Origin: a virus
Virus record (IMG/VR): IMGVR_UViG_3300047552_001322
Location: 1-34,207 of that record
Reading direction: 5' to 3' (one strand)
Length of the DNA: 34,207 bases
The notes under the pieces were generated by a model. The model searched no databases. It worked only from the letters and a program-made list of their open reading frames with translations, and had not been told where the DNA came from. Shown one piece after another: positions 1 to 34,207 of the stretch. The first letter of the stretch is position 1; every line of letters starts with the position of its first letter. Made by a program: the position numbers and the translations under genes.

Positions 1-2
1 GC

Positions 3-848
3 TCTGATGATGTCACTTGGGCATCTGTTCTTGGCGTAGATGACTCTACCTTGGCACTTGACGAAGAAGGCGACTTGGTCGGCATTCGTGTAAAAGTGGC
101 AGGCGAAGAATCTATCGTTGGTGTAAAAGACTTGATCGCTGGGTATCAGACGAACAAGTACATTACACAAAAGTCGCAAATGCTCTCGAATGAAAAGAGA
201 GAATTTGAATCCGTGCGTGATCGTGCAGCTGGTATTTATGTTGAAAAACTTCAAGTAGCTGATAAGCTTGTTGAAGTGTTAAAGAATTCGCTTGCTGCTG
301 ATTACCAAAAAGTAGACTGGGATACGTTGCGTATGCAGAATCCTGCTGAATGGTCTGCTTTGCAAACTGAGTATAAAAACAGGTTGCAGCAGATTGATCA
401 GGTAGTTGGCGCTATTAACGAAGAAGCTCAAAATAGCCGTGAACTACACAATCAGGACTCGTACAAGCGGTTTCAAGACTATGTGGTAGATCAGTTTAAT
501 CAGGTGTTGGCAGAAAACCCTGATTGGCGAAACAAGGAGAAAATGCAAAAAGATATGATGGAGCTTGGCAGGGGCGCTATTGAACAGTATGGAATTACTC
601 CAGAAGAGTTCAATGCCTTGGTTGACGCTCGTCATGTTCGCATTCTCCGTGACGCTTTGGCATTTCGTTCGGGTAAAAAAGCCTTGGACACCAAGCAGAC
701 TGCACCCAGGTTCCAGAAAGGTGGAAGAACTGGTAAGAGCATGGATAAACTGACTAAATTAACCCTCCGTGCTAAAAAGTCATCGGGGGCGCAGCAACGG
801 CAGTTCCAGACGGATGCCATTGCTGAGCTTTTGATGTCTCAGAAATAG
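3..848 (+). CDS. Phage head scaffolding protein (5' end outside window)
   Basis: The reading frame is open from the left edge (codon phase begins at base 3), so the N-terminus is missing; about 281 residues are visible. The start of the visible part (TWASVLGVDDSTLALDEEGD, then KVAGEESIVGVKDLIAGYQ and YTQ/ITQKSQ) matches the pattern of scaffold proteins in podovirus-like phages. It is followed by long charged, probably coiled-coil helices (residues roughly 60-200) and a lysine-rich C-terminal tail (GKSMDKLTKLTLRAKK). It lies directly upstream of the major capsid gene with a 10-bp gap, the usual position for the protein that guides capsid assembly and then leaves the head. An internal TTG at 51 is only a frame boundary, not a supported start. 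Function is inferred from position and composition. Confidence 0.75.
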   Translation, partial: SDDVTWASVLGVDDSTLALDEEGDLVGIRVKVAGEESIVGVKDLIAGYQTNKYITQKSQMLSNEKREFESVRDRAAGIYVEKLQVADKLVEVLKNSLAADYQKVDWDTLRMQNPAEWSALQTEYKNRLQQIDQVVGAINEEAQNSRELHNQDSYKRFQDYVVDQFNQVLAENPDWRNKEKMQKDMMELGRGAIEQYGITPEEFNALVDARHVRILRDALAFRSGKKALDTKQTAPRFQKGGRTGKSMDKLTKLTLRAKKSSGAQQRQFQTDAIAELLMSQK

Positions 849-858
849 GAAATTACTC

Positions 859-1908
859 ATGTCTACTGCAAATCTTGACGCTGCAGACCTTAAAGCCGTA
901 GTGGCTGGAGGTTTGATCCGCGAAGATGTCATGAACAAGATTTTTGACATTTCTCGCATTCCGTTGCCGTTCACCGACCTGTGCGGTGCATCGACGACTT
1001 CTGACAATCCGTACAAGGAATGGACGCAGGACACTTTAGCGTCTGTCGATACGACTAATGCCATCATTGACGGTTCTGATGCTTCTGGCAACGATACCGC
1101 TACCGGTGTTCGCGTCGGCAATCAGCACCAGATCTCTGATAAGGTGGTCCGCGTGTCGTACCGCGCTGATGCGACCAATAACATCGGTCGTGCCAAAGAA
1201 TTGGCTTATCAGCTAATGCGTCGTCAGCAGGAACTGCGTCGTGACGTTGAGGCGATTTCGCTGCTCAACCAGGCGTCTGTTGCTGACAACGGTAGCAACG
1301 CGGCTGGTAAGGTCGGCGGTCTGCCCTCTTGGCTAACAACATCAGTTAGTAATGGTGCTTCCCCTGGTGCAGACGGCGGTTTCAATACCACGACCAAACT
1401 GACTGTGGCTCGCACTGTTGGTGTTGCTCGGGCACTTACTGAAGCTGTTCTTCGTAGCACTATTCAGAGCGTATACGAACAGGGCGGCGATGTAACAGTG
1501 CTGATGACGGTGCCTGGCATTGTTGGTTCGTTCAGCAAGTACATGCTGAGTTCCAGCGCGCAGGTGTCGACCATTATGTCAGACCAGGGTAAGAGCACCA
1601 CTCCTGCTTCTGCCCTTGGTGCTGTCAACGTCTTTGTAACGGATTTTGGTACGATCAAGGTCGTTCCGAACCGGTTGCAACAGTCGTACAACAGTTCTGA
1701 CACGAAGGTCTGTGCTGATGTGTTTTTGCTCGATCCGGCGTACGTTCAGCATTCCTACCTGAAGGGTTACCAGACCCAGGAACTGGCGACCACTGGCTTG
1801 GCCAACAATCGTCAGATCTCTGTTGACTGGACCCTGGTTGTGGGCACTGAAAAGGCGCATGGCCTGATCGGTGATGTTGAAGTTGCTGCAGCAATGGCGG
1901 CATCGTAA
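859..1908 (+). CDS. Major capsid protein, SU10/DUF5309-like
   Basis: This 349-aa protein forms the head shell. The N-terminal half has the order seen in SU10-type HK97-fold capsid proteins: an early helix (IREDVMNKIFDISRIPLPFT), a KEWTQDTL strand, a loop rich in Asp/Thr, then QISDKVVRVSYRADATNNIG, and the long basic spine helix AYQLMRRQQELRRDVEAISL. The C-terminal half has VLMTVPGIVGSFSKYML and FLLDPAYVQHSYLKGY blocks typical of the family. It starts at ATG 859 after AGGAAAT and follows the scaffold gene. The stop TAA shares a base with the next ATG (TAATG), suggesting coupled translation. It is probably the most abundant virion protein. Family assignment is from motif memory, not a search. 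Confidence 0.85.
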   Translation: MSTANLDAADLKAVVAGGLIREDVMNKIFDISRIPLPFTDLCGASTTSDNPYKEWTQDTLASVDTTNAIIDGSDASGNDTATGVRVGNQHQISDKVVRVSYRADATNNIGRAKELAYQLMRRQQELRRDVEAISLLNQASVADNGSNAAGKVGGLPSWLTTSVSNGASPGADGGFNTTTKLTVARTVGVARALTEAVLRSTIQSVYEQGGDVTVLMTVPGIVGSFSKYMLSSSAQVSTIMSDQGKSTTPASALGAVNVFVTDFGTIKVVPNRLQQSYNSSDTKVCADVFLLDPAYVQHSYLKGYQTQELATTGLANNRQISVDWTLVVGTEKAHGLIGDVEVAAAMAAS

Positions 1909-1946
1909 TGGCTAAGAAAGGCAAACCGAAGCCGAAGCCTTGCTGA
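1908..1946 (+). CDS. Possible 12-aa basic micro-ORF
   Basis: The frame ATG at 1908 to TGA at 1944-1946 encodes MAKKGKPKPKPC, a very basic Lys-Pro peptide ending in Cys. Its ATG overlaps the capsid stop (TAATG) and its TGA overlaps the ATG of the next gene (TGATG). It therefore sits exactly between two genes as a translational relay with no free bases. The precise double overlap and the strongly basic composition argue that it may be translated. It could be a coupling leader for the next gene, or a tiny capsid-associated peptide. No homology can be claimed at this length. Confidence 0.4.
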   Translation: MAKKGKPKPKPC

Positions 1947-2137
1947 TGGCAATTGAAAAGGTGGTAAAGGCTGCTCATGATGCGAAGCAGCCTTCGCCTA
2001 AGCAAGCATCATACGTCAACGTGTCAAATAGGATTTTGCACCTTGAATCCGGGATTTATGCTCCGGGTGAAGAAGTGAAAGACCCTACTCAGGCAGAGTT
2101 GAGCAACTTTAGTGCCTACATCAAGGTGAAAGAATGA
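1946..2137 (+). CDS. Small hypothetical head-region protein
   Basis: A 63-aa protein starting at ATG 1946, which overlaps the TGA of the upstream 12-codon frame. It has a basic N-terminus (KVVKAAHDAKQPSPKQ) and a short beta-rich region (ASYVNVSNRILHLESGIYAP) followed by an acidic helix (KDPTQAELSNFSAYIKV). The pattern 'R-I-L-H-L-E-S-G' followed by Pro-Gly is reminiscent of small phage proteins placed right after the capsid gene, but no specific function is recognised. The stop overlaps the next ATG by four bases. Its location suggests a head or head-completion role. Confidence 0.6.
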   Translation: MAIEKVVKAAHDAKQPSPKQASYVNVSNRILHLESGIYAPGEEVKDPTQAELSNFSAYIKVKE

Positions 2138-2439
2138 CTGGCGGGGTCATACTCAGTAGGGTAGCATTTAGTGATGCTGACGGTAAGGTATACCACCAAA
2201 CCACTCAGCCAAACGAAGATGCTATTCTCGAAGAAAATGCTAATCTGCGGAAGGACAATGCGTACAAAGATTTGTCCTTTGGGAGGCAAGTGGCTTCCAT
2301 CCCATTTATTATGTGGGAAAAAGCAGTTCGGGATGGGTATGACCTCAATAGTCCTGACTCTGAGATTGCGCACAAAGAGCTATTTCGTTTCCTTCGCTCA
2401 CCCGAAGGCCAAATTTGTATGGTAAGGAACAAGTTATGA
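2134..2439 (+). CDS. Hypothetical head-region protein
   Basis: A 101-aa protein beginning at ATG 2134 inside an ATGA overlap with the previous gene. The first part looks beta-stranded (GGVILSRVAFSDADGKVY), the middle is an acidic helix (NEDAILEENANLRKDNAYKD), and the C-terminal part is a compact helical region (SIPFIMWEKAVRDGYDLNS, then HKELFRFLRSPEGQICMV). The phrase 'LRSPEGQ' near the end resembles conserved endings in small proteins of related phages, but I cannot name the family. Operon position between capsid and tail genes suggests a structural or assembly role. Confidence 0.6.
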   Translation: MTGGVILSRVAFSDADGKVYHQTTQPNEDAILEENANLRKDNAYKDLSFGRQVASIPFIMWEKAVRDGYDLNSPDSEIAHKELFRFLRSPEGQICMVRNKL

Positions 2440-3149
2440 GCGGCGAACACTTTTACAAGGGTTCTAGCATTTCTCCGCGAGAGTTGCTATACTTTAGCAC
2501 TATCGGCGAAGTCGATGCAGCGACGGTGGGCGAGGGGGCATTAATTATCGGCGGCAAGCTTTATTGGTGTGATGGCACCAGTTTAGTTGCGCAGAACGAT
2601 GGCATGCAACTTGCTAGTCCCGTTTGGGATGATTTGCGATTTCCGTCTATCGGCATCAATCCTCCTGGCGCTGCAGCAGATCCGGGGCGCAGCACCACAA
2701 CCGGTTTGCTTGAATTTTCTGGCAGCGCTGATAATACTATTTGCGGTGTTGCGCAAATGCCGCATTCGTGGAAAGAAGGCAGTGCTCTTGGTCCACATCT
2801 TCATTTGCGGTTTCCAACGTCAGCAACTGCTAATACCCGATGGAAGCTGGAGTACGACATTGCTTCCCCGGCTGGCAATTTCACAAATAACAGCGGAACG
2901 TGGTCTGACGGCGGTACAATCACTGTCGCAAATCCCGAGAATGTCAAGAAGCATGTTCTGGCAGATTTCACTGACATCGTGATGACCGGCAAGACATTCT
3001 CTACTATCGTTTTGTGGAGAATTACTCGTTTGGCTGCTAGTGATGCCGCAGACAATGATACCAACGCAGTCGAGTTGTTGGAATTTGATATTCACTTTGA
3101 AATTGACTCTTTGGGGTCAGTCGAAGAATATAGTAAGTGGGGTGCATGA
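2436..3149 (+). CDS. Putative virion structural protein, beta-rich
   Basis: A 237-aa protein; ATG 2436 is chosen because it gives an ATGA overlap with the previous stop. The N-terminal 50 residues (IGGKLYWCDGTSLVAQND) look like a small beta domain. After that comes a recognisable phage beta-sandwich pattern: WDDLRFPSIGINPPG, then MPHSWKEGSALGPHLHLRF with two His, then a strand-rich stretch to VELLEFDIHFEIDS. The 'PH-W-KEG---PHLH' block is conserved in many phage proteins annotated as structural or hypothetical. It probably forms a head decoration or connector-proximal element. The exact role is unknown. Confidence 0.65.
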   Translation: MSGEHFYKGSSISPRELLYFSTIGEVDAATVGEGALIIGGKLYWCDGTSLVAQNDGMQLASPVWDDLRFPSIGINPPGAAADPGRSTTTGLLEFSGSADNTICGVAQMPHSWKEGSALGPHLHLRFPTSATANTRWKLEYDIASPAGNFTNNSGTWSDGGTITVANPENVKKHVLADFTDIVMTGKTFSTIVLWRITRLAASDAADNDTNAVELLEFDIHFEIDSLGSVEEYSKWGA

Positions 3150-3655
3150 TGAAAGTTGGACTAGAAATTGCTGAAGTCAGTGTTGAACTGACACGCCCCA
3201 CTGACACTGACGCGTACGCTGTCAACGATGTCATTTCAAACTCTACCACTGAACCAGCGGTAATAACGTTTGAAAATTGTGGTGCAGATAATGAAGGTAG
3301 TGGCTATATCACCAAAGCTCGTCTGTTCACCAATTCGGCAACAGCCCTGCTTGGTGCACAGATCCGGTTGCATTTGTACCATACTGCGCCGACTGCAATC
3401 AATGACAATGCGGCATTCACCTTGTTGTATGCAAATGCAGTGAATCGTATTGGCTACATCGATTTTCCTGTACTTGAGACAGGTGGCACCGGGTCCGATG
3501 CGTCAGCCTCATTGTGGATCGATTTGCCGATCAAGTTTCGATGTGCACGTGGTTCAAAAGCATTGTACGGCGTGGCTGTTGTGAGAGTTGCGGGTGCTGC
3601 TCCTGCCTCTGGTCAAAAGTTGAAATTCTTCCTTGGCCTTGAGAAGCATTCCTGA
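3146..3655 (+). CDS. Putative virion structural protein
   Basis: About 169 aa, starting at ATG 3146 (ATGATG; 3149 is an alternative) with overlap to the previous TGA. It is almost entirely beta-strand-like: VSVELTRPTDTDAYAVNDVI, ITFENCGADNEGSGYITKAR, AQIRLHLYHTAPTAINDNAA. The 'TRPTDTDAYAVNDVI' opening and 'GYITKARL---RLHLY' core recur in a family of phage proteins encoded close to the capsid gene. It shares the general beta-sandwich look of the preceding gene, and the two may act together on the capsid surface. No catalytic motif is visible. Confidence 0.6.
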   Translation: MMKVGLEIAEVSVELTRPTDTDAYAVNDVISNSTTEPAVITFENCGADNEGSGYITKARLFTNSATALLGAQIRLHLYHTAPTAINDNAAFTLLYANAVNRIGYIDFPVLETGGTGSDASASLWIDLPIKFRCARGSKALYGVAVVRVAGAAPASGQKLKFFLGLEKHS

Positions 3656-3666
3656 GGCTTACGGCG

Positions 3667-6255
3667 ATGGCACTATTTCGAAGAGTAAAGCCACCTTTCA
3701 GCCTCAAGACGCTGCAGAAAGACCCTTCCTGCGTCCTAATCCAAGACCCTAGCGCTATCTGGGGCGGCTCAGATCACCTTCCGCGAAGGAATCTGCTGGG
3801 ATATACCGAATCTCTGGATGTGAGTGCCTACTGGCAAGCAGGAACAGGACTCACTTCTGTTAGTAGCGGAGGTTTGCTTACAGAATCTATTCAGAATTCA
3901 ACACACAGAGCTGCATCCAATAACAACTCTGGTCTTACGATCATTGCATCGACGTCCTATTATTTCAAAGCAAAACTGAAAAAAGGAACGAGGACGTGGC
4001 AGTGGATGGGTATTTACCTAAACGGGTCTAATATCTCAGCAGAAATCTGGGTTAATGTAGACACAGGAACCGTCGGCCAGGTAACGCAGGCGACCCCGTT
4101 TGTTTCGAGCATAACGGTTACTGCGGATGGGACTGGGTGGTTTGATCTGTCTTTTAAGATGACCACTATCACTACCTCCACGAGTGTTATCTTTTATCTC
4201 GGACTCGCAAGCGCCGACGGGACCAATGTTTATGTTGGCTCTGCATCTGAAAACGGATACTGGAACAAAGCATCCTTAACACTCGCCTCCACCACCGACC
4301 AATCCTACCAGCGCGTCACCGACTGGACGACCGAACAATACGCCTGGGCGGCACAGAAGAATGTGCCGTGGTTGAGAAGGAATCGGTTTCTGAATACAGC
4401 AACGCTCAGCACGCAGACGGTTTCAAGCGTTACGGCAACGCCGTTGACGGTGAGCATTACCGGCACGGGCAAGATCGACTTTACGACCGCCTACACGGGC
4501 ACGCTACAGGGCACAGGCGCGTCTGATCGCGTTACCGCAACCTTCACCCCTACTGCCGGGAATCTCGTCTGTACGGTCACGGGAACCGTCACGCTGGCGC
4601 AGTGCGAAGTCGGCAGCACGGCGACACCGTACCAAGAAGTTGGCGCATCATGGGCAGCAACCTACACCGCCCTCGCCAAAGCCGCAGGCTACCCGATCAG
4701 TCTCTACAGCGACCGCGCCGGGACGACGGCGACGGTTGGGCCGGATGATCCGGTGGGTGTGTTGCTGGATCAGAGTGAAGGTCTGGCGCTTGGACCGGAG
4801 TTGGTGACGAATGGTGGGTTTACCACAGATACCGGGTGGATCTATGGTGCCGAGTGGTCCATATCTAATGGAGTTGCAACCCACTCGGGTCCACCGAGCT
4901 ATGTAATACAATCTGGATTCACAGCAACAGCAGGATCTTACTTAATTACGTTTGATGTTTCCGGAAACACAAACGCAGCGGCGTTTAGTTTCGATAATTA
5001 TGGAGCGTTTCCGTCTGGCGGGTACTTTAGTGCGATGGTATCTGGGACATATCGCCTTATCGCATACACTTCTGGTGGAACAGGAATTCGAATATACGCC
5101 GGTAATAATTTCAACGGGAGTGTAGATAATGTCAGCATTAGAAAAATCCCCGGATACCACGCCACCGCACCCTCCGACGCCGCACGCCCGGTTCTGAAAC
5201 TCGACGGCAACGGACGCTGGTATCTTGATCGGGATACGACCGATGATAATTTGCCGATTACGTGGCCGACTGTTCTGAGTGAATCGCAGTTGGGACCGGA
5301 GTTGGTGAGTAATGGGACGTTTACGACGGATACGACGGGATGGGCTGCTGGAGCAAGTGCCACGCTGTCTTCTGCTTCTGGACAACTGCGAGTTACAAAC
5401 GGGGGCGCTGCTTACGGGTATGCCTACCAAACAACTCCAACCGCTGTCGGTAAAACCTATCTAGTTACAATAACACGCAGTAATGGCAACGCTGGAGCAA
5501 ACGGATACCGTATAGGTACTACGTCGCAGGGTCTTGAATATGCCTCTGAGTCGAGTGCAACAGTAACACAGGTAACGAAGTTTGTTACTGCTACAAGTAG
5601 CACACTTTACCTCACGCTTTATTGTTGGAGTTCAACCACGACCGGAGTTTATTGCGACTATGACAACATCTCCGTCCGCGAAGTCACCGGCACCAACGTC
5701 ATCTACACCGCAACCGGCGACTACACGACGAAAGATTCCGGCCTGATCCTTTCAGGCGCAACCGACTACAAATTCCCGCAACGCCCATCCGGTGATTACG
5801 GTCGAATTGTGATGGCAGCGGAGAGCAAGTACGACGCGAAGATCATCAAGTACCTGGATCAGAAGCGGGGCAGGTCGTATCAGTTAGGGCCGGAGTTGGT
5901 GACGAATGGAAGCCCGTTAGTCGACGGATCTTGGACAAAGAGCGCAGAAGCAAGCGTAGTCGGTGGACAGGCGGTCTTGACCGCAGCGCCTTCTGGCAAC
6001 GGTATTTGGCAGGTGCTATCTGGAGCGTCAGCTTCGGCAAAGTCCTATCTAGTCACCTATTCAATCCTGGCAGTCACGACAGGAACGGTGCGAATGTATT
6101 CTGGGTCTGGAGCGCCAAGAATAATCCGATCATCCCCCGGAACTTATTCTGAGGTGTGCTCGTTTATAAGCAACAACATGATCTACATATTGAGCGCCAC
6201 GTCCAACACTACAGCGACTGTTGGAAATATCTCGGTCAGGGAGATCCTACTATGA
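3667..6255 (+). CDS. Modular tail/appendage protein with repeated CBM-like domains
   Basis: An 862-aa protein that reads as a string of beta-sandwich (carbohydrate-binding-like) modules. The first, about residues 41-205, opens with RNLLGYTESLDVSAYWQAG. The second, about 239-325, ends LAQCEVGSTATPYQEV. Three related repeats follow at about 376-493, 542-672 and 739-861. Each begins LGPELV(T/S)NG and ends in a 'DN-S-R-' type strand (VDNVSIRKI, DYDNISVREV, VGNISVREI). There is no enzymatic motif. Such proteins decorate phage particles or bind cell-surface glycans. The start ATG 3667 follows GAGG. Part of the gene (about 4270-4790 and the repeat joins) is richer in G+C than its neighbours, which suggests modular exchange. 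A host-recognition role is inferred. Confidence 0.7.
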   Translation: MALFRRVKPPFSLKTLQKDPSCVLIQDPSAIWGGSDHLPRRNLLGYTESLDVSAYWQAGTGLTSVSSGGLLTESIQNSTHRAASNNNSGLTIIASTSYYFKAKLKKGTRTWQWMGIYLNGSNISAEIWVNVDTGTVGQVTQATPFVSSITVTADGTGWFDLSFKMTTITTSTSVIFYLGLASADGTNVYVGSASENGYWNKASLTLASTTDQSYQRVTDWTTEQYAWAAQKNVPWLRRNRFLNTATLSTQTVSSVTATPLTVSITGTGKIDFTTAYTGTLQGTGASDRVTATFTPTAGNLVCTVTGTVTLAQCEVGSTATPYQEVGASWAATYTALAKAAGYPISLYSDRAGTTATVGPDDPVGVLLDQSEGLALGPELVTNGGFTTDTGWIYGAEWSISNGVATHSGPPSYVIQSGFTATAGSYLITFDVSGNTNAAAFSFDNYGAFPSGGYFSAMVSGTYRLIAYTSGGTGIRIYAGNNFNGSVDNVSIRKIPGYHATAPSDAARPVLKLDGNGRWYLDRDTTDDNLPITWPTVLSESQLGPELVSNGTFTTDTTGWAAGASATLSSASGQLRVTNGGAAYGYAYQTTPTAVGKTYLVTITRSNGNAGANGYRIGTTSQGLEYASESSATVTQVTKFVTATSSTLYLTLYCWSSTTTGVYCDYDNISVREVTGTNVIYTATGDYTTKDSGLILSGATDYKFPQRPSGDYGRIVMAAESKYDAKIIKYLDQKRGRSYQLGPELVTNGSPLVDGSWTKSAEASVVGGQAVLTAAPSGNGIWQVLSGASASAKSYLVTYSILAVTTGTVRMYSGSGAPRIIRSSPGTYSEVCSFISNNMIYILSATSNTTATVGNISVREILL
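4795..5905 (+). repeat. Coding repeats GGACCGGAGTTGGTGA-type
   Basis: Near-identical DNA (core CCGGAGTTGGTGA, near 4795, 5295 and 5890) starts each of the three repeated modules of the 862-aa protein. The spacing is about 500 and 595 bp. High identity limited to the module joins suggests recombination hot spots within the gene. Confidence 0.6.
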
Positions 6256-6605
6256 GTTACACCTACAGCGCGGTCTTGGTAACACCCGCAGACCAACTTG
6301 AAGACGCTAACAAAGTCGGCTCGGCGCTCGGTTATTCCGCCAACGAATTCACCGTTCCGGCATCGAGCGACGGTATTAACGTCACCCATTACTATTGCCA
6401 CACCTGGGCGAATGAGACGTTTGCTCAAATGGTAGAAATGCTTGGCCTTGGTGAGACCCCTCCTGCTGACTTTGAAGCAGCCGGGATTGAGCCTGGGACA
6501 TACATGCTGGCGCTCTCGCGCTTGATCGTCTCGTGCCGCGATGGCGCGGACCCGGCGCAGCATGTCGAGGAAGTGCTGACGGCAGCGGGGCTGACAAAGC
6601 TGTGA
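6252..6605 (+). CDS. Hypothetical protein (117 aa)
   Basis: ATG 6252 overlaps the stop of the large modular protein (ATGA). The 117-aa product starts MSYTYSAVLVTPADQLEDAN and has a helix-strand alternation typical of a small alpha/beta protein. It has no signal peptide or membrane segment and ends in a helix (VEEVLTAAGLTKL). A similar small cytosolic-looking protein often follows phage fibre genes and can be a fibre assembly partner, but nothing in the sequence proves that. Its G+C-rich codon use resembles the 3' part of the upstream gene, so the two may have moved together. Confidence 0.55.
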   Translation: MSYTYSAVLVTPADQLEDANKVGSALGYSANEFTVPASSDGINVTHYYCHTWANETFAQMVEMLGLGETPPADFEAAGIEPGTYMLALSRLIVSCRDGADPAQHVEEVLTAAGLTKL

Positions 6606-6883
6606 TCTTCCGATACCCGATCAGCCTGAGCCAGTACGGGCGCTTCCAGCACTCGACTAATGACGCTGAGTTACATGCAATTTGTGCCAAGGCGGGCGTC
6701 AAGGTGACAGGTGAGCAACTGATTGACGGCATAGAAACATGGTACTTCCGTGGGCGTTGTGCTGGTACTATGGCGTTAATATATGAAGATGATTCTTGGT
6801 ATTGTTTTATATACATACAATCAAAGCCATGGTGGCTCCCTTGGTTTGTGCTTGATTGGGGGTTCAAAGAGGCACTGAAATGA
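6602..6883 (+). CDS. Hypothetical protein (93 aa)
   Basis: The likely start is GTG 6602, which overlaps the previous stop as GTGA; a longer frame upstream lies inside the previous gene and is not supported. The 93-aa product has a small alpha/beta N-terminal part (IFRYPISLSQYGRFQHS) and an aromatic C-terminal half (SWYCFIYI, then SKPWWLPWFVLDWGFKEAL). The many Trp/Phe/Pro residues could sit at a membrane surface. It is the first gene of the small membrane-protein cluster and ends in an ATGA overlap with a holin-like gene. Function not recognised. Confidence 0.5.
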   Translation: MIFRYPISLSQYGRFQHSTNDAELHAICAKAGVKVTGEQLIDGIETWYFRGRCAGTMALIYEDDSWYCFIYIQSKPWWLPWFVLDWGFKEALK

Positions 6884-7083
6884 CATCTGACAAACTGTTT
6901 GAGCACCTGACTGAACCTTCCACTGTACGTGGTATTAGTTGGACTATTGGTTGTGTGATGTCTTTGGTCTGGATTTCAGCTGGGGATTATAAGGGTGCTC
7001 TTGAAGTTTTATCAATTTGTGGCTTAGTTGCTGGTGTTGTGGGAGCAACCACACGTGACCGTAAGTGCGAAGATGCCGAGTGA
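6880..7083 (+). CDS. Holin-like small membrane protein
   Basis: A 67-aa protein from ATG 6880 (ATGA overlap). It has two short hydrophobic stretches, about residues 19-36 (SWTIGCVMSLVWISAG) and 41-60 (LEVLSICGLVAGVVGAT), joined by a tight polar turn (DYKG). A charged tail follows (TRDRKCEDAE). Size, two membrane spans and the hydrophilic C-terminus fit class II/III holins or related phage membrane proteins that open the inner membrane at lysis. The next two genes are also small membrane proteins. No endolysin gene is adjacent, so the lysis role rests on topology only. Confidence 0.5.
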   Translation: MTSDKLFEHLTEPSTVRGISWTIGCVMSLVWISAGDYKGALEVLSICGLVAGVVGATTRDRKCEDAE

Positions 7084-7477
7084 ACCGCAACAAATTGGCG
7101 GATGGGATGGTGTTGAAAGGCGTAGAAAGCCAAGTGATCATGAAGTTTTTCAGTACATCGATGATCAAGTAGAAAGTAAATTAAAGGAGCCTGGGCTTAG
7201 AATACGTTCATTTGGTGATATTTACCACGCAATGTCGATAGCAGTCGTGATGATTGCAGGAGTTGCCTGGGGTCTGAAGTTAGAAGCAAAAATAGACATG
7301 GTACAAAAAGAACTTATGTCAATGCAACTTTTAATTAACAAAGGTATATTGCCAATAACAGAAGAACGGGTAAACAGTCTCACCGCTAGGCTCGATCGAA
7401 GGGAACAAGAAGGAGAACGTGTAGCTAATATGGTTAAGGAAGTACAGAAAGAGTGCCTCCAGTTGATAAGAAAGTAA
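7073..7477 (+). CDS. Single-span membrane protein with coiled coil (lysis cluster)
   Basis: ATG 7073 gives 134 aa; the frame can be extended to TTG 7028 but that lies within the previous gene. The N-terminus is soluble with GGWDGVERRRKPSD. One membrane span is at about residues 55-72 (MSIAVVMIAGVAWGLKL), and a long charged, probably coiled-coil helix follows to the end (MVQKELMSMQLL, then LDRREQEGERVANMVKEVQ). This topology resembles holin/antiholin-type or inner-membrane spanin-like proteins, but neither can be proven. It overlaps the upstream gene by 11 bp and the downstream small frame by 25 bp. Confidence 0.5.
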   Translation: MPSEPQQIGGWDGVERRRKPSDHEVFQYIDDQVESKLKEPGLRIRSFGDIYHAMSIAVVMIAGVAWGLKLEAKIDMVQKELMSMQLLINKGILPITEERVNSLTARLDRREQEGERVANMVKEVQKECLQLIRK

Positions 7478-7629
7478 CTAGATGGAGTTGGTTATTTAGT
7501 GAATGCAGATATTGTGACATCCTATTTTGGATATTACTGGGTGCATTCTTTGGCGCGATCATAATGTTAGTTGTTTGTTACCAAGTATACAACAATGAAC
7601 TATTCAGAATTGCAGAGTACAGCGTTTGA
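7453..7629 (+). CDS. Small CxxC membrane protein bridging two genes
   Basis: A GTG-started frame (GTG 7453, TGA 7627-7629) encodes 58 residues and fills the otherwise empty gap between the coiled-coil membrane protein and the adaptor gene, overlapping both. It begins MPPVDKKVTRWSWLF, has a Cys pair (SECRYCD), then a hydrophobic membrane span (ILFWILLGAFFGAIIMLVV) and a short polar tail (YNNELFRIAEYSV). The basic N-terminus before the span suggests N-in topology. The size and location fit a lysis-cluster component. The GTG start and weak upstream purines (CAGAAAGA) keep confidence moderate. Confidence 0.45.
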   Translation: MPPVDKKVTRWSWLFSECRYCDILFWILLGAFFGAIIMLVVCYQVYNNELFRIAEYSV

Positions 7630-8209
7630 ATACGCCGACTGTACGGCAGATACCTCGACCACTGCGCAGTATGCTAACTTTCTGCAGCTGGTTGAATCGC
7701 GTCTTAATCGGGCCACTTTTACGCGTGAGCAAGAGGGTGAATCATACACTACTCTTGTCGGCTCAACTTATACGTATGCTCTACCAACTGATTTTGGTAG
7801 ACTGCGAAATATTGGCGTTAAAGTTGACCTCAATACTTCTTCCAATGTGGCGACTTTTGTTCCTCCTGAGTTTTACGATTCTTATGTGGCTTCTGGTGGC
7901 GAAGTTACCGTATACACCACATTTGGCAACAATGTTAAAATTTGGCCTGTTGTAGATGGTCACTTGCTGGAAATCCTCTACTACAAAAAGATACCACCGC
8001 TGACGGCTATTGCTTCTACCAATTGGGTTTCGCTCAACCACCCGGACCTGTACTTATACGGCCTCTTGGTTGAAATCTGCTCTTTCAGGAAAGATTGGGA
8101 AACTAGCAAACTTTGGGAAGAAAGGTTCATTAGCACGATTGGATTACTCGCTGACCAGAACGAAAGAACTAAATGGTCTGGTCCTTTATTCACAACCATT
8201 GCAGCATAG
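7595..8209 (+). CDS. Head-to-tail adaptor-like protein
   Basis: The 204-aa product starts at ATG 7595 (MNYSELQSTAFEYAD). An upstream in-frame TTG at 7571 is less likely. The pattern is a helical N-terminus (FLQLVESRLNRAT), a beta region with a YTYALPTDFGRLRNI motif, a strand pair around VKIWPVVDGHLLEILYYKK, and C-terminal helices (NHPDLYLYGLLVEICSFRKD, then LWEERFISTIGLL). This helix-beta-helix arrangement with 'LP-DF-R-R' and 'YY-KIPPL' is typical of adaptor (P22 gp4/T7 gp11-like) proteins that dock the tail on the portal. Family call from pattern only. Confidence 0.7.
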   Translation: MNYSELQSTAFEYADCTADTSTTAQYANFLQLVESRLNRATFTREQEGESYTTLVGSTYTYALPTDFGRLRNIGVKVDLNTSSNVATFVPPEFYDSYVASGGEVTVYTTFGNNVKIWPVVDGHLLEILYYKKIPPLTAIASTNWVSLNHPDLYLYGLLVEICSFRKDWETSKLWEERFISTIGLLADQNERTKWSGPLFTTIAA

Positions 8210-8218
8210 GTAAGCACC

Positions 8219-8632
8219 ATGGCTTCTGGAATGTCGACGTATCTTAAGCACGCGTTGCTCAATCACACTTTCCGTACTACCAAGTACACCGCACCGAGTA
8301 TCATTTACGCGGCGTTGTTTACTGATACGCCGGATGCTGATAATGCCAACAAAACCGAAGTGTCTACTAGCGGAACTGGTTATGCCCGAGTATCCGTGTC
8401 AGTGGCCGACTCCAGTTTCGATGCTCCGTCTGCCGGTGCAACGCAGAATACGGCTGCCATTACTTTTGGTACACCCACGGGGTCTTGGGGTACAGTAAAC
8501 GGCATGGGGTTTTATGATGCGTCTTCCGGTGGCAATCTTCTTTGGTTTGGTGATCTGACCACCCCAAAAGCAGTAACGACAGGGGATGGTGCTCCGAGCT
8601 TTGTGAACGGGGATCTTGACATCGCATTCTAA
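8219..8632 (+). CDS. Small tail/virion protein, Gp80-like
   Basis: A 137-aa protein with ATG 8219 after AGGTAAG. The N-terminal helix (STYLKHALLNHTFRTTKY) and the following block IYAALFTDTPDADNANKTEV, then GTGYARVSVSV and GSWGTVNGMGFYDASSGG, form a pattern known from a family of small phage proteins with 'LYVALHTADP---E--GG-YAR' (Gp80-like putative tail fibre/virion proteins). It is beta-rich with no signal or membrane segment. The stop TAA overlaps the next ATG (TAATG), linking it to the repeat-bearing fibre-like gene. Confidence 0.65.
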   Translation: MASGMSTYLKHALLNHTFRTTKYTAPSIIYAALFTDTPDADNANKTEVSTSGTGYARVSVSVADSSFDAPSAGATQNTAAITFGTPTGSWGTVNGMGFYDASSGGNLLWFGDLTTPKAVTTGDGAPSFVNGDLDIAF

Positions 8633-9546
8633 TGACTACTTCCACCAAAATTACTGGAACCGGTGCCAATCTAACTGGCATAGGCAGTAATGCTTGGACT
8701 TTGCCTAACAGAATACAAGCAGACGACGGCACAGCCAGCAATGCCGTTTGTCCTTCAAATTATTTAAAAGCAACAAATTTTGGCTTTGCCATACCCAGCA
8801 ATGCAACGGTTGAAGGTATTGTAGTAAATGTTGACCGGTCTAGTTCGCAGGTCAACACAGTAACTGAGACTGAGGTTAAACTACTTAAGGCCGGAACTAT
8901 TGTTGGCAACAATGCGGCCACATCTAACTACTGGCCGACATCTTTAACAGTTGCGTCGTATGGATCTTCATCTGGATTGTGGGGCACCACCTGGAGCTAT
9001 TCAGACATTAATGACACTAATTTTGGTGTCGTGCTTGCCACTGTATCTTCACCTACTGGCAAGACAGCTTATGTCGATTATGTGTCGATAACTGTTTATT
9101 ATAGTGTCTTGGTGTACCTGGCCAGTAGCATCACGCAAACACCGGGGGTAACACCGGCACTGACACGTGAGCGCAGGTTTGCCACAAGTATTGTTCAAGT
9201 ACCGTCTGTCAGTGTCAATCTGAGCGCGTATGCTAACTTTGTTGCGGCAATAAGTCAAGCAGCCAGTATAGTATCAAAGTTAAAAGTTACACAAAACTTT
9301 CAGGCAGAGATAAGTCAAGCAGCTTCTGTGTCCCCGACTATGCTGATACGGGTACGCATTGCTGCAGCTATCTCGCAATCTGCAACAGTAAGTTCTGTTC
9401 TTCGTGTCGGTATAAGGATAAAATCAGCGCTAAGCCAAGTGACGTCGATAATCGCTAGACTGCTAATCTCGTGGAGCCAAGTGCAACCACACAGTGCTAC
9501 GTGGACAAACAAATCGTCATCAAATAACTCGTGGACAAACAAATGA
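8632..9546 (+). CDS. Tail-fibre-like protein with 20-residue repeats
   Basis: A 304-aa protein with two halves. Residues 1-160 form a beta-sandwich (NAWTLPNRIQADDGT, then YVDYVSITVYY). Residues about 163-280 are six consecutive 20-residue repeats (60 bp in the DNA, 9118-9471) with the core 'F-A-ISQ-ASV---L-V', for example FVAAISQAASIVSKLKV and FQAEISQAASVSPTMLI. The end holds a second small repeat: TWTNK and SWTNK, each within a 15-bp DNA repeat 30 bp apart. The regular period suggests a beta-solenoid or fibrous shaft. The start overlaps the previous stop (TAATG). Confidence 0.65.
   Translation: MTTSTKITGTGANLTGIGSNAWTLPNRIQADDGTASNAVCPSNYLKATNFGFAIPSNATVEGIVVNVDRSSSQVNTVTETEVKLLKAGTIVGNNAATSNYWPTSLTVASYGSSSGLWGTTWSYSDINDTNFGVVLATVSSPTGKTAYVDYVSITVYYSVLVYLASSITQTPGVTPALTRERRFATSIVQVPSVSVNLSAYANFVAAISQAASIVSKLKVTQNFQAEISQAASVSPTMLIRVRIAAAISQSATVSSVLRVGIRIKSALSQVTSIIARLLISWSQVQPHSATWTNKSSSNNSWTNK
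9118..9471 (+). repeat. Six 60-bp coding repeats
   Basis: The 3' half of the 304-aa fibre-like gene is a tandem array with an exact 60-bp period. Units share the core TAAGTCAAGCAG or close variants (for example at 9251 and 9311), encoding 'ISQA'. Units are diverged in sequence but not in length. Confidence 0.75.
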
Positions 9547-9875
9547 ACTTTACCGTAGACTTCATAATTACGTTTATTGAAAAGCTTATCGCTTTGATTG
9601 TTAAGTTCAGGTCTATGCGCGGAGAGGGCACTGTTACTGGAGTAGGCGACACACTGACCCGCGTGATTGAAATTGTCAAGAGGCAAGACGCCAGGACAGA
9701 TCTCGCGGGCAAGTCTAAAGATGAGGCCAACCACATCAAACGCCAAGATGCAATCACGGCGATGCGACTTTCCGGCATCAACCTAAAAGAAGGCGATTTA
9801 CGGCGTATGGTTGAGGATGCCCTCTTGGTTCGTACTTTGATAGACGAGAAAGAAGATGATTTCAATCAAGCTTGA
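9543..9875 (+). CDS. Hypothetical protein with hydrophobic N-terminal helix
   Basis: ATG 9543 overlaps the previous stop (ATGA) and gives 110 aa. The first 22 residues form a strongly hydrophobic or amphipathic helix (FTVDFIITFIEKLIALIVKF). The rest is charged and helical (RVIEIVKRQDARTDLAGKS, then DLRRMVEDALLVRTLIDEKEDD). It could be membrane-anchored with a cytoplasmic helical tail. No family is recognised. It overlaps the following gene by 20 bp, showing tight packing. Confidence 0.5.
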   Translation: MNFTVDFIITFIEKLIALIVKFRSMRGEGTVTGVGDTLTRVIEIVKRQDARTDLAGKSKDEANHIKRQDAITAMRLSGINLKEGDLRRMVEDALLVRTLIDEKEDDFNQA

Positions 9876-10107
9876 AAAAGGCGATGACATCGCGTTACGG
9901 GCCAAACTTCCGGAGCTAGAGATTCAAGCCAGGAGTGCTGGTATCACTCTCAGTAAAGATGGAAAGTTTGCTGGTAAAGGTTTAGAAGGAAAGTTTTTTA
10001 TTAAACCAGACTATGTTGAAGTGATTGTCGATAAGAAGCCATGGGGTGTGTTTGATTGGATGATCAAAGACAAACTCGAATCACTTATTGCAGATGTTTT
10101 GGTGTAG
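9856..10107 (+). CDS. Hypothetical protein (83 aa)
   Basis: ATG 9856 follows GAGAAAGAAG and gives an 83-aa soluble, charged protein. A helix with LEKGDDIALRAKLPELEIQA is followed by a small beta unit (GKGLEGKFFIKPDYVEVIVD) and a C-terminal amphipathic helix (DWMIKDKLESLIADVL). The layout resembles a tiny alpha-beta-alpha fold. There are no known motifs. It lies between the fibre-like genes and the nozzle-like gene; a tail assembly role is possible but not shown. Confidence 0.5.
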   Translation: MISIKLEKGDDIALRAKLPELEIQARSAGITLSKDGKFAGKGLEGKFFIKPDYVEVIVDKKPWGVFDWMIKDKLESLIADVLV

Positions 10108-10117
10108 TGATCAAGCC

Positions 10118-10288
10118 ATGTTGATGCTCAGCCTAGTAATGCTACTGAGCAGCGGCTGCTGTGTTAAGTGTCGGTCTGCAAATCGGTTGCTGTATGATTA
10201 CGACTCCAAATCATTCAGTTATCAGCAGGTCGGCACTTACCTTGGCATAGATTGTGACTATAGCGTAACGCCATGTATCAAACAGTAA
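10118..10288 (+). CDS. Putative small lipoprotein
   Basis: A 56-aa frame from ATG 10118 (ATG 10094 is an alternative) starts MLMLSLVMLLSSGCC, a short signal peptide ending in a relaxed lipobox (SSGC). The mature part is short, Cys-containing and polar (KCRSANRLLYDYDSKS, then DCDYSVTPCIKQ). If processed it would be a lipid-anchored outer-membrane or inner-membrane peptide of about 32 residues. It fills the gap between two genes and overlaps the nozzle-like gene by 16 bp. Lysis (outer spanin) or superinfection exclusion are possibilities. Start choice and RBS are weak. Confidence 0.45.
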   Translation: MLMLSLVMLLSSGCCVKCRSANRLLYDYDSKSFSYQQVGTYLGIDCDYSVTPCIKQ

Positions 10289-11814
10289 CTGTTGAAAAGT
10301 TCAGTTCAGGCGGTCTGAATACAGACGTTCCACAGTGGGGTCTTGACCAGAGCTTTATAACGAACGGCGTCAACTTCAGGATCAAAGACAATAAAATACT
10401 TTCGACTTACGGTTATGCCGTAGTGTCATCAAACACGTATGGTACAGAAGCAGGTGGTGGTACGATACCTTCCGGTGATACGGCGAATTACCCGCAGTTT
10501 TTCACCGGTCACACTAATGGAATTCTGTCGATAACTATAAATGGAGCAGTTGCACTTAGCTACTCTGCGGGCGGTCTGGCCTATGATGGGTGGACCTTTG
10601 CTCGCCTTGGCCCCATCTTGATAGCCAATCACGTTTCATATGGTGCACTGTATAAGTTAAACGGGGCTAGTTCCTGGACCCGGTTACCCTTTAAAACAGC
10701 GGCGAATTGGGGAACAAATGGTAAGTACGGATTGTGCATACGATCCCACAAAACTTATTTGTTCATGCTTGGCTTATATGAATCGAGCACGTACCTATAT
10801 GATTCCTTCAGGTGGTCGCATCCCGCAGATGCTAATGCTATTCCTGCTTCTTGGGATGAAACTGACACTGCATTTGTTGCTGGTAAAGCGGCTCTTGGTG
10901 CCAAGAGTAAACAAATAATCGATGGCTACAGTCTGAAAGAGCAGTTCATCATCTATTCTCAAGAGTCAATCAATGTGCTCTGGGAATCTGGTGATATGAA
11001 CATTTGGAACCGTAGTGAAATTACCAGTTCCACTGGTTTGCTGCGACGTGAGTGTATTGCTGAATTAAATGGTGTACACTTCTTGCTGTGCGTCGATGAC
11101 ATCACTATTTGCGACGGCACTGGGCTACAATCGATCGCCACAGGAATGATTCAGCGCCATATGGCGGCAAACATCGATGCGACCAAGTTTGCTGGTTACG
11201 CTTTTGTTGTGGCTAATACGCAAGAACGCGAAGTGTGGTTCTGCGTACCAAGCACCAGTGCGCCTTATTCTGGTTGTGATTTGGCGTACGTATACAACAT
11301 TGATGGCAGTTCGTGGGCAGTTCGTGATATAAAGGGGACTTCCAATGTGGTTATGCGCTCCGCTGCTTGGGGTTACTGTCCTGATACTAATAGTATATAT
11401 GACCGTTCGATCATTGCAATAAGCAACACCGGCAAAGCGTTTAACCTCGATCCAGTGCCGCCTGTCAATGCTTATAATCACGAGTATGCTGGTGCCATCA
11501 CCGTTGCCAATAAAGACGCTACGATTGAACGGCAAAACTTAAAGTTATCAGACCTCGACCAGGAAATAATGCTGGTATCAGTGCGCCCAATGCTTAAAGG
11601 TAAAGGACAAGTCCAGGTCTATATCGGGTCGCACAAATATGCTGGCGCAAACGTCGTATGGAAGACACCGGTCACGTTTGACATCCGTGACGACGATCGC
11701 ATACCGATCCGGTGCTCGGGCAAATTGTTTGCTTGGAAGATTGTCGGTTTGAGCGGCGCTATTTTTGAATTGAGTGGCATTGAGTTCGAGATAACTCCTG
11801 CTGGTACCCGGTAA
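10273..11814 (+). CDS. Tail nozzle/stopper-like protein
   Basis: A 513-aa protein starting at ATG 10273. The opening EKFSSGGLNTDVPQWGLDQS, then NGVNFRIKDNKILSTYGY is the signature start of podovirus tail tubular B/nozzle-like proteins ('F-GGLN-D--P-------N--N-RF-DG'). The rest is repetitive beta structure with propeller-like strands: SSWTRLPFKTAANWG, YSQESINVLWESGDMNIWN, VYNIDGSSWAVRDIKG. The protein would form the tube below the adaptor through which DNA leaves. The next gene begins within its stop codon (TAATG). Confidence is good for the structural class and moderate for the exact position in the tail. Confidence 0.7.
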   Translation: MYQTVTVEKFSSGGLNTDVPQWGLDQSFITNGVNFRIKDNKILSTYGYAVVSSNTYGTEAGGGTIPSGDTANYPQFFTGHTNGILSITINGAVALSYSAGGLAYDGWTFARLGPILIANHVSYGALYKLNGASSWTRLPFKTAANWGTNGKYGLCIRSHKTYLFMLGLYESSTYLYDSFRWSHPADANAIPASWDETDTAFVAGKAALGAKSKQIIDGYSLKEQFIIYSQESINVLWESGDMNIWNRSEITSSTGLLRRECIAELNGVHFLLCVDDITICDGTGLQSIATGMIQRHMAANIDATKFAGYAFVVANTQEREVWFCVPSTSAPYSGCDLAYVYNIDGSSWAVRDIKGTSNVVMRSAAWGYCPDTNSIYDRSIIAISNTGKAFNLDPVPPVNAYNHEYAGAITVANKDATIERQNLKLSDLDQEIMLVSVRPMLKGKGQVQVYIGSHKYAGANVVWKTPVTFDIRDDDRIPIRCSGKLFAWKIVGLSGAIFELSGIEFEITPAGTR

Positions 11815-12764
11815 TGGCTTTTATACAACCTCCATCCACATTCAATGCCGGGTCAAGGCTGTATTTTAAGCGGCTATACAACTCTATCATTGAAGAGGTA
11901 AACAAGGCGACATCGCTGCCTGTCGTCAACAAAGCGCCAATCAACCCTAAGCAAGGAGCGTACTACTTTCAGAATGCCATTGCTGGCGATCCGGTTATTA
12001 CCAAGCCGGGGACTTATGTCTGGAATGGTAGCAGCTGGATTGGCAATGTAGACGAGCAGCAATGGAGCAATAATCGTATTGCTAGCGTTGCTGTTGACAA
12101 GCTTTTGGCAGGAACTATTGGTGCCCAAGAGATAATCCTAGCTGACAGTGCGCAGTCAATAATTCGTTCTTCGAATTACGTTGCAGGATCTTCTGGCTGG
12201 GCTATTAAGGGCAATGGTGTAGCAGAATTCCAGGATGTTACGGTACGCGGCACATTAAATGCCGACGACATCTTGTATGGCACCTTGGCTGAGGGTAGGA
12301 TAGGTGACAACACTATTGGTGCGGGTCCAGTTAAAACCGGGGCTGTTCACCGTGCTTACGGTGGTGTGAGCGGGCCAAACAACATAAACTATGATCCTGC
12401 CCAATTAGGCAACCCAAGTAATCCTGTATACGTAACACTGCCAGTAACTGCCAATAGCAGTAGGACTGCTGTTTTATTGATTTCATCGCTGATCCCGCAA
12501 GAAACAGGATCACAAGATGGCTTTATTGTTACGGGCGTCGGTAAAGGTGCGCTCAATCAGGCAAACCTTTTGTACAAAGGAAGAGGTGTAGCACGTTATA
12601 CTGTTGGCAATAACGCGACGATGACACTTTCTTATTACGATACAAGCCCAGGTACTGCTGCTGTTACATATTGGTGGTCGTTTCACCATAACATGAAACC
12701 TGCTGGTTCTGGTAGTGGCTTGGTTTGCGTGTGGTCGTTATCGCTGCTTGAGATATCCAAATGA
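11814..12764 (+). CDS. Tail fibre/tip protein
   Basis: A 316-aa protein from ATG 11814. The N-terminal part includes PINPKQGAYYFQNAIAGDP and WNGSSWIG. The central block SGWAIKGNGVAEFQDVTVRG, then TLNADDILYGTLAEGRIGDN is the classic segment of phage tip/fibre proteins (seen after the receptor-binding J-type domains: 'GW-I--NG-AEF-NV-VRG'). The C-terminal about 130 residues form a beta domain (YVTLPVTANSSRTAVLLIS, then VTYWWSFHHNMKPAG), probably the host-contact part. It ends in an ATGA overlap with the next gene. Confidence 0.7.
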   Translation: MAFIQPPSTFNAGSRLYFKRLYNSIIEEVNKATSLPVVNKAPINPKQGAYYFQNAIAGDPVITKPGTYVWNGSSWIGNVDEQQWSNNRIASVAVDKLLAGTIGAQEIILADSAQSIIRSSNYVAGSSGWAIKGNGVAEFQDVTVRGTLNADDILYGTLAEGRIGDNTIGAGPVKTGAVHRAYGGVSGPNNINYDPAQLGNPSNPVYVTLPVTANSSRTAVLLISSLIPQETGSQDGFIVTGVGKGALNQANLLYKGRGVARYTVGNNATMTLSYYDTSPGTAAVTYWWSFHHNMKPAGSGSGLVCVWSLSLLEISK

Positions 12765-13177
12765 ACAAAACATACACTAGATGGTCGACGCGCACTGGCA
12801 AAATTGTTGACGTTGTTAACATCCCGGATCAGTCAGATGCGTATGATTTATACCACACTTCTTTGTATGAAGGAGTGGTAGACGGCACTGATTACTACAT
12901 GGTCGAGGGCGTCCCAACACTTCGTCCTGACATGCACCTGTCTATAAGCAGGACAACCCTATCTGTCGCCAATGAAGAATTTACAGCTATCGCTGGCATA
13001 CCTGTTGGTTCTGAACTTACTGTGAGTCATCCCGACCTTGGCTCTATCATGCAGGTGATAACCGCAACTAGCTACATTTACAAGCCGCAAGTACCAGGAG
13101 TGTTTACGTTCACTGTATCTTGCTTCCCATATAAGGATGTTACCTTCGACGTGACTGCATACTCGTTAGAGTTATGA
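12761..13177 (+). CDS. Putative tail fibre assembly/accessory protein
   Basis: A 138-aa protein from ATG 12761 (ATGA overlap). The N-terminal half TGKIVDVVNIPDQSD, then YEGVVDGTDYYMVEGVP and TLRPDM follows the layout of short phage proteins encoded after fibre genes ('G-I------D-----HYV-DG---PRP'). The C-terminal half is a small Ig-like beta domain (PVGSELTVSHPDLGS, then GVFTFTVSCFPYKDVTFDV). It may be a fibre subunit or chaperone. No direct proof. Confidence 0.55.
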   Translation: MNKTYTRWSTRTGKIVDVVNIPDQSDAYDLYHTSLYEGVVDGTDYYMVEGVPTLRPDMHLSISRTTLSVANEEFTAIAGIPVGSELTVSHPDLGSIMQVITATSYIYKPQVPGVFTFTVSCFPYKDVTFDVTAYSLEL

Positions 13178-13581
13178 ACATAATCGTTGTGCCTGCTGAC
13201 CAAATTGAGTTTCACTGGCCTGAGATTGCCAAGCTGTTACAGCCGGTAATTGAAGTCTCTTTTGGTGAGGTCACTTTGGAAGGCATTTACAACAGATTGA
13301 TGGATGGCCAGGAAATACTTATTGGCGTGTTCGACAGCACCAAATTAGTGTGTGCATGCGTCCTTGGCATAACACAGTTCGAGACGGGCAAACGAGTATT
13401 GCAGATGCCTTACGTCGGTGGTAACGGCATGGAAGAATGGTTAGTTGATGGTTTTGACTTGATTAAGCAGATAGCAGTAAGTACAGGTTGTTCACACATC
13501 CGGGGGTGTGGGCGTGAGGGCTGGGGACGCGTTTTACCTGATCTAAAACGCATACGTAGTATTTATGAATGTGAGGTGTAA
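13174..13581 (+). CDS. GNAT-like phage protein
   Basis: A 135-aa protein from ATG 13174 (ATGA overlap). The pattern is that of the small GNAT-fold-like proteins encoded before internal virion proteins in podoviruses: an N-terminal DQIEFHWPEIAKLLQPVIE, a helix ending IYNRLMDGQEILIGVFD, strands VCACVLGITQ and KRVLQMPYVGG, a helix EEWLVDGFDLIKQIAVSTGC, and the RGCGREGWGRVLPDL end. Acetyl-CoA-binding residues are not obvious, so enzymatic activity is uncertain. Its conserved place suggests a role in virion assembly. Confidence 0.65.
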   Translation: MNIIVVPADQIEFHWPEIAKLLQPVIEVSFGEVTLEGIYNRLMDGQEILIGVFDSTKLVCACVLGITQFETGKRVLQMPYVGGNGMEEWLVDGFDLIKQIAVSTGCSHIRGCGREGWGRVLPDLKRIRSIYECEV

Positions 13582-13582
13582 T

Positions 13583-14254
13583 ATGAGCATGTATGGTGGA
13601 TCTGGTGGAATGTTTGGCGGAATGGGCGGCGCGATGCCGGGTTCATTTCGTGGCGGCACGGCAGGTGGTAGAGCAGTAAATAGCCCCACTAATCAAATGT
13701 CTTTTGCTTCAAACGGATACAGCCCGCAAGGGGCAAGCAACGCAATGTACATGGGGCCACAATCCGATACAGGATTCAACGGTGTTCCTTGGCAAAACGC
13801 ATTGTCTTCTATGCTGCAGGGCGGCGGTAATATGCAGACAATGCCTTGGGGCGGAGGCGGTCAGCAAGGTGGCAGTACGGCCATAAACCAGATCAATCCG
13901 ATGGTTGCGCTGCGCAACAGTGTAAACCAGAACAATCCTGGTTTGGTTAACAACCAAGCACGAAATCACACAAGCAATTTAATGCAAGAGTATGCTCCTG
14001 GTCAATCATTGAGTGGGGATCAAGTCTCTGCGCTGCAAAACTACATTTCTAACACTGCCGGTGCTGGCGGCTTTGGGGGCGCTTTGTTAAATAACTTGCA
14101 GAGTCAGGTACAGCAAAACCACCAAAATTGGAGTGATCAGCGGATAAACAAACGTGCCAATAAACTGTTCAATCAGTACGGTGCTGGTAATACTTTGAAT
14201 CCGGATCAAGTGAGTGCGCTGCAAAACTTTATTGGAAAAAGTTTTGCGCTGTAA
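13583..14254 (+). CDS. Glycine/asparagine-rich internal virion protein
   Basis: A 223-aa protein from ATG 13583 after GAGGTG; an earlier in-frame ATG at 13565 lies inside the previous gene. The N-terminal about 100 residues are low-complexity Gly/Met/Ser/Gln (SMYGGSGGMFGGMGGAMPG). The C-terminal part holds two related units ending DQVSALQNYI (about residues 140-160) and DQVSALQNFI (near the C-terminus), each preceded by a helix with basic and Asn residues (NLMQEYAPGQSLSG; KLFNQYGAGNTLNP). Gly-rich disorder plus duplicated helical units fits a DNA-ejection or internal core protein. No catalytic motif. Confidence 0.55.
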   Translation: MSMYGGSGGMFGGMGGAMPGSFRGGTAGGRAVNSPTNQMSFASNGYSPQGASNAMYMGPQSDTGFNGVPWQNALSSMLQGGGNMQTMPWGGGGQQGGSTAINQINPMVALRNSVNQNNPGLVNNQARNHTSNLMQEYAPGQSLSGDQVSALQNYISNTAGAGGFGGALLNNLQSQVQQNHQNWSDQRINKRANKLFNQYGAGNTLNPDQVSALQNFIGKSFAL

Positions 14255-14269
14255 TAGGAGGTAACTGAA

Positions 14270-14719
14270 ATGAGCGGTTATGGCGGAATGTCGACTTCCG
14301 GAAGCAAAAGTGGTAGCATGACCCAGGGCGGGTTTGATTCTAGCACTCAAATTGCACCGGAGCAAATAGCGTATCTGAAAGAAATGTGGACGCAAGCGTT
14401 GCAGATGCTCGGTGACGCTCGAGCGGGCAGTCAATTTTGGAACAAGTACGCTTCGGAAAATGCACAGAACGTATTTACTGAGGCACAGCCTTATTGGCGT
14501 GAGCAGATGCAAGGCGGTGCGTTCAAAGATTTTGATGTTGGCCGAATGACAGATACCATTTATGGTAATATGGATCAGCAAGGCCAGAACGTTCAAGACT
14601 TTGAACAGATGCAAAATCGGCAGCGCGGCAATTTGTACTCAGCCACTAAGAAAAGTGGCAATAAGTTGTCTAAGTTGACTAGCAAGCGCATCAAGCGTGT
14701 CAGCAAAAATCCGTATTGA
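14270..14719 (+). CDS. Internal virion protein, basic C-terminus
   Basis: A 149-aa protein with a strong ribosome site (TAGGAGGT, nine bases before ATG 14270). A Ser/Gly-rich start (MSGYGGMSTSGSKSGSM) is followed by a helical region (IAYLKEMWTQALQMLGDA, then FWNKYASENAQNVF) and a very basic tail (KKSGNKLSKLTSKRIKRV). The helical part and the basic tail could bind DNA or membrane during ejection. It is placed between two similar Gly/Gln-rich genes. Family not recognised. Confidence 0.55.
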   Translation: MSGYGGMSTSGSKSGSMTQGGFDSSTQIAPEQIAYLKEMWTQALQMLGDARAGSQFWNKYASENAQNVFTEAQPYWREQMQGGAFKDFDVGRMTDTIYGNMDQQGQNVQDFEQMQNRQRGNLYSATKKSGNKLSKLTSKRIKRVSKNPY

Positions 14720-14731
14720 TAGGCACCAATC

Positions 14732-16291
14732 ATGGCCAAGTTAAAGAAATTGATGAACAAGATTGCGGCTAAAAACCCCAATCTTAGTGCACAGCAAGTG
14801 CAAAATCGGGCACAAAACAGGATTGCCAAACGACAGGGAGGTGCCACCAACCCCATTGCCACAGGTGGCGGGATGTATGGTGAAAGTCAAGACCCCTTGG
14901 CACAAGGTGCTACCCAACTATTTGGTGACATCCAAAATATTGGTGGTGGTGCCAACGGTAACTTATCGAACATTCTGGCTATGCTCGGCGGCGGGGGCCA
15001 GTACAACCCCGTCAGTTATAGCCAAGCTGGCGGTGTGCGTGACATTGGGTCTGACGCAGTTAACATCAATTTGGGTCAACTGCGAAACGCACTGACTACC
15101 AATGCTAATTATGCTCTTGGTCAAAATCTCGGGGCGCTTGACGCACGGGTAGCACAGGGCGGATTGCCTGGTAGTTCACGTCACGGTGTAGCGCAGGCCA
15201 ACACCATTGCTGACAGCGACAGGAATCTTCAGAGTACTTTGGCGCAAGCTAATTACCAGGCATATGACGCGGATGCAGCACGGAGGCTTCAAGCGGCACA
15301 GTCGAATCAGTCAGGTGACATTGCCACCATGAATGCTAATGCTGGACTGCAAGGGCAGGCAATGGGCGCCAACGCTCAACTGCAAGCGGCAGCAATGGGT
15401 GATATGACCAACCGTCTTGGCATTGCTGGCAACATTGCAAACGATCAGTCTAACGTTGCTTTGCAACGCAATCAAATGTTACTCAATGCTTTGGGTCAGG
15501 CGTACGATCGCAGCATCGGATACAAGGCGCTGAATAATCAGACAATGGCTGACTTGTCGGGCCAGCAGTATGATTATGCCACCAACGCCCTGAATCAGAA
15601 ATACGGGCTGATGAACAATCAGCAAAATCGGGCATTGCAATATAACATGTTTGGTGATGACCTCAACTTCCAACGTGAAAACTTATTGTCTGGTCTAGCC
15701 AACGCCAAAAATGACACGATGAACCTTGGGTTGAGTAACTCTGGAAATATGAGTGCGCTCGGTCAGGCATCGTTGAACCCGTATAGTCAATATATGGATC
15801 TGCTAGGTGGTCTTGGCAATTTGTTTGCACCCATTCTTACAGGCAACACTAGCGCTAATAGTCAAGGCTGGAGTCGTGGTAGTTCCAATGCTTTTGGTTT
15901 CGAGGGTGGCGGCGGCGTCGGCGGAAGCGGTGGAAGTGGTGGTGGAGGAAGTAACTGTCCCCTATGCTTTATTTTTATGGAAGCAAAATACGGTGACGGA
16001 ACCCTCGATGATGTAGTCAGGAAGTATCGCGATGAAGCTGTCACACCAAGGAGAATGCGTGGTTATTACAAGCTCGGTGAAGTACTTGTTCCGCTGATGC
16101 GTAAATCCAAAATCGTTAAAGGTCTTGTGCGCCTTACGATGGTTGACCCTCTGGTCAGCTACGGTAAGTACTATTATGGCAAGGGCAAGATCGGCAAAAT
16201 CTTTACTCCGGTCAAGAACTTCTGGATGAAGATGTTTGACTATCTTGGCCAGGATCATGAGTTTATCCGAGAAAATGGCGAAGTGGTGTAA
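14732..16291 (+). CDS. Internal/ejection protein with C-terminal CFI-box-like domain
   Basis: A 519-aa protein from ATG 14732. Residues 1-40 are basic and Gln-rich (AKLKKLMNKIAAKNPNLS). Residues about 100-345 are long Ala/Gln/Asn-rich helices typical of ejection proteins (LGALDARVAQGGLPGSSRHG; NYQAYDADAARRLQAAQ). A Gly-Ser linker (about 391-408) leads to a compact C-terminal domain starting CPLCFIFMEAKYGDGTLDDV (Cys409, Cys412), then VVRKYRDE, GYYKLGEVLVPLMRKS and DPLVSYGKYYYG. That order resembles the CFI-box C-terminal domain ('CFI-ta-YG---L---R-FRDE---yY--S--') seen at the ends of bacterial and phage proteins. The domain's function is unknown to me. Confidence 0.65.
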   Translation: MAKLKKLMNKIAAKNPNLSAQQVQNRAQNRIAKRQGGATNPIATGGGMYGESQDPLAQGATQLFGDIQNIGGGANGNLSNILAMLGGGGQYNPVSYSQAGGVRDIGSDAVNINLGQLRNALTTNANYALGQNLGALDARVAQGGLPGSSRHGVAQANTIADSDRNLQSTLAQANYQAYDADAARRLQAAQSNQSGDIATMNANAGLQGQAMGANAQLQAAAMGDMTNRLGIAGNIANDQSNVALQRNQMLLNALGQAYDRSIGYKALNNQTMADLSGQQYDYATNALNQKYGLMNNQQNRALQYNMFGDDLNFQRENLLSGLANAKNDTMNLGLSNSGNMSALGQASLNPYSQYMDLLGGLGNLFAPILTGNTSANSQGWSRGSSNAFGFEGGGGVGGSGGSGGGGSNCPLCFIFMEAKYGDGTLDDVVRKYRDEAVTPRRMRGYYKLGEVLVPLMRKSKIVKGLVRLTMVDPLVSYGKYYYGKGKIGKIFTPVKNFWMKMFDYLGQDHEFIRENGEVV

Positions 16292-16294
16292 GTC

Positions 16295-17185
16295 ATGGCA
16301 TTCGATCACGCTGCGTATGCATACAGAAGGTTAATTGCAGCAGGCGTTCACCCGCAATGGGCTGCTGCTGCTGTTGGTAATTCAGCCCATGAGACTGGAT
16401 GGTTTAAATATCCAAAATCACTAGTACCAGGTGAGCATAGTGCTGGTTATGCACATTGGAACAAAGGAGCAGGAAGATTACAACCTTTTGAAAGATACAT
16501 GCGCAGTCGGGGAGTTGAAGATTATCTTGACCCTCAGACGAATATGGATTACATGATTAACGAGGATTATCCAAAAAATTATCCCAAATTATGGAATCAG
16601 ATGCGTACTGCTCCGCATTCTATGGAAGCAGCAACTAAGCAGTACATGGAGACGTATGAAAACCCAGCGCCCGCTACTGCTGGGTTAGGTAGCCGAGTAA
16701 GCAATGCGCAACGTATATACGAATTGATGCAGCGCAATAATATACCAGAAGGACAAATGGCTAATCCACAAGGTCGTTACGACCCCAACGGCCAAGGAGT
16801 ACAGAGAAAACAAATAATGGAACAAAGTATGGGGTTAGGTGGAGCGCAACAACAGCAAAGTGCGAATGGTAATTCTGTAGCAGAAAAGATGTCAACTCAA
16901 TTCCCAAATGTTTGGGGTGAAATCATAAAGAATGGCACTACAGGAGGTAATATGGACACTGCTGGTAATGGCTCTATCAGTGGCGATGCAAGCAATACTA
17001 CAAATGAAATGCCTAAGCCAAGTGGTAACAGCAAGCCGCCTGGGTATGGTAGCATGGGCATGGCCAGGGCAGGGATGGCTGGTCTGCTTGGTCCTGAAAA
17101 TTATCAAGATGTCAGTCAACTGGCAATGCCCCTCATCATGCAATTGATCACAATGTCCAAAACAGCAGGTAGTCTCAATGGCTAA
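16295..17185 (+). CDS. Virion-associated protein with tail-lysozyme-like domain
   Basis: A 296-aa protein from ATG 16295. Residues 1-150 match the phage tail lysozyme pattern: a first helix AYAYRRLIAAGVHPQWAAAA, then VGNSAHETGWF with Glu33 as candidate catalytic residue, GYAHWNKGAGRLQPFERYM, then a segment ending SRVSNAQRIYELMQ. These domains cut peptidoglycan so DNA can enter. The remainder (about 165-296) is low-complexity Gln/Asn/Gly with a hydrophobic end (GMAGLLGPENY, then QLAMPLIMQLITMSK). No separate endolysin is seen in the window, so this may also contribute to lysis. Confidence 0.7.
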   Translation: MAFDHAAYAYRRLIAAGVHPQWAAAAVGNSAHETGWFKYPKSLVPGEHSAGYAHWNKGAGRLQPFERYMRSRGVEDYLDPQTNMDYMINEDYPKNYPKLWNQMRTAPHSMEAATKQYMETYENPAPATAGLGSRVSNAQRIYELMQRNNIPEGQMANPQGRYDPNGQGVQRKQIMEQSMGLGGAQQQQSANGNSVAEKMSTQFPNVWGEIIKNGTTGGNMDTAGNGSISGDASNTTNEMPKPSGNSKPPGYGSMGMARAGMAGLLGPENYQDVSQLAMPLIMQLITMSKTAGSLNG

Positions 17186-18359
17186 TATGTTTGGTGTTAT
17201 GTCTGGGGCTTTCCATAATGGCGGAGGCGGGAATGGTAGTAGCGAGCAGGAAGATGCTTATTATCGTGCTCAGTTAACTGAGTGGTTGCGCAAGCAAAAG
17301 TACCAAGAAGAACTAGACGCCCGTGCTTATGCTGAACAGCAAGCAAGGCAGTTGCAAGAACAACTTCCTGGTGCGCTTGATCAAGCAATGCAAAACTCTG
17401 GCTATCAGCAATCACCAGCGTCTAATGCTTCTTTTGAAGTGCTGAAAAAAGTTGCTGGTATTGGTAGTCCCCTGATGGCTGGGCCAATACAGCAGATGCT
17501 TACTAAAAGCCAAGCTGGCTTGGTGAGTGCTGGCACGCCTACTCAAAAGATGAAAGAGTATGATCAGGCACAGCAAGACCCGCAGTTTCAGCAATGGCTA
17601 AATGAGCAGCGTCAAGTAAATACGCCTGCCGCATTGCAGATAGCACAATCCTTGGCACAAGCTCGTGGCTTACAAGTTCCAGGTGAAGAAGAAATTGTTC
17701 AAGCTGGTAAACTTTCTACTCCTGATTCTATTGCTGCTAATGAAGCCGCCAAAACAGCTGCAGCACAGGATACTAAGTTTGCAGTTGAAAAAATCAATGC
17801 AGCAAATAAAGCATTGTCACAGTATGACGATGTAGTCGGGCAGTCAAATACCATGCTAGCTAATATAGCTGGTATGCGTGAAGCAATGGCTAAAAACCCT
17901 AACGTAGCAGGCTTTGGCTCTTACCTTCGATTTTTGCCAGAGACTGATGCTAAGGCATTTGCTAATAGTAGGCAAGCACTTGTGTCCGGCTTGGCTATGG
18001 AAAACTTGCAGCACCTTAAGTCTATTTCTCCGACTGGTGCATCCGGCTTTGGCGCTTTGTCTGAGTCAGAACTGCGCGTATTGCAGGATAGCATTGTACG
18101 CCTAGACGTCGAAACAGACCCAGCAACTGTAAATAAGATGCTTGGTATTATTGAAGAGAAGCTCAATAAAGTTAAGCAAGCTGCAGTTAGAGACTTTCAG
18201 CGTGATGCATCTTGGGTTGAAAATGCTAAAGGCATTGCGCCCCTCACTTGGCAGCCGCCTGTTGCTCCTGTGAACGACTTTACAAATGACTTCTTAAATA
18301 AGCGTAAGCAGCTAGCGCCTGCTGCACCTGCTAATGGAGGTTGGAGGGTACTGCGATGA
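17178..18359 (+). CDS. Internal virion/ejection protein (393 aa)
   Basis: ATG 17178 overlaps the previous stop by 8 bp. After a Gly-rich start there is a long charged coiled coil (LTEWLRKQKYQEELDARAYA, then EQQARQLQEQLPGAL) and further Ala/Gln-rich helices. The segment GFGALSESELRVLQDSIVRL, preceded by an ENLQHLKSISPTGAS helix, resembles the C-terminal region of phage ejection proteins ('G-LSD-EL--L----G-LD'). Proteins of this kind line the inside of the head and form the DNA conduit in the cell envelope. No enzyme motif. Confidence 0.6.
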   Translation: MANMFGVMSGAFHNGGGGNGSSEQEDAYYRAQLTEWLRKQKYQEELDARAYAEQQARQLQEQLPGALDQAMQNSGYQQSPASNASFEVLKKVAGIGSPLMAGPIQQMLTKSQAGLVSAGTPTQKMKEYDQAQQDPQFQQWLNEQRQVNTPAALQIAQSLAQARGLQVPGEEEIVQAGKLSTPDSIAANEAAKTAAAQDTKFAVEKINAANKALSQYDDVVGQSNTMLANIAGMREAMAKNPNVAGFGSYLRFLPETDAKAFANSRQALVSGLAMENLQHLKSISPTGASGFGALSESELRVLQDSIVRLDVETDPATVNKMLGIIEEKLNKVKQAAVRDFQRDASWVENAKGIAPLTWQPPVAPVNDFTNDFLNKRKQLAPAAPANGGWRVLR

Positions 18360-19870
18360 TCTACACTGTAGTTGGACCAGACGGACAAGAACACCAAATT
18401 GAAGGTCCAGAAGGTGCTAGCGATGAAGAAATTATTGCTCAAGCACAATCTCTCCTTGGTTCTGAGCAAAGCGTGCCTTTTGATCTTGAGAAAGCTGTAA
18501 CCAATATTATTCCTTCTGCTAAGCAGGCAGGCAGTAATATTCTTGGTGCACTTTCACACCCAGGAAAAACAATAGCCGGCTTAGACGAACTGGCTATGTC
18601 TGGCATGGCTAACTTGTTTGGCAATGAAGACGAAAGAACCAAGCAAGCAGGCAAAGAATTTGCTGGTGCTATTTCTGACAGGTATGGCTCGCTAGAAAAG
18701 TTTAAGCGTACTCTTGAAAATGACCCTACTGGCGCACTGATGGATGTTGCTGGCGCATTACAACTAGGCGGGCTATCCCTTGGTGCTATTCCTAAGCTAA
18801 GTAAAGCCGGCAAAGCCGTTCAATCTGCAGGTAACCTTATTGACCCAGTTGCAAATGCTGGCCGCTTAGTACGTACTTCTGAGCAAGCTTTAGCTAAGTT
18901 GCCAGGGCTACGCAATATACCTGAAAAGATGTACGAACGTGCAACGCAGTTTAATTCACCAGAACTGCGCAGTGCTGCATTTGAACGAAACATTAACCCA
19001 ATGACTGACCTAGAGTCTTTGCAGGCACTCAAGAGTGGCCAAGGTGAAAAGCTTGCAGAGCTAGCAAAAAGTCATCCAGGAACATTTGCGCCTGAGACCC
19101 TTACCGAAGGGCTATATAACAACCCACAAAACTTTATGGCTGTGCCAGGCGTCAACACAGTTAGTGAGGTCAAAGCTTTTCAGCGCTTTGTAGACAACCT
19201 AGAGACTACCCTTGGTTTAAAGCGTCCGCCAATCATCACGCAGTTTGAAAGCGCTTCTGACTTGCCTAGAAGTAAGTCACTTGTAGACCCAACTGGTAGG
19301 CCTATTTATAGCTGGACAAGTGCCGCGCCACAGCTTTCTGGTGAAGAACTGCATAAGTTCAAAACAGATGCTTGGAGCAAGATCTACGGTACTAGACCGC
19401 CAGAAGACGTTGTAGTTAAACCTGGTGTGCAGCAAGCTAGACGGCATGTAGCATCTAATGCAGCAAGAGCTTTGTCTGAAGCTATCCCTGAATATGGCGC
19501 AACTGCGAAAGAGTATGGTACGCTAAAAGACTTGGTACGAGAAATCGAACCGATGGCTAAGCGTATCAAAAACACCGAAGAAGCTATTGCGCAAAACGCT
19601 GATCGCTTTGCAAACCGTGCATTAACTTTTGGTTTTGCTTTTGGTGAGCCTGTAATTGGTAGTACTATTGCATCTAGTGCATATACAGGAAAGCTGCTTA
19701 ATTCTCCCACACGCCGTATTTCACGTGCACTGAAAACTAAGCAGCTTAGAGACATGCCTTTTTCAGCAATTACTCAGCCAAGCATGACAGGCTCTTCACC
19801 TTTGATAGACTTGCTTAACTTGCTTGATCGTAAGCGCCAAGAGGAGCTACGGCGTCAACTTGCCCAATGA
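18356..19870 (+). CDS. Internal virion/ejection protein with GPDG N-terminal motif
   Basis: ATG 18356 (ATGA overlap; an earlier in-frame TTG at 18341 is not needed) gives 504 aa. It begins MIYTVVGPDGQEHQIEGPEG, then ASDEEIIAQAQSLL, a short domain often found at the N-terminus of phage ejection-type proteins. The rest is helical with Ala/Gly-rich amphipathic segments (AGLDELAMSGMANLFGNED; MDVAGALQLGGLSLGAIPKL) and a basic C-terminus (RISRALKTKQLRDM, then LNLLDRKRQEELRRQL). It is the last late gene. Its 3' end overlaps the ligase gene on the other strand by 16 bp. Confidence 0.6.
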   Translation: MIYTVVGPDGQEHQIEGPEGASDEEIIAQAQSLLGSEQSVPFDLEKAVTNIIPSAKQAGSNILGALSHPGKTIAGLDELAMSGMANLFGNEDERTKQAGKEFAGAISDRYGSLEKFKRTLENDPTGALMDVAGALQLGGLSLGAIPKLSKAGKAVQSAGNLIDPVANAGRLVRTSEQALAKLPGLRNIPEKMYERATQFNSPELRSAAFERNINPMTDLESLQALKSGQGEKLAELAKSHPGTFAPETLTEGLYNNPQNFMAVPGVNTVSEVKAFQRFVDNLETTLGLKRPPIITQFESASDLPRSKSLVDPTGRPIYSWTSAAPQLSGEELHKFKTDAWSKIYGTRPPEDVVVKPGVQQARRHVASNAARALSEAIPEYGATAKEYGTLKDLVREIEPMAKRIKNTEEAIAQNADRFANRALTFGFAFGEPVIGSTIASSAYTGKLLNSPTRRISRALKTKQLRDMPFSAITQPSMTGSSPLIDLLNLLDRKRQEELRRQLAQ

Positions 19871-20898
19871 GTAGCTACAGGATGGAACGGTAGACCATCC
19901 GCAGTTATGTAGGCATAGTTAACACAAATTGTCTTATTGAGGTATTGCTGTGGGTTATCTATAATATACCTTCTTTCATACATTGTGCCAGGTGCAGAGA
20001 CGTCAAATGTCTTTCCACTTGGCATTTTGCATTTTAGCACCGCCCATCCGTCTTTTGACGCCGTGATATTAACTACAAGAAATTCCGCATCCAACCATTC
20101 CTTTATTTTAAGTAACGACTTGCTACGCTTGCCATCTTCATAGGGCATATTACCCCAGCGTATCATAGCACCTTCATAGCCTTCTTTCCTGAATAGCTCA
20201 AAGTAGTCTATTGTATCTTGATTTGTTTTGACAGGGTAAGTAAGTGCTATCTCACAAATCTCTGCCACACGCGGTATATCATGCAGTGCCTCTAACCGCT
20301 CAATAAACGGCCTGTCACTCACCATATCATACGCTACAAACTTAAGCCATTTGGTTGCTTCTTGCTTGCGCTTAGCCCAACTTACAATTGTTTGTAACGT
20401 TTCACCATGACAGTATAACTCACCGTCTATTGTGTCACCAGGCAGTAGCGTAACACTACTAAGTATATGGTCAATAGTAGTGATTTGCTTACCATTTCTA
20501 GAGTAGGCAATAACCTCTTGGCCTGTGTTAGTAATCAGGCAACGATTGCCATCATACTTACGCTGGATGAAAGCATCAGTATAATCAACAGTTACATCAG
20601 CAATCTTTTGCGCTAGCATAGGCTTAACAAAGCCAAGGCGATTCCTTGGTTGCTGCTGCCATGCCTCGTCAATGTCAAGCACATAACCTTTGTCTAGCAT
20701 CCGGTTAATGCGTGATTGCTTTTGTAACTCAATCTGCTCTTGAAGTGATCTGTTAACTTTACCTGCTGGCACATACTCAAACTTGGATTGCGTTGCACCT
20801 TCCACTAAGCCATGCTCAATTTGCAGACCATGCTCTTCGGCAAAGATAGACCATTGCCGCAAAGCGCCTTTGTTATCACGAATGTAAAGTGTGGTCAT
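19855..20898 (-). CDS. ATP-dependent DNA ligase
   Basis: A 347-aa enzyme that seals nicks. An N-terminal WGR-like region (residues about 1-70) precedes the nucleotidyltransferase core. Motif I is RKYDGNR with Lys114 as the AMP-accepting lysine. IDGEL (157-161) is motif III, FVAYDMV (187-193) IIIa, EGAMIRW (242-248) IV, and LLKIKEW (262-268) V. An OB-fold-like C-terminal region follows (EFLVVNITASKDGWAVLKC, then AYITADGLPFHPVATHW). All key residues are present, so it should be active. It begins in an ATGA overlap with the MazG-like gene and is the last gene of the replication operon. Confidence 0.92.
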   Translation of the reverse strand: MTTLYIRDNKGALRQWSIFAEEHGLQIEHGLVEGATQSKFEYVPAGKVNRSLQEQIELQKQSRINRMLDKGYVLDIDEAWQQQPRNRLGFVKPMLAQKIADVTVDYTDAFIQRKYDGNRCLITNTGQEVIAYSRNGKQITTIDHILSSVTLLPGDTIDGELYCHGETLQTIVSWAKRKQEATKWLKFVAYDMVSDRPFIERLEALHDIPRVAEICEIALTYPVKTNQDTIDYFELFRKEGYEGAMIRWGNMPYEDGKRSKSLLKIKEWLDAEFLVVNITASKDGWAVLKCKMPSGKTFDVSAPGTMYERRYIIDNPQQYLNKTICVNYAYITADGLPFHPVATHWAS

Positions 20899-21200
20899 GG
20901 CTTTTCCTTGATAAAAGTACCATTAAACATTTGACCCCTACGATCTTTGATCTCATTATATGCTGCTTCAAGGCACATAACAGGATCTGCTTCAGTTAAC
21001 CAGCAAAGGCTAATAAGGGTAACAAGCACATCACCTATGCCATCTATTATTTCAGGCTTGTTACGGTGATTGATTCCTTTGCCTAGCTCACCTACTTCTT
21101 CTACAAGTTTAATGAACTGTGTCTTACTATCACCTTCGTGTAATATTTTGTTATTAGATGCCCAAGCTAGTACAAGCATTTGAAGCTGTTCAAAAGTCAT
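20895..21200 (-). CDS. MazG-like nucleotide pyrophosphohydrolase
   Basis: A 101-aa all-helical protein with the MazG motif: EEVGEL (Glu34, Glu35, Glu38) followed by EIIDGIGDVLVTL (Glu50, Asp53, Asp57), which binds Mg and hydrolyses (d)NTPs to monophosphates. Phage MazG-like proteins may alter the nucleotide pool or alarmone levels of the host. Both its ends are ATGA overlaps, with DNA polymerase upstream and ligase downstream, so the three are probably translated together. Substrate cannot be read from the sequence. Confidence 0.85.
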   Translation of the reverse strand: MTFEQLQMLVLAWASNNKILHEGDSKTQFIKLVEEVGELGKGINHRNKPEIIDGIGDVLVTLISLCWLTEADPVMCLEAAYNEIKDRRGQMFNGTFIKEKP

Positions 21201-23095
21201 GGCTTTTCTCCTTGGTGGATTTTGTACTCAGAAACTTCGGCCCAGTTAGGGCCAAATTCAGTGTCAAGAATCATCGGTACTTTCAGCGGTATAGCATTCT
21301 CCATAATCTGTTTAAGTTCAATAAAGTCAGGCAGCAAGTCATTATGATACGATAGTGCTACCTCATCATGCACTAAAATATGCGGATAGCCGATACGGTC
21401 AAAGATGCCGGCTTCATATGCGTCAAGCAAACCTTTTTTCATGTAGTCAGCTGCACTGCCTTGAAGCAAGTAGTTAAGTGCTTTGTAAGTGCCTGCACGC
21501 TCAATGTTATGCATACCCCACTTGGCAGCTGCGGCAGCATACGGCAAAGCGCCTTCTTTCTCACCGACTCTAATGAACAGGTTAAAAGTAGTACGCCTAT
21601 TAAGTAAGGTTCTTATCTCACCATACATGAGGGCGTCTTGTGAAATGCTGTCCATAAGGCGGCTAGCCACAGGGAACTTTGTTTCGTACGTTTTAATGAA
21701 CGCACGGACATCTAGGGTAGAGTCAATGGCAGACAGCATGGCTGAAAGCTTTTTGTACTGTGCGCCGTATAGCTTAGCAAAGTTAAGGTTTTTGACAAAC
21801 CTCCTTGGCACTTCACCGCCAAGGAAGTTACCGACAATTTCATGGAAGTCGGCGTCTTCATCTTGATATGCGCTGATAAGCTCTTCAGAACCACTGAAGT
21901 GCGCAAACATGCGATACTCAATCTGAGAGAAGTCCATTTTACACCAGTGTGTATAACCACGCTCAGGTATAAAGATAGACCGGATAATCGGCGCAAGCAC
22001 ATCATCTCTGCTTGGTATCTGCTGCCCATTAGGTTTTGAGCAACTAAACCTGCCAGTTACTGTGCCACCTTCATCAGAACGTAAGGGATGTAATGACGGA
22101 TAGATTTTACCATTGTTACGCTTATCTAAGATAGCATTCTCAATGAAAGTAGTCCGCGCCTTTGATACTTTACGAATGTTGTTAATCAAAGACGCAACAG
22201 GTGTATGCTGCTCGTTTAACCAAGGAGCAGTAAATGAAGGATTCCCCTTGGCTGTACGTGGGTAAGACAACCCGAGCTTATCAAAGAGCAAAGCAATATC
22301 TGCACTAGCATTTACATTGATACTTCTACCTGCTAGCTCGCAAAGTCTATCACGCTGAATTTCTTCGGAGACACGTAACTGATCGGCGGCTTCTTGCGCA
22401 GCTAGCTCGTCAATGCACATACCTCGCATGCGCATCTTAACCAAGAAAGGTGCTAGCTTACACTCCATAACAAAAAGCTCTTCTAAACCTAACTGTTCAA
22501 GAGCTAACTGCTGCAACTGAAGTATCTCTACCGCCATGCTGGCATCTTTACAGGCGTATGGCCCAACTAGGCGCGCAGGGCAACGGTGGATATTGCCCCC
22601 TTGGTCTTTAGGTGTAGGCGCACCGCGATAGTGTTCAGCCGCCCACTTGTACAGATCATCGCTTTGCTTGCCGGCTTTAAGATACTTTTGCCCAAGTGTC
22701 TCAAGTGAATAGCTGCGCGCTGTAGGGTTCAGCAAAGCTTCAGCAAACTGCACGTCATACCAGATACCAGAAGTATCTATCCCTGCGTGCATTAACCAGC
22801 CAATGTCGTACATGACATTAGCCCCTACTTTTACCGGTGTACGGCTTAGCACATCTGTGAGGTACTTAACAGTTGCCGCCCACGGTAAATTGGTCTCAGA
22901 TTCTACTTCGTGCTTAAGTGGAAAGTAGAAAGTTTTACCGTCAAGTGTGGCTAGTGAGACACCTACTAAGTGCCCCCAGTTTTGCGCCCAGCCAGGACCA
23001 AAGTCTATAAGCCCAGGGTCCCATGTTTCGGTATCTACCCCTAAGACTTGCTCATTCAAGTTAGGGAAGTCGCTTGTTTTGGTGATGATAGGCAT
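21197..23095 (-). CDS. Family A DNA polymerase with 3'-5' exonuclease
   Basis: A 632-aa replicative polymerase. The exonuclease domain has LGVDTETWD (Asp21, Glu23), GANVMYDIGW (Asn93, Asp97) and YACKD (Tyr180, Asp184), so proofreading should be intact. The polymerase domain has TGRFS (347-351), motif A KMDFSQIEYR (Asp388), motif B RRFVKNLNFAKLYG with Phe439 at the E. coli 762 position, and motif C LVHDEV (His576, Asp577). There is no N-terminal 5'-nuclease domain. Phe at this position is common in lytic phage polymerases, in contrast to Leu types. No clear Shine-Dalgarno precedes ATG 23095; a structured leader lies upstream. Confidence 0.95.
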   Translation of the reverse strand: MPIITKTSDFPNLNEQVLGVDTETWDPGLIDFGPGWAQNWGHLVGVSLATLDGKTFYFPLKHEVESETNLPWAATVKYLTDVLSRTPVKVGANVMYDIGWLMHAGIDTSGIWYDVQFAEALLNPTARSYSLETLGQKYLKAGKQSDDLYKWAAEHYRGAPTPKDQGGNIHRCPARLVGPYACKDASMAVEILQLQQLALEQLGLEELFVMECKLAPFLVKMRMRGMCIDELAAQEAADQLRVSEEIQRDRLCELAGRSINVNASADIALLFDKLGLSYPRTAKGNPSFTAPWLNEQHTPVASLINNIRKVSKARTTFIENAILDKRNNGKIYPSLHPLRSDEGGTVTGRFSCSKPNGQQIPSRDDVLAPIIRSIFIPERGYTHWCKMDFSQIEYRMFAHFSGSEELISAYQDEDADFHEIVGNFLGGEVPRRFVKNLNFAKLYGAQYKKLSAMLSAIDSTLDVRAFIKTYETKFPVASRLMDSISQDALMYGEIRTLLNRRTTFNLFIRVGEKEGALPYAAAAAKWGMHNIERAGTYKALNYLLQGSAADYMKKGLLDAYEAGIFDRIGYPHILVHDEVALSYHNDLLPDFIELKQIMENAIPLKVPMILDTEFGPNWAEVSEYKIHQGEKP

Positions 23096-23248
23096 GGTTT
23101 TTACTAAAAACTACTAGTTAGGCGGAGGCTAAAATATGGCTTTTAAAAGTCCACTAGTTAATAAGCTGCTAAGTATAAGTCTTCAAACTTTGCGTTGAAA
23201 TTTGAGCCATATTTTAGCCACGGAGGTTGCAAAAAACTTCACTAGTTA
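23096..23248. repeat. Polymerase leader with 15-bp inverted repeat and ACTAGTTA triplet
   Basis: This 153-bp non-coding stretch holds a perfect 15-bp inverted repeat, GGCTAAAATATGGCT at 23127-23141 and its complement at 23205-23219, with a 63-bp spacer. The 8-mer ACTAGTTA occurs three times, at 23113, 23153 and 23241. On the minus strand the repeat lies in the leader of the DNA polymerase gene, which itself lacks a clear ribosome site. A weak -10-like TATACT (minus) lies near 23172-23177. Possible roles are an mRNA hairpin controlling polymerase, a protein-binding site or a replication origin; the sequence does not decide. Confidence 0.6.
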
Positions 23249-23473
23249 CTATATTTCCGCTTCATCCTCCTTCGTCTGGTATTTAGATGATGTGCGGATT
23301 ACGTATAACGGACATGTTGGAGAAGTACAGAGCTCTACCTGTCGGCGCCATGTACCAGCAGCCAAGGGGTCATAGATACACTCACAACATTTAGCGTCAA
23401 TGCGGCCACGTAGGCCTGCTCTACCTACCAACTTGGCGATTACTCTTTGCTTATGATCGCTTACTTTATCCAT
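23249..23473 (-). CDS. Small cysteine-rich (zinc-type) phage protein
   Basis: A 74-aa protein with a basic N-terminus (HKQRVIAKLVGRAGLRGR) and a conserved Cys cluster: AKCCECIYDPLAAGTWRRQV, then ELCTSPTCPLYVIR. The Cys-x2-Cys and Cys-x4-Cys pairs look like a zinc site. The 'C-DCIYDP---GTWR-QVE-C----CPL--VR' pattern is a widespread small phage protein of unknown function, normally found in replication blocks. It overlaps the dCMP deaminase gene by 8 bp and is followed by the polymerase leader. A nucleic-acid-binding role is plausible. Confidence 0.75.
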   Translation of the reverse strand: MDKVSDHKQRVIAKLVGRAGLRGRIDAKCCECIYDPLAAGTWRRQVELCTSPTCPLYVIRTSSKYQTKEDEAEI

Positions 23474-23867
23474 CTGTCAGTACCACTATGCCTTTTTCTT
23501 TAAAGATTCGATGAGAGTCATCAGGGAGCCACTTGCTTGAAATGGCGGCAGTTTCATAAACCACCTTGGTTATGCCTGCTTGAGCAATTACAGCAGCGCA
23601 ATGCACACAAGGTAAGAATGGGTGCACGTAAATAGCACAATTCTTTGGCTGCAAGATACAGTTCAAAATAGCATTGACTTCTGCATGCAATACGTTCTGC
23701 TTTTTATCAGATACGAAATCGATACCAGAAGGCGGGCCGTTATAGCCAATGCCTACTATACGATTTTCTGAGTTGACAATTACTGCACCCACTTGGTGGC
23801 TATTGTCTTTTGACCACGAGGCAACCAAGGCAGCTACTTGCAGAAAGCGTTTATCCCACTTGTTCAT
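23466..23867 (-). CDS. dCMP deaminase
   Basis: A 133-aa zinc enzyme converting dCMP to dUMP. Zinc ligands are His61 in HAEVNAI, with Glu63 as the proton shuttle, and Cys87 and Cys90 in LPCVHC. GYNGPPSGID is the usual substrate-loop segment. The gene starts in an ATGA overlap with the thymidylate-synthase-family gene, so the two products act on the same small pool: either dUMP is passed to thymidylate synthesis, or, if the partner uses dCMP, the two enzymes compete for it. Motifs are complete, so activity is likely. Confidence 0.9.
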   Translation of the reverse strand: MNKWDKRFLQVAALVASWSKDNSHQVGAVIVNSENRIVGIGYNGPPSGIDFVSDKKQNVLHAEVNAILNCILQPKNCAIYVHPFLPCVHCAAVIAQAGITKVVYETAAISSKWLPDDSHRIFKEKGIVVLTDG

Positions 23868-24661
23868 ACCGCCATTGCTGCCTGTATAAACGGGCCATGA
23901 GTATAGTCAATAAGCTCAGCATGACAAGGTAAGAAGTTGTCTACTGTAACTTTCTTGTCAAGCACAAGCTTAGGCAGTTCAAACCTTGGTAACATTTTGA
24001 GTTGTTCAGCTTGCTGAAAGTGGTTCATGTAGATGTGCGTATCAGCTAGCATAGCTACAAGTCTATACGGCTTTAACCCACACTGCTGTGCCACAATATG
24101 GGTGAGCAACGCATATAAACAAATGTCATATGGTAAGCCAAGGAAGACATCCACACTACGCATATAGAAGATGCAGGTTAAGTTAGGCCCATTGACTAAG
24201 AATTGAAAGTGGGTATGACAAGGTGGCAAGCACATATCATCTAACTCATCAGGACGCCAAGCAGTTACAAGTATACGCCGTGAGCTAGGATTCTCTTTAA
24301 TTTCTTGAAGAGCCATTTCTAGCTGGTCTACTTGTAGAGGGTCAGCCCGCCATCTACGCCATTGTACACCATAAATTCTTCCAAGGTCTCCATTACGGTG
24401 CCATGCGGTGGCGTTAGCATCCCATATCTTAGTTCCAAGCTGATTAAAATCTTGAACATTAGACAAGCCACGTAGAAACCCAGCTAGTTCTGCCGTAACG
24501 TTTTTAAAGTTAACTTTCTTTACGGTAACAATTGGAAAGCCAAGCTGAAGATTGAATTCAAGCTTTTCACCAAAGAGTGCAAGAGTGTTAACGCCTGTGC
24601 GGTTTGGGCGTAAAAACCCAACGTCAAGGATCTTGTCAACAAGACCTACATATTGCTCCAT
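23864..24661 (-). CDS. Thymidylate-synthase-family enzyme, candidate dCMP (hydroxy)methylase
   Basis: A 265-aa protein of the thymidylate synthase fold. Conserved residues are Arg21 (NRTG), Glu58, Trp80, Tyr97, Cys148 in LPPCHTHFQF (nucleophile), Arg168-Ser-Val-Asp171 and DTHIYMNH (His209, Tyr211). In FLGLPYDI the residue equivalent to E. coli Asn177 is Asp179; spacing from the catalytic Cys (31 residues) is the same as in ThyA. Asn at this position selects dUMP. Asp there is known from T4 dCMP hydroxymethylase and converts thymidylate synthase mutants to dCMP use. The enzyme may therefore methylate or hydroxymethylate dCMP. The C-terminus (QAAMAV) also deviates from the usual APVAI. A normal dTMP-forming role is not excluded. 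Confidence 0.75.
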   Translation of the reverse strand: MEQYVGLVDKILDVGFLRPNRTGVNTLALFGEKLEFNLQLGFPIVTVKKVNFKNVTAELAGFLRGLSNVQDFNQLGTKIWDANATAWHRNGDLGRIYGVQWRRWRADPLQVDQLEMALQEIKENPSSRRILVTAWRPDELDDMCLPPCHTHFQFLVNGPNLTCIFYMRSVDVFLGLPYDICLYALLTHIVAQQCGLKPYRLVAMLADTHIYMNHFQQAEQLKMLPRFELPKLVLDKKVTVDNFLPCHAELIDYTHGPFIQAAMAV

Positions 24662-24930
24662 TACTTATCTCCTTTTGGGCATAAATCTGCCTGCAACTTG
24701 GCGTACCCTTCAATGTCATGCCAAGAGTCAAAGTAATCAGGGTCGCCATTAACTAAGCGTGAAAGCTTATGAAAGATCATGTGAATAGTTTCACGGTGCG
24801 GATAAGACAGATGCCGCCAGTTAGGATGTGCCATAACTACTGCAAGCAACTCTTGCGTCAATTGGGCGTTATCTTTGTACGTACCGTAACGGCCGCCACG
24901 TTCTGTTAGGGTCTGGTCTATGTTACTCAT
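24661..24930 (-). CDS. Conserved phage protein, DUF6378-like
   Basis: An 89-aa protein from ATG 24930 (a TTG three codons upstream is possible). The pattern LTERGGRYGTYKDNAQ, HRETIHMIFHKLSRLVNGDP and DYFDSWHDIEGYAKL matches a common small phage protein ('RG--YG-f---A', 'MI-HKIaRilNGD', 'DSW-DiaGYa'). It is helical and may relate to nucleotide metabolism because it is usually found in such operons, but its biochemistry is unknown to me. It overlaps the helicase stop by 8 bp and abuts the thymidylate-synthase-family gene. Confidence 0.7.
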   Translation of the reverse strand: MSNIDQTLTERGGRYGTYKDNAQLTQELLAVVMAHPNWRHLSYPHRETIHMIFHKLSRLVNGDPDYFDSWHDIEGYAKLQADLCPKGDK

Positions 24931-26491
24931 TGAATGCAACTCTCACAATTTCAGGGTACTTCCCTTGGTTATACACAGTAATAGCTTTAACTGGCTTCAA
25001 TTCGCGTGTTCTTTCTAGTGCCTCCGTTACAGTGTTAGGGGGAGTAGTCCTTGCTCGGTATAGCCACCAAGCATTAGCCGCTAGGGCTGGTCTACCATAG
25101 TGCTCAAGCAGCACATACTGGTTGAATACTAAAAGTCCACATTGATACGATACACGTAAGCAATCTGGTGAACCGGTCTTTTTATGCCGGTAATAATAGA
25201 CATGCTCTACAGTGTATGTGGTGAATTTTTCTTTTGGCTTAGTTAAGATAATGTCTTTTGTAGATGCAGACGTCTTTAATTGCTTGCCACGCTCTGCAAG
25301 TTCAAAAGTGTACTTGCAGCTAGGACAAATTTTTGTGTTGACTGGCAGGATTTCTAAGCACGTTGGACACACTTTGCAAGGCTTTTCGCTTGCTTCTTTT
25401 TTCTGCGAAGGATCTTTAGACTTTACTTGCACATCGTTTATTGGGCCAAGGCGTTCAACATTACGTGCATAGTCTAAGATCAAACAGTTTTCTTTACCAG
25501 GAGCTGGTCTAAGCCCTCTGCCAATCATTTGAACATGTAGGCCAGGTGATTCAGTAGGCCGCAGTAAAACAATCATGTCTACATTCGGCGCGTCAAAGCC
25601 TGTTGTCAATATCTCTACATTGACTAATGCCTGAATCTCCTTGGCTTTAAATTTGTCTATAAGCTCTTGCCGGTTATTTTTCTTTTGGCTGTGTAGCACA
25701 CCTGCTCTAATGCCATATTTACTGAGCTCTTCTGTCACATGCTCTGCATGTGAGATATCAATTGCAAAGATAAGCCAACTATTTCGATGCTGATACTTTG
25801 TGACAAGCTCTTTGACTATGTGTGTTGTGTAGATTGCTTTGTCAAACTTATTGAGCAAGTCTTTCTTAGAAAAATCACCGGCTATCTTTTTAATGCCTGT
25901 AGTATCGTATGTATGCGCAGATGATTTTGCTACCAAAGAGCATAGATAACCTTCTTCAATTAGCTTTACAATGTCTGCAGTATACGCAACTGTTTTAAAG
26001 ATTGGGCCGTCAGTTAAATAACCAGAGCTTAACCGGTATGGTGTAGCGGTAAGCCCAATGACTTTTTTATTAGGCAAAGAGCCAAGGAGTGTTTGATAGC
26101 GTCCTTCGCCTGCAGGTGGTACCATATGCGCTTCATCAATTATTATGATGTCATATTCGGTAAGGTAAGGACTTCTATTGTAGACACTTTGTATGCTTGC
26201 AACACAATGATATTTGAACTCACGGAACCCAAGGCCGGCTGAGTATATCCCAACCAAGGAGGGGTCTATATACTGCTTGAGCTTATCCACATTTTGTAGC
26301 AGTATCTCTTGCACATGTGATAAGATCAGCACACGCTTAGTTGGGTTTGTTGCGCAAATGCCAGCTATTATATGCGACTTGCCAGAACCAGTAGGCAGGT
26401 CTAGCAAACAGTTTTCTGTAGCAGCATTTGCGGCTTCAACTGCTTCAAGTTGGTATTTGCGCAAACTCTGGACAAGCAGCTCGTTGTTCAT
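24923..26491 (-). CDS. SF2 DNA helicase, RadD-like with zinc finger
   Basis: A 522-aa helicase. Motif I is LPTGSGKS (33-39, Lys38), motif II IIDEAH (118-122), motif III GLTATP (146-151), motif V TTGFDAPN (297-303), and motif VI QMIGRGLRP (321-329). After the two RecA-like domains comes a Cys cluster (Cys372, 375, 378, 389, 392: CKVCPTCLE, KICPSCKY), then a C-terminal domain ending near residue 520. This layout fits RadD-type helicases, which remodel branched DNA. The gene overlaps the Cas4-like gene by 47 bp at its start. Confidence 0.88.
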   Translation of the reverse strand: MNNELLVQSLRKYQLEAVEAANAATENCLLDLPTGSGKSHIIAGICATNPTKRVLILSHVQEILLQNVDKLKQYIDPSLVGIYSAGLGFREFKYHCVASIQSVYNRSPYLTEYDIIIIDEAHMVPPAGEGRYQTLLGSLPNKKVIGLTATPYRLSSGYLTDGPIFKTVAYTADIVKLIEEGYLCSLVAKSSAHTYDTTGIKKIAGDFSKKDLLNKFDKAIYTTHIVKELVTKYQHRNSWLIFAIDISHAEHVTEELSKYGIRAGVLHSQKKNNRQELIDKFKAKEIQALVNVEILTTGFDAPNVDMIVLLRPTESPGLHVQMIGRGLRPAPGKENCLILDYARNVERLGPINDVQVKSKDPSQKKEASEKPCKVCPTCLEILPVNTKICPSCKYTFELAERGKQLKTSASTKDIILTKPKEKFTTYTVEHVYYYRHKKTGSPDCLRVSYQCGLLVFNQYVLLEHYGRPALAANAWWLYRARTTPPNTVTEALERTRELKPVKAITVYNQGKYPEIVRVAFNE

Positions 26492-27242
26492 TTACAGAAA
26501 GATCTTTTTGGTACTTTGCACAATGCCATTTGCCTTCATGGTGTATTTCAACATGCTGGCAAAGCCGGCAGCTTGTATTATATGGTGTATTGTAATGACA
26601 GATTTCTAACGCAGGGCACCATTTACATTCAAACCAAGAGGGGTTGTTACTCAGTTTGTCTGGTGGCTCTTCAGCTATTATAATTCCTTGCCCACGCTCA
26701 AGAAGAAACTCTGCTCTAGGCTTGTCTGCTTGAATTGTTGTGTACTTGCGTTCTTCTGTGTCTTTATTGCAGATCACAAAGAGTGCAGTGTTCAAACCTT
26801 CAGCATTTAAATAGAGCACTCCTTGGTCATAATAAGTAGGCTTAGACTTTTTGAGTCCATGCTTTATGAACTCAGCGTAGTACTTAGCCGCCATACTTTT
26901 CACTTCCAGCAGAAGTGTTTCACTGTTTATAACAACAGTGCCATCTGAGTGCCCTTTCATATGCCCCCATGCAGCTTTGTACTCAGCTTGCATAGAAGGT
27001 AGCTGATAGCCCCATTCAACTAGGTCTCTGATTACGCGTGACTCTTCAATGTCACCACGTTCAAAGATACGCATTTGCCTACGTGTAATGGTCCTAACAA
27101 ACGCCCATCTAAAACTGTACCACAGGTAGCGAGTACAAGAATGCCCTACCTCAGACATGCCAAGGTAAGACCGTAATGGATTAGGTATTTCGTCTAGCTC
27201 TTCAACCGGTGTGTATGAAGCTTGCTTTGGTATAATTGCCAT
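26445..27242 (-). CDS. Cas4/PD-(D/E)XK-type nuclease with extra cysteine cluster
   Basis: A 265-aa nuclease from ATG 27242 (an upstream in-frame start at 27263 is less likely). Catalytic motifs are GHSDGT (Asp100) and LLEVKS (Glu113, Lys115) of the PD-(D/E)XK fold. Cys36 with Cys206, Cys209 and Cys215 (FECKWCPALEICH) could bind an iron-sulfur cluster as in Cas4. A second set, Cys225, 228, 241 and 257 (SCRLCQ, WHCAKY, AACPEF), could bind zinc. It sits between the helicase and the DUF669/Sak4 genes, suggesting a DNA end-processing role in phage recombination. There is no CRISPR context. Confidence 0.8.
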   Translation of the reverse strand: MAIIPKQASYTPVEELDEIPNPLRSYLGMSEVGHSCTRYLWYSFRWAFVRTITRRQMRIFERGDIEESRVIRDLVEWGYQLPSMQAEYKAAWGHMKGHSDGTVVINSETLLLEVKSMAAKYYAEFIKHGLKKSKPTYYDQGVLYLNAEGLNTALFVICNKDTEERKYTTIQADKPRAEFLLERGQGIIIAEEPPDKLSNNPSWFECKWCPALEICHYNTPYNTSCRLCQHVEIHHEGKWHCAKYQKDLSVNEQRAACPEFAQIPT

Positions 27243-27263
27243 GACATAAATTAAGTAGGCCAT

Positions 27264-27275
27264 CCTTGGCCAAGG
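27264..27275. repeat. Palindrome CCTTGGCCAAGG in an intergenic gap
   Basis: A perfect 12-bp palindrome in the short gap between the DUF669 and Cas4-like genes. It consists of two head-to-head copies of the over-represented CCAAGG hexamer. A similar close inverted pair, with a 2-bp spacer, lies at 29315-29328. Confidence 0.7.
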
Positions 27276-27280
27276 GGTTA

Positions 27281-27673
27281 TTAAAGAGCTTTGAACTTGC
27301 CGATGCCGTTAGAGGCGGCATAACCATCTTGCTCAGGATTGACAGTTACAGTAGCAAGCATAGGACAGCCATGTAACTCAAAGCTATCTTCGACTTCTTC
27401 AAGTCCACAAGCTCGGCAAATGGCGGCAAGCTCACGCTGCGCTATTTCAACAGCTTTAGCGCTGGGGTTAACCAAGTTAAGCTGCGTCCAGATAGGAGTA
27501 TCTTTATACTCCCCTTCGATGATTTTGAATGTAAGGCGCAGGTAGCTACCAGTGCCTTTGCTGTTTTCTTTGACAGCACTATCAGTAATCATTACTTCAT
27601 ACTGACCAGCAGGCGCAATAGTCTGCTCTTTCACATTGTCCGTCCTAAACGAACCGCCAGGAATAAGTGCCAT
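27281..27673 (-). CDS. DUF669-family protein, putative ssDNA-binding
   Basis: A 130-aa protein with the DUF669 pattern: AGQYEVMITDSAVKENSKGT, SYLRLTFKIIEGEYKDTPIW, NLVNPSAKAVEIAQRELAA, ICRACG and a C-terminal beta part with LATVTVNPEQDGYAASNGIG. DUF669 genes are regularly paired with Sak4-type recombinase ATPases and are thought to act as phage single-strand-binding proteins. Here it lies one base from the Sak4 gene stop. The short downstream gap (27243-27280) holds a perfect CCTTGGCCAAGG palindrome. Confidence 0.85.
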   Translation of the reverse strand: MALIPGGSFRTDNVKEQTIAPAGQYEVMITDSAVKENSKGTGSYLRLTFKIIEGEYKDTPIWTQLNLVNPSAKAVEIAQRELAAICRACGLEEVEDSFELHGCPMLATVTVNPEQDGYAASNGIGKFKAL

Positions 27674-27674
27674 G

Positions 27675-28346
27675 TTACTTACCTACAATTTTGTTAAAGA
27701 TGATCGTTAAGTTAGGCGCGTCCTTATCGCCGAGCTCTTCCTTGGCATCGAGTTTTCCGCTACGATCTTTGGCGGAATACTGCGAATCTGGTTGTGTTTG
27801 CAAAAAGCGTGAGACTTTATCACCGCTACGCTTTACGCGTAATGCAAGCACTTCATCAAAGAGGTATGGTAGACTTCCTGTGTATGATTGACCAGGAGTG
27901 GAAGGCCGGTAGCATACTTTGCCGGTAAACTCATCTTTGAATACTTCTTCTTTGGCAATAAAGACTACATGTTTACTGATGTCTCTGATTGCACGAGTGA
28001 AAAGAAAAAGCTCATCGGCCATTTTACCGTATGCTTGCCGTGGGTCTTTTTCATACTTCTTAAAGTCAACCAAGAGGACTTCTGCTAACTCTGAAATAGA
28101 GTCGACAACAATTGTTTCAAAGTCCTGGTTATCTTTCAAAAAGGCAACAGCTTCTTTAGCCTCTTTTAAAGAAGAGATCTCAATGACCGGTTGATCTCTG
28201 TCAGCCAAGGAGAGTAACCCATGCTCAGCGCTAAGTATAATAGGCTTAGGCGCGCTAGCACCAAGGAGAGTTTTGCCTACGCCTGACTCACCATAGATAC
28301 AGGCTTTAACCTGTGTAATGACACTACGAGTCGTCGTTATTTTCAT
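27675..28346 (-). CDS. Sak4-like RecA-fold ATPase (annealing/recombination)
   Basis: A 223-aa protein from ATG 28346 (further upstream starts lie within the previous gene). Walker A is YGESGVGKT (18-26) and Walker B is TIVVDSIS (78-85), with a following ELAEVLLVDFKKYEK helix. The C-terminal half (YTGSLPYLFDEVLALRVK, then RFLQTQPDSQYSAKDRSGKL) is typical of Sak4 proteins, single-domain RecA/Rad51-like ATPases involved in phage recombination. It is followed at once by DUF669 and then a nuclease and helicase. It overlaps the upstream gene by 23 bp. Confidence 0.85.
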   Translation of the reverse strand: MKITTTRSVITQVKACIYGESGVGKTLLGASAPKPIILSAEHGLLSLADRDQPVIEISSLKEAKEAVAFLKDNQDFETIVVDSISELAEVLLVDFKKYEKDPRQAYGKMADELFLFTRAIRDISKHVVFIAKEEVFKDEFTGKVCYRPSTPGQSYTGSLPYLFDEVLALRVKRSGDKVSRFLQTQPDSQYSAKDRSGKLDAKEELGDKDAPNLTIIFNKIVGK

Positions 28347-28710
28347 AATGCTCAACCACTCGAAGTTGCGCCATACCAGGCTTTGCTGCCACAACCCTAT
28401 GCAAGATGCTATCAGAAGATAGTTTTCTAAATGCAGCAGGTTTAACTACAGGCTTAAAGTCTAGAGCTGTCCAATCTTCGTCAGTGAGCGATTGGCGGCG
28501 CAGTTCTAGTTCATCTCGATCAATAGTGTAATTGAGCACTGCAGTAGCACAGAGCTTATAGTCACCAAGGCGAGTAGTCTTTGACCCCTCTATTTTATCT
28601 TCAAGAATAAGAGGAGTAAGTTGCTGCCGTAGTTCGCGTTCTCTATCAGAGAGTTCAGCAATTTCGTCTTTAAGACTTTGCCACTCACTGATGAGTGAGT
28701 TAAGATTCAT
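28324..28710 (-). CDS. Hypothetical recombination-operon protein
   Basis: A 128-aa protein from ATG 28710, preceded by GGAG. The N-terminus is a charged coiled coil (LISEWQSLKDEIAELSDRER). Then come GSKTTRLGDYKLCATAVLNY and a region ending KPAAFRKLSSDSI, then VVAAKPGMAQLRVVEH. It resembles the small proteins often found before Sak4 genes in phages ('G-kt---g-ykl----n---d---l'), function unknown. It is the first gene after a strong terminator, so its expression may need read-through or a local promoter; its stop overlaps the Sak4 start by 23 bp. Confidence 0.65.
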   Translation of the reverse strand: MNLNSLISEWQSLKDEIAELSDRERELRQQLTPLILEDKIEGSKTTRLGDYKLCATAVLNYTIDRDELELRRQSLTDEDWTALDFKPVVKPAAFRKLSSDSILHRVVAAKPGMAQLRVVEHYENNDDS

Positions 28711-28720
28711 GTGTGACTCC

Positions 28721-28745
28721 AAAAAGAGGGGGAGTTGCCTCCCCC
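28721..28745 (-). terminator. Rho-independent terminator with GCAA tetraloop
   Basis: On the minus strand the sequence GGGGGAG-GCAA-CTCCCCC is followed by TCTTTTT. This makes a perfect 7-bp G+C stem with a GNRA-type loop and a U-rich tail, directly after the 236-aa gene (stop at 28767) and just before the next gene. Plus-strand arms are 28728-28734 and 28739-28745, with the A-rich complement of the tail at 28721-28727. It should end or attenuate transcripts coming from the promoter at 29527-29556. Confidence 0.85.
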
Positions 28746-28766
28746 GTATAATGGGACTACCAGAAA

Positions 28767-29477
28767 TTATGCAGCTTTCTTTTTCTTGTTTTCACTTTCC
28801 TGCTTTGCCCATTCTTCAGCGAATGGGATAAAACTAAACGTCTGCTTCATAGTGGCTTCAGAGTAGCCAGTTGCATCACAGACAGACTTGATGGCTTCAG
28901 CTTTGGGCAGATCCTTAACACTACGGATAGCCATGACCAAGTCAGCTACGCCTACTTTCGGGCCAGCTCGGCCAGTAGTCAATCCGAGTTCACGGAGTGC
29001 GTTACTGTAAGCAGAGGCGGCACTGTTTTCAGCCATGCCAAAGGTTTCAGCAATACGCTTAACCGTTTCAGCACGCTCTTCACCATTATCACGTGCAGTC
29101 TGGATGAATGCAATGACTTCTTTGAAAGGAGTGCGCTGCAAAGTAGGCAACACAATATTACGCAATTCACAGTAATCACGGATGTGCTGCATTGCAGTTG
29201 CCGGGCTGATGTCGAACTCATCAGCAAACTGCTCGGCATATTCTGCTCGAGTATCAGCAACAACCAAGTCAGGCTGATCGGCGTCAAGCCGGGCGATTAC
29301 TCTTTCAGCACGCTCCTTGGCACCAAGGATGAGGCCAGCTTCACGTGCCATTTTGTTGTATTCACGAACGGCAACAGTTACGTCAAGGCCGGCATTTGCC
29401 AGAGCAAGAATCGTACCATTTTTACCTTGAGTGGTAATGTTGGCGTCAAAGATTTCTTGTAGGTTAAGTTCAGACAT
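28767..29477 (-). CDS. 236-aa HTH-repeat protein, putative DNA-binding
   Basis: A helical protein with at least three helix-turn-helix-like units: EFDISPATAMQHIRDYCEL (about residues 89-107), ETFGMAENSAASAYSNALRE (about 145-163) and CDATGYSEATMKQTFSFI (about 200-217). It ends in a very basic tail (SENKKKKAA). It has its own promoter and operator upstream and a strong terminator behind it. This isolates it as a single transcription unit and suggests high or special expression. It could be a phage regulator, nucleoid-like or ssDNA/dsDNA-binding protein. I do not recognise a named family. Confidence 0.7.
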   Translation of the reverse strand: MSELNLQEIFDANITTQGKNGTILALANAGLDVTVAVREYNKMAREAGLILGAKERAERVIARLDADQPDLVVADTRAEYAEQFADEFDISPATAMQHIRDYCELRNIVLPTLQRTPFKEVIAFIQTARDNGEERAETVKRIAETFGMAENSAASAYSNALRELGLTTGRAGPKVGVADLVMAIRSVKDLPKAEAIKSVCDATGYSEATMKQTFSFIPFAEEWAKQESENKKKKAA

Positions 29478-29526
29478 TGTGGTTACCTCAAAGTTAACTA
29501 AGTTACTGCTTTTAGACAGTAAGCAT

Positions 29527-29556
29527 ATTATAAGTCAGTTGAAAGAAAAAGTACAA
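29527..29556 (-). promoter_or_regulatory. Sigma70-type promoter for the 236-aa gene
   Basis: On the minus strand TTGTAC (plus 29551-29556) and TATAAT (plus 29527-29532) are separated by 18 bases, about 50 bases before ATG 29477. The -10 box is a perfect consensus. The -35 box is embedded in an inverted repeat, so repressor binding would block it. The same layout occurs at 31189-31218. Confidence 0.7.
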
Positions 29557-29608
29557 TAAAAGTTTTTTATTGTGCAAACTAGTGAGTATAAATTTTGCTT
29601 ATAGGTCA
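29551..29608. promoter_or_regulatory. Operator-like module A (inverted repeat plus conserved blocks)
   Basis: A perfect 9-bp inverted repeat, ACAATAAAA-GTT-TTTTATTGT (29553-29573), covers the -35 region. The module also contains GTACAATAAAAGTTT (29551-29565), AAATTTT (29590-29596) and TTATAGGTCA (29599-29608). All three blocks are repeated with almost the same spacing in module B at 31213-31269. This marks a shared regulator binding region; a nearby small HTH protein (29609-29770) is a candidate. Confidence 0.65.
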
Positions 29609-29770
29609 TTAACGAACCATTGGCCAAGAGTAGTAGCTAACAACCTTGTAAATGCACCACACAGATACTTGTGGAAAGTACTTATGAATCTGAGGTACAG
29701 TCATTTTACTTGATTCTCGCATGTGCCGAATTTGTTTAACTTCTAATCGAGTAAGCTTAGCTGGTTTCAT
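29609..29770 (-). CDS. Small HTH protein, putative regulator
   Basis: A 53-aa protein from ATG 29770 (AGGTAA upstream). The sequence KLTRLEVKQIRHMRESSKMT, then VPQIHKYFPQVSVWCIYKVV is a classic helix-turn-helix with the 'LT--EV--IR-----S---IA--F-VS---I--I' layout of small phage DNA-binding proteins. Its stop lies at the edge of operator-like module A. This suggests local control of the 236-aa gene and, through module B, of the gene at 30905-31150. No ligand or dimer domain is present. Confidence 0.65.
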   Translation of the reverse strand: MKPAKLTRLEVKQIRHMRESSKMTVPQIHKYFPQVSVWCIYKVVSYYSWPMVR

Positions 29771-29786
29771 TTGATTACCTGTTATA

Positions 29787-29999
29787 TTATGTCTCAATTA
29801 AGCTCAGCGGCTGGTTGCTGTGCCCGCAATGCTCGCGCCACTTCCGAGCGTCTTGGATGTCTTCCTGCATCGCATCGATAGCGGCTTGTGCCTCTGCTAT
29901 GTAGCTATGCCACGCGAAGGAATCCTCTGTTGTCATGCTGTCTGGGTTACGTCCGTCTTCAAAACATATCGCCCGCGCAACGCGCTCAAGTCTGGTCAT
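29787..29999 (-). CDS. Small hypothetical phage protein
   Basis: A 70-aa protein from ATG 29999 (ATGA overlap with the gene before). MTRLERVARAICFEDGRNPD, then FAWHSYIAEAQAAIDAMQED is a recurring small phage protein ('M-rlErvArAic---g-dPd', 'W----eAraAi-am'). Function unknown. Codon use here is more G+C-rich than in the neighbouring genes, which suggests recent arrival together with the gene at 29996-30208. Confidence 0.6.
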   Translation of the reverse strand: MTRLERVARAICFEDGRNPDSMTTEDSFAWHSYIAEAQAAIDAMQEDIQDARKWREHCGHSNQPLSLIET

Positions 30000-30208
30000 T
30001 TCATCGTCTCCCGAATTTCTTCTTTGCACAATTCCGCGCCGTATCCGCGCTCGCTATCCCAATGTGTATCCTTGATTCCTTTGCAAATCTCTGCGCATTT
30101 CTCGCGGGCTGCTTTAACCATCTGTTCTACTATATCAATCCGCACATACTCAATGTCTTGCGGGAATTCGGACTGCCAAATTCGTTCAGGCGGTATGTTT
30201 AATTTCAT
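29996..30208 (-). CDS. Small hypothetical phage protein
   Basis: A 70-aa soluble protein from ATG 30208 with GGGGA upstream. The helix VEQMVKAAREKCAEICKGIK and the following HWDSERGYGAELCKEEIRET are rich in charge and carry three Cys. The arrangement 'V--mv-aAREkCAeic-gi' is common in short phage proteins of unknown role. Its leader (about 22 bases upstream) ends in the three-way-junction structure at 30230-30284, so the structure may influence its translation. Confidence 0.6.
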   Translation of the reverse strand: MKLNIPPERIWQSEFPQDIEYVRIDIVEQMVKAAREKCAEICKGIKDTHWDSERGYGAELCKEEIRETMK

Positions 30209-30229
30209 TTCTGCGTCCCCAAGAATAGG

Positions 30230-30284
30230 TGGCCCCCCGGTGATACCCAGTCACCATACCCTTGTGCTGCAAGGGTAGGGGCCA
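30230..30284. ncRNA. Three-way-junction structure, candidate structured RNA
   Basis: Plus-strand reading: an outer stem TGGCCCC (30230-30236) pairs with GGGGCCA (30278-30284). Inside are hairpin 1 (GGTGA 30239-30243, loop of 7, TCACC 30251-30255) and hairpin 2 (TACCCTTG 30257-30264, loop of 5, CAAGGGTA 30270-30277). Three perfect stems with almost no unpaired joints make a compact three-way junction. It falls between two minus-strand genes with no reading frame of its own and no U-tail, so it is not a simple terminator. The RNA strand that matters is unknown. Confidence 0.5.
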
Positions 30285-30291
30285 TAAACTG

Positions 30292-30585
30292 TTAATACCT
30301 AAAGTCTGGGAATGCGTTTTGCATCTGCTGCATGCGCTGCTGATTCTGCCATTGCTGCTGTTGCTGCTGCATCATCTGCATCTGCTGGCGCTGCATGTCG
30401 AGCGCTTGTTGCTGCTGCAGGATATAAAGCGCACCAAACTCTCGCATGCTGATACCAGGGTCAACTCCACTTGGTGCCGGCCCGATTACGTACGGTTGAG
30501 TGTAATCCCGTGAATGTGATTTATCACAGTAAATCATCGTGATCACGGCTATTGATGTCCCTAAAACTAGTGCTGTCTTGTTCAT
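30292..30585 (-). CDS. Gln-rich protein with N-terminal signal/anchor
   Basis: A 97-aa protein from ATG 30585. Residues 1-20 are a hydrophobic signal or anchor (MNKTALVLGTSIAVITMIYC). The middle is Pro/Gly-rich (YVIGPAPSGVDPGISMRE), and the last 45 residues are Gln/Met-rich (LQQQQALDMQRQQMQMMQ), coded by many CAG/CAA codons. The Gln tract probably forms a coiled coil or disordered tail outside the cytoplasm. The start overlaps the small membrane protein gene by 62 bp. An envelope-related role is possible. Confidence 0.5.
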   Translation of the reverse strand: MNKTALVLGTSIAVITMIYCDKSHSRDYTQPYVIGPAPSGVDPGISMREFGALYILQQQQALDMQRQQMQMMQQQQQQWQNQQRMQQMQNAFPDFRY

Positions 30586-30700
30586 CACCTGCTCCAAAAT
30601 GTATGATGTGCCCAATGACCATGCCTACAACACCTGAGGCTATCAAGATGATGATAACCTCAAGCATTGTGATAATCCAGCTCAGTGCTTCTTCAGTCAT
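30524..30700 (-). CDS. Small single-span membrane protein
   Basis: A 58-aa protein from ATG 30700 (30703 is an alternative), preceded by GAGAGG. Residues about 6-30 are very hydrophobic (LSWIITMLEVIIILIASG, then VVGMVIGHII) and the tail is acidic (GDEQDSTSFRDINSRDHDD). It overlaps the Gln-rich protein gene by 62 bp in another frame and the upstream gene by 8 bp. This pair (membrane protein plus overlapping exported protein) could act together at the envelope; spanin-like roles are possible but not supported by motifs. Confidence 0.5.
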   Translation of the reverse strand: MTEEALSWIITMLEVIIILIASGVVGMVIGHIIHFGAGDEQDSTSFRDINSRDHDDLL

Positions 30701-30902
30701 CATCACCTCTCAAATTAGTAGTAGTAGTCAAAGTACTGATGGCAGTGTCTTTGTAATGCAGATGAAGCAGCAACAATTCATTGCCTTCATCATCATAAAA
30801 TATGACACGAGCATACCGACTATTTTTATTGTTGCAATGCTTACTGCAATTTTCAACTATTACAGAGTGAAAATCTGCAATTGACATTTGAACTGCGTAC
30901 AT
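30693..30902 (-). CDS. Hypothetical protein (69 aa)
   Basis: ATG 30902 with GAGGA six bases upstream, giving a good translation start. The product has a small beta-like core (SRYARVIFYDDEGNELLLLH) with a Cys-containing N-terminal part (VIVENCSKHCNNKN) and a polar end rich in Thr and Asp. No family recognised. It follows the 81-aa gene by two bases and is probably co-transcribed from the promoter at 31189-31218. Confidence 0.5.
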   Translation of the reverse strand: MYAVQMSIADFHSVIVENCSKHCNNKNSRYARVIFYDDEGNELLLLHLHYKDTAISTLTTTTNLRGDDD

Positions 30903-30904
30903 TA

Positions 30905-31150
30905 TTAGTCCTCGTTGTGCCTGTAGTAATCGCTTGCCTGCTTTTCCATATGCTCATATGCAGCTTCTTCTAGTTCTGCCCAGATATGCTCTGGTGGGTC
31001 AATCATTCCATTATAAGTTTCAAGCGAAACCAAGGAGACTTCAGCAGGCTCTGCTTCGTAACAATTTTCTGGCGGGCCATACGTACGCGCAGGTCTACCA
31101 GGTGTATACTCAAATGTCAGCAAACCGTATTTAGTGTTGATGGTAGTCAT
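30905..31150 (-). CDS. Hypothetical protein (81 aa)
   Basis: The start ATG 31150 is the first good codon after the promoter at 31189-31218; a frame extension to 31177 lies across the promoter start. The product begins MTTINTKYGLLTFEYTPGRP, has an acidic centre (CYEAEPAEVSLVSLETY) and a charged helix (HIWAELEEAAYEHMEKQASD). Small, acidic and first in its transcript, it looks like an early accessory protein, perhaps acting against the host. The function is not identifiable. Confidence 0.55.
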   Translation of the reverse strand: MTTINTKYGLLTFEYTPGRPARTYGPPENCYEAEPAEVSLVSLETYNGMIDPPEHIWAELEEAAYEHMEKQASDYYRHNED

Positions 31151-31167
31151 TGTGTTTTCCAGTTGAC

Positions 31168-31182
31168 GTACTTTCAAAGTAC
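31168..31182. promoter_or_regulatory. Palindrome at start of transcript B
   Basis: GTACTTT-C-AAAGTAC is a perfect palindrome with 7-bp arms. It covers the expected transcription start of the promoter at 31189-31218, a typical operator position for repression by a dimer. Confidence 0.5.
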
Positions 31183-31188
31183 ATGTAA

Positions 31189-31218
31189 ATTTTAGACTAA
31201 AACTTGCAACTTGTACAA
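31189..31218 (-). promoter_or_regulatory. Sigma70-type promoter B
   Basis: On the minus strand TTGTAC (plus 31213-31218) and TAAAAT (plus 31189-31194) are separated by 18 bases, the same -35 box and spacing as the promoter at 29527-29556. It drives the 81-aa gene and probably the small genes downstream. Confidence 0.6.
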
Positions 31219-31269
31219 TAAAAGTTTCTTATTTAAAAGTGCATTAAAATAAATTTTATTTATAGGTCA
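31213..31269. promoter_or_regulatory. Operator-like module B
   Basis: The blocks GTACAATAAAAGTTT (31213-31227), AAATTTT (31251-31257) and TTATAGGTCA (31260-31269) repeat those of module A, with spacings of 38 and 9 bases against 39 and 9. The last block runs into the stop codon of the upstream nuclease gene, as in module A, where it abuts the HTH gene. Copying of a whole regulatory segment is likely. Confidence 0.6.
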
Positions 31270-31653
31270 ACATTTGCTAACCCAAAGGTTTAACCACTGT
31301 GCAAAGACTACCTCATTGACTTCAATGTAACCACGCTTAATATGCGGGCTCAATAGGTAGGCTGGTAGGCAGATCTTCCAGTTACGTCTGTTTTGCCGGT
31401 ACATAAGCACAGGTACTACACCAGAGTTTTCAGCTTGACGTTCGGCCTGCTGCCACCAAGTAGAAACCAAGAGGGTTTCCTGACGCTTAATCTCAACGCT
31501 AAGACCAGGGATACTTATGATATCTCCTGATTGCTCATGAACCTGATGAAAGACCTTGTCGTGATTAATACCACTCATGCCAAGGATGGATGTGAGTAAC
31601 TCGGCGGCTTCACGCTCACCACGCTTCCCCTTGGCTTTACCGTTAGTCGCCAT
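31267..31653 (-). CDS. PD-(D/E)XK nuclease, Hjc-like Holliday junction resolvase
   Basis: A 128-aa nuclease. KGKRGEREAAELL (Glu13), SGDIISIPGLSVEIKRQE (Asp44, Glu54, Lys56) and WWQQAERQAENSGVVPVLMY form the order of archaeal Hjc-type resolvases and related phage endonucleases. The basic N-terminus may bind DNA. It starts within an 11-bp overlap with the primase-helicase gene. It would resolve branched DNA produced by phage replication and recombination. A plain single-fold nuclease is the alternative; active-site residues look complete. Confidence 0.8.
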   Translation of the reverse strand: MATNGKAKGKRGEREAAELLTSILGMSGINHDKVFHQVHEQSGDIISIPGLSVEIKRQETLLVSTWWQQAERQAENSGVVPVLMYRQNRRNWKICLPAYLLSPHIKRGYIEVNEVVFAQWLNLWVSKC

Positions 31654-34063
31654 GACTTACTCCGTTTAAGCTATCTTGCAGTTTATTAAACTTACTACGC
31701 TCGATGAAATCTTTTGTCACCTGATAGTAGGTGCTCCTTGGTCTGCGTCTATTAGACCGCTGGTCACGTGAGTATACAGCTTTAGTGGCATTTCTAAGCT
31801 TAGTGATTTGGATTAGCTCTTCATCACTGACTGGCTTGAGCAAACCTATATCACACATGTAATTAAGTGCGGTTTGCAGTGGTGAATAGCCTTTAGCTGT
31901 AGGCAGCTTTTTAAGGCGTGCGCTAAACCTAATAATCTGATTGATAAGGCTGTATGAAAAGATACCTTTGAGCTTATACTCTTGAGGTAATTGCATGCTG
32001 GGATGGGTGTAGTGCCCAGCGAAAAATTTAGTAACGACCGGCATAATAACATCATCAACAAGGCTATCAAGGTCAGAGTTAGATATACCTTTCCACATAG
32101 TAGCTAAACCAACAATCTCTGCGTCACATACACTCATAGCCCATGCCCAATCTTCTTGTGAAATAGTTAAAGGATTCGTTTGCATATCAACTAAGCTATC
32201 TAAAGCCAAGGAGTTAGGATTAAGCAGCGCGCAAATGGCGCTAAGCTTAAGACATTTTACAGCCAAGCGGCTATATGTAGTAGCGGCTATTTCATTTTGT
32301 TCTTCTCTTGCTTTGTTTTCACAACTAACACAATAGTTTGCATATTCTCTAAACTGTGAAGGTAGCTCAAAGTGATAAGCTTGCGGGTCATCTGCATGTA
32401 GAGACTGAAGGCAAATCCTAAGGAGTGTAGAAAACCTCTCAACCAAGGGGGTTGGTATGCTGAAGTTGACGTCATCATTAAAGAAAGGTTTGGCGCCTGA
32501 CACTCTGAAGATGTTCATACGCGCAAGCTCGCCTGTCATAGCAGCATTGCGGTCATTGAGCACTTCTAAGAATGTCCCTGGGGTAGCTTCATTGATGATC
32601 GTAAGAGAGGGGGCACGCAGTATAGGTAAGCTGTTCTCTGTGCTACTATACACTTCCGCACCTGAATAGTCCATGAAACCACTTTTAGTGTACAGGTCTA
32701 AGATGGTGCGTATGATGCCCGCTTGGTCACCAGCGCTGGACTTAAACATAAAGCCAGCTTCTGTGAATATGCAAAGTTGAGAGCGATTGTCTTTAAGAGT
32801 CTTGATTATTCCTGATGGCCCAGTAAAGCGTTTAGGTCCCATGAACTTGAGCGATGTGCCAAGCTCATTAAAGTGGCCAAGGAAGTTATTAGCAAACCTA
32901 GCTATCGAGTCTTTACCAGCGCCAGATTCCATTAAGATGGTTAAATACAAGTTGAGGCCGGTCTGTGAGATATTGAACTTACGGCCGGCTACACCAGCTA
33001 CTATGCCAAGGGCAGTGGCAACTGCAACTGTTTGGTTCTGGTATGGTTGTGCGTTATAGACTGAAGTGGCTAAGTCGCCAAGGAGTCCAGGCGGCCAGGG
33101 GATGACCATATCAGGCGCAGTATTAACTCTAGTGTCTAGCAGAGGTAGGCCAGATATGTCTATGTCAGGTACGTTTAACTCAGCGGCTTTTTCTAGCGCA
33201 GTGGCTACATAGACTGGTATATGCTTCATGCGAGCGTGCCATCGGTCATCTTTAACCGGTGCGGCTTGCATAAAGCCTTCAATCATAGAACTGATGGTAG
33301 CCTGCGTGTAGCCTTGATTGGCAAAGTGTTGTGTGAGTGTGGTTATGCTATTGTTATAATTTTCACCTGAGAGGATAGCTTGTATAGCTTTAGCCAAGTA
33401 GTCAGGGTCAGCTGCGTTTTGCTTAGCTAGTTGCTCTTGTTCATAAGGTGTTGACTGGTCTAGACTGAACAGAACACTAAGCGACTCCCAATCATAAACG
33501 CTGTATTGATACTCGGGCGCGACCGCAGTCTCTGTGATATCAGAAACCAAGGAGGGCTTAGACGGGTCTTTCATATTGAAGTACCCAGGGATGCGTAACA
33601 CCCGAGGAAGATCAATGGCGCTAAGGTCCCCGCCATAATGCTGGGCCAAGGAGAGCTGCGCCGACTCCCACTGGGCCACTAGTTTATCCCATTGAGGCAA
33701 ATTTTTTTGGGATATAAACCAATACTTATGGAATTTATTAGGAGAGGTCTCTACGATAGCGGACGGCGGGACCGGCAGCTCTAACGCGCTTCGCGAACCA
33801 AGGGGAGTCTTATCTTTGGCGTCATCATCTATCCAGAGCGCCCTGACTGCTTTGATATCTTTCTTAGAGCGGTGCTGACCTATAGTTTGGTTAACAGTGT
33901 AGTAGATACCATAACCTTTAGAGTTTAAATCCTTTAGCTGATCTGCGTAGTGCTCAATTGTACCAAAGAAGTGATAAGGCCGGTTCTTTTTATCTTGTTC
34001 ATGATAACAAGCAAATAAGAAAGAATCAGTACCAGATAGCTCTGCAATAGTTTTTAGTAGCAT
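31643..34063 (-). CDS. Primase-helicase (AEP primase plus DUF3987 helicase)
   Basis: An 806-aa protein from ATG 34063 (AAAGGA upstream; a TTG at 34081 is less likely). The N-terminal part has the primase pattern of RepB-like/AEP enzymes: ALWIDDD (about 76-81), ETSPNKFHKYWF and LPRVLRIPGYFNMKDPSKP (about 152-170). From about residue 320 a DUF3987-type helicase follows, with Walker A in MESGAGKDSIARF (about 378-390), NEATPGTFLEVLNDRNAAM and GELARMNIFRVSGAKPFFND. It would unwind and prime phage DNA for the family A polymerase. It is the first gene of the replication block. Confidence 0.85.
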   Translation of the reverse strand: MLLKTIAELSGTDSFLFACYHEQDKKNRPYHFFGTIEHYADQLKDLNSKGYGIYYTVNQTIGQHRSKKDIKAVRALWIDDDAKDKTPLGSRSALELPVPPSAIVETSPNKFHKYWFISQKNLPQWDKLVAQWESAQLSLAQHYGGDLSAIDLPRVLRIPGYFNMKDPSKPSLVSDITETAVAPEYQYSVYDWESLSVLFSLDQSTPYEQEQLAKQNAADPDYLAKAIQAILSGENYNNSITTLTQHFANQGYTQATISSMIEGFMQAAPVKDDRWHARMKHIPVYVATALEKAAELNVPDIDISGLPLLDTRVNTAPDMVIPWPPGLLGDLATSVYNAQPYQNQTVAVATALGIVAGVAGRKFNISQTGLNLYLTILMESGAGKDSIARFANNFLGHFNELGTSLKFMGPKRFTGPSGIIKTLKDNRSQLCIFTEAGFMFKSSAGDQAGIIRTILDLYTKSGFMDYSGAEVYSSTENSLPILRAPSLTIINEATPGTFLEVLNDRNAAMTGELARMNIFRVSGAKPFFNDDVNFSIPTPLVERFSTLLRICLQSLHADDPQAYHFELPSQFREYANYCVSCENKAREEQNEIAATTYSRLAVKCLKLSAICALLNPNSLALDSLVDMQTNPLTISQEDWAWAMSVCDAEIVGLATMWKGISNSDLDSLVDDVIMPVVTKFFAGHYTHPSMQLPQEYKLKGIFSYSLINQIIRFSARLKKLPTAKGYSPLQTALNYMCDIGLLKPVSDEELIQITKLRNATKAVYSRDQRSNRRRPRSTYYQVTKDFIERSKFNKLQDSLNGVSHGD

Positions 34064-34100
34064 TTCCTTTACCGGAACCAAAAAAGCGGCGCAAGTGTGT

Positions 34101-34111
34101 ATTATACCATA
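34101..34111 (-). promoter_or_regulatory. Extended -10 promoter for the replication block
   Basis: On the minus strand TATGGTATAAT (plus 34101-34111) has a perfect TATAAT with the TGn extension that lets a promoter work without a strong -35. A 5' leader of about 30 bases leads to ATG 34063. The -35 region (TAACGA) is weak. Confidence 0.6.
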
Positions 34112-34164
34112 ACTTACGGAGTTTCGTTATAACTGTTAGCTATAAGAACTTTATTTCTATAACT
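34109..34164. repeat. ATAACT direct repeats upstream of the early promoter
   Basis: ATAACT occurs at 34109, 34129 and 34159, with a related ATAAGA at 34142. They surround and precede the -10 box of the replication promoter. This could be a regulator-binding array. The region is A+T-rich, so chance is possible. Confidence 0.35.
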
Positions 34165-34207
34165 TTCAATTATGCAACAAGCTTCAAAGAAATCAGGACC
34201 ATAGTAA

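Follow-up and report, generated by a model that had tools for sequence, protein, structure and literature searches.

A natural Asn177Asp thymidylate synthase-family enzyme in an uncultured phage: a predicted dCMP C5-methylase within a recurring gene module

The record analysed here, a stretch of 34,207 bp from an uncultured phage (hereafter the window, meaning the whole of it), carries a thymidylate synthase (TS)-family gene in which the residue corresponding to Asn177 of E. coli ThyA is Asp. This raises the question of whether the enzyme acts on dCMP or on dUMP, which product it forms, and whether that product enters the phage DNA. The first-pass annotation had placed the gene at 23864-24661 and proposed that it may make 5-methyl- or 5-hydroxymethyl-dCMP. 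An intact ORF of 265 aa lies there, running on the minus strand from an ATG at 24661 to a stop ending at 23864, and the plus strand across the same coordinates contains many stops. The gene and the neighbors that bear on its function are listed below.

20895..21200, minus strand: MazG-like all-alpha NTP pyrophosphatase, 101 aa, predicted to convert dCTP to dCMP (PF03819, 1.6e-5; phrog_1992, 3.4e-33)
21197..23095, minus strand: family A DNA polymerase with a 3'-5' exonuclease domain (PF00476, 4.8e-56)
23466..23867, minus strand: dCMP deaminase, 133 aa (PF00383, 1.5e-22; phrog_174, 1.2e-41), with HxE and PCxxC zinc motifs and a GYNG allosteric motif
23864..24661, minus strand: Asn177Asp TS-family enzyme, predicted dCMP C5-methylase (PF00303; alignments with ThyA, T4 gp42 and relatives)
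24661..24939, minus strand: DUF6378 protein, 92 aa, all-helical (PF19905, 1.4e-6), which recurs beside Asp-type TS

The protein belongs to the TS superfamily, as it has a full-length PF00303 domain (E=4e-86, 288.9 bits against a cut-off of 24.3) with the catalytic Cys, the Arg pair and the His/Tyr residues. It also matches phrog_160 (1.5e-91), aligns with E. coli ThyA from end to end, and is the only TS in the window; a pattern search for close relatives of the TS as a single protein found none. In alignments with ThyA, T4 gp42 and relatives C148 falls at the catalytic Cys and D179, 31 residues downstream, at ThyA Asn177, so that both the Asp and its spacing were read correctly in the first-pass annotation. 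T4 dCMP hydroxymethylase (gp42) has Asp at the same position, as was also pointed out there. The remaining catalytic residues are kept, again as claimed, and these comprise E58, W80, Y97 (ThyA Y94), R128/R129 (R126/R127), C148 (C146), H149 (H147), R168, S169, D171, H209 and Y211. The departures from ThyA are N177 to D179 and F176 to Y178. The motif FLGLP[FY]DI has a single occurrence in the window and did not turn up in any of 100 shuffles. D179 sits in a genuine intact gene, and an alignment artefact is ruled out.

Asp at the position of ThyA N177 characterizes the dCMP-specific enzymes of the TS family, including those of T4 (gp42) and Xp12 as well as MilA/BcmA (PMC8670742, PMC5175136), and D179 gives the window enzyme this feature. 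Preference for deoxyribose is associated with Ser167 and Arg126, where MilA/BcmA have Ala and Lys (PMC5175136); the corresponding residues of the window enzyme are S169 and R128. According to the account in PMC8670742, which cites Hardy & Nalivaika 1992, Liu & Santi 1992 and Graves et al. 1992, Asn-to-Asp mutants of two TS enzymes act on dCMP as methylases, in agreement with the shift of substrate that had been invoked for this gene. Contigs whose cytosine is modified are enriched for Asp177, and TS is found together with pyrophosphatase (PF01503), dCMP deaminase (PF00383) and PF14437 domains, often specifically in modified contigs (PMC8670742). Counting against modification, the other residue linked to it, at position 147 (PMC8670742), is still His in the window TS, as in ordinary TS. 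The proposed specificity for dCMP is supported by D179, by published experiments (PMC8670742, PMC5175136, PMC6400193) and by a conserved gene neighborhood, and from the published mutants and homologues we infer that dCMP is the likely substrate. The nearby deaminase, pyrophosphatase and DUF6378 genes, which the first-pass annotation did not include, strengthen this reading, but they also introduce an alternative in which the enzyme would serve thymidylate supply and the DNA would be unmodified.

The TS gene is one of a series of replication genes on the minus strand, which mostly abut or overlap. In the order of transcription these encode a Sak4-like protein, SSB, a Cas4-type exonuclease, helicase, DUF6378, TS, dCMP deaminase, DNA polymerase A, the MazG-like pyrophosphatase and an ATP-dependent ligase. 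The TS start is overlapped by the DUF6378 stop, and the TS stop is overlapped by 4 bp by the start of the deaminase gene. The deaminase matches PF14437 as well as PF00383, and its HxE, PCxxC and GYNG motifs are those of dCTP-regulated dCMP deaminases (PMC12088426). The polymerase scores 295 bits against the NCBIfam model DpoZ (aminoadenine polymerase), for which the cut-off is 500, and this match probably reflects general PolA similarity; a pattern search for close relatives of the polymerase as a single protein found none. The record is probably incomplete, since neither a terminase nor a portal was recognized in its 34,207 bp and no end repeat was found, and within it no gene for a dNMP kinase or for any further modification function was recognized. 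In its left-end head genes (scaffold, coat) and in the replication genes common to both, the record is reminiscent of the 40-kb P22-like phage MW202475, but the proteins that the two share are only 27-43% identical.

DUF6378 was modeled poorly from three sequences and well from 38, the AlphaFold2 model from the latter having five helices and a pLDDT of 92; it had no match in the PDB at E<=0.001. For the DUF6378 proteins of the window (24661-24939) and of L251-L379, the 38-sequence alignment has invariant R14, G19, K58, R61, D71, D75, I76, G78 and Y79. The domain was found in 254 phage records by tblastn (E<=0.01) and, where it lies near a TS gene in this sample, that TS is always of the Asp type.

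The arrangement recurs. Twelve Asp-type records of the window's kind were compared, namely the window, L026, L031, L048, L058, L069, L120, L294, L381-L383 and MW202744.1. All 12 have a dCMP deaminase within 2.5 kb of the TS on the same strand, usually adjacent, while MazG or a PRA-PH pyrophosphatase is present in 11 and DUF6378 in 10. The order DUF6378-TS-deaminase of the window is found in L381-L383, and the complete 42.8-kb podovirus genome MW202744.1 has the order TS(Asp)-PolA-MazG-DUF6378-deaminase. An annotated 'bifunctional dihydrofolate reductase-thymidylate synthase' of MW202744.1 (L250:329-1339) was considered as a second TS and rejected, as its sequence is not that of a TS and has no similarity to the window TS. 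Among 197 Asn-type loci, no deaminase was found within 1.5 kb of the TS and no DUF6378 within 3 kb. Profiles placed a pyrophosphatase near the TS in 114 of 128 Asp-type loci against two of the 197 Asn-type loci, but the loci were drawn from pattern searches and one marine clade dominates the Asp set. In addition, a pyrophosphatase that those profiles missed flanks the Asn-type TS of L380, and the pyrophosphatase is therefore not diagnostic alone. With the link between pyrophosphatase and Asp weakened on both counts, the deaminase alone of the module genes looks Asp-specific. An independent-pairs test of Asp against deaminase was consistent in direction, with too few pairs for significance and few independent origins.

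Several other loci of the sample are of interest in their own right. Among the viral contigs L002-L121 there is an extensive clade of Asp-type TS that have GLPYDI, mostly Tyr at position 83 and LSV/LNV tails, and that almost always adjoin a MazG-like gene whose open frame is of about 260 aa; at 106 of 121 Asp loci overall, MazG lies within 1 kb. The phages of this clade probably modify their cytosine and make up a large group that has yet to be studied. The TS frames of L120 (530-1921), G030 and G031 are overlong (464, 471 and 366 aa) and match PF00303 in two pieces, which suggests in-frame insertions such as inteins. In L026, a contig with an Asp-type TS module, the stretch 789-1097 matches PF07659, 'Nucleotide modification associated domain 1', but only weakly and below the cut-off (E=0.0019).

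Asp-type TS genes are common in phages, judging from the matches listed when viral contigs were scanned for the Asp motif, and the change between Asn and Asp has taken place repeatedly, with seven changes of state on the viral TS tree, at least five of them forced by supported branches. The window TS falls among ThyA-like enzymes with other Asp-type proteins, in a supported five-member set that is entirely Asp. In a second tree, built with columns 176-177 masked, it belongs to a supported set of eight rows, seven of them Asp, and its nearest row is the Asn-type TS of L380 (51% identity), whose contig has five replication genes in common with the window. The nearest phage TS is the Asn-type, ThyA-like enzyme of Geobacillus virus E2 (48.5% identity). 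L249 (MW202475.1) and L380 are distant relatives that share the helicase, Cas4 exonuclease, SSB and Sak4 of the window and have an Asn-type TS; no dCMP deaminase was found in either, and together with the window they provide a natural Asn/Asp contrast inside one phage group. It is possible from these sequences that the window TS arose by an Asn-to-Asp change, and possible that it was acquired by gene exchange within the phage group.

The closest known system is that of Xp12 (MT664984), whose DNA has 5-methylcytosine (5mC) for all C (PMC7653180, PMC8543423) and whose infected cells contain a dCMP methyltransferase (PMC8543423). Xp12 was represented here by its relatives AXL1, AAT-1 and Elanor (Bradleyvirinae/Pamexvirus). 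Like the window, these phages have a TS-family enzyme with Asp at 177 (seen in both AXL1 and AAT-1) and nearby genes for a pyrophosphatase and a dCMP deaminase, which in the window are at 20895-21200 and 23466-23867; in AXL1 the genes for pyrophosphatase, TS, deaminase and DHFR are contiguous. The DNA of AXL1 resists most restriction enzymes tested, and its authors assigned the two enzymes to a thymidylate pathway and regarded the mechanism of modification as unknown (PMC9206674). Asp at 177 offers a possible explanation, based on the sequence. The enzyme of the window nevertheless belongs to another lineage of the family, since it is on a ThyA-like branch and not close to the Bradleyvirinae TS, of which that of Elanor forms a long separate branch. 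In the Xp12 relatives residue 147 is Pro, the insert is longer and the C-terminus differs, whereas the window has His147 and a ThyA tail; their pyrophosphatase is of the PRA-PH type (tested in Elanor) rather than MazG-like, and DHFR is present while DUF6378 was not seen beside their TS modules. E. coli ThyA and the TS of Geobacillus phage E2 resemble the window enzyme in overall sequence, tail, pterin contacts and His147, and differ in having Asn177 and F176 in place of D179 and Y178. The laboratory mutants N177D/N229D, which are dCMP methylases, have the same single Asn-to-Asp change, whereas the window enzyme is natural, diverged and set inside a gene module. A further parallel is the Z-cluster of cyanophage S-2L (PurZ-DatZ-MazZ), in which the dNMP substrate of a base-changing enzyme comes from a MazG-like pyrophosphatase (PMC8342488), although the base is a different one and the enzymes are non-homologous except for the MazG-like fold.

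The reading that we hold to be fairly probable is that the gene encodes a dCMP C5-methylase which arose within the ThyA-like branch of phage TS through an Asn-to-Asp change and which, with its module, would put 5mC into the phage DNA. Asp179 would recognize the cytosine ring and protonate N3, C148 would attack C6, methylene-THF would give the one-carbon unit, and a hydride from the bound pterin would complete 5-methyl-dCMP and release dihydrofolate. How the nucleotide pool is handled, how the base is incorporated and whether it protects the DNA from restriction are more speculative. The MazG-like pyrophosphatase may convert dCTP to dCMP, thereby removing ordinary dCTP and feeding the methylase, for which MazZ upstream of PurZ is a precedent (PMC8342488). 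The 5-methyl-dCMP would then be phosphorylated by host kinases, or by phage kinases not seen here, and built into the DNA, for which the family A polymerase would need to accept the modified dNTP. The deaminase could keep dTMP supplied, either from dCMP by way of dUMP and the host TS or straight from 5-methyl-dCMP.

An ordinary TS that acts on dUMP provided by the neighboring deaminase and merely tolerates the Asp would account for the identity of up to 48-51% to Asn-type TS and for the ThyA-like His147, Trp80 and C-terminal tail, but we regard it as unlikely given that the Asn-to-Asp mutants of two TS enzymes cited in PMC8670742 shift to dCMP, that enzymes acting on dUMP almost invariably have Asn, and that in this sample an adjoining deaminase accompanies Asp-type and not Asn-type viral TS. 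Similarly improbable is a dCMP hydroxymethylase of the T4 gp42 kind that leads to 5-hydroxymethylcytosine in DNA. The window enzyme has in common with gp42 the Asp at 177 and the catalytic set (Asp179, Cys148, the Glu, the Arg pair, the Ser, the His and the Tyr), yet hydroxymethylation has been proposed to need Asp/Glu three residues before the catalytic Cys, Ser/Thr two residues before the Tyr and no TS tail (PMC6400193). At the position of T4 Asp145 the window has Leu (L145), at that of T4 Ser94 it has Arg/Ile (R95 two before the Tyr) and no Ser, and its C-terminal FIQAAMAV, ending in the AMAV tail that gp42 lacks, aligns with GIKAPVAI. The residues for hydride transfer in a dCMP methylase (ThyA R21, D169 and the Ala/Val tail) are represented by R21, D171 and A264/V265, and R21, D171 and A264 correspond to the three that hold the pterin in ThyA. 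Furthermore, no glycosyltransferase or carbamoyltransferase was among the window proteins searched in PHROGs. Because the T4 signature is absent and the pterin contacts and tail are present, 5-methyl-dCMP is favored on sequence grounds over 5-hydroxymethyl-dCMP, so that the methyl half of the original proposal is retained and the hydroxymethyl half finds its signature residues missing.

The deaminase would seem to compete with a dCMP methylase, yet DCTD-type deaminases act on 5-methyl-dCMP (PMC12088426) and would yield dTMP from it. Conceivably, then, 5-methyl-dCMP formed by the Asp-type enzyme is turned into dTMP by the deaminase, which would bypass dUMP and leave DNA cytosine wholly or largely normal. 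The 4-bp overlap of the two genes agrees with such a route, as does their pairing throughout the set of 12 Asp-type records like the window. We nonetheless give it a low probability, as 5mC does enter the DNA of Xp12, the parallel that has been studied best, the pyrophosphatase is in keeping with removal of dCTP, and an ordinary TS acting on dUMP would do the same job more simply. A wider proposal gives TS and deaminase a two-step pathway that avoids dUMP, leading from dCMP through 5-methyl-dCMP to dTMP, and gives DUF6378 an unrecognized accessory role in the module, with the pair perhaps supplying both 5mC and T; it is somewhat less doubtful, though still rather unlikely. Palindrome avoidance was considered as a sign of modified DNA and set aside, since in the window it is weak and equal to that of the Asn-type comparator MW202475 and so does not discriminate; across the sample it is weaker in Asp-type than in Asn-type loci (p=3e-9), a comparison in which clades and hosts are confounded.

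The kind of enzyme described here is itself already known; beyond the first-pass annotation, the analysis contributes a module that recurs and a possible route of methylation followed by deamination. On the preferred reading, methylation of dCMP for incorporation into DNA, the cytosine-modifying types of Xp12 and T4 are joined by a ThyA-like branch of enzymes in which Asn177Asp occurs naturally. The four-gene module of Asp-type TS, dCMP deaminase, NTP pyrophosphatase and DUF6378 can flag phages that are likely to have 5mC in their DNA from sequence, and for phages of that sort one would predict resistance to many restriction enzymes together with susceptibility to enzymes of the McrBC type. 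With this module, the old question of whether phages may obtain thymidylate by deamination of 5-methyl-dCMP also becomes testable.
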